DNA of 64,000 nt from Spiroplasma corruscae (GTDB lineage Bacteria > Bacillota_I > Bacilli_A > Mycoplasmatales > Mycoplasmataceae), in assembly GCF_002237575.1 (NCBI RefSeq), contig NZ_CP022535.1, forward strand, positions 62,001 through 126,000. The letters are read 5' to 3'. The translations under genes and the position numbers were made by a program. Below, one piece after another: positions 1 to 64,000 of the stretch (position 1 is the stretch's first letter; every line of letters starts with the position of its first letter). The notes beneath the pieces are model-generated. The model ran no database searches. It was not told where the DNA came from and worked only from the letters and a program-made list of their open reading frames with translations.

Positions 1-1496
1 TACTTAATATTAAGTTAACAGAGAGTCAACAAAAAATTGCAAACTTGGTTTTGAACCAATTGATTTCAAGAATAAGTTTTCTAAATGAAGTAGGTTTAGA
101 GTATTTAACTTTATCAAGATCTGCAACAACTTTATCCGGTGGAGAGTCGCAAAGAATAAGATTGGCTAAGCAATTAGGTTCAAAGTTGTCAGGAGTTTTA
201 TATGTACTAGATGAACCATCAATTGGTTTACACCAAAGGGATAATGATAAATTAATTCTAACACTAAAAAAACTTAGAGACCTTGGAAATACCTTAATTG
301 TGGTTGAGCATGATGAAGACACAATGATGGAAGCTGATTGAATAGTTGATATCGGCCCAAGAGCTGGTATTGATGGTGGGGAAATAGTTGCTCAAGGTAC
401 CTATGATGATATTTGTAAAAACGAGAACTCTATAACTGGTAAGTACTTATCAAAAAAATTATCTGTACCAGTCCCCAAAAAAAGAAGAGGTGGTAATGGC
501 TTAAAAATTGAGGTTATTGGAGCGACTGAAAATAACTTGAAAAATATAGATATAACTCTACCGCTTGGTAAATTTATAACAGTTACAGGTGTTAGTGGTA
601 GTGGTAAATCAACTTTAGTTGAGGAAGTCATTTTTAAAGGTTTAAAAAAAGAGTTACATAAAGAGTTAATTAGAGCTGGTAAGTACAAAAAAATTAAAGG
701 GTATGAAAATATTGATAAAATAATATATGTATCACAGGACCCTATTGGAAAAACCCCAAGATCTAATCCTGCTACCTACACTTCTGTATTTGATGATATT
801 AGAGATTTATATGCAGAAGTTCCAGAAGCTAAAATTAGAGGTTATAAAAAAGGGCGATTTAGTTTTAATGTTCCTGGTGGAAGATGTGACGCATGCCAAG
901 GTGATGGAATCATTAGAGTTGACATGCAATTTCTCGGATTTGTTGAAGTAGTATGCGAAACTTGCGAAGGTCGTAAGTATAATGAAGAAACTTTACAAGT
1001 TAAATATAAAGGAAAAAACATTTGAGATGTATTAAATATGACTGTTAAAGAAGCGAATGATTTTTTTGAAAATATTCCAAAAATAAAAGAAAAACTTGAA
1101 ACGATCTTAGCGGTTGGACTTGGTTATATTAAACTTGGACAAAATGCAACAACTTTATCAGGGGGAGAAGCTCAAAGAGTTAAATTATCTACATTCTTAT
1201 TAAAAAAACAAACTGGTAAAACACTTTTCCTTCTTGATGAACCTACTACTGGACTTCACATAGATGATGTCAAAAGATTAATTGAAGTATTAAATATTTT
1301 AGTAGACCAAGGAAATACAGTTTTAACAATAGAGCATAACTTAGACTTTATAAAAGTTTCTGATTATGTCATTGATTTAGGACCTGAAGGCGGTTATAAT
1401 GGCGGAGAAGTTTTGGTTACAGGAACACCAGAACAAATTATTAAGAGCGATAAAAGTTTTACAGCAAAATATTTAAAAGGATATTTAAATGATTAG
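1..1496 (+). CDS. uvrA: UvrABC excinuclease subunit A, 3' part (5' end outside window)
   Basis: UvrA is the damage-recognition ATPase of nucleotide excision repair; it forms a dimer, loads UvrB on damaged DNA and acts in the cytoplasm. The reading frame is open from base 3, so the N-terminal part lies upstream of the window. About 497 C-terminal residues are visible. In order they show the first ABC signature and Walker B ([18 protein letters not shown]), the second Walker A ([10 protein letters not shown]), the zinc-finger cysteines (CDAC and CETC, bases about 886-966) and the second signature and Walker B ([19 protein letters not shown]). UGA codons at 339 and 1023 must be Trp. The last 8 bases overlap folC, suggesting translational coupling. 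Family identity is certain; only the start is missing. Confidence 0.97.
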
Positions 1497-2586
1497 AGTT
1501 GATGAAAGTTTTATAGAGACAAAAATTTTATTTAGAAAAAAGTATAACTTAAAAAAGCTACTTGAAGATGTCGGTAATCCACAAAATAATATAAAAGTAA
1601 TAAATGTGGTTGGTACAAACGGAAAAGGTTCAACATCAAAATTTATTTATGATGGCTTAAGAACTAAGTATCAAAATGTTGGATTATTTATATCACCTGC
1701 TTTTATATACCAAAATGAAAGAGTACAAGCAAACGGACAATATATTGACGATGAATCTCTTAAAAAAATTTATGAAGATAATAAAAAAACTTTTCTAGAA
1801 TATGAACTAACATTCTTTGAAATCTGGACTTTTATAGCAATAGTTTATTTTAATGCTAAAGGGGTAGAATATGCCGTAATTGAAGCTGGTATTGGTGGTA
1901 AATTAGATTGTACAAATCTATTTAACAACCAAGTCGCTGTATGTTTAACTTCAATAAGTTTTGACCATACAGAGTTGCTTGGTAATACTATAGAAGAAAT
2001 TATTGATCACAAAATAAATATCACTAAGTTAAATAACCCTGTTTTTATTAGCAATGATAATATTAAATATAAAAAGATAATAAATAAGTATACAAGTTTA
2101 AACATTGTATATACAAAAAAAGCTAAATCGAATATAAGTTATCAAAAGGCAAATGTAGGACTGGCAAAAAAGGTATTAGATTACCTTGGAATAAAAGTAA
2201 GTACATTTATTCCACCAATCGGAAGATTTACAATATTAAGAGAAAAACCTTTATTATTAATTGATGGGTGTCATAACATTGATGGACTAATGAAGTTTAC
2301 TAAAGATGCAAAGAAGTATAAAAACTTTAAACTAGTTTATGCTTCTAGTAAAGATAAAGATTATTTAACTTCTTTAAACTTTTTAAGGAAAAAATTTAAA
2401 AATATCTATATAACTGAATTTAATCATCAAAAATCGTGAATAGTTCCAAATGAACTTAAGGGAAAGTATACCTTCATTGATAATTGACAATCATTTTTAG
2501 ATAAAAACATATACAATAATATTGTAGTTTGTGGAAGTCTTTATTTCATACCACAAGTTTTGGAATGATATAGGAGCAATAAATAA
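1489..2586 (+). CDS. folC: Folylpolyglutamate synthase / dihydrofolate synthase family ligase
   Basis: This Mur-ligase-fold enzyme adds glutamate to folates with ATP and so traps them in the cell. The 365-residue product has the P-loop [10 protein letters not shown] near residues 40-49, then the ISPA, NERVQ and [12 protein letters not shown] segments typical of FolC, and a C-terminal domain with [10 protein letters not shown]. It is somewhat shorter than the common length of about 420. UGA codons at 2437, 2485 and 2572 encode Trp, so the protein continues to the TAA at 2584. The ATG overlaps the end of uvrA, and the next gene starts on the very next base. That gene looks like a folate-type ECF substrate-binding component, so uptake and retention of folate are probably co-expressed. 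Confidence 0.93.
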
Positions 2587-3279
2587 ATGGGTTATTGATA
2601 CATCTGAACTAATGTTATTGGAGCTTTAGGTTTAATTATAGTATTTTTCATTTCATTATGAATTGAAGGTTTTACATTTAAAAAAATAAGTGTAAAACAC
2701 ATAGCTGTTTTATCAATGCTATGTTCTTTAAGCGCTGTGATGACTGGTTTATCATATAGATTATCAGATTTAATATTTGGTGGGTTTAATATTAGACTAG
2801 CTTTTGGTGATTGAATTATTTTCCTAGTAGGAATGTTATTTGGTCCACTTTGTGGTGTAATTGCAGGTATTTGTACCGACACTTTAATGACTATATTAAT
2901 ACCAAATAGTTATGGTTACCATTGCGGGTATATGCTTTGCAAATCCTTACTAGGGCTTGCCGGTTCTTTAGTTTTTATTTTTAAAAATAGAAATTATATA
3001 TTTGCAAAAGTTATAGCAATATATTCTTTCGTGTATATATTTCAGAGTTTAGTACTAAATCAAATATGAATGATGTCTTGAAAAGGCAATGCCGCTTGAC
3101 TAGATTTAGTTGCAAAAATTATAAAACTGCCAATAGCACTTTCTATATATATTTTCTTTGTATATACTTCGTTCCATGCACTAAAACCACTTCTAAATAA
3201 ATGAACAACGAGTGATGTGTGGTGTTATAGAGGGTCTTTAAAAAGAAAGACGCAAAATCCAATAAGTGAAAAGGTATAA
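2587..3279 (+). CDS. ECF transporter S component, folate (FolT)-like
   Basis: The 230-residue, very hydrophobic protein has about six membrane segments. S components bind a vitamin and pair with a shared EcfAA'T energy module, which is not encoded in this window. The central part (KKISVKHIAVLSMLCSLSAV, then LAFGDWIIFLVGMLFGPLCG and GICTDTLMTILIP) matches the folate-type S-component pattern: helix 1, the FGP loop and the short D-rich turn before helix 4. Direct abutment to folC supports folate as the substrate, but this is inferred from context and the exact ligand is not proven. UGA is used for Trp many times. The start is the ATG at 2587, one base after the folC stop; hprK follows after 2 nt. 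Confidence 0.75.
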
Positions 3280-3281
3280 AG

Positions 3282-4211
3282 ATGAGAAAATTAAAAGTAA
3301 AAGATATAATAAATAACTTTAATTTAGAAATACTTTCTAACAATGATCTAATGAAAGAAAGAGTGATAGAAGTATATGGTGTTAACAGGGCTGGTTTAGA
3401 ATTAGCAGGTTATTTTGAAGAAGGGCAAAAGGCTCATAGGGTTATAATGATGTCTACAAAGGAATATCAGTATATCATGAACTTTAAGCCAGAAGATAGA
3501 ATAGATAGATATAAAAACCTGTTTAGACAAAATGTCCCTTTAATTATAGTTACTAAAAAATTTGAAGATGACTTATTAATACAAACAGCAGTAAAAGAAA
3601 ATGTTTTAATTGTAAGATCTGAAAGTGACTCAACAAGTAATTTTACTCAAAACTTGTTAGAGTTTATGGATGATTATTTTGCACCAAGCATTGAAGTTCA
3701 TGGTTCATTAGTAAATGTTTTTGGTAAAGGCGTTTTATTAATTGGTGAGTCTGGTATCGGTAAATCAGAAATTACCTTAGACTTAATTAAGGCAAATCAT
3801 TTATTTGTTGGAGACGACAGAATTGTTGTTGTGAGAAAGTTTAATGAATTATATGGTAAGAGTCATGAAATTCTAAAAAATTTGGTAGAAGTTAGAGGTA
3901 TTGGTATAGTTGATGTATCTAAGACAAATGGTTATCAAGTAATAATGAATGATACAAAAATAGACTTAGTTATTGAATTATCACAATTTAAAAACAATGG
4001 TTCAGATGAGTATGACAGAATTGGTAGCGATTTTCAAATGTATCCTTTACTTGAAGCTGAAGTACCTTATATTAAAGTACCAGTAGCAACTGGTAGAAAT
4101 ATTCCAAATATTATCGAGGTCGCTGTTGCAAAATTAAAACTTAAACAAAACTCACAATATCAAGATGAAATCGATATAATTACAGAAAGAGCGATGAAGT
4201 ACAGTGATTAA
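3282..4211 (+). CDS. hprK: HPr kinase/phosphorylase
   Basis: HprK phosphorylates and dephosphorylates the regulatory serine of the PTS protein HPr, linking glycolytic state to sugar uptake. The 309-residue product has the usual two parts: an N-terminal MurF-like domain and a C-terminal kinase domain with Walker A GESGIGKS at residues 155-162. These are followed by the VGDDRIVV segment and the HprK signature EVRGIGIVDV. The target HPr (39649-39912) is present and carries Ser46 in the expected place. The gene lies 2 nt after the ECF S component and its last 8 bases overlap the GTG start proposed for the first lgt, the hprK-lgt order common in Firmicutes and Mollicutes. Length is normal. Confidence 0.97.
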   Translation: MRKLKVKDIINNFNLEILSNNDLMKERVIEVYGVNRAGLELAGYFEEGQKAHRVIMMSTKEYQYIMNFKPEDRIDRYKNLFRQNVPLIIVTKKFEDDLLIQTAVKENVLIVRSESDSTSNFTQNLLEFMDDYFAPSIEVHGSLVNVFGKGVLLIGESGIGKSEITLDLIKANHLFVGDDRIVVVRKFNELYGKSHEILKNLVEVRGIGIVDVSKTNGYQVIMNDTKIDLVIELSQFKNNGSDEYDRIGSDFQMYPLLEAEVPYIKVPVATGRNIPNIIEVAVAKLKLKQNSQYQDEIDIITERAMKYSD

Positions 4212-5613
4212 TATTTTTGCAAGTTTTCAATGAAAGAATGGAGAAGAAATACCTAGCGATATATTTCCAAAAGGAGATGGTAGATATTCTGACAGTCTTT
4301 CTTTTCTTTACTCCATTTTTGTTCTCTCTGGAGTTATTTTAGTTGTTGTGGCTTCTATAATAAGTTTAAGATTAAGAAAAATACCGCTAAAAGATTTTGT
4401 AAATGGGATTTACATCTCTATTCCAGTAGCGGTTATTGGTGCAAGTTTCTTTGGAAAACTTGGTAGTACAGATGAAGATTGAAAAATATATAGACTTTTT
4501 TTCTTTTGAGAACCTGGTCTTAGTTTTTTTGGAGGTATGTTATTTGGGTCAACAGCTGCATTCATCTGATTTTGACATAAAAAGAGAGTGACTAAAATAT
4601 CAATTTGAACATACGCAGATTGCATAGTCCCAAATATTTTATTAGGACAATCAGTTGGGAGATGAGGAAATCTTTTCAATCATGAGATAATGGGGAAGAA
4701 AATACTTGATTATAACATGGGTAAAATTACTTGATTGCCTGATTTTATTTGACACAGATTATTTTACTTTAGAAATCCACAAACTGGTGAAGAGTTAAAC
4801 TATCTTCAATTTAGAGAACCGTTATTTTTATATGAGTCTTTTGCAACTCTAATATTCTGAATTATATTAGTTTTTATAATTCCAAACATCTGAAAACTTG
4901 TAAATAAAAAACCATATAAAATTGATCCTTATGCATTCCCTTGTAAAAAAAATAAAGAAGTAAGATGAATTAGTATTGATAAATTAAGAGAGTACCAAAC
5001 TCAATCTCCGATACTTTATTTAAAAAATTCAAAAGGAGAGTTAAGTTTAAAAAGTAATTGGATGTGACGTAAAGCTTTTACATTATATGAGGCAGATTAT
5101 ATTAGTTCACAAAAACTACAAAAAGTTATTTTAGATAAAAAAGAAAACCAGTTAAAAGCACTTAATACTTACAAAAAACTTAAATCGAATTTTAAAAATA
5201 AAATCAAAATTATGAAAGAAAAAAAAGAGTATACAAAAGATAAATATACAAAAGAGTTAAGTATTTTGAAAAGTAATCAAGATTTTATTTATAGTAAAAA
5301 AAATAAATCAAGTTTTAAAGAGTTTATAAAAAGAGATTCAAAAGAGTTATATAAAATAAATAATCCAAATAACTATTTTATATTTCATGCTGGAACATAC
5401 AGTTCAATTTATGTAATATTTATCTCAGTACTTAGAATTATATTAGACTCGTTTAGAGATCCATATGAATTATCTGTAAAAATGATACCAGTATTAAATT
5501 ATTTATCACTTATAGGAATATTAGTTCTTGGAATTGTAATGTTCATTAGTGCACAATTTATCGCACCAAAAAAATGAAGGGAAAGTGGATGACTTTATGA
5601 AAAATCTTATTAA
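4204..5613 (+). CDS. lgt: Prolipoprotein diacylglyceryl transferase, divergent paralogue 1
   Basis: Lgt transfers diacylglycerol from phosphatidylglycerol to the lipobox cysteine of prolipoproteins in the membrane. This 469-residue version has about seven membrane segments and the Lgt signature GRWGNLFNHEIMG. A long Lys-rich, probably coiled-coil insert (roughly residues 285-400) lies before the last helices. The stretch that holds the conserved His in typical Lgt (SFHGG) reads SFFGG here, with Phe109 at the His position. Near the C-terminus the RFxxExxR pattern reads RIILDSFR, so Glu has become Asp. The start is taken as GTG 4204, overlapping hprK; no better ATG lies upstream. The end overlaps trxB by 17 nt. 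The paralogue at 6584 keeps the His, so this copy may be specialised or weakened. Confidence 0.85.
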
Positions 5614-6535
5614 CATTGATTATGACTTAGTTATAGTCGGAGAGGGTCCGGCAGGACTTTCTGCGGCTATTTATTCTTGTAGAGCGGGTTTAAAAACATT
5701 AATTTTAGAAAACTCAGTACCAGGTGGTAAAGTAATGAAGACTGATGAAGTTGAAAATTATCCTGGTTTTAAAACTATAAAAGGTCCAGAACTAGGCTAT
5801 CATTTTTATGAACAAGCAATAAATCTCGGTGCTATAGAAGCCGGTTGTGGAATATTGAATTTCTTCAAAGAAGAAAATTATTTTACGATTACATTATCAA
5901 ATAAGAAAGTTATAAAATCATACTCACTAATAATTGCTACTGGAACAAAAGAAAATTTACTTGGTATACCTGGAGAAAAAGAGTATTATGGTAAAGGTGT
6001 TTCTTACTGTGCGACTTGTGATGGTGCTTTTTATAAGGAAAATCAAGAAGTTATAGTTGTCGGTGGCGGTTACTCTGCAATCGAAGAAGCAATATTTTTA
6101 ACTCGGTTTGTTGGTAGAGTATATATTGTTCATAGAAGACAAGAATTTAGAGTAGATCGAAAGTCTTTAGAAAAAGCAAAAAGTAATAGTAAAATAAAGT
6201 TTATTTTAGATAGTGCTGTAACAGAAATTAAGGGAGATTCATTTGTAAACGCTGTTCTAGTCAAAAATTTATTAACAAACGAAGTTAAGGAAATGAAAGT
6301 TGCTGCAATTTTTCCATTTATTGGTCATAACCCAAATACCACATTTGTTGATAATAAAGAAATACTAGATAATGATGGTTACATAATTACAAATGATAAA
6401 ATGGAAACAATTATTCCAGGACTATTTGCAGCTGGTGATGTAAGAGTTACACCTTTTAGACAAATAGCAACAGCAGTTTCGGATGGTGCGATAGCAGGTC
6501 AGTTTGCTGTCAAATATATTGAAAATCTAAACTAA
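5597..6535 (+). CDS. trxB: Thioredoxin-disulfide reductase
   Basis: TrxB uses NADPH and FAD to reduce thioredoxin in the cytoplasm. The 312-residue product begins with the FAD dinucleotide fold (DLVIVGEGPAGLSAA), carries the redox pair C138-A-T-C141 followed by DGAF, then the NADPH fold (VVGGGYSAIEEA) and the closing FAD motif (GLFAAGDVR). The ATG at 5597 is chosen because it precedes the conserved FAD motif at the normal distance and has AAGGGAAAG upstream; an in-frame ATG at 5549 would give an unsupported extension. The gene overlaps the end of the first lgt and is followed after 48 nt by the second, so it sits between two lipoprotein-processing genes. It could also supply reduced thioredoxin for the class I ribonucleotide reductase. 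Confidence 0.96.
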   Translation: MKNLINIDYDLVIVGEGPAGLSAAIYSCRAGLKTLILENSVPGGKVMKTDEVENYPGFKTIKGPELGYHFYEQAINLGAIEAGCGILNFFKEENYFTITLSNKKVIKSYSLIIATGTKENLLGIPGEKEYYGKGVSYCATCDGAFYKENQEVIVVGGGYSAIEEAIFLTRFVGRVYIVHRRQEFRVDRKSLEKAKSNSKIKFILDSAVTEIKGDSFVNAVLVKNLLTNEVKEMKVAAIFPFIGHNPNTTFVDNKEILDNDGYIITNDKMETIIPGLFAAGDVRVTPFRQIATAVSDGAIAGQFAVKYIENLN

Positions 6536-6583
6536 TTAATCGCAACTTATGATAAAATTACAAGGTTATAAAGGTGTGATTAT

Positions 6584-7918
6584 ATGTTAACAAACTGAAT
6601 CCAGGGAAATGATTGACATGAAGCTAATGTTGGATCAAGAGTTTATCCTGATTATGGAATTGTCCATATTTATGCTCTAACAATGACGTTAGGCGTTATC
6701 TTATCAATTTTAGGTTGTGCAGTCCAATTTTATAGAAAAAAATTAAACTTTAGAGAATTGTGAATCGCTGCTATTATTGTAGTACCGGTAGGTTTGTTCG
6801 GAGCTAGTTTTTTTGGTAAATTAAATGCAGAAAACGGAAATAACGCAGGCGGAGCAGGTTTTTTTGGGCTTTTTGCTTTTTGAAAACCAGGGATGTCAAT
6901 ACACGGGGCCATATTAGGAACTGTAATAGTTGGTTTAATAATGTTTAATTTTGTATCAAAGAAAAGCAAGGTATCAATATGAGTTTACGCGGATGCAATT
7001 GCTCCCAATGTATTATTAGGACAAGTAATAGGGCGTTGAGGTAATTTCTTTAATCACGAAATATTTGGTAAGCCTGTAGGACTTTACGAAGATAGTTCTG
7101 TTATGTCTTGATTGCCAAAAGTAATAAGAGATAATATGGCTTTCACATACTCTGGAAGCGATACAAATGGTTTAATAAATGGACAAGTTTATGTAATGCA
7201 CCCAATATTTCTGTATGAATCTCTTGCTTTGTTGCTTAGTTGGATATTAATTACGCTTATAATACCTTTTATTGGCAGATGAATTGGGAAAAAACCTTGA
7301 AAAGTAAATCCTGATAAATATCAATTTGATTTAAAATACTCATTTAGAAACTTCTTTACAAGAAAAGTTGAGCCTGATAAAAAGACATATTGAGAAGTTT
7401 GAGATGAAGCAACTATTAGTAATTTTGATGAAAAGCAAAAAGATAGATATATTGAGGATGTTACTAAAATAAATAATAAAAACTCAATTATTAGAAGGTT
7501 TAAAAAAGGAAAGTTATTATTAGATACTAACAACCCAAATAAATACATGCTAACAAGGTGTGGTGTTGAATTTGGGGGGTATTTCCTAGCTTGAAATTTA
7601 ATTAGATTTATTCTTGAGTTAGATAGACCAGATGATCATTTATTTATTATGTACCAAAAAACTTTATCATTAACACTAATTGGATTGACAGCGTTTTCTG
7701 GATTGGTTATAATGTTCTTGGCTCAGTTTTTACTACCATATGTGTTCAGAAAACCAGGATATATTTATGAACAAAAATACTTTATCATAAATAGTGTTAA
7801 TGGTAAAAAGTTAGAAGTTAAGGAAAAACCTATAATAAAAAATCAATTAGAAGATTTAAAATTTCAAAAAGTTAAAGAAAAGCTTGCTAAGCAATTAGAA
7901 AAAAAGAATAAAAAATAA
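6584..7918 (+). CDS. lgt: Prolipoprotein diacylglyceryl transferase, paralogue 2
   Basis: This is the second Lgt-family membrane enzyme (444 residues). Unlike the copy at 4204 it retains the full expected pattern: SIHG with His107 in the conserved position, GRWGNFFNHEIFG, and near the C-terminus RFILELDRPDD, matching the family RFxxExxRxPD. About seven membrane helices are visible. A hydrophilic insert of about 100 residues precedes the last two helices, and the C-terminal tail is Lys-rich. It is therefore the better candidate for the main diacylglyceryl transferase. Translation starts at ATG 6584 and ends one base into whiA (TAATG overlap). Tandem lgt copies around trxB suggest an old local duplication with later divergence. 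Confidence 0.93.
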
Positions 7919-8877
7919 TGTCTTTTGCTTTAAAAGTAAAAGAAGAAATTTTAAATCATAATTTTACTGAGAAACAAATGCGTATGATTTTGTTAGGGTT
8001 TTTAAAATTTAATGGAGAATTGATATATAATGATAATGAAGTCTTATTTCAGTTATCGAGTAGTAGCAATAAAATAATAAGGGGAGTGTTTAACCTTTTA
8101 AAAAACTTTTATCAAGAAGACTTCCAAACCACTGTTATTGATTTACCAGTAAATGTATCAAATAAAAAACTTTATCGTATATTAATATCCAAAAATGTGA
8201 AAAACTTTTTAGAAAGTTTTGAAGTCTATAATTTTAATGATAATAAAAAAGTTGTTAAAGTTAAAGAGTTTGAAATTAATAATACATTTGAAAAGCATCA
8301 AGATTTAGTTAGAGCATATGTGTCCGGGTTGTTCATTGCAATAGGTAGTGTCAACTCTCCAGAAACTTCTAACTACCATTTAGAATTACAATTTAAATCA
8401 GAAGAAGAATCTTCTTATTTTGTAGGTTTAATGAATCAGTATAACTTTGATTTTAAAATAGTTCAAAGAAGAAACAACTCGGTAGCTTACATAAAAAAAT
8501 CAATGTTGGTATCAGATTTTTTAAAATTCATTGATGCATCTGAGTCAGTTATGGCTTTCGAAAATACAAGAATTGATAGAGATTTAAAAAACAATGTAAA
8601 TAGATATTTAAATATCGAAATTCATAATCAAAAAAACACAATTATAGCCGGTAGTAGGCAAGTTAAAGAAATAGAGTTTATAAAAAAACAAGGGCTATTT
8701 GGTAAGTTGCCAATAAAAGCTCAAAAATTAGCACAAGCACGTCTTAAAAATCCAGATGCTTCTTTTTCTGATTTAGTTCAGATTTTAGAAGAAAACAATC
8801 TAAAAATATCTAAGTCTGGAGTAAGCAATTTGTTTAAAATTATAAGCAATATATTCAATCAAATAAAGAAAGGTTAA
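7918..8877 (+). CDS. whiA: WhiA family DNA-binding protein
   Basis: WhiA (formerly DUF199) combines a degenerate LAGLIDADG homing-endonuclease-like N-terminal region with a C-terminal helix-turn-helix. It is widespread in Gram-positive bacteria, where it influences transcription, division or chromosome segregation; its role in Mollicutes is not established. The 319-residue product begins MSFALKVKEEIL, as usual for the family. It has the central RAYVSGLFIAIGSVNSPE segment and ends in an HTH region with LAQARLKNPDASFSDL. It overlaps lgt2 by one base and is followed 3 nt later by a small XRE-type regulator. Length and motif order are normal. Confidence 0.93.
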   Translation: MSFALKVKEEILNHNFTEKQMRMILLGFLKFNGELIYNDNEVLFQLSSSSNKIIRGVFNLLKNFYQEDFQTTVIDLPVNVSNKKLYRILISKNVKNFLESFEVYNFNDNKKVVKVKEFEINNTFEKHQDLVRAYVSGLFIAIGSVNSPETSNYHLELQFKSEEESSYFVGLMNQYNFDFKIVQRRNNSVAYIKKSMLVSDFLKFIDASESVMAFENTRIDRDLKNNVNRYLNIEIHNQKNTIIAGSRQVKEIEFIKKQGLFGKLPIKAQKLAQARLKNPDASFSDLVQILEENNLKISKSGVSNLFKIISNIFNQIKKG

Positions 8878-8880
8878 AAC

Positions 8881-9102
8881 ATGGAAAAAAATACTATTTT
8901 AGAAATTTTCAGCCAAAATATGAAACGTTTGAGACAGAATGCAAGAATTACTCAAGAAGAATTAAGTTTCAGATCAGGATTACATAAAAATTATATTTCT
9001 GATGCCGAAAGAGGTAAAAGAAACATTTCATTAAAAGCAATCGAGAAATTAGCAAGAGGTTTAGACATAGATTTAACAGAATTCTTTTTACAAAGTAATT
9101 AA
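8881..9102 (+). CDS. XRE-family helix-turn-helix regulator, small
   Basis: The 73-residue protein consists of one HTH domain (about residues 8-68) of the Cro/C1 type. It has RQNARITQEELSFRSGLHKN followed by YISDAERGKRNISLKAIEKL, and no effector domain. It probably binds DNA as a dimer. The target is unknown; the convergent neighbour and the palindrome 420-450 nt downstream are possible but unproven candidates. The gene begins 3 nt after whiA with AAAGG just upstream, so it is likely the last gene of the hprK-lgt-trxB-lgt-whiA operon. Its stop overlaps the stop of the minus-strand rhodanese-like gene, and no terminator is visible between them. Confidence 0.88.
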   Translation: MEKNTILEIFSQNMKRLRQNARITQEELSFRSGLHKNYISDAERGKRNISLKAIEKLARGLDIDLTEFFLQSN

Positions 9103-9494
9103 TATATTACTACATTTGTAAAGTTATCATAGGATTCTAAGTTTCTTATGTTCTTATAGCCCGTATCTAAAAGCCTTACATTAAATCCTTTTCTTTTAAG
9201 GTTTTTATATATTCATAAATTACTTCTATAGTCATTACTAATAAGAAGTATTTTTTTATTTTTATCTATTAATTTAAAATAATTAAAATTAAATGTTCAA
9301 GCAGGTACATTAGTTGTATTTATAAGGTGATGCTCTTCAAATTCTATTTTATTTCTTAAATCAATGACTTGTCATTTCTTGTTTTTAAGTATAGTTTTAA
9401 ACTTTTTATTCTTGAGCACCTTGTATTTTCTATTAAATGAGTTAGTTCTAAATATTTTTTGTAATAATTTAAATACTAAATCTAGTCATTGCAT
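9099..9494 (-). CDS. Rhodanese-like protein lacking the catalytic cysteine
   Basis: Read on the minus strand with UGA as Trp, this gives 131 residues. After an N-terminal basic stretch the sequence WQVIDLRNKIEFEEHHLINT, then TNVPAW, is the typical first half of a rhodanese domain. It is followed by KKILLISNDYRSN, where the active-site Cys loop of a sulfurtransferase should be, and by LWIYKNLKRKGFNVRLLDTG, the usual next helix and strand. The loop reads ISNDYRSN, so no Cys is present. Sulfur transfer is therefore unlikely, and a binding or regulatory role is possible. The start codon at 9494 has AGAAGG upstream. The gene is convergent with the XRE regulator and divergent from secG. Confidence 0.72.
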
Positions 9495-9521
9495 AAATTC
9501 ACCTTCTCTTAATATATATTT

Positions 9522-9548
9522 AAATATTTTATATCATATAAAATATTT
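9522..9548. repeat. Perfect 13-bp AT-only inverted repeat between divergent genes
   Basis: Bases 9522-9534 (AAATATTTTATAT) and 9536-9548 are exact reverse complements around a single central C at 9535. The repeat lies between the starts of the minus-strand rhodanese-like gene and secG, and directly abuts the TATAAT at 9549. It covers the place where the -35 element of the secG promoter should be. It could be an operator or a cruciform-forming site. Part of this may be chance in AT-rich DNA, but a perfect 13-bp arm is longer than expected. Confidence 0.6.
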
Positions 9549-9554
9549 TATAAT
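9549..9554 (+). promoter_or_regulatory. Probable -10 element for secG-rnr-smpB
   Basis: TATAAT directly follows the 27-base palindrome, about 72 nt upstream of the secG start. No clear TTGACA-like -35 is present; the palindrome occupies that position. Confidence 0.45.
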
Positions 9555-9625
9555 GAATTCATATATGTTTTTTATAAATTAATTAAATATTATAGTAAGA
9601 TATATATATTGAATGGAGGTAGGGT

Positions 9626-9916
9626 ATGAATTTATTAGCAACAGCTTCACAAAAAGAACTGTCTAATCAAATTGTACTTGTATTTGAAGTTATAGCATTA
9701 ATAATATCTATACTGATGATTGTAGTTGGTTTGGTTCAAAACAAAAGCTCTCAGACAGGTTTGAGCGCACTAAACGGTGGTAATGATGAACTATTCTCTA
9801 ACTCAAAAGAAAGAGGTACTGATAAAACAATGTCAATTTGAATGTTTAGTTTGGGTATAATTTTATTTGTAATAACAATAGTAATAGGTATAATAACAAA
9901 CACTATTCTTAAATAG
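9626..9916 (+). CDS. secG: Preprotein translocase subunit SecG
   Basis: SecG is the small auxiliary subunit of the SecYEG protein-conducting channel in the membrane. The 96-residue product has two hydrophobic helices (about residues 15-37 and 72-94) joined by the Gly/Ser/Asn-rich loop SQTGLSALNGGNDELF that is typical of SecG. A UGA Trp codon at 9839 lies before the second helix. A strong ribosome-binding site (GGAGGTAGGG) precedes the ATG. The gene order secG-rnr-smpB-ssrA is a conserved cluster in Gram-positive bacteria, which supports the assignment of this short protein. Its stop codon lies inside a terminator-like hairpin. Confidence 0.9.
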
Positions 9917-9924
9917 TGTTTTTT
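9898..9924 (+). terminator. Hairpin with U-run between secG and rnr
   Basis: AAACACTATT and AATAGTGTTT pair around a CTTA loop and are followed by T residues. The hairpin contains the secG stop codon and ends 18 nt before the rnr ATG. With no room for a promoter after it, partial termination or mRNA processing is more likely than a full stop. Confidence 0.7.
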
Positions 9925-9942
9925 CATAGAGGACATATTTGT

Positions 9943-12045
9943 ATGAAAGATAAGTTAATTGATTTCTTAAAAACAAATGAACTTACAACATTAAATGATA
10001 TATTAGCTAATTTATCTCAAAACAAAGATCAAATTACCAATCAATTAAAAGAATTAAAAGAAGAATACTTAGTTGGATGAACAAATGATAATAAGATTTT
10101 TTACATTGGAGATAAATATAAAATAGGGTCTATTAGAATTAATGATAAAGGGTTTGGATTTGTCAAAAACTACAACAATCTTGAAGAAGATTTTTTTGTT
10201 GCACCAAATTCATTAAATGGTTGTATAAGCACTGATGAAGTAGTATATACTATTGAAAAAGAGTCAGATGATCGTTATAAAGCAAATATTGAGGGAATAT
10301 CAAACAGAACTAAGTTGTCACTTGTTGGAGAACTTGTTAAAAGCAAGTGCGGAAGATTCATTGACTTCATTCCAAGTGAACAAGGATTTAAAAATTATAG
10401 AATAGTTATGGTTAACCAAAAAGATTTCTCATTAAAAGTAGATTTAATTCTTAAAGCAAAAATATTGGATGTAAGAGATAAAAAACTCTTTGTTAGAATA
10501 CAAAAAGTTATAGGTAATTCAAACAAAGCAATTGATAGAATTGTATCTATTGCTTATGAATTTAATATCAAACCAGAATTTTCTGTATTAGCTTTAAAGC
10601 AAGCAGAAGAAGTAGCAATACCAATAAATTATAATAGTGAAGAAGTTGCTAGAAGAAAAAATAACTCACTTATTGATAAGTGTTTAGTTACAATAGATGG
10701 TGAAGACTCAAAAGATTTAGATGATGCAATTTATGTCGAAAAAAACGGTGACAATTATAAACTTATCGTTGCAATTGCTGATGTATCTTATTATGTAAGG
10801 CCTCATTCAGAACTCGATAATAATGCATTGTTTAAAGGTAATTCAGTGTATTTGGCTAACAAAGTTATTCCAATGCTACCAGAAAAATTATCTAATGGTG
10901 TTTGTAGTTTAAACCCAAACGAAGATAAGTTATGTATGGTTGCAGAGATTATTTTTGATAAGAATGGAAAAGTAAAAAGGAAAAAAGTTTACGAGTCTAT
11001 AATGAATTCAAAAGCGAGACTTACTTATAAAGAAGTAAACGATATTTTTAATAACAAAAACCCTCATAAAAGAAATAAAGAAGTATTAGATATGCTTCAC
11101 GAAGCAAAAAAACTTCATCACTTAATTGAAGTTGAAAGACAAAGTAGAGGTTCAATAGAGTTTGAAATATCAGAACCAAAAATTATTTTAGACAAAGACT
11201 TTAATGTTGTAGATATTGTTAAAAGAAATAGAGGTATAAGTGAAAAACTTATTGAGAATTTTATGGTTAGTGCAAACGAGGCTGTTGCAACAATAATATT
11301 TGATAAAGAGTTACCATTCATTTATAGAAATCACGATTTACCTAAAGAAGATAGTTTAATTGAGTGACATGCATCTTTGAGGGCTCTAGGAATTAATGCA
11401 AAACTAAATGATAAAGAAAAATTAAATCCTAAAAAAATACAAGTAGCATTAAAAGATATTGAAGAGCAAGTTAAAAATGAAACCGAAAGAGAAGTTATAA
11501 ACATCACATTGCTTAGATTTATGGAAAAAGCAGAATACGGATTAGATAATATTGGTCACTTTGGTTTAGCAAGTGAATGTTATACGCACTTTACCTCGCC
11601 AATTAGAAGATATAGCGACTTACTAGTGCATAGATACTTAAAACAATACATAATTGAAAAAGATTTTAATGAAAAGAAATTAATCAATAATGAAAAGTTT
11701 ATTGTTAAAGCGTCAAACATAATTAATGAAACGGAAAAAAATGCAGTTTCAGCTGAAAGAGAAGTTAACAAAGTTTGTATGTGTGAGTATATGAAGGATA
11801 AAATAAATTTAGAGTATCAAGGCGTTATTTCTGCAGTATTAAAGTTTGGAATATTTGTGCAACTTTCTAATTGTGTAGAAGGACTTGTTCATATATCGGA
11901 ACTAAAAGACTATGTTTATGATACTGATAAAAGTATAATGATAAATAAAAATAATAACACGTTAAGATTAGGACAAATTATTAAGATAAGAGTCAAAAAT
12001 GCAGACGTAAAAAAAAGAGTAATAGATTTTGAACTTGTTAGTTAA
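9943..12045 (+). CDS. rnr: Ribonuclease R
   Basis: RNase R is a processive 3'-5' exoribonuclease of the RNB family that degrades structured RNA and, together with tmRNA, faulty messages. The 700-residue product has an N-terminal winged-helix region, a cold-shock-type OB domain (GSIRINDKGFGFV at about residues 66-78) and the RNB catalytic core. Its active-site acids are in GEDSKDLDDA (D255, D258, D260, D261). The segment HFTSPIRRYSDLLVHRYL follows, and a C-terminal S1 domain ends the protein. Start ATG 9943 has AGAGGA upstream. UGA codons at 10078 and 11365 are Trp. It is followed 9 nt later by smpB and then by the tmRNA gene, its functional partners in ribosome rescue. Confidence 0.96.
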
Positions 12046-12054
12046 GAGGTTAAT

Positions 12055-12492
12055 ATGGGGGAGCATGTACTATTAAAAAATAAAAAAGCTTATTTCAATT
12101 ATCAAATATTAGAAACATACGAAGCTGGAATTGTTTTAACAGGACCGGAAATTAAATCCATAAGAGAAAAAAATGTTTCAATTGATGAGTCATTTATTTT
12201 AATAAGACGAGGAATTCCTGAAATATTGAATATGAATATAAAGAAATATGAATTTGCTAATAATGTAAATTTTGATTCAACAAGAAATAGAATTTTACTT
12301 TTACACAAAAAGGAAATCAAAAAAATTCTTAAACAAGTAATGTTGGAAAAGTTAACCATAGTTCCGTTAAAGTTATATTTAAAAGGTAATTATGCCAAAT
12401 TAGAAATTGGACTTGCAAAAGGTAAAAAACTTTATGACAAAAGAGAAGTTATCAAAAAAAGAGAGATAGAAAGAAAAATAAAAAAGATTTAA
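12055..12492 (+). CDS. smpB: SsrA-binding protein SmpB
   Basis: SmpB binds tmRNA and brings it to stalled ribosomes for trans-translation. The 145-residue product has the normal length and the family landmarks: [20 protein letters not shown] near the N-terminus, [16 protein letters not shown], the [18 protein letters not shown] segment, and a basic C-terminal tail that enters the decoding centre. It starts 9 nt after rnr (GAGGTTAATATG) and lies about 110 nt upstream of ssrA, so the tagging machinery is encoded as one block. Confidence 0.96.
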
Positions 12493-12503
12493 TTAGTGTA
12501 AGT

Positions 12504-12532
12504 GAGGATATGTGGAATAGGCCTCTTTTTTA
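12504..12532 (+). terminator. Weak possible terminator after smpB
   Basis: GAGG and CCTC can pair across a 14-nt loop and are followed by a run of six T. The stem is short, so termination may be inefficient or the match may be chance. Confidence 0.3.
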
Positions 12533-12586
12533 TTAAATAAAATTAAAATATTTTAGAAAAGTATAATACATTTAGAAAATTTTATT

Positions 12587-12592
12587 TATAAT
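12587..12592 (+). promoter_or_regulatory. Probable -10 element of ssrA
   Basis: TATAAT ends 8 nt before the G-run at 12601 that forms the 5' end of mature tmRNA, a normal distance to a transcription start. No good -35 hexamer is seen. Confidence 0.5.
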
Positions 12593-12600
12593 TATTATAT

Positions 12601-13004
12601 GGGGGTGTCCCGGTCTCGACAGGATATTTTCGCCTATAGTTGCAGTGGTTTGGTAAACCTTAATACTTCTAGGTTTGATAAAATGCAAACGAAAACAAAA
12701 ATGAATTTGAAATGCCAGCATTCATGATCAATAATGCATCAGCTGGAGTTGCATTAGCAGCTTAATAAGTATTTATTACTTATAGCATTCAACGTTAGTA
12801 AATGTGTTTATGCTTCATTTAATGACGTATTACCTAGCATAATAGATTAACTTATTGTGAGAAGGTTAATCGAAATTACTTCACAAAATCTATAAACTAT
12901 TTTTGTAAGTTTTATTTTTTATAGATTAATCAAAACTTTCTAAACTGTAGACGCTATGGGTTGGAGTATTTTGGACGCGGGTTCGATTCCCGCCATCTCC
13001 ACCA
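12601..13004 (+). ncRNA. ssrA: Transfer-messenger RNA (tmRNA)
   Basis: tmRNA rescues stalled ribosomes and tags the nascent peptide for proteolysis. The 5' end GGGGGTG pairs over seven positions with CATCTCC near the 3' end (with G-U pairs), and the encoded terminus is ACCA. The T-arm GGTTCGATTCC lies just inside it. The tag frame runs from the resume codon GCA at 12685 to tandem TAA stops at 12763-12768 and gives 26 residues, beginning ANENKNEFEMPAF and ending AGVALAA, like other Mollicute tags. A T-run follows the CCA and probably ends transcription. The smpB gene is directly upstream. Confidence 0.97.
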
Positions 13005-13039
13005 TTTTTTTTATGCTAATTTTAAAAAAAGAAAGGCTA

Positions 13040-15004
13040 GTGATTATTGTGTTTGATATATGACCAACGATATTGATTATTCTTTCTTTTTCTATAATTA
13101 ACATTTCATTTTATTTAGTATCTTGAGGTTTTACAAGACATATTTTTAAAAAAATTAGTTTATATTATCAAATATTTTGAGGAGTTATATTTGGATTCAT
13201 TTCTACATTCTCTATTGCAATTACAAATATAGTTAGAGAACCTAAAAGTGATTTACATTTAACTTTGTTTATTCCAATTATTTCATACTTTATTGCAGTT
13301 CTATTTGTTAGTTGATACGCTTCAATTGGAATTTTAGTTTGAAATACACTAAATTTTTTATTATTTTCAAGTTTATTTTCACAATACTTTGGTACAGTTG
13401 ATGATCAGTATACTAAAATACTAATAATTATTCTATATTTAATACCCTTTATTGGTAGTGTTATAAAAAAATATGCTTACAATAAGTTATCTCAGTGATT
13501 TATAGTTAGTTCAACAATATTAGTAGTTTTTATAACTATGTTAGTTATATTTATAGTTGAAGAAAAAACATATAGTTTAAAATTAGAAATAATAAATGTT
13601 TTATTTATTTTAATTGGAATATATTTAGTATATTTAATTTGTCAAACAGTTGAAAAGATTTATAAGCATGCTTTAAAGCTACAAAATATTGTTGTTTATG
13701 AAAATGAGTATTATCTTAATTTTGCTTCCACAAATAGTCAGATTTTCGATTTAATAGAAAAAGAAAAAATAAAGTATGGCATTTATTGCAATTTTTATAT
13801 TCCAGGACTTGAGAAATTAGAAAGGAAAGTTAGTAATGTTATTAAGGATTATATTGTAAGTAGTATATCTTTTAATGCATACAAAAGTATTTCTGAATCA
13901 TTTAAGAAAGTTGTTTTTTTTAAACCTAACTATAAAACATTTGGTGTATTTATTCCAATAAACATTGAAAATATAAACGATATGAGAAAGAACTTTGATG
14001 TAATAAAATTATTTAATTTATTGAAAAAAATAAAAACAGAATTTCTTTTAAGTAATTATGAAATTAAAATGAAATTGAAATCAGTTTCAAGTTTTTACGG
14101 TCTACATTCAAATGATCTAGATAAACTAAATGATTTAAATAGTTACTTAATAAAAAACCAACTTACAATAAAAAATAATGATAATAGTATTGCAGAACCA
14201 AATGTTATACTTTCTGAAAAAAATAGAAATAGAAGACTTGCATCACTAAATGAAGTTGTAAACTTAAACTTACATACTACAATCTATGAACCTATTTATG
14301 ATTTACAAAAAGAATCATATCTCGGGTTTTTTATGAACGGTATGATAAATGGAGAAGAGTTTAATTCTCAAAGTTTTTTAAAGTACAAAAATCAAATAGA
14401 AGATATGGGGTTATCCAGTCTATTCCTAAGATTTATATGTCTTAACTCACTTAAAGATTATACAAAAAAAACATTACAAAATAAAACGACCGGACTTGTC
14501 TTTATTAATTATGATAGTGATTATTTATCAAGTGCAGAGTTTGATAAAGATGGGTTCATTTTAAAAATGAAAAGTTTTAAACTAGATATCAATAACATAG
14601 TATTTAATTTTGAAATAGATAAGGAAATTAATAGTAAGCTAGTTTTAAAAAACAATATTATGTTTCTTAAAAGTTTGAAAATAAAAATATCAGTGTCAAA
14701 TTTTGGTAGTGAGTTTTCAGATTATAGTTTATTACAATGTTATGAGCCTGACTATATTTTTTTAGAATCTGAAATTGCAAAAAATATAACAAATACAGAC
14801 GCATATAAAAAAATTATTGATGAAGTTTACAAAATATCTAAAAAAATTGAGGCACAAATTATTGTAACAGGAGTAAATAGTTATATAATATACAAAAGAT
14901 TAAAAGAGTATGGATTAAATTATTTTCTTGGTGACTTAATTGGTAGTTCATCTGAAATTAAAACAAAAGTCCCAGAAGAGTTAAATTATTTATTAAAAAA
15001 ATAA
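13040..15004 (+). CDS. Membrane protein with degenerate GGDEF- and EAL-like domains
   Basis: With UGA as Trp this reads as 654 residues. The first 200 or so form about six membrane helices. The middle (about residues 235-370) looks like a strongly degenerate GGDEF fold. Residues about 410-650 follow an EAL domain: YEPIYDLQKESYLGFF for the first strand, LVFINYDS, ISVSNFGSEFSDYSLLQ, EPDYIFLESEI and IVTGVNSYI, then YGLNYFLGDLIGSS. The catalytic residues are missing: EAL is absent, DDFG is SNFG (553-556), EGVE is TGVN and QG is LG. It should not hydrolyse cyclic di-GMP but could bind a nucleotide or protein. The start is uncertain: GTG 13040, GTG 13049 or an ATT between them, after GAAAGG. mgtE follows after 9 nt. 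Confidence 0.7.
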
Positions 15005-15013
15005 AGGAAATAT

Positions 15014-16465
15014 ATGAGCATAGATTCGAAAAAAAAAGAAATTATTGATAAGATTGAGTTCTTATTAAAACAAAATGATATCAAAGGTTTAAGAAGTTTA
15101 GTAGAAAAATACTATCCATATGATATAGCAAAAGCTTTAGAAGAAAAAGATGAAAGCATAATAATTCTTTTGTTACGTCTTTTGACAACTGATCAAAGTG
15201 CAGAATTATTTCCGTATCTAGAGCCTGAAATACAAGAAAATGTTATATCATTAATGAATTCAAAAGAGATAAACGAAATATTCGAAAATATTTATAGTGA
15301 TGATATTGTAGATATATTAGAAGAGATGCCATCAAACATAGTGAAAAAAATATTACGATCTTCAACACCTGAATCTAGAGAACAACTTAATACAATTCTT
15401 AAATATGACGATGATACTGTTGGAAGTATCATGAATGTTGAATACATAAGATTAAGAGATAATTGAACTGTAGAGGAATGTATAAATGAATTAAAAGAGA
15501 AGAAAGACATTGTTGAAGAACAAAGTTTTTTCTTTGTTGTTGATAAATTAAATAATTTGAAAGGTATTGTAGATATTAAATCACTATTATTTGAAAGTAG
15601 AGACACATTAGTCAGTGATATAACTAATGAAAGAGTTATATCCGCTTATACTCGTGACGATCAAGAGTCAGTTATTGATTTATTTAAAAAGTATGAATTA
15701 AGTATCATACCAGTTACAAATAGTCAAAACAAATTAGTTGGTGTTGTTACATTTGATGATGTATTTGAAGTAATTGAAGAAGAAGTTACAGAAGATATAC
15801 AAAAAATGGCAGCCATTAGGCCGACAGAAGATGAATACTTTAAAACAAGTATTTGAAGAATGATGAAGTCAAGATGCATATGATTAATTATTTTAATGAC
15901 ACTTGCAACACTTACTCAAACTATTGTTTTCTTATTCTTAAAATTATTCATTAGCAAAGATCCTAATATAAAATTAATGGATATTAGTAGTGGTTTATTT
16001 TATATTATTTTAATGGTTCTACCTGTAACTAATGTTGTTTCAAGCACATCAGGAAATAGTGTAATACAATCATCAACTATGGTAGTACGGGCAATATCAT
16101 TAAAAGAAGTTAAAACAAATGATTATTGAAGAGTATTATGAAAAGAATTAAGAGTTTCGTTAATTACAGGAATAGTTTTGGTAATAATAAATTTAATTAG
16201 ATCACTAATATTTTACTCAATACAATTTAAAGGGGACGTGTCGAGCAATATAGTTTGATATACAATAGCAATAACTTCTGTTTCATTGTTCTTATGCTTA
16301 ATATTTTCAAAACTTGTTGGAGGTACATTACCAATAATGGCTAAGAAGTTTAAATGAGATCCAGCTATTATGGCATCTCCAATATTATCCACTTTTATAG
16401 ATATTGTTTCTACATCAATATTTTTTGGATTTACTTATATTTTTTATTGCAGCTTTATACTATAG
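15014..16465 (+). CDS. mgtE: Magnesium transporter MgtE
   Basis: MgtE is a dimeric Mg2+ channel gated by intracellular Mg2+. The 483-residue product has the three expected parts: an acidic N-domain of superhelical repeats (residues about 5-130), a tandem CBS pair (DDDTVGSIMNVEYI through ELSIIPVTNSQNKLVGVVTF), and five C-terminal membrane helices starting near residue 285. The selectivity region is recognisable in VVSSTSGNSVIQSSTMVVRA, and the last helix contains WDPAIMASPILSTFIDIVST. UGA Trp codons interrupt the membrane domain many times. It follows the GGDEF/EAL-like gene by 9 nt and precedes trmB by 8 nt, so the three are probably co-transcribed. Length is typical. Confidence 0.95.
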
Positions 16466-16473
16466 GAGATTAA

Positions 16474-17127
16474 ATGAGATTAAGAAATAAAAATTGAACA
16501 ATTAGCTATATCGAAGAGAATAAAGCATGATTCTTGAACGGAGATAATTATTCACTATCAAAAAATAAATTTATTAACAATAATGAAATTCATTTAGAGA
16601 TTGGTTGTGGAAAAGGTAATTTCATTATTAATAAGTCAATGTTAAATGAAAAAATTAACTATATAGCAATTGAAAGAGAGAGAACAGTAATTGGAGTCGC
16701 TTTGAAAAAAGCTATCGAGTATTTTAAAACATTAAAAAGCAACTTAAGATTTTTAAATATTGATGCAAAAAATATAAAGGACTATTTTAAAGATACTAAA
16801 ATTGGTAAGCTATATTTAAATTTTTCTGACCCGTGACCCAAAAAAAGACATTCAAAGAATCGTTTAACGCATATAAGTTATTTAAATTTATATTTTGATT
16901 TATTAAAAGTCGGTGGAATTATTGAAATAAAAACCGATAATAAAGATTTATATCTATTTACAATTAATGAAGTAAGTGATTCTAAATTTAAAATAATTTA
17001 CAAGACAGATGATTTATATCAAGATCAAAATGAAATAAATAAAAACATACCCACTGAGTATGAAATAAAGTTTAAGGATCAAGGAAAAAAAATATATAAA
17101 ATTCAATTAACTAAGAATTTATTTTAG
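16474..17127 (+). CDS. trmB: tRNA (guanine-N7-)-methyltransferase
   Basis: TrmB methylates N7 of G46 in the variable loop of tRNAs using S-adenosylmethionine. The 217-residue protein shows the SAM-binding motif LEIGCGKGNFI near residues 41-51, the AIERERTVIGVALKKA segment and the family signature LYLNFSDPWPKKRH, in which Trp is encoded by UGA. The last part GTDN-like motif appears as IEIKTDNKDLY. It starts 8 nt after mgtE, preceded by AGGAG. Its 3' end overlaps by 17 nt the stop of the convergent minus-strand gene, so no separate terminator is seen. Confidence 0.95.
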
Positions 17128-17650
17128 TGTTGCATTTCTTATAAAATTCAATGTAGTTATTTTTAAAATCAGCATTATTATTTAGTAGATACAATGTAAC
17201 ACCAGTATATAAATAAAAATAAATTAGATTAACTAGAAATATTATTAAAAATACTCAATAAGTTTCTTTAGCATTTTCTTCTCAAGAAACTTTTTTTATT
17301 ATTGAGCCACTTGTTAATTCAATAAAAAATGTCGATATTAATAGTATGGTAATAAATATGTAAGAGAAATTTGACTTCTTTATCATTACTTCGTATTCGC
17401 TTGACTCTTCTTTGGTAATAATTATTCTGTAGAATAAACTTATAGAAGATTTGCTTAAGTTAAGTATGCATGATATAAAGTACATCAATAAAAAATTTAA
17501 TACGAATACACAACTAAATACAATTTTATTTTCTTTGCTAATCGGTATCAAAAGAACAATTAATAGGAATATTAACACTAATGTAAATATCACTGACCCA
17601 AACCAGATTATAGGTTTTCTTAACGTTTTCTTAACTAAATTAAAGTCCAT
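17111..17650 (-). CDS. Hypothetical membrane protein
   Basis: I do not recognise this family. On the minus strand, with two UGA Trp codons, it gives 179 residues with about four hydrophobic helices: WFGSVIFTLVLIFLLIVLLI near residues 16-35, a second about 44-63, a third about 94-112, and a fourth, VFLIIFLVNLIYFYLY, about 128-143. The N-terminus is basic and the C-terminus hydrophilic. AGGTGA lies upstream of the ATG at 17650. The gene is convergent with trmB, and the sequence upstream of it (17651-18280) holds no gene. No paralogue is seen in the window. It could be a small transporter fragment or a Spiroplasma-specific membrane protein. Confidence 0.6.
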
Positions 17651-18280
17651 TTATTTTCACCTATGCATTATTATATATAAAATAATAACTATAAATTATA
17701 TTATTGAAAAGTTTAAACAAATATTTGAGTATAAAGAGGTTATTTTAATAAATACAAAAAATTTATATTTTTAAGTGCTATATCATAATAAAATCTTCAC
17801 CATCATTATTTGATTTATATCTATTGATTATATTAAATACAATTATGATAAGGTTATAAATATAATTATTTATTAAAAAATAATATTTTTCTTGTATTAT
17901 CATAATTATTCTATTTTTAATTACTTAACTCATATTAATTTATAAAAGCAAAAAATAATAAATATTTTTTTTGAGTTATTATTTGTAATTATGCATTCAG
18001 TTATTCAAATATTTTGATGCTTTTAAACTGATTCTTTGTAATATTATTCTTCTAAATGACCGAAAGTATTTATATATTTTTTTCTAATGTTGTAAAGTTT
18101 ATTTATTGTAATCTTTGTAAGAAGAGAATTAGTGTGAAATAAATTATAAACTCCTAATAGTATTTAGAATCTATACTTGTTTTAGACCAAAATTCATTTT
18201 TTTGTATGATACTTTTTTTATTGCAATACAATATTTAGTAAAATATTTGTATATATTTTGTATATTTTTTGTAGTACTTA
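17651..18280. other. Gene-poor, extremely AT-rich stretch with short decayed reading frames
   Basis: No intact gene, RNA or clear repeat is visible. On the minus strand around 18000-18110 short open pieces such as IRKKYINTFGHLEE look like coding remnants, but they are interrupted by stops and I cannot name the family. The stretch together with the remnant at 18281-18845 looks like a region of gene loss. Confidence 0.5.
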
Positions 18281-18845
18281 CTAACTAAAATAATCTGCAA
18301 ACTTTTTAATAGATTGGTAAATATAATCTGTTGATAGTTTTAAATCATTTGTGCAACCTAGACTTAAAGTATCGGCTAAAAACATTATTAAAGTAAGTTT
18401 TTTTAAGTTGTATGTGGATGTTAAAGAAGGCATGTGGGATAAATTATTGTTTGAATTTATTAATTAAATATAAATCCATTTTTATTTTGTTATACTAGTA
18501 TTGCTAGATAACAGACTTTGTATTTCATAAGTTTCTCAATAATCAATTATTCTAAAATTTAATTACTTATTTTTATAATAGTTATAGTTTAATCTTCAAT
18601 TTTACTAAACTTTTTAGGTGTTTATCTTTTTTCATTTATAAAAGTCTTTTCAATCAATTATTCTATATTATTAAACTTTGATATTACCATCTATATAAAC
18701 CAAGTGTTTGGCACTTATTTCAATATAATTATTTAATTGATATTTCTTTAGTTACTTTAATTTTATTTTTTAATTGAAACTAAGCTATTTCTTTAATAAC
18801 TATATCTCTAGGTAAGTTATATATGTAAATAACCGAACTATATTA
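18281..18845 (-). pseudogene. Decayed minus-strand gene, probably an RpiR-type regulator
   Basis: Reading the minus strand from 18845 down gives VIYIYNLPRDIVIKEIA, then stops, then VTKEISIK and NKCQTLGLYRW. These resemble the N-terminal HTH of MurR/RpiR regulators, as in the intact gene at 23362. Further on, a piece with IIDYWETYEIQSLL could be part of a SIS domain. The last piece (18463-18281) is open for 60 residues, contains LTLIMFLADTLSLGC and ends FADYFS before TAG; I cannot assign it with confidence. The total is shorter than a full regulator, so deletions are likely. Stops occur in every part except the last. Identity is inferred from pattern only. Confidence 0.4.
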
Positions 18846-18889
18846 TTTTAAAGTTTGAATAAATATTTAATATCATTGTTCTATTAATA

Positions 18890-18895
18890 TATAAT
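18890..18895 (+). promoter_or_regulatory. Probable -10 element of deoD
   Basis: TATAAT lies about 53 nt upstream of the deoD start. A second AT-rich candidate (TATTATAAA) lies closer to the gene. No convincing -35 is visible. Confidence 0.35.
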
Positions 18896-18947
18896 AAATT
18901 TATCTATATATTATAAAAAAATAAATTTGTAGAGGGGTAAAATTAAT

Positions 18948-19658
18948 ATGACACCACATATAAGCGCTAAAAAGGACGAAGTAGCAAAAATTGTACTTAT
19001 GCCAGGTGATCCTTTAAGAGCAAAAAAAATGGCTGAATTATTTTTAAAGGATTATAAACTAGTAAACGAAGTAAGAAATATGTACATGTACACAGGTACT
19101 TATAAAGGTAAGTCTATCACAATCGCTGGTAGTGGAATGGGTTGCCCCAGTATTGGAATATACTCATATGAGTTATTCAAGTTCTATGATGTAGATTGTA
19201 TAATTAGAATTGGGTCAGCCGGTAGTTATAATAAAGATATTAATGTATATGATATATATAACGTTAAAGAAGCTCTTGGCGAAAATAATTATGCAAAATT
19301 AGCCGCTGGTATAGATGATAAAATATTAAATTCAAGTGATAATGTATATAATACAATAAAAAATACAGCTGATAATCTAAATATTAATTTATTTAGTGGT
19401 AGAATCCACTCGTCTGATGTTTTTTATAGAATGGGTGACTCGCTAGAGTTCGCAAAAGAAAATGATCTAGACCTTGTTGAAATGGAGTCCTTTGCATTGT
19501 TTGCTAATGCATTGGTAACAAAAAAGCAAGCAGGTTGTATACTTACTGTTTCTGATAGCTTTATCACTAAGCAAGTTACTACACCTGAAGAACGCCAAAA
19601 TAATTTTATAAAAATGTGTGAATTAGCATTAGAATCATCGGTTAACTTATTTAATTAA
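18948..19658 (+). CDS. deoD: Purine-nucleoside phosphorylase, DeoD type
   Basis: DeoD splits purine (deoxy)nucleosides with phosphate to free base and (deoxy)ribose 1-phosphate, a salvage step needed by bacteria that cannot make purines. The 236-residue protein has the family markers: TPHISAKKDEVAKIVLMPGD with the N-terminal His, RAKKMAELFL, GSGMGCPSIGIYSYEL, IRIGSAGSY, and the substrate-binding VEMESFALFANA followed by LTVSDSF, where Asp acts as general acid. GAGGGG precedes the ATG. It fits functionally with guaA and guaB elsewhere in the window, which interconvert purine nucleotides. Confidence 0.96.
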   Translation: MTPHISAKKDEVAKIVLMPGDPLRAKKMAELFLKDYKLVNEVRNMYMYTGTYKGKSITIAGSGMGCPSIGIYSYELFKFYDVDCIIRIGSAGSYNKDINVYDIYNVKEALGENNYAKLAAGIDDKILNSSDNVYNTIKNTADNLNINLFSGRIHSSDVFYRMGDSLEFAKENDLDLVEMESFALFANALVTKKQAGCILTVSDSFITKQVTTPEERQNNFIKMCELALESSVNLFN

Positions 19659-19734
19659 TATTAAAACTCAAGTTTTAACAACGGATTTATGTGTATTAAA
19701 TAAATGTTTTTTTTACACTTTTGGGGGCTAAGTT

Positions 19735-21858
19735 ATGACAAATACAAAAAATATTTCAAAAGAAATATCATCTATAATATCAGTTGAAAATAATGATCTT
19801 AAAAATGAAAATGCAAATATGAGTGGTGATACACCTAGTGGTAAGATGATGAAGTTTGCTTCAATTACATCAAAAGAATATGCACTTGATAATCTTCTTG
19901 ATAAGCATCACGCAGACCTACATAGAAAATCATTAATCCATATACATGATTTAGATTATTATGCAACAAAATCAGCTACTTGTGTTCAGTATAACCTTGA
20001 TGAAATATTTAAAGATGGATTTTATACAAGAAACGGTCACATAAGAGAACCAAAATCAATTGCAGTTTATGCAGAACTAGCAGCAATAGTTTTTCAAACT
20101 GCACAAAATGAAATGCATGGGGGACAAGCAATTCCTGCATTTGATTATTTTATGGCAAAAGGTGTAGCCAAATCATTTAAAAAAAGATTATATGAAAATA
20201 TAATATCCTACTTAGAAATTTCTGATTCTATATTTACAGAACAGGATATTAAAGAAATTGTATATCAAAATGAACTTATATCATTTAATAATACCAAAGT
20301 AGAAAATCTCAAAAAGCTACTTATAAAATATGGTATTTCTTCGAAGATTGTTAATAAACTAATATTAAATGCAAATAAAAAGGTAGAATCAGATACTGAC
20401 CAAGCAATGGAAGGGTTTATTTATAATTTAAATACACAACATTCAAGAGGTGGAAATCAAGTAGTTTTTTCATCAATTAATATTGGTACTGATACTTCAG
20501 ACGAAGGTAGACAAGTTATTAAATCATTATTTAAAGCATTAAGAAATGGTTTAGGAAATGGAGAAACTTCAATTTTCCCAATTGTTATATTTAAAGTTAA
20601 AGAAGGAATAAATTTCTCTACAAAAGATAAAAAAAGAGCTGATTCATTAAGTCAGTCTGAATGAGATAATGTCAAAGATTGAGAATCAAAAAACTTTGAT
20701 TTATTCTTAGATGCTTTAAAAACAACTAGCACAAGACTATTTCCTAACTTCATGTTTTTAGATCAACCATATAATAAACATGAAAAATGAAATGAAAATG
20801 ATGATAATAGATGGATGTATGAACCAGCAACAATGGGCTGTAGAACTAGAGTGTTTGAAAACATCCGTGGTGAAAAAACTAGTGTTGGTAGAGGTAACTT
20901 ATCATTTACCTCTCTAAATTTACCTTATATAGCCCTTGAATTACTTGAAGAAAAAGAATTGCTTGTTAACAACTTTATCAATTTAGAAACAACTTCAAGA
21001 GAGAAAATAAAAGCAGATTTTCTTACAAAAGTAAATCAGTTTTCAAATGTGGTTTGCCAACAAATGTACAATAGATTTAAGTTCCAAATATCAGCAGTTG
21101 CGAAAGAGTTCCCATTCCTAATGAGAAATAATGTATTAACTGGTGGACAATTGCTAACTTCTGGTGATAGTGTTGAAAGTGTATTTGTTAATGGAACTCT
21201 AACAATCGGTTTTGTAGGGTTAGCAGAATGTTTAAAAGCACTTTTGGGTTATCATCATGGTGAAAGTGAAGAAGCACAAGAGTTTGGTTTAGAAGTAGTT
21301 AGGGAAATGAATAAAGTATCTGAACTATGAAAAGAAAAAACTCATCTAAATTTCGGTGTAATTGCTACACCTGCAGAGTCAGTTGCTGGTAGAATGGCAA
21401 AAATAACAAGGTCTAGATTTGGTTCTATAAATGAAGTTACTACAAGGGATTACTTCACAAATTCAAATCATATTCCTGTATACTATAATCTATCTGCGTA
21501 TCAAAAGATACAAAAGGAAGCTGCGTATCATAGCATTACATTAGGTGGTAATATAAGTTACATCGAACTTGATGGAGAAGCTAAAAAAAACTTACACGCA
21601 ATTTTATCGGTTATAGATTATATGAAAAGTAGTGGAATAAATTATGGAAGTCTAAACCACCCTGTTGATAGATGCAAAAAATGTCACTACACATCTTTAA
21701 TACAAATTGATTGTCCAAAGTGCGGAAATAATGATATATCTAGAACGAGAAGAATCACAGGATATCTTGTCGGAGATTTAGATGGTTGGAATTCTGGTAA
21801 ACAGGCCGAAGAAAAAGAGAGAGTAAAACATCTAAAACAAGAAAATGAGAATTCTTAA
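19735..21858 (+). CDS. nrdD: Anaerobic ribonucleoside-triphosphate reductase (class III)
   Basis: NrdD reduces ribonucleoside triphosphates to deoxy forms without oxygen, using a glycyl radical. The 707-residue product has the N-terminal part with [13 protein letters not shown] and [15 protein letters not shown], and the core segment [21 protein letters not shown]-terminal zinc site is formed by CKKC and CPKC, and the radical loop [14 protein letters not shown] places the radical on Gly676. The three conserved parts are joined across UGA Trp codons at 20662, 20680, 20788 and 21328. It starts 76 nt after deoD behind GGGGGC. The activase gene nrdG overlaps its 3' end. A class I enzyme (39993-43632) is also encoded, so DNA precursor synthesis is possible with and without oxygen. 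Confidence 0.95.
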
Positions 21859-22351
21859 AATCTTTAAAGAGACTATAAGTGATGGACCTGGCTTCAGATA
21901 TTCAATTTATGTTGCTGGATGTTTGCATGCTTGTAAAGGATGTCATAATCTTCTTAGTTGAAGTTTTAAAATTGGAAGAGATTTTGATAAGGAATATGAA
22001 AATCAGATTATAAACGAAATTAAATCAAATCCATTACTAAGTGGCGTCACTTTCTCAGGCGGAGATCCAATGTTTAGTGCAAAAGAAGTTCTTGAATTGA
22101 TAAAAGTTATTAAGAAAGAAACGGCTATGAATATTTGATTATATACTGGATTTACAATTGAAGAAATTATTAACCAAAGAGATAATGGTGAAGTTGAAAG
22201 AAATAGATTTGAAATATTAAAAGAGATTGATACATTAGTTGATGGTAGATGAGTACAAGAACTTTATGATCCACAATTAGAGTTTAGAGGAAGTAGTAAT
22301 CAAAGAATCATTAACACATATGAATGGTTGTCTAATAATAATTTGATATAA
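21845..22351 (+). CDS. nrdG: Anaerobic ribonucleotide reductase activating protein (radical SAM)
   Basis: NrdG uses S-adenosylmethionine and a [4Fe-4S] cluster to create the glycyl radical on NrdD. The 168-residue product has the cluster motif C26-LHA-C30-KG-C33, preceded by [19 protein letters not shown] and followed by [11 protein letters not shown], the usual SAM-binding GGEP-like segment. UGA Trp codons occur at 21959, 22136 and 22250. It overlaps nrdD by 14 nt and its stop is the first part of a strong hairpin. The pfl activase at 33794 is its distant relative in the same window. Confidence 0.93.
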
Positions 22352-22376
22352 AAAGACCTTATCATAAGGTCTTTTT
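22351..22376 (+). terminator. Strong hairpin with U-run between nrdG and tsaD
   Basis: AAAAGACCTTAT and ATAAGGTCTTTT pair almost perfectly and are followed by T residues. The hairpin overlaps the nrdG stop and ends 19 nt before the tsaD start, leaving space only for the GGAAGGA ribosome-binding site. Confidence 0.8.
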
Positions 22377-22395
22377 ATTGGAAGGAAAATTTTAT

Positions 22396-23343
22396 ATGTT
22401 AATACTAGCTATTGAATCAAGTTGTGACGAATTTAGTGTCGCTGTTATGGAAAATGGTAAAATTAAATCAAACGTAATTTCAACTCAAATAAAAGATCAT
22501 ACCAAATATGGGGGAGTTGTACCCGAGTTAGCTTCAAGGTTACATGTTGAAAACTTTTCAAAAGTTATATTAGATGCAGTGTCAAAAAGTAAAGTTATAT
22601 GAAGTGATATTGATTACATAGCGTATACAAATAATCCAGGTCTTATTGGAAGTTTAATTATTGGAAGATTAGTTGCTAAAACTATTGGTCTATATTTAGA
22701 TAAACCTACTATGCCTTTAAATCATATGGAAGGTCACATATATTCTGCAAATATAGATAATGATTTTGAATATCCTGTATTATCCTTAGTAGTAAGTGGT
22801 GGGCATACTCAAATTCAGCTATTGGAAAAACCACTTGATTTTAAAGTTGTTGGTACTACACTTGATGATGCTATTGGAGAATGTTATGATAAAGTGGCAA
22901 GATGTTTAGAACTGCCTTATCCAGGTGGTCCAGAAATCGATAAAATTACATTTGGTGGAAACTCTTCTGCATATGAATTTCCAAAACTAAATTTAATTAA
23001 CGAATTAGATTACTCATTCTCGGGTTTAAAAACAGCAAGTATAAATCTAATAAATAAGCATAGAAAAAATAATACATTTAATATTAAGGACTTTTGTGCC
23101 GGTTTTCAAAACTCGGCTATCGATTATTTATTAAATGGTTTTGAAAAAGCAATAGTAAAATACAAACCAAGAACAATCACACTTGCAGGCGGAGTTAGTG
23201 CCAATAAACTTTTAAGAAGTAGAATTTTTTCCATTGGAAACAAGTATAATATTTGTAATATATTATTACCAGATTTAAAATATTGTACTGATAATGCTGC
23301 GATGATAGCAGAGTTATGCAATGAGTATATTAAGTATAAATAA
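22396..23343 (+). CDS. tsaD: tRNA N6-threonylcarbamoyladenosine transferase TsaD
   Basis: TsaD transfers the threonylcarbamoyl group to A37 of tRNAs that read ANN codons, with TsaB, TsaC and TsaE. The 315-residue ASKHA-fold protein has [13 protein letters not shown] at the N-terminus, [15 protein letters not shown], the metal ligands in [19 protein letters not shown], the [17 protein letters not shown] segment and [12 protein letters not shown] near the end. The ATG at 22396 is chosen because it sits 9 nt after GGAAGGA and gives the standard N-terminus; the in-frame TTG at 22378 lies in the hairpin region. A regulator gene follows after 18 nt. Confidence 0.96.
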
Positions 23344-23361
23344 AACATAAGGAGATTTATA

Positions 23362-24141
23362 ATGAGGTCGTTTTTAAGTAAACTTACAACAATTGATGAG
23401 AATGATTTAACAATCAAAGAAAAGAAAATAGTAGATTTTATAAGAAGTCATCTAAAAGAAATAGTTGATACTAATATGAAAATTGAAAGAATGGCGCAAG
23501 AAGCCGGTACAGGTTATAGTGCAATATATGGATTATTAAAAAAATTAAATATAAAAGGATTCCGCGACTTTGCAATTTCATTAGCAAATGATGTAGAAAA
23601 CCAAAAGATTAATGTAGCTAAAAATGACGAAAATGTTGTACAAGGTTATATAAATATTATTAAGCAAAACTATGCTTTAATAGAAAAAAAAGATATTTTT
23701 CAAACACTTACTGTTTTAAAAAACTCTTCAAGAGCTTTTATTTGTTATTGAGAAAATTTACTATCAGGGCCCGCTCAGGAATTATCTAATTTTTTATATA
23801 AAAATAATTTAGATACTTTCCTACTTGATTCAGATCAAGATACATTGAATCAAAGAACTGCTAGTTCAAGAGAAAATGATGTTTTTATATTCTTTACAAG
23901 ATATGGTAATTCAAGTAGATTAGATAAGTTTATTACAGATATTGGTATTATGAATAGAAAAATCATATATATTTCTGGAAAAATTGCTTCACCGAACATT
24001 GTTCAATATTTATCATCAATTCATACATTAATTGTCGATAATCCCGATGAATCAATTTATAAGGGTCATATTTCAAATTCTGTTCCCTTTAACTATTTAA
24101 ATGATTTATTAATCTATCATTATATGAATTCTGACTCATAG
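23362..24141 (+). CDS. MurR/RpiR-family transcriptional regulator
   Basis: The 259-residue protein has an N-terminal RpiR helix-turn-helix (about residues 1-80: LTIKEKKIVDFIRSHLKEIV, then ERMAQEAGTGYSAIYGLLKK and GFRDFAISLANDV). A C-terminal SIS-type sugar-phosphate-binding domain follows (about 110-255, with DVFIFFTRYGNSSRLDKFI and RKIIYISGKI). Such regulators respond to phosphosugars. Directly downstream lie manA (9 nt) and, after a small membrane gene, ptsG, so control of mannose/glucose entry is likely, though the effector is unknown. One UGA Trp codon at 23749 joins the two halves. A shorter, decayed relative seems to lie at 18281-18845. Confidence 0.88.
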
Positions 24142-24150
24142 GGGGTATAT

Positions 24151-25059
24151 ATGGATATAATAAAAGTTCTTCCATATTTTTCTGAAAAAATATGAGGAGG
24201 AAATGAGTTAAAAAACTATGGTTTTGATATTGGTGATAAAAAAGTTGGAGAAGCTTGAATAGTAAGTGCTCATCCAAACGGTATATCATGATTACAAATT
24301 AATGGCGAAAAAGTTTCTTTACTAGATTTTTTTAATAAAAATAAATCTTTTTTTGGTGATTATCAAGAGCAATTTCCTATTTTAGCTAAAATTATTACAG
24401 CAAATGATTATTTATCAGTACAAGTTCATCCAAATGATAACTACGCCTTAAAAAAACACAAATCCTTAGGAAAACCTGAATGTTGATATATAATGAATTG
24501 TCCTGATAATGCAAGGATAATATATGGTCATAAAGCAACTACCTTAGAAGAATTTAAAAATGCAGTTGTCAATGACAAATGAAGTGAAATTTTAAAAGAA
24601 AAACATGTTAATAAAGGTGATTTCTTATATGTTGAGCCAGGCAAAATCCATGCAATCACACCAAGTTTAACTGTTTTCGAGTTACAAAGATCAAGCGATA
24701 TTACTTATAGACTTTATGATTATAATAGAATTGATAATGGTAGACTTAGAGAGCTTCACATTGAGGACTCATTAAATAATATTAAAATACCAGATGTTAA
24801 AGATAATGTTATTCAAAATAAAGATAATTTTGATTTTAACTCAGATTTTTTTTCTTTATATAAACTAAAAGTTATAAATAAAAAAACCTTCTCGAAGCCA
24901 AAAAATGCATTATGACTTAACCTAACTATTATAAGCGGTGAAGGTTCGGTAAATGGATTTAAGATGAAAATGGGGGAGTCGGCAATTTGCAATTCAAATT
25001 TAGAGGAGTTATTTTTTATGGGTAATATGGAGTTAATAATATACTGGGTGTGCAAATAA
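24151..25059 (+). CDS. manA: Mannose-6-phosphate isomerase, class I (Firmicute type)
   Basis: ManA interconverts mannose 6-phosphate and fructose 6-phosphate, feeding mannose into glycolysis. The 302-residue cupin enzyme has the zinc-site segments VQVHPND and GDFLYVEPGKIHAITP, preceded by ILAKIITANDYLS, and ELQRSSDITYRLYDYNR after it. The length of about 300 is that of the short Gram-positive form. UGA is used for Trp repeatedly. GGGGG at 24141-24145 precedes the ATG at 24151. It follows an RpiR-type regulator by 9 nt and overlaps by one base a 75-residue membrane protein. A position close to ptsG suggests that PTS-imported mannose is one substrate. Confidence 0.94.
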
Positions 25060-25286
25060 TGAATCAAAAATATGTTTATTTAATATGTGCAATCATATTT
25101 TTAGTATTAGCAATAATACTTTTTATTATCGATATTACTTTAAAGAAAAAGAACTCAATTAAATCTTCAAAATTATCTATAAAAGATAAAGGGATTTGAG
25201 GATTTACTAAACAACATCTTTTACAATACTCTGCAGTTTTTTGTTTAGTATTAGCAATTGGAAGTTTTTTCGGTTTTCTTTTATAA
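25059..25286 (+). CDS. Small two-helix membrane protein, function unknown
   Basis: The 75-residue product has a hydrophobic helix near each end (YLICAIIFLVLAIILFII at about residues 7-24 and YSAVFCLVLAIGSFFGFLL at 57-75), joined by a Lys/Ser-rich loop. I do not recognise a family. Its ATG overlaps the last base of manA, so translation is coupled. It lies 55 nt before ptsG, from which it may be separated by a promoter. The shape recalls SecG, but SecG is already present at 9626 and the loop does not match. One UGA Trp codon occurs at 25197. Confidence 0.6.
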
Positions 25287-25312
25287 AAATATAAAAATTC
25301 CATTTATTGGTT

Positions 25313-25318
25313 TATAAT
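25313..25318 (+). promoter_or_regulatory. Probable -10 element of ptsG
   Basis: TATAAT lies 23 nt upstream of the ptsG start, with GAAAGGA as ribosome-binding site in between. The -35 position holds no clear TTGACA. Confidence 0.4.
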
Positions 25319-25341
25319 AAACTTGTGAAAGGATAAGTAAT

Positions 25342-27162
25342 ATGAAAGAAAAACTAAAAGAAGAAAAAGCTAAAAGAAGTTTTAAAGAGCACTTAAAAAA
25401 ACTCGGCAGTGGTATAATGCCGACTTTATCAAAGTTAAGTAAAGCTTTTTTACTTCCAATAGCCTTATTACCAATAGCTGGTATTTTTCTTGGTGTTGGT
25501 GCAACAATTGCAAATTTATGTATATATAATGGTGATTTAAATGCTGTAAACGATTATGTTATTATAAATAATAATAATATAATTGATGGATATCAAGGAT
25601 TATACTTTTTTGGTAAAGTTTTAAATACTATGGGTGATGTGGCATTTGGAAATTTACCAGTATTGTTTTGTATATCTGTGGCTATTGCATATACAAATGA
25701 CTCAGGGGTAGCCGCAATTACATCTGTAGTTGGTTTCCTTGCGTTCAACGGACTTCAATCCGCTTTGTTAATGGAACGTGAAAGTGGATTTGATATGTTA
25801 TGGTACACTAATGTAAGTAAAAATCTAATTACACCTAATTTAGGTATTCAATCTTTGAATACAGGTGTTTTTGCAGCAATCTTTGTAGGAGCAATTTCAG
25901 CGTGAATGTATAATAGGTTTCACAAAACCCAGTTACCATCTGCAATAAGCTTCTTCTCAGGCTCAAAATTAGTACCAATTATAACATTCGTGGCTGTTAT
26001 TCCACTAGCATTTTTATTTTTAATTGTTTGACCTCCAATTGGTAAAGGTCTAGCTTGATTTGGAGAAAACTCTGGTAAATTACCAATGGGAACTGACTCT
26101 TGAATATATGAAATATTTGAACGTTCATTAGTTCCATTTGGATTACATCACGTTTTCTATGCACCCTTATGGTGATCTGCAGCGGGTGGTGACCTTGAAC
26201 AATTGCTAGCTGACAATAGTACATATGATTTAGGTACTAGAACCGCAGGAGAACTATTAGAATATTTAAAAACTAATAATATCCCAATCCCAAAAGGTGA
26301 TCAAACAATGATGTATTGAGTTATAGGACATCAAGATTTAATTAACTTTACACAAATATCAGAGATGGGATTAAATCTAGGTAGATTCCAATCTGGAAAA
26401 TTCCCATTTATGATGTTTGGTTTACCAATGGCTGCATTGGCAATGTGATTAAATGTGCCAAAAGATAATAGAAAAAAAGTAATGGGAATTTATTTCTCAG
26501 CTGCATTTACTTGTTTCTTAACAGGTATAACAGAACCAATAGAGTTTACATTTTTATTCTTAGCTCCTTGGTTATTCTACTTAGTTCATATGCCATTAGC
26601 TTCAATATCATTTTTACTAACAGGGTTAATGAAAACACATACATCAATGACAGTATCAGGAGGAGTAATTGATTATATTGTATTTGGTTTAATACCATTT
26701 AAAGCAGGAACTAATCCTCTACACATTTTATGAATAGGAGCAATAATGGGACCTGCATATTTCTTCTCATTCTACTTTGCTGTTAAATATGGAAAAGTAA
26801 TGGTACCTGGAAGAGATGGATCTAACTTATCTACTTTATTTACTAAAAAAGACTTCAAAGAAAAAAAAGCGAGTGGAGGTAAAACAGCTGCTCAAGCAGA
26901 AAAAGCCTCTAAAATACTTAATTTCTTAGGTGGATGAGAAAATATAGAAAGTGTAGACTCTTGTGCTTCAAGACTACGTGTAACTGTAAAAGACTCAAGT
27001 GTCGTAAGCGCCGAAGGAATTAAATCATTAGGTGGTTGCAATGGAGTGATTGTTAAAGGTAAGAGTGTTCAAGCAGTTTACGGTGGAGAACAAGAAGTTA
27101 TAAAACCATATCTAAAAGAATTAATTGAAGTAGAAAGAAATAAAATTAAAAATAAAGAATAA
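25342..27162 (+). CDS. ptsG: PTS glucose transporter subunit EIICB
   Basis: EIICB brings glucose through the membrane and phosphorylates it. The 606-residue protein starts with a basic cytoplasmic tail and then has the EIIC membrane domain with LSKAFLLPIALLPIAGIFLG, FGNLPVLFCISVAIAYTN, PFGLHHVFYAPLWWSAAGG and TGITEPIEFTFLFLAPWLFY, all typical of the glucose branch. A linker follows, then the EIIB domain with the phospho-cysteine C541 in VDSCASRLRV, where relatives often have C-T-R-L-R. No EIIA domain is fused; it is encoded separately as crr (50869). EI and HPr are also in the window, so the glucose system is complete. A terminator follows immediately. Many UGA Trp codons interrupt the frame under the standard code. 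Confidence 0.94.
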
Positions 27163-27192
27163 AAAAAAGATTTTTAAGAAATCTTTTTTTTA
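27162..27192 (+). terminator. Terminator after ptsG
   Basis: AAAAAAAGATTT pairs with AAATCTTTTTTT around a short TTAAG loop, and the 3' arm merges into a T-run. It starts at the ptsG stop codon. asnS begins 32 nt later. Confidence 0.75.
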
Positions 27193-27224
27193 TTATAAAA
27201 TTATCTTGTTTAAGGAGCAAAAAT

Positions 27225-28589
27225 ATGGAAATTAATCAATTATTTAACAATTCAAATTTAAAAAATGGGGAAAAAGTAAATTTTATTGCTAGAATTAGAA
27301 CCAATAGAGTTGGTAAGGCTGTAGGATTCTTAGTAGTAAATGATGGGACAACTTTTAGTGATCTACAAGTAGTTTATAAAAACTCATTAGATAATTTTGA
27401 TTTGATATCACAACTTAAAATAAGTTCAGTTATTAGAGTGATTGGTAAAATCGTATTGACTCCTGATAAAGAACAAAAGTTAGAAGTTCAATCTGAACAA
27501 GTAGAAATACTTGATAGTGCAAGCCAAGATTATCCTTTACAAAAAAAAGAACATTCACTTGAATTCTTAAGAGAAATATCTCATTTAAGACCCCGCACTA
27601 AAACTTTTCAAGCAATTTTTAAGATAAGATCATCAGCTGCATTTGCACTTCACAAATTTTTTCAGGAGGATGGGTTTATTTATGTGAACTCTCCAATAAT
27701 TACTGAAAATGATGCAGAAGGAGCGGGGGAATCTTTTATTGTAACAACATTATCAGATGGGGATTATGAAAAAGACTTCTTTGGTAAAAAAGCAAGTTTG
27801 ACTGTCTCTGGTCAGTTAAATGCTGAATCATATGCACAAGCTTTTAAAAAAGTATATACATTTGGACCAACATTCAGAGCTGAAAACTCAAACACTTCTA
27901 AGCATGCAGCTGAGTTTTGAATGATAGAGCCTGAAGTTGCTTTTGAAGATCTGAAATACAATATGAATTTAATTGAAAATATGGTTAAGTATGTAGTGAA
28001 TTATATTTTTGATAATTGCTATGATGAATTATTATTTTGTGATAAAAACCTTGAAGAAGGATTAATAAAAAAATTAGAATTAGTAAAGAACTCAAACTTT
28101 GAAAAAATTACTTATACAGAAGCGATAAATATATTAAAAGATGCTGTGAAAAATGGTCAAGATTTTATAGAAAAAAATATAGATTTCGGATTAGATCTAG
28201 CTACAGAGCATGAACGATTCTTATGTGAAAAACACTTCAAAAAACCTACATTTATTACTGATTATCCCAAAGACATAAAAGCATTTTATATGAAGCAAAA
28301 CGAGGATGATAAAACGGTTGCGGCAATAGATTTATTAGTACCTGGAATTGGAGAATTAGTTGGTGGTAGTCAAAGAGAAGATGACTATAACATACTAATG
28401 AAGAGGTGTAAAGAAATGAATATAGATGTTAAATCCGTATCCTGATACAACGACTTAAGAAAGTTTGGTTATTATAAATCATCAGGATTTGGGCTTGGTT
28501 TTGAGAGATTAATCATGTATTTAACTGGTGCAGCAAACATAAGAGATGTAATTCCTTTCCCCAGAACACCAAAAAATCTACTATTTTAA
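27225..28589 (+). CDS. asnS: Asparaginyl-tRNA synthetase
   Basis: AsnS charges tRNA-Asn with asparagine. The 454-residue class II synthetase has an N-terminal OB-fold anticodon-binding domain ([20 protein letters not shown]). Its catalytic core includes [20 protein letters not shown] (motif 1), [20 protein letters not shown] (motif 2), [13 protein letters not shown] and [15 protein letters not shown] (motif 3). The Asn-specific GEPFIVTT-like stretch reads [11 protein letters not shown] Trp codons at 27918 and 28443 join the parts. AAGGAG precedes the ATG. gatC, gatA and gatB further downstream supply amidotransferase, needed here mainly for Gln-tRNA since asparagine has a direct enzyme. Confidence 0.96.
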
Positions 28590-28602
28590 TAGTAGATTTT
28601 TT
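28571..28602 (+). terminator. Terminator overlapping the asnS stop
   Basis: AAAAAATCTACTA and TAGTAGATTTTTT pair around a TTTTAA loop and end in a T-run. The asnS stop lies in the loop. Confidence 0.82.
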
Positions 28603-28652
28603 GTTTTTAAAAAATTTTTTAGAAAGTTTTTTAAAATGAGGTTAAAAAGACT

Positions 28653-28658
28653 TATAAT
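28653..28658 (+). promoter_or_regulatory. Probable -10 element of adhE
   Basis: TATAAT lies 17 nt upstream of the adhE start. The transcript would begin close to the AAAGGAGG ribosome-binding site, giving a very short leader. No clear -35 is visible, so an upstream start is possible. Confidence 0.4.
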
Positions 28659-28675
28659 AAAAAAAGGAGGATCTT

Positions 28676-31279
28676 ATGAATAAATTAGAAGAAGTATTTA
28701 AAAAAGCAAGAGAAGCTTATGAAGAATATTCAAAATTCTCACAAGAGAAAGTAAATTATATTTTTAAAAAAGCTGCATTAGCTGCTAATGTAGAAAGAAT
28801 AAGATTAGCAAAATTAGCATGTGAAGAAACATCGATGGGTATTGTAGAAGACAAAGTGATAAAAAATCATTTCGCAAGTGAGTTTATATATAATAAATAC
28901 AAAAATTTACAAACTGTTGGTACTTTTTATTCAAATGAACCTGGTGGATTAGAAAAAGTATATGAACCAATTGGAATTGTTGGTGCGGTTATACCAACGA
29001 CCAACCCAACATCAACTGCGATATTTAAATGTTTAATTAGTATAAAGACAAGAAATGCAATAGTTATATCACCCCACCCAGGAGCAAAAAAATGCACAAT
29101 TGAAGCCGCAAAAGTTGTATACGAAGCCGCTGTTGCAGCAGGTGCACCAAAAAACATTATTAGTTGAATAGAAGATCCATCATTAGAAGGAACTGAATTT
29201 GTAATGAAGAACTCAGATATTATCCTTGCAACTGGGGGACCTGGTATGGTAAAAGCTGCATATTCATCAGGAGTTCCTGCAATAGGTGTCGGTGCAGGTA
29301 ATGCACCAGCAATTATTGATGAAAGTGCAGATTTAGAAATGGCAACTTCATCAATTGTATTATCAAATACATTTGATAATGGTGTAATATGTGCTACAGA
29401 AAACTCAATTGTGGTTCTTGACTCGGTTTATGAAAAAGTTATAAAACTTTTTGAAAAGAAAAATACTTATATTGTAACAAAAGAAGAAGAAAAAAATAAG
29501 TTTAGACAAGCAATGTTTAAAGAAGGTAAATTTGGTGTACTAAATGCAAGTATTGTTGGTAGAAGTGCTCAGGATGTTGCCAAAATTGTCGGCATAAAAG
29601 TTCCTCCTAACATAAGGTTCATATTAGTTGAAGCGGAAAGTACTGACCACACTGAAGCATTGGCCCACGAAAAACTTTCAACATATGCAACGATATATAG
29701 AGCGAAAGATTTTAATGAAGCATTAAAAAAATCAGAGAATATATTAAAATTAGGACCTGGCCACACTGCATCACTATTTATTGATAGACAAAAGTCACCA
29801 GAAAAAGTTGAGAAATTTAAATCACTTAATCCAGGGAGATTATTAATAAATTCACCATCATCACTTGGAGGTGTCGGAGATATTTATAATTTTGTTTTAG
29901 AACCAAGTTTAACATTAGGTTGTGGGACAAAGGGTGGAAATTCATTCTCACAAAATATTACACCTTTAAATTTATTAAATATAAAATCTTTAGTGGAAAG
30001 AAGAGAAAATATGCAATGATTAAGATTACCAGAAAGAATTTATCATAAGTATGGGTCATTAGAAGTAGCTTTAGAAGACCTAAAAGACTGAAATATCAAA
30101 AATGTATTTATTGTTACAGATAAAGTAATTAATCAATTATATGGTAAAAGATTAACTTCAATTTTAGACCAACTCAACATAAATTACTCAATCTTTGACG
30201 ATGTTGAACCAAATCCAATGCTTTCAACTACTTTAAAAGGAGCTAAATTATTAGAAAAAATAAAAGCTGACGCAATTATAGGAATTGGTGGTGGTTCATC
30301 AATGGATGCAGCCAAACTAATGTGATTGTTTTATGAAAGTGAAGAAGAAATTGATTTCAAAGATTTAGCAGTTACATTCGCTGATATAAGAAAAAGAGTT
30401 GTAAAATATCCAAATACAGGAAGAAAAGCTAAAATGATTTGTATTCCTACAACATCCGGAACTGGTTCTGAGGTTACTCCTTTTTCAGTTATAACAGATG
30501 ATGTAGATCATAAAAAATATCCATTAGCTGATTATTCGTTAACACCAAACATGGCTATAATAGATCCTTCATTAACAATGACTGTTCCTAAATCTGCAAC
30601 AAATGCTCCAGCATTAGATGCATTAACTCATTGTATGGAAGCGTATGTTTCTGTAATGTCAACAGATTATACTGATTCATATGCATTACAAGGAGCAAAA
30701 AACATTTTTGAATATCTTGTAAGGGCTTATAAGGACGGAACAACAGATAAAGAGGCAAGAGAAAAGGTTATGAATGGGGCTGCTTTTGCAGGTATATCAT
30801 TTGCAAATGCTTTCTTAGGTATAGTTCATTCATTATCTCATAAAGTCGGGGGATATCATGATGTTATTCACGGGGCTGCAAATGCAATATTACTTCCATA
30901 TGTCATAAGATATAATGCTGCTTGTATAATAGATGGTGGTAAACAAGGTTATTTCTCACAATATGAAACACAAAACTCAATGGAGAAATATGCCAAAATG
31001 GCTAAGTATATTGGTTTAAAAGGGAAAAGTGATGAAGAGTTAGTTGATGCTCTAATCGAAAAAATAAAAACCTTAACAAAAGATGTTGAACTTAAATCTA
31101 ACTTTAAAGATTATGGAGTAGACGAAAAAGCATTTCTTGACTCTCTAGATAAAATGTCTGAAGATGCATTTGATGATCAATGTACTGGTGCGAATCCAAG
31201 ATATCCATTAATCGAAGATATAAAACAACTTTACCTTGATGCTTACTATGGTAAGGAAATAATTAAATTTTCTAAATAA
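28676..31279 (+). CDS. adhE: Bifunctional acetaldehyde-CoA / alcohol dehydrogenase
   Basis: AdhE reduces acetyl-CoA to acetaldehyde and then to ethanol, regenerating two NAD+. The 867-residue protein has the usual fusion. The N-terminal aldehyde dehydrogenase half contains GIVGAVIPTTNPTSTAIFKC and the active-site Cys in FDNGVICATENS. The C-terminal iron alcohol dehydrogenase half contains IIGIGGGSSMDAAK, PTTSGTGSEVTPFSVI, and the iron-ligand segments ALDALTHCMEAYVS and HSLSHKVGGYHDVIHG. Length matches the family. UGA Trp codons at 29165, 30017, 30086 and 30323 join the segments. It is followed by pflB, so pyruvate formate-lyase supplies its acetyl-CoA. This mixed fermentation is not standard for Spiroplasma and may be an acquired or niche-specific trait. 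Confidence 0.95.
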
Positions 31280-31282
31280 TAC

Positions 31283-31308
31283 AAAAAAACCTAATTTTAG
31301 GTTTTTTT
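31283..31308 (+). terminator. Terminator after adhE
   Basis: AAAAAAACCTA pairs with TAGGTTTTTTT around an ATTT loop a few bases after the adhE stop. Confidence 0.75.
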
Positions 31309-31328
31309 AATTAAAAAATAAAATATAT

Positions 31329-31334
31329 TATAAT
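31329..31334 (+). promoter_or_regulatory. Probable -10 element of the pfl operon
   Basis: TATAAT lies about 58 nt upstream of pflB. Transcription would begin near 31341, at the edge of the inverted repeat at 31343-31364. A second TATAAT is at 31369-31374. Confidence 0.4.
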
Positions 31335-31342
31335 TTGTAAAA

Positions 31343-31364
31343 AAACTAGAAAAAATTCTAGTTT
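31343..31364. repeat. 9-bp inverted repeat in the pflB leader
   Basis: AAACTAGAA and TTCTAGTTT are exact complements around an A4 spacer. The repeat sits between two possible -10 boxes and upstream of the pflB ribosome-binding site. It may be a repressor operator or an mRNA-stabilising 5' hairpin; it lacks a U-run and so is not a terminator. Confidence 0.5.
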
Positions 31365-31392
31365 GTAATATAATTATATCAAAGGAGAGATT

Positions 31393-33450
31393 ATGAGATT
31401 TAAAGAGTGAGAAGGATTCCAATCAGGTGAATGAGTTGGAGAAGTCGATGTTAGAGACTTCATTCAAAAAAATTATAAACCTTATATCGGTGATGACTCT
31501 TTCTTAAAAGGACCTACTGCTAATACTAATAAATTATGAGCAGAAATAATGGAACTTAATAAAAAAGAAAGAGAAGCGGGTGGTGTTTTAGATGTAGATA
31601 ATGATGTTCCGTCTACCATTACTTCACATGCAGCTGGTTATATTAAAAAAGAGTTTGAAAAAGTTGTTGGTTTACAAACTGATAAACCTTTTAAAAGAGC
31701 GTTGATGCCATGAGGTGGTATTAATATGGCCATCCAAGCCAATGAGTCTTATGGATTCACTGTGTCGGATAGAGTCAAAGAAATATTTACAAAATATAGA
31801 AAAACACATAACCAAGGTGTGTTTGATGCATATACACCAGATATGAGGAAAATTCGAAAGAGTCATATTGTTACTGGTCTTCCAGATACGTACGGAAGAG
31901 GAAGAATTATTGGAGATTATAGAAGACTAGCTTTATATGGTTCTGATTACTTAATTGAACAAAAAATTAAGGATGCAACTTTATATGAAGGAGAAATGAC
32001 TGAAAATAAAATTAAATTACGTGAAGAAATTTCAGAACAAATAAATGCCTTAAAAGATATAACAAAAATGGCTGCTTCTTACGGATTTGATGTATCCAAA
32101 CCTGCAAAAAATGCTGTTGAAGCATTTAATTTTACATATTTAGCTTACCTAGCAGCAATTAAACAAAATAATGGAGCAGCTGAATCTTTTGGTAGAACAG
32201 CAACATTTTTAGATATTTATATTGAAAGAGATTTTAAAAATGGAGTATTAACTGAAGAAGAAGCACAAGAGTTGGTAGATCATTTAGTAATGAAACTAAG
32301 AATTGTTAAGTTTGCTCGTACACCTGCCTACAATCAAATATTCTCAGGAGACCCTGTTTGGGCTACTGAATCTATAGGAGGTATGGGCTTGGATGGACGT
32401 ACATTAGTAACTAAAAACTGTTTCAGATATATTCATACTTTATCTAATATGGGTCCATCACCAGAACCAAACTTAACAATCTTATGGTCATCAAATTTAC
32501 CTCAAAACTTTAAAGAGTTTTGTTCAAAATATTCAATTATGTTTTCTTCAATGCAATACGAAAATGATGACATAATGAGAACAACACATGGAGACGATTA
32601 TGCAATAGCTTGTTGTGTATCACCAATGAAAGTCGGAAAACAAATGCAATTTTTTGGTGCTAGAACAAATCTAGCTAAAACATTATTATATGCAATTAAT
32701 GGTGGAATTGACGAAATATCTAAAGAACAGATTACTCCTATTTTTGAACCAGTTCAAACTGGCGATGGTCCGTTAAACTTTGATGAGGTTTGAAAAAAAC
32801 TTGATAATATGATGTCTTGAGTAGCTGATAAATATGTAAATACACTAAATGTTATTCATTATATGCATGACAAATATTATTATGAAAGTGCAGAAATGTG
32901 TTTTTATGATACTAAAGTACATAGGTTTTTTGCAACGGGTATAGCTGGGTTATCAGTTGTAGCTGATTCTTTATCAGCAATTAAATATGCTAAGGTGTTT
33001 CCGGTAAGGGATGAAAAAGGCATTGTTGTTTCTTATAAAACAGAAGGAGATTTCCCAAAATTTGGAAATGACGATGACAGGGTTGATGAATTAGCAAAAG
33101 ATATTGTGAAAATTTTTATGAATAAAGTTAGATCACACAATACATATAGAGATTCGGAAGCAACTATGTCAGTTTTAACAATTACATCAAATGTAGTTTA
33201 CGGTAAATCAACTGGAGACACCCCTTGTGGAAGACGTTATCCAGAAGCGTTTGCACCTGGTGCTAACCCAATGCATGGAAGAGATTGTTCAGGTGCTGTA
33301 GCGTCACTAGCATCAGTTTCAAAAATACCTTTTAAACATGCGGCTGATGGTATATCTAATACTTTTTCGGTAATTCCAAATGCATTAGGCAAAGATGAAG
33401 ATTTAATTATTCCTGGAGAAATAAAAATCTCCGGAAAGTTACCAAAGTAG
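31393..33450 (+). CDS. pflB: Pyruvate formate-lyase, main subunit lacking the glycyl-radical domain
   Basis: Pyruvate formate-lyase converts pyruvate and CoA to acetyl-CoA and formate. The 685-residue protein contains the barrel part: RFKEWEGFQSGEWVGEVDVR at the start, [18 protein letters not shown], and the catalytic cysteines C407-C408 in IACCVSPM. Its end reads [19 protein letters not shown], then LPK and TAG. Normal enzymes of about 760 residues continue from here into the radical domain with RVSGYAV. That domain is missing here and is encoded by the next gene. The join is not a simple frameshift: 53 nt with its own ribosome-binding site separate the genes. The protein should be inactive alone and depend on the small subunit. 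Confidence 0.93.
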
Positions 33451-33503
33451 TACCAATACAACTTAAAAGGTTATATAATATAAGTAAATAGAGGAGTAAG
33501 AAA

Positions 33504-33752
33504 ATGAAAACAAAAGTATCGCAACAACAAGTTGAAAATTTAGTAAATATGTTAGATGGTTATATGGGACATGGTGGACATCATTTAAATGTAAACGTTC
33601 TTGATAGAGAAATATTAAGAGATGCACAAAAACACCCTGAAAGTTATCCACAACTAACAATTAGAGTTTCTGGATATGCAGTCAACTTTGTAAAATTAAC
33701 CAAAGAGCAACAAGAAGAAGTTATTTCAAGAACTTTTCATGAATCAATGTAA
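33504..33752 (+). CDS. grcA: Stand-alone glycyl-radical subunit of pyruvate formate-lyase (GrcA/YfiD-like)
   Basis: The 82-residue product aligns with the C-terminal domain of pyruvate formate-lyase: [20 protein letters not shown], then [13 protein letters not shown] with the radical Gly57, then [18 protein letters not shown] as the usual C-terminus. In Escherichia coli a similar separate protein (YfiD/GrcA) replaces a damaged C-terminus of a full-length enzyme. Here the main subunit has no such domain, so this protein should be an obligate partner that carries the radical. AGAGGAG lies 7 nt before the ATG, and a TATAAT at 33474-33479 could give separate transcription. The activase pflA follows after a hairpin. 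Confidence 0.92.
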
Positions 33753-33759
33753 TAGAGAA

Positions 33760-33782
33760 AAGAGGGCTAAGTCCCTTTTTTA
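33760..33782 (+). terminator. Terminator-like hairpin between grcA and pflA
   Basis: AAGAGGG pairs with CCCTTTT around a CTAAGT loop (one G-U pair), ending in T. It lies 11 nt before the pflA ATG, so it probably lowers rather than abolishes pflA expression. Confidence 0.6.
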
Positions 33783-33793
33783 GGTATATACTA

Positions 33794-34543
33794 ATGAAAA
33801 AAGAAGAAAATATAATAGGGTATGTTAACAGCATAGAGACATTTGGGGCCGTTGATGGACCAGGACTAAGGTTAGTTATCTTTTTACAAGGTTGTTTATT
33901 AAGGTGCAAATATTGTCATAACCCAGAAACGTTAGAGTTTAAAAAAGATAACATTATTACAGTTGATGAAGTGATAAGTCTTTATGAAAAGAATAAATCT
34001 TTCTACAAAAATGGGGGTGTTACTCTTTCAGGCGGAGAAGCTACGACTCAGATTAATTTTTGTATTGAACTTTTTAAAAAGTTAAAAGAATTAAACATAC
34101 ATACTTGTTTGGATACTTGTTTTGGAACATACAACGATGTTGATAAAGTTAAGTCAAAATGAAAAGAACTTTTAAAATACACTGATTTAGTATTAGCTGA
34201 CTTAAAACATATCGATAATGAAAAACATATAAATTTAACTTCAAGACCTAATACAAACATACTTGAGGCTATAAAGTTTGTAGATGCTTGTAATACAAAA
34301 ATGTGAATAAGACATGTTTTAGTTCCTGGTTGAACTGATGAGAAAGAAGATTTAATCAATATGGCTAGGTTTGTAAAAAAACTTAACAATGTTGAAAGAT
34401 TTGAAATGCTACCATATCATAATATGATGATTCCAAAATACGAGAATTTAAAAATGAAATTCTATTTAAAAGACGTAGTACCTCCAAAAAAGGAATATGT
34501 TATTGAATGTAGAAAAATAATAGAAAATGAGTTAAGAAAATAA
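33794..34543 (+). CDS. pflA: Pyruvate formate-lyase activating enzyme (radical SAM)
   Basis: PflA uses SAM and a [4Fe-4S] cluster to install the glycyl radical, here presumably on Gly57 of the separate small subunit. The 249-residue product shows [20 protein letters not shown] before the cluster motif C34-LLR-C38-KY-C41 and [13 protein letters not shown], the SAM-binding GGEP-like segment, after it. Later come [11 protein letters not shown] and [12 protein letters not shown], typical of the family. UGA codons at 34160, 34304 and 34331 are Trp. It lies 41 nt after the small subunit, separated by a terminator-like hairpin, and is followed by a strong terminator. Confidence 0.95.
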
Positions 34544-34573
34544 AGTACTTTATAACATGTAAAGTACTTTTTA
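34542..34573 (+). terminator. Terminator after pflA
   Basis: AAAGTACTTT occurs twice, 9 nt apart. The motif is self-complementary, so the copies can pair with each other, and a T-run follows. It begins at the pflA stop codon. Confidence 0.8.
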
Positions 34574-34649
34574 TGCAAATGTAAAGTTATAAAACTCTCA
34601 TATGACAAATTAGTGTAAAATTAAGTTATTATAGAAAGAAGAATTTTAT

Positions 34650-35618
34650 ATGTTGATATCATTCGTTTTAGTTGTACCAAATGCAAATGAAGAATTTAGA
34701 AATACAGTTGAAAGTGTACTAAAACAAAATAATAAAAGTAATTATGAGTTAATTGTAGTTCTAGATAGAAGTATTGATGATCTTGAAGCCAATGACTATT
34801 TTTACTCTTTATTTAAAAAAAATAAAAATGTAAAATTAGTATTTAATAATGATCGACATGGTTCTTCATATTCTTGAAATGTTGGAATAGATATTTGTTC
34901 GGGAGATTATATAAAGTTTATTTCTCAAGGAGATACATTAGAGAGTGATTTTTTAGACAGAGTTTTAGGTGCTATAAATAGCCATAAAGACATATCCCTT
35001 GACATTATTGAGTATAATTTCTCTTTTAAAGGTGATCAAATAATAGCCTCAAAGTCATATTTAGAACCAAATAAAGTTTATAACTTAAAAGAAGATTATG
35101 AACCACTTGCTCTAACTAATAACTTATTATTTAATAAGCTTTTTAAAACTGATGTTATAAAAAAATATAATGTTAGATTTAGAAATCAAGTACGATTTGA
35201 TATGTTGTTTTTCTATATAATTTATAGCCAGTCAAAAAATTATATATATTTAAATTCAAAAAGCTTTGAAAATATTATTTTAAGACAAGTTCAGTATTCT
35301 AATTTTGATATAGTAAACCAATGAACTCATATTTTTAATTATTATAGAAGAATAAAAAAATACAATGATTTACATGATCAATTAAAATATTCATACTACA
35401 AAACAATATTACATATATGAATCTGAACAATTGCAAAAACTGATAATAAAGTATTGATTAGAAAAGCATTAGAATTTGTTAATAGGAAGTATGAACCTAA
35501 AAAAGATTTATTTGTTAAGAATAATATTGTTTTTAAAGAAACGAAGGATTTAACTTTTAAAGAATTAGCAGAAAACTTTTCAGAATATTATAGAGATTAT
35601 TTAAAAACCAATAAGTAA
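34650..35618 (+). CDS. Family 2 glycosyltransferase
   Basis: The 322-residue protein has an N-terminal GT-A fold: ISFVLVVPNANEEFRNTVES, YELIVVLDRSIDD and SWNVGIDICSGDYIKFISQ. This is the usual pattern of strand, nucleotide-binding Asp and N-x-G-x-D segment of family 2 enzymes. The metal-binding acidic motif, normally DxD or DSDD after IKF, reads ISQGD here, so only one acid is left. Activity on a nucleotide sugar is likely but the acceptor is unknown; glycolipid or capsule synthesis is typical for Mollicutes. There is no signal peptide or clear membrane helix. It lies 12 nt before an RDD-hydrolase fusion in a probable operon. UGA Trp codons are frequent. Confidence 0.8.
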
Positions 35619-35630
35619 AGAGAGATATAG

Positions 35631-37436
35631 ATGGAAAAAAGTATAAGAGAATTAGAATATAAAACTCCAGCTATATCAATATTATTTTTGGCAAGACTGA
35701 TTGACTTACTTATTGCCTCTGCGCCAATGTTGCTAATATATATATTTTATAAAATTTATGATTGACAAAGTTTATTAATAGTATTTAGCATTTTTAATGC
35801 TATTGTTTTTACTTACTTTGTTTTAATTCCTTATTGATTAAAAGGGAATACGTTAGGAAAGCTAATTTGTAATTTAAGATTAATTATTTATAGTAAAAAG
35901 AGATTATTTTTTTGTATAATTCTAAGAGAAATATATTATTTGTATATTCCACTATTATTTCAACTTCTAACACAAATAATAGCATTATTATTTTTTAAAT
36001 ATTATAGACCAGGTGATAACAATATTGACACCAATGGTTGAAAAATAGCTGTAATGATAAAAAATATAGGCAATGTTTTTTTTGCTATCTGATTTTTTTA
36101 TTTAGTTATAACAATATACTTGAATCCTAATAAAAGATCAGCAATAGATGCAAAATTTAATATTAAAGTCTTATACATAAGTAAAAAAATCAAACAAGAT
36201 AAAGTGGTAGTTATGAATCAAGAGAATGAAAATAGGGGACCTGGATTATTTGATATGAGCAAGATAATAATTGATAAAGAAAATAATTTTAAAGAAACTA
36301 ATAGTCTAATAAATAGTTTAGTAGATAAATCAGTTTTAAATGGTGCTGTGATTAAACTTATATATAAAAATAATGTCGTATTTAATAAGGCATATGGTTA
36401 TAATGATTTAGGTCTTAAACAAGAAATGGATAAAAACTTAATTTTTAGAGGGTACTCAATTACAAAAATATTAACCGCTGTTTGCACACTTTATTTAATT
36501 GAAAGAAACTTATTAAACCTTGATGATGATATAGCATTATATTTGCCATGGTTTAAAAATATTAAATTATATGAAGGTGATAAAATAGTTATACCAAAAA
36601 ATAAAATTAAAATAAAAAACCTTTTAACAATGACTAGTGGTATAACTTATGGTGGTAAGAATACTAATACAGAAAAAGAAACTGAAAGAGTTCTATTTAG
36701 CTTAAGGAATAAAAATTTAACAGCTGATGAATTTACAAAAGCAATTTCAGAAGTGCCTTTAGAATTTGAACCTGGTACAAAATGAAAATATGGATTATCA
36801 TATGATATTCTTGGTGCTATTATAGAAAAGGTAACACAAAAAAAATATAGTGATTTTATTAAAGAAAGCATTTTAATTCCATTAGGCATGAAGGATACAG
36901 ACTTTTATTTAAAAGATGTATCTAGGGAAGCTTTTGTTTATCGCGTCATTTTAGAAAAAGAAAAAAATAAATTAGAGAAGTATGAAAGCTTTAATTTTTT
37001 AAGTCAACAAGTTTATGAAGAACCTAATATAATCATGGGAGGTTCAGGAGTATATACAACTTGTGACGATTATACTAAGTTTTTACAGTTTTTATTAACA
37101 GGTAAAGATATAGAAGGAAATCAACTTATTTCAAATAACTTGTTAATTCAAATGAGAACGGATCAAGTACACTCTTTGAAAAAATATTTATATATGAATA
37201 TTAATGATGATTTTACTTATGGTTACGGTGTAAGAGTAAGAATAAATAACACATTAGAACCATTAACTTCATTGGGCCAGTTTGGTTGAGATGGATTGTT
37301 AGGATCAAGCTGTATTATTGACCCTAGAAATGATCTAGTAGTTTGCTTTATGGCTAGTACTAAACAAACTGATGGAAGTTTAGTTAAAAATTTATCAAAA
37401 GCAATTTATAAAGATTTAGAAAATGAATTGAGGTAA
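35631..37436 (+). CDS. RDD membrane domain fused to a beta-lactamase-fold serine hydrolase
   Basis: One uninterrupted frame (UGA as Trp) encodes 601 residues. Residues 1-165 are an RDD-type membrane domain with about four helices (AISILFLARLIDLLIASAPM and KGNTLGKLICNLRLIIY). Residues about 215-600 are a hydrolase of the beta-lactamase/EstB fold: the catalytic SxxK is S276-I-T-K279 in GYSITKI. MTSGITYGG, YGLSYDILGAIIEK and ILIPLGMKDTDF follow, with a final FGWDGLLGSS in place of the HxG or KTG motif. Wall-less bacteria have no peptidoglycan, so an esterase or peptidase role is more likely than a penicillin-binding function. The gene lies between a glycosyltransferase and pcrA (1-nt gap). Confidence 0.8.
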
Positions 37437-37437
37437 T

Positions 37438-39597
37438 ATGGATAATTATTTAAACAATTTAAATGAAGAACAATTAGATGCTGTAACAAGTGTTGACAAG
37501 CCACTAAGGATAATAGCAGGAGCTGGTAGTGGTAAGACTAGAGTAATCACGTCAAAAATAATATACCTAATTAAGGGTTGCAATATTTCTCCTAAGAAAA
37601 TTCTTGCAGTAACTTTTACTAATAAAGCTGCAAATGAAATGAAAAATAGAGTAGTAGATTCTTTAAATGAAATAGGTATAAACCCATTAATAACAACGTT
37701 TCATTCTCTTTGTGTTAGGATACTAAAAGAAGATGGTGAGTACATTGGGTTAACTAAAGATTTTACAATTATAGATTCAGCTGAGCAAGCAAGAATTGTA
37801 AATAAAATAAAGAAACAATTAAACCTATCAGACTCTTTATTATTAAGTAATAAAAAAATAATATCAAAGATATGTGGTTGAAAATCAAAAAAACTATCAA
37901 TTGATTACTTAGAAGAAACAATATTTAATAACGATGAAAAAAAAATAATCCGTATTTATCAGCATTATTTAAACGAACTAAGTGAAAAAAATTATGTTGA
38001 CTTTGATGATCTTATTTTAAAAACTCACTCACTCTTTTATAATGAATTAGATATTAGAAATAAGTGAAAAAATAGATTTGATTATATATTAGTTGACGAG
38101 TTTCAAGACACAAACTATGAGCAATATGATTTAATAAAATGATTATCTAAGGATAGCAATCTTACTGTTGTTGGTGATCCAGATCAAACTATTTATTCTT
38201 GAAGAGGAGCGAAAATTAAAATTATACTAGATTTTAATAATCACTTTAAGAGTGCAAAAACTATTTTTTTGAATAGGAATTATAGATCTACTAAAAATAT
38301 ATTAAACTTGGCAAACCAGTTTATTAGCAACAATAAACAAAGAGAAGAAAAAAATGTCCACACTACTAATGAAAATGGCGCACCAATTAAAATAAAAGAA
38401 GCTGCTTCTAGAAATTATGAAGCGAGATTTGTAGCTGATGAGATAAAACTACTTGTAGAAAAAAATAACTATAAGTATTCAGATATTTTTATACTGTATA
38501 GAGTAAACGCTTGATCACAAGAGTTTGAAAAAGAGTTTCAAAATAAAAGCATTCCATTTCAATTAATAGGAGGTTTTAAGTTTAAGGATAGAAAAGTAAT
38601 TAAAGATGTTACAGCGATGCTAAAGTCAGTCTCATTCAAAGATAATTTATCAGTTGAACATTTTCTATCTACAATCCCAAAAGTTGGACAAGTATCAATT
38701 GAAAAACTTGTAAGTAAAGCAGACTCAATGAATATTAGTTTATTTCAGTTATTAACTTTACATTTAGATGAAGCTTTGATCATTAATAAAAATTTAAAAG
38801 ATATTAGCAATTCGCTAGTCCAAGTTACAAGTATTGTAGATAAGAATATCTCAGTTCTTGAAACTTGTAAAAAAATCTTAGAATTATCTCATTATATGAG
38901 TAGATTTAACCCAAAAGATAATGACGATAGAGAAGCTATGAGTAATATTGATGCCTATCTAGATCAAATGAATAATTTTGATAATCAGTATATTCATAAT
39001 AATGAAACTAATATTGTAAAAGATTTTTTATATGGTGAAGCACTTGTGTCTGATCAAGATGGAATAGATACCATTAATAAAGTAACTTTATTAACTATTC
39101 ATGCAGCTAAGGGATTAGAAAATAAGGTTGTTTTTATAGTTGGGTTAAATAGAGATGTGTTTCCTTCTTATATGAGTTTTATGTCCAAAGAGTCCTTAGA
39201 AGAAGAAAGAAGAGCCTTCTATGTTGCTATAACAAGAGCAAAGGAAGTGTTATATATTTCCTATGTACAAGGAGAGTATTCAAATATCTCAAAAGGAAAT
39301 CTTATTCAGTCAAAATTTATCGATGAACTGGATCCAAACCTATATGAAATAGAGAAAAATATATTTTATCATAGTGATAATACTTATAGTAGTAATAGTT
39401 TTGTAAAGAAACCTGATAAGGCAGAAATTAAAAGAGAAGAAATGAACTTAGTTAAAGGGGATAGTATTGACCATGTTTTATTTGGTATTGGCACTATTGT
39501 TAAAATACAGGATAAGTATATATCTGTTGCATTTAACGACCCAAAAAATGGAGTAAAAATGGTTCCAATAAATTCTTCAACTTGAAAAAAAATTTAA
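37438..39597 (+). CDS. pcrA: ATP-dependent DNA helicase PcrA/UvrD family
   Basis: This superfamily 1A 3'-5' helicase acts in excision repair and in removing replication or recombination blocks. The 719-residue product starts with LNEEQLDAVTSVDKPLRIIA, then Walker A GAGSGKTRV. Motif Ia is VTFTNKAANEM, followed by ITTFHSLC, motif II ILVDEFQDTN, motif III VVGDPDQTIYSWRGA, motif IV LNRNYRST, motif V LLTIHAAKGLENKVV and motif VI EERRAFYVAITRAKE. Length is normal. Several UGA Trp codons (37879, 38065, 38140, 38200, 38512) lie within motifs, including the Trp of SWRGA. The C-terminal RVxHxxFGxG element reads SIDHVLFGIG. It partners with uvrA in this window. Confidence 0.95.
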
Positions 39598-39621
39598 TTT
39601 ATTTTTAATAATATTATTGTA

Positions 39622-39627
39622 TATAAT
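39622..39627 (+). promoter_or_regulatory. Probable -10 element of ptsH
   Basis: TATAAT lies 21 nt before the ptsH start and just before the AGGAGG ribosome-binding site. No convincing -35 is visible. Confidence 0.45.
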
Positions 39628-39648
39628 GAAAGAGTAGGAGGAAAAATT

Positions 39649-39912
39649 ATGACTTCATTTAAAGCAAAAGTAATTGATCCAGTTGGATTACACGCTAGAC
39701 CAGCTTCAGTATTGACAAAGGAAGCATCAAAGTTTACATCAGAAATTAAAATTAAGACTGGTGACAAAGAGGGAAATCTTAAATCAATAATGAATGTAAT
39801 GGCATTAGCTGTTAAATCAGGTGCTGAAATAACAATTGAAGCGTCAGGTGCAGATGAAAAAGAAGCAGTAGCTGCTATCGAGCAAGCTATGAAAGATAAT
39901 TCAATAATTTAA
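39649..39912 (+). CDS. ptsH: Phosphocarrier protein HPr
   Basis: HPr carries phosphate from enzyme I to the EIIA proteins and, when serine-phosphorylated by HprK, acts as a regulator. The 87-residue product has the active His15 in GLHARPAS and the regulatory Ser46 in NLKSIMNVM, both at canonical positions. Ser46 together with the hprK gene (3282) indicates working Gram-positive-type regulation. It is encoded apart from ptsI (49084), which is usual in Mollicutes. AGGAGG precedes the ATG; a hairpin follows. Confidence 0.97.
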   Translation: MTSFKAKVIDPVGLHARPASVLTKEASKFTSEIKIKTGDKEGNLKSIMNVMALAVKSGAEITIEASGADEKEAVAAIEQAMKDNSII

Positions 39913-39925
39913 TAATAATTATTTT

Positions 39926-39931
39926 TATAAT
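39926..39931 (+). promoter_or_regulatory. Possible -10 element for nrdFIE upstream of a leader hairpin
   Basis: TATAAT lies 14 nt after the ptsH stop. A transcript from here would start near 39938 and carry the hairpin at 39941-39971 at its 5' end, which would make that hairpin an attenuator. Confidence 0.35.
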
Positions 39932-39940
39932 GTATAAAGT

Positions 39941-39971
39941 AAAAAAAATACAATTATAGGTATTTTTTTTT
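39941..39971 (+). terminator. Hairpin with U-run between ptsH and nrdF
   Basis: A run of A then TAC pairs with GTA and a run of T around an AATTATAG loop. It ends 21 nt before the nrdF ATG, so it either terminates ptsH or regulates nrdFIE. Confidence 0.65.
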
Positions 39972-39992
39972 CTCTAATTAGGAAGGTTAAAT

Positions 39993-41015
39993 ATGGCAAA
40001 GCAAAAAAACAACTATTATAACGAGTCGTTATCACCACTTGAATATGCAATGAATAACTTCAATGGTAAAATGCGCTCAGTAAATTGAAATGTTATTAAT
40101 GATGACAAAGATTTAGAAGTATGAAATAGGGCTACCCAAAACTTTTGACTACCTGAAAAAATTCCAGTTTCTAATGATTTAGTATCTTGAAATAGTCTTG
40201 AACCTAAGTGACAAGAACTAATAACACGTACATTTACAGGACTTACATTATTAGATACTATTCAGGCAACAATAGGTGATATAGCTCAAATACCAAATTC
40301 ATTAACTGACCATGAGCAAGTTGTATATGCAAACTTCTCATTTATGGTAGCTGTTCATGCTAGATCATATGGAACCATATTTTCAACACTATGTTCAAGT
40401 GAACAAATTGAAGAAGCACATGAATGAGTAATTAATACAAAAAGTTTACAAGATAGAGCAAGAATTCTTATCCCTTATTATACTGGAAAAGATATTCTTA
40501 AATCAAAAGTTGCAGCTGCTTTAATGCCAGGTTTCTTGTTATATGGAGGGTTCTATTTACCTTTTTATTTATCAGCAAGGGGAAAACTTTCAAATACCTC
40601 TGACATAATAAGACTAATTTTAAGAGATAAGGTAATTCATAATTATTATAGTGGTTATAAGTATCAAAAAAAGGTACAAAAGTTAGATATAAAACAACAA
40701 GAAGAAATGAAAAAGTTTGTATTTGATTTATTGTACGAGTTAATTGATCTCGAAAAAAAATACCTTTTGGAACTTTATGATGGTTTTGGAATAGATGAGG
40801 ACGCCATTAGATTTAGTGTATATAATGCTGGAAAGTTTTTGCAAAACCTTGGTTATGAATCTCCATTCACAGAAGAAGAAACAAGAATAGATCCGGAAAT
40901 TTTTACTCAATTATCTGCTAGAGCAGATGAAAATCATGATTTCTTTTCTGGGAATGGTTCTTCATACATAATGGGTATAACTGAAGAGACTGAAGATTCA
41001 GATTGAGAATTTTAA
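39993..41015 (+). CDS. nrdF: Class I ribonucleotide reductase small subunit, class Ie (metal-free) type
   Basis: NrdF generates the radical that starts ribonucleoside diphosphate reduction in NrdE. The 340-residue protein follows class Ib NrdF (LLDTIQATIGDIAQIP, HARSYGTIFSTLC, FLLYGGFYLPFYLSARGKLS, NYYSGYKYQ). Of the six usual metal ligands only D88, H122 and H216 remain. The three glutamates are replaced by V119, P179 (LMPGF) and K213 (RDKVIH). This Val-Pro-Lys set is the signature of class Ie, known from Mesoplasma florum, in which a Tyr is converted to a DOPA radical and no metal is bound. The matching tyrosine is Y126. NrdI, needed for the modification, is the next gene (3 nt). AGGAAGG precedes the ATG. 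Confidence 0.95.
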
Positions 41016-41018
41016 AGT

Positions 41019-41483
41019 ATGCATAATGATATTATTTTAGTAGATGATGAGGATGTTATAAAACCAAGTGGGGAAATACATGTCGTATATTTCTCATCAA
41101 TATCTAATAATACTCATAGGTTTATTGAAAAACTAGATTTCATTAGTTCTAGGATACCATATAATATGGATGAAGAATTAATAATAGATATTGATTATGT
41201 TTTAATAACTCCTACTTACGGCGGCGGAGGAAATGATACAGCTGGAGCTGTTCCGAAACAAGTAATCAAGTTTCTTAATAATGAAAACAACCGTAAATAC
41301 TGTAGAGGCGTTGTTGCATCTGGTAACACAAATTTTGGTGACTCATTTGCAATTGCAGGACCAATTTTATCTAAAAAATTAAAAGTCCCATTACTATACC
41401 AATTTGAATTATTAGGTACAAGTAATGATGTAATAACATTAAAAAAAATTCTAAATAATTTTTGAAACAAAGGGGATGGTTAA
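41019..41483 (+). CDS. nrdI: Flavodoxin-like NrdI
   Basis: NrdI is an FMN protein that supplies oxidant for class Ib NrdF and is required for tyrosine-to-DOPA conversion in class Ie. The 154-residue product has the FMN phosphate loop [17 protein letters not shown] (about residues 23-39), then [12 protein letters not shown] and [14 protein letters not shown], the usual family segments, and [12 protein letters not shown] near the end. It lies between nrdF and nrdE: 3 nt after nrdF, with its stop 4 nt before the nrdE start used here. This is the standard NrdF-I-E block of Mollicutes, although many other bacteria use H-I-E-F order. Confidence 0.95.
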
Positions 41484-41487
41484 AAAT

Positions 41488-43632
41488 ATGAATAATAAAG
41501 AAATAGTAATAGACAATGAAGAATATATAAAATTGAATGCGAGATCAAAAATATTTGTTAAAGATAAAGATAATTTTATATTAGATAAGGAAGCTGCGAA
41601 GCTATACATTGAACAACACGTAAAACCAAACTTTATGCATTTTAATAGTATAGAAGAAAGAATTCAATATTTAGTTAAAAATAATTATTATGATGAAGAA
41701 GTTATTAATAAATATAAAATGAATGAAATTATTGAATTAACAAACTTAGCATATAACTATAATCATACATTTCCTAGTTTTATGGGTGCGTTAAAGTTCT
41801 ATAATGCATATGCATTAAAAACATTTGATGGAAAAATGTATTTAGAAAATTATGAAGAAAGAATAGTGATGAATGCATTGTTCTTGGCGGGCGGAGACTT
41901 TAAAAAATCTGAAGACTTATTAAAACAAATGATATTAAATAGATATCAACCAGCAACACCAACATTCTTAAATGCAGGAAAAAAACAAAGAGGAGAATAT
42001 GTTTCTTGTTATCTGCTAAGAGTCGAAGATAATATGGAATCAATTGCAAGAGCCGTGACAACTTCCCTACAACTTTCAAAAAGAGGTGGTGGAGTAGCGT
42101 TATGTTTAACAAACTTACGTGAATTCGGGGCACCTATAAAAAACATTGAAAACCAAGCAACAGGTGTAATACCAGTTATGAAAATATTAGAAGATACTTT
42201 TTCTTATGCTAATCAGTTAGGTCAAAGACAAGGTGCAGGAGCGGTATATTTAAATGTTCATCACCCTGATATTATTTCATTCTTAGATACTAAAAGAGAA
42301 AACGCGGATGAAAAAATAAGAATTAAATCCTTATCTCTTGGAGTTGTAGTTCCAGATATAACATTTGAATTAGCAAAAGATAATAAAGAAATGGCCTTGT
42401 TCAGTCCTTATGATGTCGAAAAAGTTTATGGTAAAGCATTTTCAGATATTTCTGTTACTGAAGAATATGAAAACATGCTAAATAACCCAAACATAAAAAA
42501 AACATTTATTAATGCAAGAAAGTTATTTCAAACAATAGCTGAACTTCACTTTGAAAGTGGTTACCCTTATCTTTTATTTGATGATACTGTTAATAATAGA
42601 AATGCACATCAAGGAAGAATTGTTATGAGTAACTTATGCAGCGAAATTGTACAAGTAAGTACACCAAGTACTTTTAATGAAGATTTATCATTTGATAAAT
42701 TAGGTGAAGATATTTGTTGTAACCTTGGGAGTCTAAATATAGCAAAAGTTATGGAAAGTGGTAAGGATTTCGGTCATGTTGTATTTGATGCGATATGATC
42801 ATTAGATTATGTCTCTAGAAACTCTGATTTAAAAAGTGCGCCATCTATAGAAAATGGAAATAAAAATAACCATGCCGTTGGTTTAGGAGCAATGAACTTA
42901 CACGGTTTCTTAGCAACAAATAAAATTTATTATAATTCTAACGAAGCAGTTGATTTTACTAATATGTTCTTTTATACACTTGCTTATAATGCATTTAGAG
43001 CTTCAACCAAGTTAGCCCAAAAATACGGTCCCTTTAATAATTTCAAGTCTACAAAGTTTGCAGATGGTTCTTATTTCGATAAGTATTTAAAATGTAATAA
43101 AGATGAATGAACACCTAAGACTGAAACAGTGAAAGAAATATTCAAGAAATATGGAGTAGATATCCCTACTCAACAAAATTGATTAAACTTAGTTGAGGAA
43201 ATTAAAAAGAATGGGCTTGCGAACTCACATCTATTAGCAGTTGCTCCAACTGGTTCAATAAGTTATTTATCTTCTTGTACACCTAGTTTACAACCTGTTG
43301 TAGCACCTGTTGAAGTAAGAAAAGAAGGTAAACTTGGAAGAGTGTATGTTCCTGCATATAATATTAACTTTGATAATATGCAATATTATGCAATGGATGC
43401 ATACAATGTAGGACCGGATTGAATAATTGATGTTGCAGCAGCAGCTCAACAACACGTTGATCAAGCTATATCATTAACATTATTCATGACTGATAAAGCT
43501 ACTACTAGAGATTTAAATAAAGCATACATAAGAGCATTTAAAAAAGGGTGCGCTTCAATTTATTATGTAAGGGTACGTCAAGATGTACTTGAAGATAGTG
43601 AAAATTATGATTGTGATGCTTGTGTAATATAG
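41488..43632 (+). CDS. nrdE: Class I ribonucleotide reductase large subunit
   Basis: NrdE reduces ribonucleoside diphosphates using the radical from NrdF. The 714-residue protein has the redox Cys in [12 protein letters not shown], the radical-site segment SNLCSEIVQ with the thiyl Cys, [29 protein letters not shown], and the C-terminal electron-relay pair in CDACVI. Start choice: the ATG at 41488 has room for the AAAGGGG site; the in-frame ATG at 41476 lies only one base after that site. UGA Trp codons occur at 42796, 43108, 43180 and 43420. With NrdD-NrdG it gives the cell two independent routes to deoxynucleotides. A strong terminator follows. Confidence 0.95.
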
Positions 43633-43635
43633 TAT

Positions 43636-43672
43636 AAAAAAAACTTTTAAGTTAAAATTAAAAGTTTTTTTA
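43636..43672 (+). terminator. Terminator after nrdE
   Basis: AAAAAACTTTTAA and TTAAAAGTTTTTT pair perfectly around a GTTAAAA loop and end in a T-run. Confidence 0.82.
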
Positions 43673-43684
43673 TTTTTTGTTCTA

Positions 43685-43690
43685 TATAAT
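43685..43690 (+). promoter_or_regulatory. Possible -10 element of the ABC operon
   Basis: TATAAT lies 28 nt upstream of the first ABC ATPase gene. The -35 position falls in the T-run of the nrdE terminator. Confidence 0.35.
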
Positions 43691-43718
43691 AATATTAATA
43701 ATAAAGGATAATAAAAAC

Positions 43719-44474
43719 ATGATTGAAATTAAAAATATATCAAGAAAAATTGGAAACTTTAGTTTAAAAGAAGTCAGCTTTAACATTAAAGATGGTGATG
43801 TAATAGCATTCGTTGGAGATAATGGTGCTGGTAAAACAACAACAATTAAAGCTTTATTTGGTGAACTCAAATTAGATAGTGGTTCTATTTTGATTGATGG
43901 AGAAGACATATTTAAAAATAACAATTTAAGAAGAGTTGCATTCTTTCCGGATTCAAACAACGTCCCATTAAATATGAAACTATCAGATTATTTAAGATAT
44001 ATTTGTGCAGCTAATGATCTTTCTAAAGAAGAGACAGAACTTAATACAGAATATGTTTATAGATTACTAGAATTAAAACCTTATAAAGATAAGTTAATAA
44101 AAAAACTATCATCTGGGTGAAAAAAGAAAGCAATTATGGCAAGTGTATTAATTAGAAAACCGAAGTATATTATATTTGATGAACCAACCGCAAACGTTGA
44201 TGTGGAATCAAAGCTATACTTTATGGAAATATTTAGGCTACTTGCAAAATCAGGTATAACTATTCTTATTACTAGTCATATAATCGAAGAACTTCAAGAA
44301 GTTGCAAATCATTTAGTTCTTATCAAAAAAGGCCAAATTGTACATGATAAAGATTTTGATAATAAAAGCGAGAAAATAATGGATGTATATAAACAATATA
44401 TGCAAAGTCCAATTAGAGATTTAACCATATTAAGAAATTTATACAGAGACAAAAAGGGTAAACACAATGAATAA
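43719..44474 (+). CDS. ABC transporter ATP-binding protein, tandem copy 1
   Basis: The 251-residue ATPase has Walker A GDNGAGKTTT, a D/Q-loop region with AFFPDSNN, the signature LSSGWKKK, Walker B YIIFDEPTANVD and the switch His in ILITSHII. The signature differs from canonical LSGGQ because Gln is Trp, encoded by UGA. The domain type is that of ABC-2 exporters. The ATG at 43719 gives the standard N-terminus MIEIKNIS. It overlaps the permease gene by 8 nt. Its Walker A region is nearly identical at the DNA level to that of the second copy at 46348, pointing to duplication or gene conversion. The substrate is unknown. Confidence 0.93.
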
Positions 44475-46338
44475 TTTAGTTAATAAAAGTATTATAAAAA
44501 AAAGTCTAAAAGAGAATTATAAAAACTTTAATAATCTTTATACAATCAATCTAAAAGTTTCAATTAAAACAGCAAGTATTCTTGCGATAGGAATTATAAT
44601 GTCGGTAGTATTATTTATTTTCTTAGCCGTAGAATTATCTACTAGTTATTCACCTGAAGCAAGCTACTCAAGTATGAGAGATTTAACATATATATTTTGT
44701 TCAGGAATAGCTATTTTGACAATGATGGTTTTATCATTTTATTTATATAAAACACAAACAAAAAATGGAATACAAGCAATTGAACTAAGAGCTGGATATA
44801 CGATATTTAAATCTTTTTTAATTAGGCAGTTTATTCAAATTACAATATTTTCTATTTACATTATTCCAGTTTTTGTATTATCGCTATCATTTATATTTTT
44901 ATTTAATATTAGTGTTTCATTTTATATTGGCACTATATTTTCTCAAATATTTTTTGTTTTAATAATAGGTTTATTAGCGGGAATTATCGTTAATACATTG
45001 ATATTAGGTTTTAAAACTGCAATGGCAGCTTGCTTATCAACAATTTTCTTAATCCTAGTGTCACTTGTCCCATTTATATATAATATCTCTTCTAGTACAT
45101 TTAGTAATATGAATGGGTCTTCAAATAATTTAAATTTATCAACTATTAACTTAAAATTTAAGACTGGTTCTGATTTTTATCAAGAGTTTAAAGATGATAG
45201 TAATGTAAAAAATATTTTTAAAGATGATATTAATTCTTTATATAATCTTAATAATAATTATAATAGTATGCTTGATGAATTTGTTAATGTTGGTGGAAAT
45301 AGAAGTAAAGAACCATACGTTACTAACTCATTATCAAAATGACTTATTGATTATAAAGTAAAATCATTCAATCCACTTAATAAACCATTTTTTGAAGGTG
45401 AGTTAATGTATAATTACAAACTTGTAAAATATGAAAAGCCCGTTTTATATATATTTCAAAACATGTCATTCTTTGAACTATTAAAAGCGATTAATGATAA
45501 ATTATTAAGTGACGATATATTTAATTCATTGAATAAATCATATCAAAATGTTGTACCTTATATTTTTAATAATAATAAATATAATAAAACAATAAATGTA
45601 AGATTAGAAAGTTTATTAAATGATGTAAAAACTTATTTACCTGATTATTCAAACTTGGCTGAATACATAAATCAAGTATATTTGGAAAACTATGATTTTA
45701 TGTCAAACCGTGAGAATAATATAATAAACACCGTAGTCTCATCTTCTTATAATAGTTTGTATGAAAATGACACATGAGGTTATCGTTTTTTTTGTGATTC
45801 AAATTATAATGTAAATAGTAAACCTAATTGTGATAAAGATGTAGTTGATAGAAATGATAAATTAGCAGAAAAATATAAATTGTATCCTGAATTAAAAGTA
45901 TTTAATGCTGTTTTCTTAGGATTGTGAAAAAATAGTATGTTATTTAGTATGTCGGATGAAGAAAGTGTAAGTTCTTCATTAGATAGTTATTTATACGCTA
46001 GTCAGAAATATTCAAGTATTAGGACTCAAATAATACTTCATTGACCAATGTTATTTAGTGGATTATTTATGGACCCACTAATTGATGATTCATACTCAAC
46101 ATTATCTAGTATTTCAATGTCAAAGCCATCGACATATATTAAAAATTTATTTAATTACGAATATTTATCACCAGAGTATTTACCAGAAAATAGTGGTTTG
46201 ACACCTATTTTTGAAAAGGAAAAGTTAGAGTATTCATTGTACTTTAATAAAGGCTTAGCAATTTTTGTCTACATAGTACTTGTCTCACCACTTCTATATA
46301 TAGACTGACTATTATTTAAAAGAAAGGCTAGAATTTAG
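44467..46338 (+). CDS. ABC-2-type permease with large ectodomain, tandem copy 1
   Basis: The 623-residue membrane protein is the partner of the ATPase at 43719. About five hydrophobic helices lie in residues 35-210. They include ILAIGIIMSVVLFIFLAVEL, a helix after SMRDLTYIF, and the cytoplasmic-side motif NGIQAIELRAGYTIFKSFL between helices 2 and 3. A hydrophilic domain of about 380 residues follows, rich in Asn, Ser and Tyr, probably outside the cell. The last helix is near residues 596-618 (FVYIVLVSPLLYI). This layout resembles ABC-2 exporters with a big extracytoplasmic loop. I do not recognise the loop family. It ends 9 nt before the second ATPase. UGA Trp codons occur throughout. Confidence 0.8.
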
Positions 46339-46347
46339 GTGATCGGT

Positions 46348-47085
46348 ATGATAGAAATAAAAAACATAACACGTGAAATTGGTGGTTTTTTACTAAATAA
46401 AGTAAGTTTTAAAATAAAAAAAGGTTCTGTTGTTGCATTCGTTGGAGATAATGGTGCTGGTAAAACAACAACAATAAAAGCTTTGTTTGGAGAACTCAAG
46501 TTAGATAGTGGAAGCATTACTATTGATGGAGAAAACTTATTTGATAATAATAATCTTCGTAAAGTTGCTTTCTTCCCGGATTCAAACAATGTACCAATGG
46601 ATTTATCTTTAAAAGATTATGTTTCATATTTATGTGCAGCGAATGGAATTAATAAAAAAGAAAGCAAAAAGAATGCTAAAGATGTTTTCAAAATGCTAGG
46701 ACTTGAAAAGTATGCAACTAAAAAAATGGGCCAACTAAGTGCTGGTTGAAAAAAACGCGCGATAATGGCTAGTATTTTAGTAAGAACACCTGAGTACATT
46801 GTATTAGATGAACCTACTGCCAACGTTGATGTAGAAGCAAAATTATCATTTATGAACATATTGCATGAATTAAGGAACATAGGAGTAACTATTCTTATTA
46901 CAAGTCATATCTTAGAAGAGTTGCAAGAAATGGCAAATTATCTTGTGCTTATTAACGAAGGTGAAATTGTTTATGAAAATGATTTTGACAATACAAAAGA
47001 AAGCATTTCAGATATTTATAAAAAATATAGAGTTAAAAGGTTAGACAAAGAGAAAATATTAGGGGAATTATATAATGGAAAATAA
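46348..47085 (+). CDS. ABC transporter ATP-binding protein, tandem copy 2
   Basis: The 245-residue ATPase is a paralogue of the one at 43719: Walker A GDNGAGKTTT, GELKLDSGSI, AFFPDSNNVP, signature LSAGWKKR, Walker B YIVLDEPTANVD and switch His in ILITSHIL. Again the signature Gln is Trp (UGA). The ATG at 46348 is chosen since AGGTGA lies 5 nt upstream; a GTG at 46339 would add three residues. It overlaps the second permease by 11 nt. Together with copy 1 it may form a heterodimeric exporter or two homodimeric systems. Confidence 0.93.
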
Positions 47086-48961
47086 TAAAAAAATTATAGC
47101 TAATAATGAAAATTTGTTATTAGATAAGCCCAAAAATAAAACTAAGTTAAATAAAGATCATTCTAAAATAATTACATTATTTCTTATTAATTTAAAAAGA
47201 GTGATTGTTAACAAAGGTATAATAGCAATGGCTTGCTTATTCTTAATATTTAGCTTTATTTTTACAATATCAATCTCTTCTAACTTTAATAGTTCTGATT
47301 TAGCAATAATAATTGTAAAGTTTATTGTTCAAACATTCTTTTTTGTTATATTTTTAACTTTATTAATAAATGACTTGTTTAAAAAACAAATGACAGACGG
47401 TGTTCAAATTATTGAAATTAGATCAGGTATCAAGCTAAAAAACTCATTTATAATGAGATTTTTACTATATATCCTAATTGCTTTTGTAATTTGCTTTGCC
47501 AATATGATAATTACAATGATTCTAAAACCAGGAGTTTTATTCTCTACATCTATATCTTCAAAAGTATTATGAAGTACAATATTCTTTTACTTTATGTTTA
47601 CAATTATATGAGCACCTATATTGATTGCAATTAATATTTCATTAGGGGCTGCGGGCTCTGTTGTATTAAACATTTTTATTGGTACAATAATGATATTCAC
47701 ACAGCTTATATCTACTTTCTTAATACAAACATTTACTAATAACTATAATTATCAAGTAACTATGTCCCCAAGTTGAACAACAAGAATTAAAATGTCTTAT
47801 GATTTTTATACAACATTCAAAGGTGATGAACTTGTAAAAGGTTGATTTGATGATAAATTTATGACTATTATTAGTGAAAATGTAAATAATTCATATCAAA
47901 ATGCAAAAGAAGGTACCGACGAAGATAACTACTCTGATACAAATGAGTTAAATTATGTATTTAGTTTTGACAAATGAGCAAGTTTATTAAATAATAGTTA
48001 TAATAGTAATAAACCAAGTGCATCAAAGGAATCTTCACTATTATTTAATTTATTTGCAGGTAGAGTTAACTATGCTGTAAATTATGTAGATACACCATTG
48101 AGACTTTTGGAAAACACAAAAATATTTAATTTAATGAATAGTGTGTTTGAAGTGGTTAATAAAAACTTTTTATCTAATGATAATAGAGCGCCATACGATA
48201 ATGCTAATAAAAAAGCTTTTTTTGAAAATGGTGGTTCAAATGATATAGATTTAAAGAAATTTATCAATTATCTTAAAACTCAAAATGAACTTAAGAATTA
48301 TATAAACTTATTTGACTGAATATTAAATACTTATAATAATTATAGTGAGTCAATAGACTCAGCATTTCAAACATTGTATAGTATAACTTTGCAAACATTA
48401 CAACTAACTTACCTAAAATCTAGTGACTGAAGAAGTTATATAGAATACGATAGCGAAAATGAAAAATGGATTAATTATAATAATAGGGTTGGTGAAGTTT
48501 ATAATAGATATCCAGAATTAATATTAATTAATTACATGGTATTAAACAATTTCACTAATTCAGTAAAAATAGATGTTAATAATGGGAATTCTTTATCTGA
48601 AATCCTAAATGCAAATGATAGTTCTTCTACTGAGACTAATTTGATTCTAACTTTGAATCCATTTACCCACTTTATTTCATTATTTACAAATTCATTTACA
48701 GACCCAATTACTAATGATTTATACCAAGCTTCATATAATTTTGCTTGAATTGGGCCACGTAAACCAATAATAAATACTTCTGAATTGTCAGATTTTGATT
48801 CTAAAAATAGAAGTGGTGATATAAGCCCTATATATGAAAACTACACTCCAGAGTATAAATCATTATTTTCTATAACAGGAACTTATATATTCTATTTGTT
48901 ATTCTCAATATTTTTGGACTATATGGCATATCTTATATTTAAAAAAGTTTCAAGAGTTTAA
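47075..48961 (+). CDS. ABC-2-type permease with large ectodomain, tandem copy 2
   Basis: The 628-residue protein has the same plan as the permease at 44467, and is diverged from it in sequence. A hydrophilic N-terminus is followed by about five helices (IIAMACLFLIFSFIFTISIS first), with the motif DGVQIIEIRSGIKLKNSFIM that corresponds to the NGIQAIELRAG motif of copy 1. A large Asn/Ser/Tyr-rich region of about 380 residues is probably extracytoplasmic. A last helix near residues 605-625 contains FYLLFSIFLDYMAYLIF. The stop codon is followed directly by a terminator, ending the four-gene operon. The substrate is unknown; bacteriocin, peptide or lipid export are possibilities without evidence. 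Confidence 0.78.
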
Positions 48962-48985
48962 AACCTATTTCTATAGGTTTTTTTT
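48960..48985 (+). terminator. Terminator after the ABC operon
   Basis: AAACCTAT and ATAGGTTT pair around a TTCT loop with a long T-run after, beginning at the permease stop codon. Confidence 0.82.
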
Positions 48986-48992
48986 CAATAGA

Positions 48993-49022
48993 TTGACATT
49001 TTTTAAATACTTGTCATATAGA
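48993..49022 (+). promoter_or_regulatory. Promoter of ptsI (-35 TTGACA, -10 TATAGA)
   Basis: TTGACA at 48993-48998 is followed after 18 nt by TATAGA at 49017-49022. A further TATAAT at 49048-49053 could serve as a second start. The ptsI ATG is at 49084 with GGAGGG before it. Confidence 0.55.
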
Positions 49023-49083
49023 ATTAAGTTAATCAAGTTATTTTATGTATAATATATATTGAATATTAGGAGGGTAACAACAT

Positions 49084-50802
49084 ATGTGCAAAAAGTTCAA
49101 TGGAATAGGTGCTAGTAATGGTATAGCACTTGCTAAAGTTTATATTCTAAAAGAAGAACAAATTATAATCAATAAAAGTGAAGTTAAAGATATTGATAGT
49201 GAAATAGTTTTAGTTCAAGAATCTATTAAAAAAGCAAAAAGTGATCTACAAAATTTAAAAAAAATAGCAGAGGAAAAACTAGGGGAAGAAAAAGCAGCAA
49301 TATTTGAGGCTCACGCTTCAATATTAGAAGATCCAGTAATGGTGGAAGAATTTGTTGCCCTAATTAAAGAAAAAAACTATAGTGCATCAAAATCAATTAG
49401 TGAAGTATCAAACAAATATATTGATATGTTTAAGGCTATGGATGATCAATATTTTAAAGAGAGAGCAGCAGATATTAAAGATGTAACAGAAAGATTGTTA
49501 AGATATGTTCTTGGACTTCAGGTTCTTGATCTAGCAACAATAAGTGAGGAAGTTGTTATAGTAGCTGAAGACTTAACTCCATCACAAACTGCACAATTAA
49601 ACCCCGCTTTCGTAAAAGGATTTGCATGTAATGTGGGTGGAAGAACAAGCCATGCTGCAATTATGGCAAGAAGCTTAGAGATTCCTGCAGTCCTTGGTTT
49701 AAAGACAATATTATCAACTGTAAAAGAAAATGACTTAATAGCAATAAATGGTTCAAATGGAGAGGTAGAATTAAATCCATCTGATAAAAATGTTTGACAA
49801 GAATTAGCTTTAAAATATATTAAAGAAAAAGAAGAATTGAAAAAAATGAAAAATCAACCAACTTTAACAAAAGATGGTTATGATAAATTCATTTTGGAAG
49901 CTAATATTGGTAGTCCAAAAGACGTCGACTCAGTTCTAGAAAACGGTGCTGAAGGAATAGGTTTGTTTAGAAGTGAATTTCTATACATGGATAACGATCA
50001 TTTTCCAACTGAAGAAGAGCAATTTAAATCTTATAAAGAAGTAGTAGAAAAAATGAATGGTAAGTTAGTGGTAATCAGAACCCTTGATATAGGTGGCGAC
50101 AAAAAACTTTCTTACTTTAATTTCCCAAATGAAATGAACCCATTTTTAGGGTATAGAGCTATAAGATTTACACTAGATAGAAAAGATATTTTTAAAGATC
50201 AAATAAGAGCTTTGCTTAGAGCAAGTGCTTTCGGTCCACTTGGAATTATGTTCCCGATGATAGCTACAGTTGATGAATTCCTTGCAGCGAAAAAATTTAC
50301 ACTTGATTGTAAAGAAGAACTTATTAATGAAGGTCAAAAAGTAGGTGCTCATTTAGAAATTGGTATGATGGTTGAAATTCCTGCAGCCGCTGTTAACGCT
50401 GAAAATTTTGCAAAACATGCAGATTTCTTCTCAATAGGAACAAATGATTTGATTCAGTATTCAATGGCCGCTGATAGAATGAGTGAAAATGTTGCATATT
50501 TATATCAACCTTATAACCCTTCAATTTTAAATCTTGTAAAAATGACTATTGATGGCGGTCACAAGCATAAAAGATGAGTAGGAATGTGTGGAGAAATGGC
50601 TGGTGAGCCTGATGCATTACCATTGTTAATGGGTCTTGGATTAGATGCTTATTCAATGTCAGCTACAAGTATTCTTAAAGCTAGAAGTATTATGTCAAAA
50701 CTTACTTTAAAAGAAACACAAGAGTTATCTTCAAAAGCATTGAAATGTGAAAATACAGAAGAAGTATTAAAATTAGTCAATGATTTAATGAAAAATAAAT
50801 AA
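49084..50802 (+). CDS. ptsI: PTS enzyme I (phosphoenolpyruvate-protein phosphotransferase)
   Basis: Enzyme I takes phosphate from phosphoenolpyruvate and passes it to HPr. The 572-residue protein has the family layout: an N-terminal HPr-binding and His domain with the active H190 in [13 protein letters not shown], then the PEP-binding barrel with [40 protein letters not shown], the second signature [17 protein letters not shown] and the Cys loop [12 protein letters not shown] Trp codons at 49795 and 50575 join three parts. AGGAGGG lies upstream of the ATG. crr follows 66 nt later; ptsH is elsewhere. Confidence 0.97.
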
Positions 50803-50868
50803 ATATTACAAATGTTTTAATAGTTTATCTAAATAATATAAAATATAAGTATGAAAGAAGGTATAACT

Positions 50869-51345
50869 ATGGGATTATTTACAAAAAACAAAAGTCTGGA
50901 AGTATTTTCTCCAGTGGACGGAGAAGTTATTAGTATAACTGATGTGGAGGATGAAGTATTCTCTGAAAAAATGCTTGGAGATGGACTGGCTATCATTCCA
51001 AGTAATGGAAGTTTCCACGCACCAATTGATGGAAAACTAGTAACAGTTTTTCCTAGTGGGCATGCATATGGTATTCTTGCAAAAAATGGTGTTGAAATTT
51101 TATTACACATTGGTATTGACACTGTATCCCTTGACGGAGAAGGATTCGACATCAAAGTAAAACAAAATGACAATGTTCAGGTTGGGGACTTACTTGCTGA
51201 TGTAAATATTGGAGAAGTTTCTAAAAAGGTACCTTCAATGCAAACACCTCTTATTTTTACGACTGAATCAATGGATGGGAAAAAATTTGAAATCGTAAAA
51301 ACAGGAACGGTTAAAAAAGGTGATTTAATAGCAGTTGTGAAATAA
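50869..51345 (+). CDS. crr: PTS glucose-type EIIA component
   Basis: EIIA-Glc relays phosphate from HPr to EIIB, here presumably to the EIICB at 25342 that has no fused EIIA. The 158-residue product has LEVFSPVDGEVISITDVEDE, FPSGHAYGI with the supporting His, and the phosphorylated H80 in LLHIGIDTVSLDGEGF, followed by KVKQNDNVQVGDLL. The ATG at 50869 is preferred: GAAAGAAGG ends 7 nt upstream and the product begins at the usual place. The in-frame ATG at 50851 would overlap that site. A terminator-like hairpin begins at its stop codon. Confidence 0.95.
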   Translation: MGLFTKNKSLEVFSPVDGEVISITDVEDEVFSEKMLGDGLAIIPSNGSFHAPIDGKLVTVFPSGHAYGILAKNGVEILLHIGIDTVSLDGEGFDIKVKQNDNVQVGDLLADVNIGEVSKKVPSMQTPLIFTTESMDGKKFEIVKTGTVKKGDLIAVVK

Positions 51346-51376
51346 AACAATAAACAATAAGTTTATTGTTTTTTTA
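51345..51376 (+). terminator. Hairpin with U-run between crr and guaA
   Basis: CAATAAAC and GTTTATTG pair around AATAA and a run of T follows. It ends 16 nt before the guaA ATG, leaving room only for the AAAGGA site. Confidence 0.75.
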
Positions 51377-51392
51377 TGAAAGGAATTTATTA

Positions 51393-54414
<3,022 letters not shown>

Positions 54415-54430
54415 CAAAGGCAACTCTTAT

Positions 54431-55396
54431 ATGATAAATAATATTAAGTATAGAGATAGAAAATTTCTACAAGATGATACATTTAGGTTTAATTTCAATT
54501 CACTAAATTATAAAGTGGATGGAGTAATTTTTATCCTAACATCTTTTGTAATTCCATTTTTATTCTCGCTATTCTTTAGAATATTTTTAGATTTAAAAAA
54601 TAATAGTACAACTCAAGAAATTCTTGTTTATATAAATCTTTTATCAATTATAATAGGGTTGGTTATATTCATAATTAGAAATCCTAAAAAAATATTAAAA
54701 AATAGTTACTCTATGTTCTATTTTTTTTCAATATTACCCACTGTTATGGCTGTCATAATTTTGTCAATCAGTAGTCCAATAGTAAATGACAATAATAAAA
54801 AAGTACTTGTTTCATTTTTAAGTATGATTTCACAAATATTAAGCGAAATTATAATTATTATATTGGCTTTTGTTCTTGATAAAAAGCTTGGTAGTAGAAT
54901 AGTTTATACTTTTAAAAATGAAAAAATAAGTCTTTTAATATGAGTGTTGATAGGTTTTTTACTTCTATATTTTATTTCAAGTTTATTTTTCTCTATGTTA
55001 ATTGAAGATTTTATTTTAAAACTTCCACCTAGTGATAATCAAGATAACCTTAATTCTTTGCTAGGTAGTGACTCAAATGCAATAAAAATATCATATGGTA
55101 TTTTATTATTCTTACTTACAATATTGGTCGCACCAATTTGCGAAGAAATATGTATGAGAGAGTCATATTTTGTTAATTGTTCAAATGGTTATATTGGGAT
55201 AGTTTTTAGCACTTTAAATTTTGGTTATATTCATTATGGTAGTACTGGAGATTTTGAACATTTTATGACATATACTTCAGCAGCATTAGTGTTGTCAACA
55301 TTTTTTTGATTTACGAAAGGAAATGTCACATATACGTGACTTATCCATATGTTAAATAACTTAATAGCTTTAATTATTACCTTTGTGTTATTGTAA
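54431..55396 (+). CDS. CPBP family intramembrane metalloprotease
   Basis: The 321-residue membrane protein has about seven to eight helices. The C-terminal third shows the CPBP (Abi, Rce1-like) motifs in order: EExxxR as E238-E-I-C-M-R243 in APICEEICMRES, FxxxH in FGYIHYG, and HxxxN in LIHMLNNLIALI. These coordinate the catalytic metal within the membrane. Substrates in Mollicutes are unknown; bacteriocin self-immunity or membrane protein processing are typical roles. UGA Trp codons at 54941, 55307 and 55337 must be read through for the motifs to be joined. It overlaps the pseudouridine synthase gene by one base. Confidence 0.85.
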
Positions 55397-56325
55397 TGGC
55401 AAAATTTACTGCTACAAGCAATGATACAGGACAAACACTAGTAAAGTTTGTTAAAAAGGTTTATAGAAATACTAATTTAAGTATTATATATAAATGATTT
55501 AGAAAAGGTAAAATTAAAGTTAACTATAAAAAACAAAAAGACTTAAAATATATAATTAGTGAAAACGATTTTATAGAAGTTTTTGATTCGGAACTACCAA
55601 TTGACAGAAATAAGTTTAATTTAGTTGATTTTTCAAGTCTGAAAATACTTTACGAGGATGAAAACATCCTTGTAACTGACAAAGAACAAGGTTTAGAGGT
55701 TCATTCACCTGTAAAAGTTTCGCTAGATTCAATGGTGAGGTCATATTTAATTTCATCCAATAAATTTATTCCAGATAATGAAAACAGCTATGTTATAAGT
55801 CATGTTCATAGAATAGATAAGTTAACAAAAGGGATAGTAATATATGCAAAGAATAAAGCTACACACTCTTCTTTAATAGAAGCAATTAAGGATAAAGAAA
55901 AAATTAAAAAGTATTATTTAGTTTGAGCAGAAAACTCATTAGCTCCAATTGGAAATATAAAGGGTCAATTAAATTATAGTGATCTTGATAAAAGAATGTT
56001 TTTCTCACAAGATAAAAAAACAAAAGATAGAACCAAACAAGTAGAACAAATTCATGAGTTAATTTCTGAAAAAAATAATATTTATAGAGTACAAATTTTA
56101 ACAGGGAGAAAACACCAGATTAGAGCAGTTTTCTCATATTTTAAATGTCCAATTGTAAATGATAATAAATATAAAGCTAAGAAACAATATCACGGAACAT
56201 TTGGATTAATTGCATCTTGCATTGAGTTTCTAAATTTTGATGATCATTTGAGCTATCTAAATGGTCTAATTATCCAATCTAACTACAATTTTAATGATAA
56301 AATAAACAATAATATAGGAGGATAA
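55396..56325 (+). CDS. RluC/RluD-family pseudouridine synthase
   Basis: The 309-residue protein isomerises uridines in RNA, most likely 23S rRNA. An S4-like N-terminal region (WFRKGKIKVNYKKQKD) is followed by the catalytic domain with ILYEDENILVTDKEQGLEVH, the catalytic D141 in HRIDKLTKGIVIYAKN, KKYYLVW and VQILTGRKHQIRAVFSYFKC. These are the RluA-superfamily motifs in order. In the standard family the HRLD motif continues with T-S-G; here it is HRIDKLTKG. It starts at the last base of the protease gene and is followed 1 nt later by a flippase-like gene. The precise target base cannot be told from sequence. Confidence 0.9.
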
Positions 56326-56326
56326 A

Positions 56327-58228
56327 ATGCTTTCAACAAGACAAGGTATTATAAGCGCTTTTATAGGTACTGCAATATCTTTACTTAATGCAATTATTCA
56401 ATTTCTAACTATGTATTGATTATTGCAAAAGTTTGGCACTGAGTTTAATGGGTTTGTAAAACTTGTTAGCTCTTTTTCCGCTCTTATTTCAACGTCAGAA
56501 AGCGCACTTGGAATTGCGGCTACAATCTTAATGATAAAACCATTAGTTAATAATGATTGAATATCTGCTAATGAAATATATTCTACAACAAAAAAGTATT
56601 TTAAAAAAGCAGCCTTAATTGATATGATACTAGTTATAGCATTATGCTTGGTTTATCCTCTATATGCTGGAGTAGCATCAAATGGAAGTTTATTAAGTCT
56701 AAGTAGTTGACAAAATATGGGGTTAAATCTAATAAATGGTACAAAAGTAAATTATATCGAACTTGCGTTAATAGCATTTTTATTTGGATTTAAAAATTTT
56801 GTAACTTGTTATTGGTTTACTGTTTATGAAACAATCATTTCTGCAGATAACAAAAACTCAGTTAGAAGAGTTGTGATATTATTCTCAGATTTATTGATAA
56901 ATGGCTTATTTTTTTACTTACTTTCAATTGATAGTATTAAACCAGTAATTACATTTATACCTATTATTCTGTATGGACCAATAAAAGGACTGATGATTTA
57001 TTTTTATGTTAGAAAAAATTATGTATGATTAAAATATTACAAGGATTTTAATAGTTTTAGATTACTTTCCACTAAGAAAAAAATCTCAACATCAAAGTTA
57101 GGTGCTTCAATATTATTGAATACAGATATTATAATAACAGCTATTATTTTAGGTCTTCAAGTTTCATCTGTTTTATCACTATATTTAGTAGTCGCGGTAA
57201 ATACTAGACTTATAATGACAAACTTTATTATTTCTTTTAGAGAGTTTTTTGTTATTTTAGTTACAAAAAGGGGAAGAATAAATTGAGATAGTTATATTAA
57301 GTATGAGTTGTACACATATTTAATCGCTGCATTTACATTTATTAATATGTCTATTCTTTCACCATACTTTGTAAGTTCTTTATATGGAGATTTGGCTTAC
57401 AACTCATTAACTGCAACAATTAACCAAGATGCAAATATGCAGGCATTAAATTTTATGTTTTATTCACCGTATTTCTCTTTAGTATATGGTTTAATAACTG
57501 CTTTGATTATAATGTCTGATGCACAAATGACGTTAATACAAGCAAAGGGAAGATACTCAGAGGTATCAAAGTTTCAAAATATTCTTGGTATTACATATAT
57601 TGTTATTGTTCCAATTATCACATTTTTAATAGTGTCTACAAAAGCCGGAGGGATAAATTATTTAGTTGCTGGAATATTAACAATGTATATTTTAAAACTT
57701 GCGTTCTCAGTTGTAAGATATAGTTATTTATGATTATATGTATGAAAATACGTTACTTATAATTCAAGAAAGAAAAACGTTTTAAATAACTTTCTTGTAC
57801 TTATATTACCCTCAATAATGATGACATTAACCAATATTTTCGTTTTTAATAAAAAATTTAGTATTGTAGAATCAACTGCTAATGGATCTTCTGTACTTAT
57901 TTTAGTAGGTTTATTTTTTGCGGCAATCTTTGGGTCAATGTTAATGCTTGTGCTACTTGCTTACTGTATAACACCTTATATTATGAATGGTATATTTAAG
58001 AATTTCCCAATAGTTAATAGAATCTTATTCGCTAAAGTAAAAGCTGAAAGAAAAAGAAGATTGGAGGAGTATGGTGTAAGAGTTGAAGATATTGTTGATA
58101 ATAGTAATAAGATATCTCAAGTAATGGCGGATATTGAAGAAAATATTACATTAAACGATATTACTATTGATGAAAATATATCGGATGAGGCAGTGTCGGA
58201 AGCTATTTATGTAATACGTGGAAAATAA
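56327..58228 (+). CDS. Polytopic membrane protein resembling polysaccharide/lipid flippases
   Basis: The 633-residue product has about twelve to fourteen hydrophobic helices and a hydrophilic, acidic tail of about 80 residues (MADIEENITLNDITIDEN region). The N-terminal helix pattern (SAFIGTAISLLNAIIQFLTM, then KFGTEFNGFVKLVSSFSALI) is like that of Wzx/MurJ-type MOP exporters, where helix 1 is followed by a Gly-rich amphipathic segment and NGF. No peptidoglycan is made here, so a lipid-linked sugar or glycolipid is a more likely cargo than lipid II. AGGAGG precedes the ATG. It sits one base after the pseudouridine synthase gene and before another membrane protein. Assignment is by pattern only. 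Confidence 0.6.
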
Positions 58229-58247
58229 GTATAAACTTATTTTTTTT
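58222..58247 (+). terminator. Terminator after the flippase-like gene
   Basis: AAAATAAGT and ACTTATTTT pair around ATAA and lead into a T-run; the gene's stop codon lies in the 5' arm. Confidence 0.75.
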
Positions 58248-58298
58248 GTATAAGATTATACTAGTTAATTAATATCTTATATAAAGGTTAAAGATAAA

Positions 58299-58326
58299 TT
58301 AACATTTAATATCTAAATGTTATAAT
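58299..58326 (+). promoter_or_regulatory. Promoter (-35 TTAACA, -10 TATAAT)
   Basis: TTAACA at 58299-58304 and TATAAT at 58321-58326 are 16 nt apart. The downstream gene starts at 58342, so the leader is short. This promoter should drive the polytopic membrane gene and probably ligA and gatCAB. Confidence 0.55.
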
Positions 58327-58341
58327 TTAATTGGTGAAAAA

Positions 58342-59958
58342 ATGAACGGTAATATATTAGCTATATCTATTGGATTAATATCAGTTTTTCTATTTATGTT
58401 TTACACATCTGGGTTGGTTTTCGCAGAATTTTTTAAATTAAAAATAAAAAATAACTTCTCGGCAATTGCAATGGGTTTTTTCTCTTATTTTACTTATGTT
58501 TCAATATTAACATTTCCATTACAACTAATATCTTTATTACCATATGTATTTTTTATTTATTTTATATTAGCAATAAATATTCTTTACCTTATATTTTGTT
58601 TTATTTTTATAAGATTTTGACTTGATACAACATTTATCAAATTAGATTTTCTAATATTTTTATTTGTTGCTATTATTTTTGTTGTTTTAAACTTTTATTT
58701 TTATGACAGTTCAAATGATAAAAGTTTCCAAAGGCATAAAAGTACTTTGTCAATTTTGTATTGATTAAAAGATAATCCAGTTTCATTCTTTAGCAACTCT
58801 ACTTTATTTAACTTTCTTGAGTTTAAAGCCTTTCAAGGATGGTTTACTTTTCAATTATCATTAATAATGATGGTCAATATAAATGCTTATGAGTATGAAA
58901 CACTATTAAAACCTTTCTTATTTTTATTAGATGGTTTTTTATATGCTTCAATATTTTTTTGTTTAGTAGATTCATTATCAGATATGGAAAAAAAGAGATA
59001 TAAAATTATGACTTTAATATCTTGTTTAGTTGTTTCTGTATTAGCAAAATTTATTACACGATTAACTAACTATGATTTTTGAAATGGAGAAATAATATTT
59101 GCTTATCTTATTATTTATTCAACCATTCTATTAATTAGGTATACTAGTTTTAATAAAAGGGAAAGATTTTTACCAATTTTCATTGGTTTAATAATGGGAG
59201 GGTACACTTCTTTCTCATGAAGTAATTCGTATCACGTCTTATTCCTATTGTATGCATTTTTGTTTATTGTGCAAAAAAGTTACTCTAAAAACTTTACAAA
59301 AGATATTTTAAAACTGTCAATACTCCCAATCTCTAATATTGCTTTTTATAATTTAGTATCAAAACTCTACTTCCAGTTTGCAATTTTTATTTTATTAGTT
59401 TTATTTTTATTAGTTTTATCATTAATAATGACTAAAAAGTATAGTATAACTCATAAGTTTGAACTATTTGTAGAAGAGAAAACTATATTTACAATTCTTA
59501 TCGTTCCAGTTCTTTTCTTAACATTCTCAACTGCCTTAATACTAAGTGTAAATAAAGGGTTTATGTCTCAAGAAGATAACTATTTAAACTTTTTATATGT
59601 ATGAACATCCTTTATTTCAGATTATCTATTAAGATATTGAATTACACTAATTCTATCTTTAAGTACTATGGGAGCTGGGTTTGTCTGAATTGTTTTTAGA
59701 AAGAAATTCAAATATAATCTTTTAGTAAATATTATTGATCTTCTATTCATTTGTTATTTAACATTTTATAACCCTATTGTAATTAAGTTTTTGAATGTTA
59801 TTTATCCAAAAGTTACAGCACTAAAGGGTATAGTTATGATATGCTTATTTTTAGTTTTGATTAACTCATTACCAATTTATTTATTTAATAAAATAGATTC
59901 TATAAAAAAAGTTGATAGTATTATCGTAATTAAAAAATACAACCGCTTTAAGTTATAG
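58342..59958 (+). CDS. Polytopic membrane protein, function unknown
   Basis: The 538-residue protein is almost entirely membrane-embedded, with about twelve to thirteen helices and short loops. It begins MNGNILAISIGLISVFLFMF and ends with a basic tail (KKYNRFKL). A loop of about 50 residues between helices 4 and 5 (DSSNDKSFQRHKSTLS, then FLEFKAFQG) and a long helical run in the second half recall GT-C glycosyltransferases or O-antigen ligase-like proteins. I see no firm motif, so I leave it unassigned. It has its own promoter, follows the flippase-like gene by 113 nt and precedes ligA by 10 nt. UGA Trp codons are frequent. Confidence 0.65.
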
Positions 59959-59968
59959 TAGGAGCAAT

Positions 59969-61963
59969 ATGAAAGATATTAAAAAAGTTATTGAAAAATT
60001 AAAAAAGGAAATTAATATTTTAGAACATGCTTATTATGTACTTGATAATCCTTTGGTTGATGACACTGAGTTTGATGCTAAGTTAAACTTACTAAAAAAA
60101 TTAGAAAAAGAAAATCCGGACTTAGTTACTAATGATTCACCCACACAAAGAGTCGGTGGTTTAATATCAGAAAAGTTTGAAAAACACATCCATAAGTTTC
60201 CGATGTTAAGCTTGGACAATGCGTTCGACAAAGAAGATTTGTTAGAATTTAGTTCAAATATAAATAAACAAGTCAAATTTAATTCTCATTCATTTTTTGT
60301 AGAACCAAAAATTGATGGATTATCTATATCATTAATTTATGAAAAAGGAAAACTAGTTAAAGGTGTCACAAGAGGTGATGGAATTCAAGGAGAAGATGTA
60401 ACTTTTAATGTAAGAACAATTAGAAGTATTCCACTTACTATAACAGATAATTCTGATTACTTTGAAGTAAGGGGTGAAGTTTTTTTATCTAAAAAAGAAT
60501 TTCATAGAATTAACGCAGAGAGAAAAGAACAGGGTGAAGAGATTTTTGCTAATCCAAGAAATGCAGCAGCAGGAACATTGAGACAATTAAATCCCAGAAT
60601 AGTAGCGTCAAGAAAGTTAGATATATATTTATATTATTATTTAAATAGAGAAAGATTTGAAACACATTCTGATTCTTTAGACTATATAAATTCATTAGGT
60701 TTTAAAGTTAACAAGTTAGGAAAACAATGTTCCAATATTGATGAAGTATATAGTCATATAGAATTAATTAAAGATAAAAGAATCGCATTAGACTATGAAA
60801 TTGATGGAGCTGTTGTAAAAGTTAATGATTTTAAGCTTTATGATGAAATAGGATACACTTCAAAGTTTCCGAAGTGGGCCATAGCTTATAAGTATCCTGC
60901 TGAAATTAAAAGCACAGTCTTAAAGGAAATATTTGCAACAGTAGGTAGAACTGGAAAAATAACTTATAATGCAATTTTAGAACCAGTATCCTTAGCAGGA
61001 ACTACAGTTCAAGCGGCTACACTACATAATGCAGAATACATTTATCAAAAAAAAATAAAAGTTGGTGCTAATGTAAAGGTAAAGAAAGCGGGGGATATTA
61101 TTCCCGAAGTAGTAGAAGTAGTAGAAGATGAAAGTTATCCAGATTTAAAAGAGTGAATAAAAGTTGATAACTGTCCAGCATGTGGTTCTTATTTAGAAAT
61201 TTTTAGTGACGAAGTTGATCAGTATTGTATTAACTTTAACTGTGAAAGAAAAATTATAAAGAGCATTGAGCATTTTGTTTCAAGAGATGCAATGAACATT
61301 GAAGGTATGAGTATAAAAATTATTGAAAAACTTTACGACAATAAAATAATAAAAAATGTAATCGATTTATATCATCTAGAAAATAAAAAAAAGGAAATAC
61401 TCCAGTTAGAAAAGATGGGAGAGAAATTATTAAGTAACTTATTATTAGCTATTGAGAAGAGTAAAACAAATGATGCTAATAGATTTTTGTTTGGTCTAGG
61501 TATTAGGTATGTTGGTAGTAAAACTTCAAAGTTACTTCTAGAAAATTTTAAATCAATTGATAATTTATTAAAAGCTAACAAGGAAGAAATAGAGAAGATT
61601 TTTGATGTTGGACCAAAGGTTGCTCAATCAATAATAGATTGAATAAGTATTGAATCAAATATTATGCTTGTTAATAGTTTTAAGAAACTTGGATTAAATA
61701 TGTCATATAGTAAACATAGCAATCATAATAACTCCCCAATAGCAGGTAAAAGTTTTGTAATAACAGGTACACTTTCCAAACCAAGAAATTATTTTGTTGA
61801 GTTAATTGAATCTAATGGCGGTAAGGTTTTAAACTCAATTAGTAAAAGTACAAATTTCTTATTAGCAGGAGATGAAGCAGGGAGTAAACTTACAAAAGCA
61901 AAAAATTTAAATATTAATATTATTAATGAAGAAGTTTTTTTAAATATATTGGAGGAAGAGTAA
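59969..61963 (+). CDS. ligA: NAD-dependent DNA ligase
   Basis: LigA seals nicks in DNA during replication and repair, using NAD+. The 664-residue product has the N-terminal Ia domain (HAYYVLDNPLVDDTEFDAKL) and the adenylation site K114 in EPKIDGLSISLIYEKG. VTRGDGIQGEDVT and FANPRNAAAGTLRQL follow, then the OB domain with ATVGRTGKITYNAILEPV, the Cys4 zinc finger (CPAC, CINFNC), a HhH region and a C-terminal BRCT domain (GKSFVITGTLSKPRN). UGA Trp codons at 61154 and 61640 join the parts. It is followed by gatC with a TAATG overlap, as in many Mollicutes. Confidence 0.97.
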
Positions 61964-62253
61964 TGAAAATTAATTTTGAAGTTTTAAAAAGTTTAGAAGA
62001 AGATGTTATGCTTGACTTATCAGACCAAGAATTAAACGAAGTTTTAAAAGTTGAAAATCAAATATTAAGTAAGTTTGAAAAAGTTTTAAAAATTAACACG
62101 GATGGAGTAGAGCAAATGCATTATTGCTTCGAGATCAAAAACACATATCTTAGAGATGATGAAAATTCAAGGACTATTCCAAAAGAAAAAGTTCTTAGCA
62201 ACGCTCCAGAAAAAGATGATGATTATATTATAATGAATAAGGTGGTAGTTTAA
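61963..62253 (+). CDS. gatC: Asp-tRNA(Asn)/Glu-tRNA(Gln) amidotransferase subunit C
   Basis: GatC is the small subunit that holds GatA and GatB together. The 96-residue product is helical at the N-terminus (VMLDLSDQELNEVLKVENQI) and ends with the acidic-proline stretch usual for GatC (KVLSNAPEKDDDYIIMNKVVV region). Sequence conservation is low, as usual, and the assignment rests largely on size and position. It overlaps ligA and gatA by one base each, forming a ligA-gatC-gatA-gatB operon. Confidence 0.9.
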   Translation: MKINFEVLKSLEEDVMLDLSDQELNEVLKVENQILSKFEKVLKINTDGVEQMHYCFEIKNTYLRDDENSRTIPKEKVLSNAPEKDDDYIIMNKVVV

Positions 62254-63701
62254 TGAATTTTAAAAATTATAGTATTAGAGAAATACATAATCTATTAGTT
62301 GAGAATAAGATAAGTGTAAAAAATATTATAGAAGAAGTTATACAACAAGTTGAAAAAGACCTTAAGGAAAACTTTTTAATTACTTTTACTAGTGAACAAG
62401 CAAAAAAAGTTGCAAATAATTTTAAATTTAATAAAGATAAAATACTTTCAGGAATACCGTATGTAAATAAGGATAATGTATCTACAAAAGATATTTTAAC
62501 AACAGCTGGCTCAAAAATATTATCAAATTATATACCTCCATATGATGCGACAGTATCAAAAATTTTAAATGATAATGAAGCAATATTATTAGGTAAATCA
62601 GCACTTGATGAACTAGGCATGGGTGGAACTGGTTTGTTTTCATTTAATGGAATAGTAAAGAATCCATTCGACAATAACAGAATTATTGGCGGAAGTTCAA
62701 GTGGTAGTGCTTTTGCTGTTTGTAAAGGTTACGTTCCTTTTTCAATTGGTACTGATACAGGAGATTCTATAAGAAAACCAGCTAGTTACGTAGGCATATA
62801 TGGTTATAAACCAACTTACGGTTCAATATCAAGATATGGTGTTATACCTTATGCGCCAAGTCTTGATCACGTTGGTTTTTTTACCAATCATGCAGAAGAT
62901 TTGATTTATTTAGCAAATGAATTGTTCAAGTACGATCCTAAAGACTCTACTTCAATTGATAACTCTAAAAATTATTTAGACGTTTTTAATACAAAAAATA
63001 AAAAAATACGTTTTGGTTTCTTGCAAGAAGTGTGAGATATTTTGGACGACCAACTTAAAAATGCTTATAGTAAATTGTTTGAAAACTTGAAAAAAGATAA
63101 CCACGAAGTTGAAATTTTCTCATTTAAAAAAGAGTTGCTTGATGCTATTCCTGCAATGTATATGATGATTTCGTTTGCAGAAGGAGTATCAACTAGTTCA
63201 AACCTAGACGGAATTAATTTTGGAGTTAGATCTGAAGCTGAAAACTATCAACAACTAATTAAAAAAACAAGAACAGATTCATTTAATGAAACAGTTAAAA
63301 GAAGGTTTTTATTGGGTAGCTACCAACTTAAAAAAGAAAACCAAGAATTACTATTAGCTAAATCTAAAAAAGTAAGAAGGTTAGTAGTTGATAGAATTAA
63401 TTACTTTTTTAAACAATTTGATATAATGATTTTGCCACCATCACTAGATGTTGCTCCTTTGATTTCAAAAGTATACGGAACCGATATTGAGGAAAGATAT
63501 GATGATAGTAAAGCATTTATACACGATCTCTTAATTTTAGCAAACCTTAATGGAATGCCATCTATAACATTACCATTTATAAAAGATGAGACTACTAAAT
63601 TGCCAATAGGTATTAACATTTGTAGTAAACCTTTTACAGATGATTATTTGTTATCAACAACCTTATATCTTGAAAAATTAATAAAGAAAGCTTTTAAATA
63701 G
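62253..63701 (+). CDS. gatA: Asp-tRNA(Asn)/Glu-tRNA(Gln) amidotransferase subunit A
   Basis: GatA is the amidase that frees ammonia from glutamine for transamidation of mischarged Glu-tRNA(Gln). The 482-residue amidase-signature protein has the catalytic Lys in GIPYVNKDN, and the Ser-cis-Ser segment GGSSSGSAFAV with the second Ser in GTDTGDSIRKPASYVGIYG. The family usually has GSDTGGSIRQPA here, so D replaces the second Gly and K replaces Gln. KPTYGSISRYGVIPYA and ASSLDHVG-like APSLDHVGFFTNHAED follow. One UGA Trp codon occurs at 63033. No glutaminyl-tRNA synthetase is visible, consistent with the indirect pathway. Confidence 0.95.
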
Positions 63702-63709
63702 GGGGTAGT

Positions 63710-64000
63710 ATGAATAATTTTGAAGTAATAATTGGAATTGAAAATCATGTAGAACTTAAAACCAAAACCAAAATGTTTAGTGATGCTCCTGTTTCATTTG
63801 GGAAATCACCAAATACAAATGTTAATGAAATTGATTTAGGTTACCCAGGTGCATTACCTTCTGTAAATAAGAAAGGTGTTGAGCTTGCTATATTAGCTTG
63901 TAATGCATTAAACATGAAAATAAATGGTGTGCTTAGATTTGATCGTAAAAGTTATTTTTACCCTGATTTACCTAAAGGGTTTCAAATAACACAACAATAT
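63710..64000 (+). CDS. gatB: Asp-tRNA(Asn)/Glu-tRNA(Gln) amidotransferase subunit B, 5' part
   Basis: GatB binds the mischarged tRNA and activates its carboxyl with ATP. The visible 97 residues show the family start FEVIIGIENHVELKTKTKMF, usually IGLEVH, with Asn in place of the common Val or Ala. SDAPVSFGKSPNTNVNEIDL, GYPGALPSVNKKGVELAILA and RFDRKSYFYPDLPKGFQITQ follow. GGGGG lies upstream of the ATG and 8 nt separate it from gatA. The gene runs off the right edge of the window. Confidence 0.96.
   Translation, partial: MNNFEVIIGIENHVELKTKTKMFSDAPVSFGKSPNTNVNEIDLGYPGALPSVNKKGVELAILACNALNMKINGVLRFDRKSYFYPDLPKGFQITQQY

Follow-up and report, generated by a model that had tools for sequence, protein, structure and literature searches.

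We analysed a window of 64,000 nucleotides of Spiroplasma corruscae DNA (contig NZ_CP022535.1, positions 62,001 to 126,000), which uses genetic code 4. Genes for the radical and catalytic subunits of a class I ribonucleotide reductase (RNR) and for a partner flavoprotein were identified on the forward strand (window positions):

39993..41015, forward strand: nrdF, 340 aa, assigned as the radical subunit (R2e) of a class Ie enzyme of the Val-Pro-Lys (VPK) type, read with TGA as Trp
41019..41483, forward strand: nrdI, flavoprotein, predicted supplier of the oxidant (TIGR00333, 179 bits)
41476..43632, forward strand: nrdE, class Ib/Ie catalytic subunit R1 (TIGR04170, 1000 bits)

The nrdF frame is intact solely under code 4, where seven TGA codons are read as Trp, and is broken under table 11. 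A sequence resembling a ribosome-binding site (AGGAAGG) lies upstream. As the initial annotation had it, nrdI is the gene directly after nrdF; it begins just past the nrdF stop, and nrdE overlaps its end. The top PDB matches of NrdI are NrdI proteins from other VPK systems (6EBQ and 7MMP). The nrdFIE order matches that of published VPK loci and occurs in virtually all VPK genomes (PMC11846895), and nrdI and nrdE adjoin nrdF in 38 of 38 loci (L001-L038). The genome (1.20 Mb, 99.8% complete) encodes one NrdF and one class I/II-type R1, with nrdE as its sole PF02867 match. A genome-wide search found no second NrdF or other class I/II R1, and so no further class I or class II RNR.

Metal-site residues and relatives of NrdF

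The metal ligands of class Ib proteins are four carboxylates and two histidines. NrdF has lost three of these carboxylates, as read at these codons:

40254..40256, forward strand: D88 (GAT), the sole metal-ligand carboxylate retained, invariant in 151 sequences
40347..40349, forward strand: V119 (GTA), in place of a metal-ligand Glu (alignment)
40356..40358, forward strand: H122 (CAT) (alignment and codon reading)
40368..40370, forward strand: Y126 (TAT), counterpart of the Mesoplasma florum DOPA tyrosine (PMC7615503, PMC8902622)
40527..40529, forward strand: P179 (CCA), in place of a metal-ligand Glu (alignment)
40629..40631, forward strand: K213 (AAG), in place of a metal-ligand Glu (alignment)
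40638..40640, forward strand: H216 (CAT) (alignment and codon reading)

Codon reading shows that all seven residues, and their positions, had been correctly named from the DNA at the outset. The claimed loss of three glutamates is confirmed, as the columns read VPK here and EEE in class Ib-type proteins. A shifted frame or alignment that would bring the glutamates back was considered and is excluded, because all 340 residues align to M. florum class Ie NrdF (6GP2) without a gap.

This protein is also the closest solved structure (E 5e-200; 287 of 340 residues identical, or 84%, with the same residue numbering). VPK proteins from the 7MMP and 6EBO series rank next, and class Ib structures lie far lower among the PDB matches. 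M. florum NrdF (6GP2, 6GP3, 8BT3, 8BT4) likewise has VPK, the same length and an NrdI partner. W52, D88, Q91, Y126, L183 and F187 carry identical numbers in the two proteins, and none of the 53 substitutions falls at a tested site residue. NrdF proteins of Streptococcus pyogenes (7MMP series) and Aerococcus urinae (6EBO series) are also VPK class Ie proteins encoded in nrdFIE with an NrdI partner, but belong to another order and score about 585 bits against NrdF, versus 667 for M. florum. Gardnerella (Bifidobacterium) vaginalis NrdF is likewise a class Ie, DOPA-containing protein in an organism with a class III RNR (PMC11846895), but has QSK instead of VPK and the gene order nrdHIEF. Class Ib NrdF shares the fold, NrdI dependence and tyrosine position, but differs in its EEE ligands and is 27-56% identical among the sequences compared.

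The curated models that match NrdF (TIGR04171 and NF010572) both name class Ib NrdF only, because the hits include no separate class Ie model. Our predicted class Ie assignment draws on the residues at the site and on the tree. For these we gathered NrdF from 148 genomes within the order and from extra genome stretches, together with the 80 top-ranking named records. Across the resulting 151-sequence alignment the metal-ligand columns read EEE in 81 class Ib-type proteins, VPK in 68 (the window's NrdF and its own genome copy among them) and QSK in two, both actinobacterial; D88, H122, Y126, H216 and W52 are invariant throughout. Within the order, all 59 close relatives examined at residue level have VPK, as do eight named records; the order sample contains 64 VPK-type genomes, five of which fell outside this reading. 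Among the names on VPK records are Mesoplasma grammopterae, Spiroplasma, Mycoplasma, Mycoplasmopsis, Streptococcus ictaluri, Lactobacillus kitasatonis and Atopobium. EEE is found in every more distant mollicute NrdF that was read (27-37% identical).

The 68 VPK sequences are monophyletic (support 1.0) and group with QSK (support 0.994), in agreement with the published origin, in which a QSK-like ancestor gave rise to VPK (PMC11846895). Class Ie also includes QSK proteins (PMC11846895), so VPK alone does not define the class. The statement that Val-Pro-Lys defines class Ie thus stands for the placement of this NrdF but not as a sole definition. About 128 VPK genomes, 93 of them in Mycoplasmatales, were already catalogued (PMC11846895).

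Predicted radical formation

We consider NrdF to be an ordinary VPK-type class Ie R2, an orthologue of M. florum NrdF that would form its DOPA radical via NrdI and without metal, with a probability of about 95%. Q91, Y163, L183, F187, W52, D88 and K213 take part in the oxidant path and radical gate of the M. florum protein (PMC7615503; QM/MM, PMC8902622), for which calculations show a K213-D88 salt bridge (PMC8902622). W52, D88, Q91, V119, H122, Y126, Y163, P179, L183, F187, K213 and H216 are all at M. florum numbers in NrdF and invariant in the 68 VPK sequences. From the retention of residues such as W52, D88, Q91 and K213, together with nrdFIE and NrdI, we infer that NrdI provides the oxidant, that Y126 becomes DOPA and that the radical is metal-free. 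A VPK NrdF accompanied by its NrdI is best read as a metal-free DOPA-radical enzyme.

NrdI, encoded in the operon, would send a superoxide-type oxidant along a channel between R2 and NrdI to a metal-empty site. Y126 would be hydroxylated to DOPA and then kept as a radical beside D88 and K213, and the radical would reach the catalytic cysteine of NrdE by way of W52. DOPA, the absence of metal, the oxidant and the radical path are in this scheme carried over from M. florum. Ribonucleoside diphosphates would be reduced by NrdF/NrdE in the presence of oxygen, and NrdD/NrdG would take over without it, a division suggested by family knowledge. NrdF may bind metal weakly or opportunistically, which would be compatible with its sequence.

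It is very improbable that NrdF is a class Ib protein with one or two metals still bound via D88, H122 and H216, with VPK as a tolerated change. D88 and both histidines are indeed retained; however, the three glutamates are swapped for the exact residues of the M. florum protein, which has been solved and assayed as metal-free (PMC11846895, PMC7615503), VPK is invariant in 68 sequences, and K213 would bring a positive charge into the site. Still less credible is a decaying or non-functional NrdF that leaves all deoxynucleotide synthesis to NrdD: the NrdD/NrdG pair is intact in the genome, but so are the nrdF frame with its upstream AGGAAGG, nrdI and nrdE, every radical-path residue is retained, and nrdF is kept without full-length NrdD in 5 of 16 congeners, where the class Ie enzyme thus appears sufficient.

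Class III reductase and split glycyl-radical enzymes

The window also encodes a class III RNR and its activase:

19735..21858, forward strand: nrdD, class III RNR, a single chain that includes the glycyl-radical region (RITGYL motif) and has no ATP-cone
21845..22351, forward strand: nrdG, radical-SAM activase of NrdD (TIGR02491)

The class III enzyme reported at 19735 is therefore real, given its RITGYL glycyl-radical motif and adjoining nrdG. Its match to PRK07111 starts at profile position 92 and there is no match to PF03477; lacking the N-terminal ATP-cone, NrdD would be without that overall activity switch.

The initial annotation called the combination of class Ie and class III enzymes a rare pairing, which does not hold for this lineage. 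VPK-type NrdF is present in 16 of 16 congeners sampled and full-length NrdD in 11 of them, VPK NrdF and NrdD occur together in 12 to 14 of the 64 VPK-type genomes of the order sample, and a class Ie (QSK) and a class III enzyme have both been reported for G. vaginalis (PMC11846895). In the published survey, class Ie is the only RNR in 65 of 128 VPK species, and about half therefore have another RNR (PMC11846895). Outside the genus, one genome (G112) has VPK NrdF and NrdD and two (G018 and G050) have VPK NrdF and a divergent NrdD. In another genus, three genomes (G026, G052 and G067) have NrdD and no NrdF match. Unlike S. corruscae, the sampled genomes of the Mesoplasma grammopterae genus (g2) have no NrdD match. 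A literature search on Spiroplasma with NrdD found nothing on point.

One congener without full-length NrdD retains a 33-aa NrdD remnant beside pieces of nrdG (L137, G091:C1:667518-667616), which suggests that the class III system was lost recently within the genus. In another congener, a second NrdD-like gene adjoins an nrdG/pflA-like gene (L138, G121:C1:1036878-1038572); it is divergent (about 28-33% identical) and contains an internal TAA.

Pyruvate formate-lyase (PFL) is encoded in the window in two pieces (31393-33450 and 33504-33752, forward strand). The 685-aa body ends partway through the glycine-radical domain and covers PF01228 positions 1-50; positions 50-106, including the motif RVSGY, are on an 82-aa protein that has its own GAGGAG ahead of the ATG. 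As the body is without its own radical glycine, it would depend on the small protein as an obligatory subunit. The radical piece is a short separate frame (83-153 aa) in 22 of 22 genomes of the order with PFL, and the pieces are tens of kilobases apart or on separate contigs in G061, G112, G105, G081 and G114. In the class sample, pieces of about 80-110 aa occur in some families and fused proteins of about 750 aa in others. Such a gene in Ca. Mycoplasma girerdii was described in 2017 as a replacement part, termed an autonomous glycyl radical cofactor (PMC5476646), and Escherichia coli PFL cut at residue 695 is active in vitro with YfiD (PMC8683613).

NrdD itself is split in another genus of the order (g32), at four loci:

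L126: 832-2787 and 3330-3545
L127: 724-2730 (body with ATP-cone) and 3295-3543
L131: 673-2730 and 3255-3509
L132: 787-2937 and 511-783

The body stops right past one Cys pair, and a separate frame of 70-90 aa carries the other pair (CPVCG) and the glycyl-radical motif SRITGYL; the zinc site would thus be common to two chains. The small gene follows nrdG in L126, L127 and L131 and precedes the body in L132. None of the genomes with split NrdD has an NrdF match in the order sample. We found no paper on a split class III RNR.

Probable iron use and proposed roles of the two reductases

Genes resembling sufS, sufU and sufB are clustered at one locus of the genome (L176, C1:241081-244326); SufU was called by PF01592, and SufS and SufB were named from sequence, without a model. 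The window encodes NrdG and PflA, both radical-SAM, Fe-S activases, and an iron-type alcohol dehydrogenase, AdhE. Thus, the cell appears to use iron. The claim that DNA precursors are made aerobically without iron or manganese probably holds for the radical subunit only and does not extend to an iron-independent cell, as the suf-type genes, NrdG and PflA indicate; these genes speak against a cell without iron use.

Compatible with a class Ie NrdF, and concerning biological role, is the proposal that the two reductases form a truly unusual metal-sparing strategy, with a metal-free RNR in air and a glycyl-radical enzyme anaerobically. We regard this as rather doubtful. Both enzymes are encoded and the genome has no match to the Nramp or FeoB families; these were the two families sought, and manganese or iron uptake is not thereby absent. 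However, the combination is common in the genus and published in Gardnerella (PMC11846895), and iron use is indicated by the Fe-S activases and by the genes like sufS, sufU and sufB. It is conceivable, though rather doubtful, that aerobic synthesis of DNA precursors has become independent of metals in this organism and its congeners, with iron kept for the Fe-S activases of anaerobic glycyl-radical enzymes. If so, switching reductases would also switch metal dependence.

The enzyme type and operon are already documented, and the pairing with an oxygen-sensitive reductase is documented or common in the lineage. NrdF adds one more orthologue to the known VPK set and carries little weight alone; it is a clean case of a metal-free enzyme predicted from sequence. 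The split glycyl-radical enzymes are potentially more interesting than NrdF itself. The genus, with class Ie plus class III in some members and class Ie only in others, is a convenient comparison set, and the question it poses is what benefit a class III enzyme brings when the aerobic reductase needs no metal.
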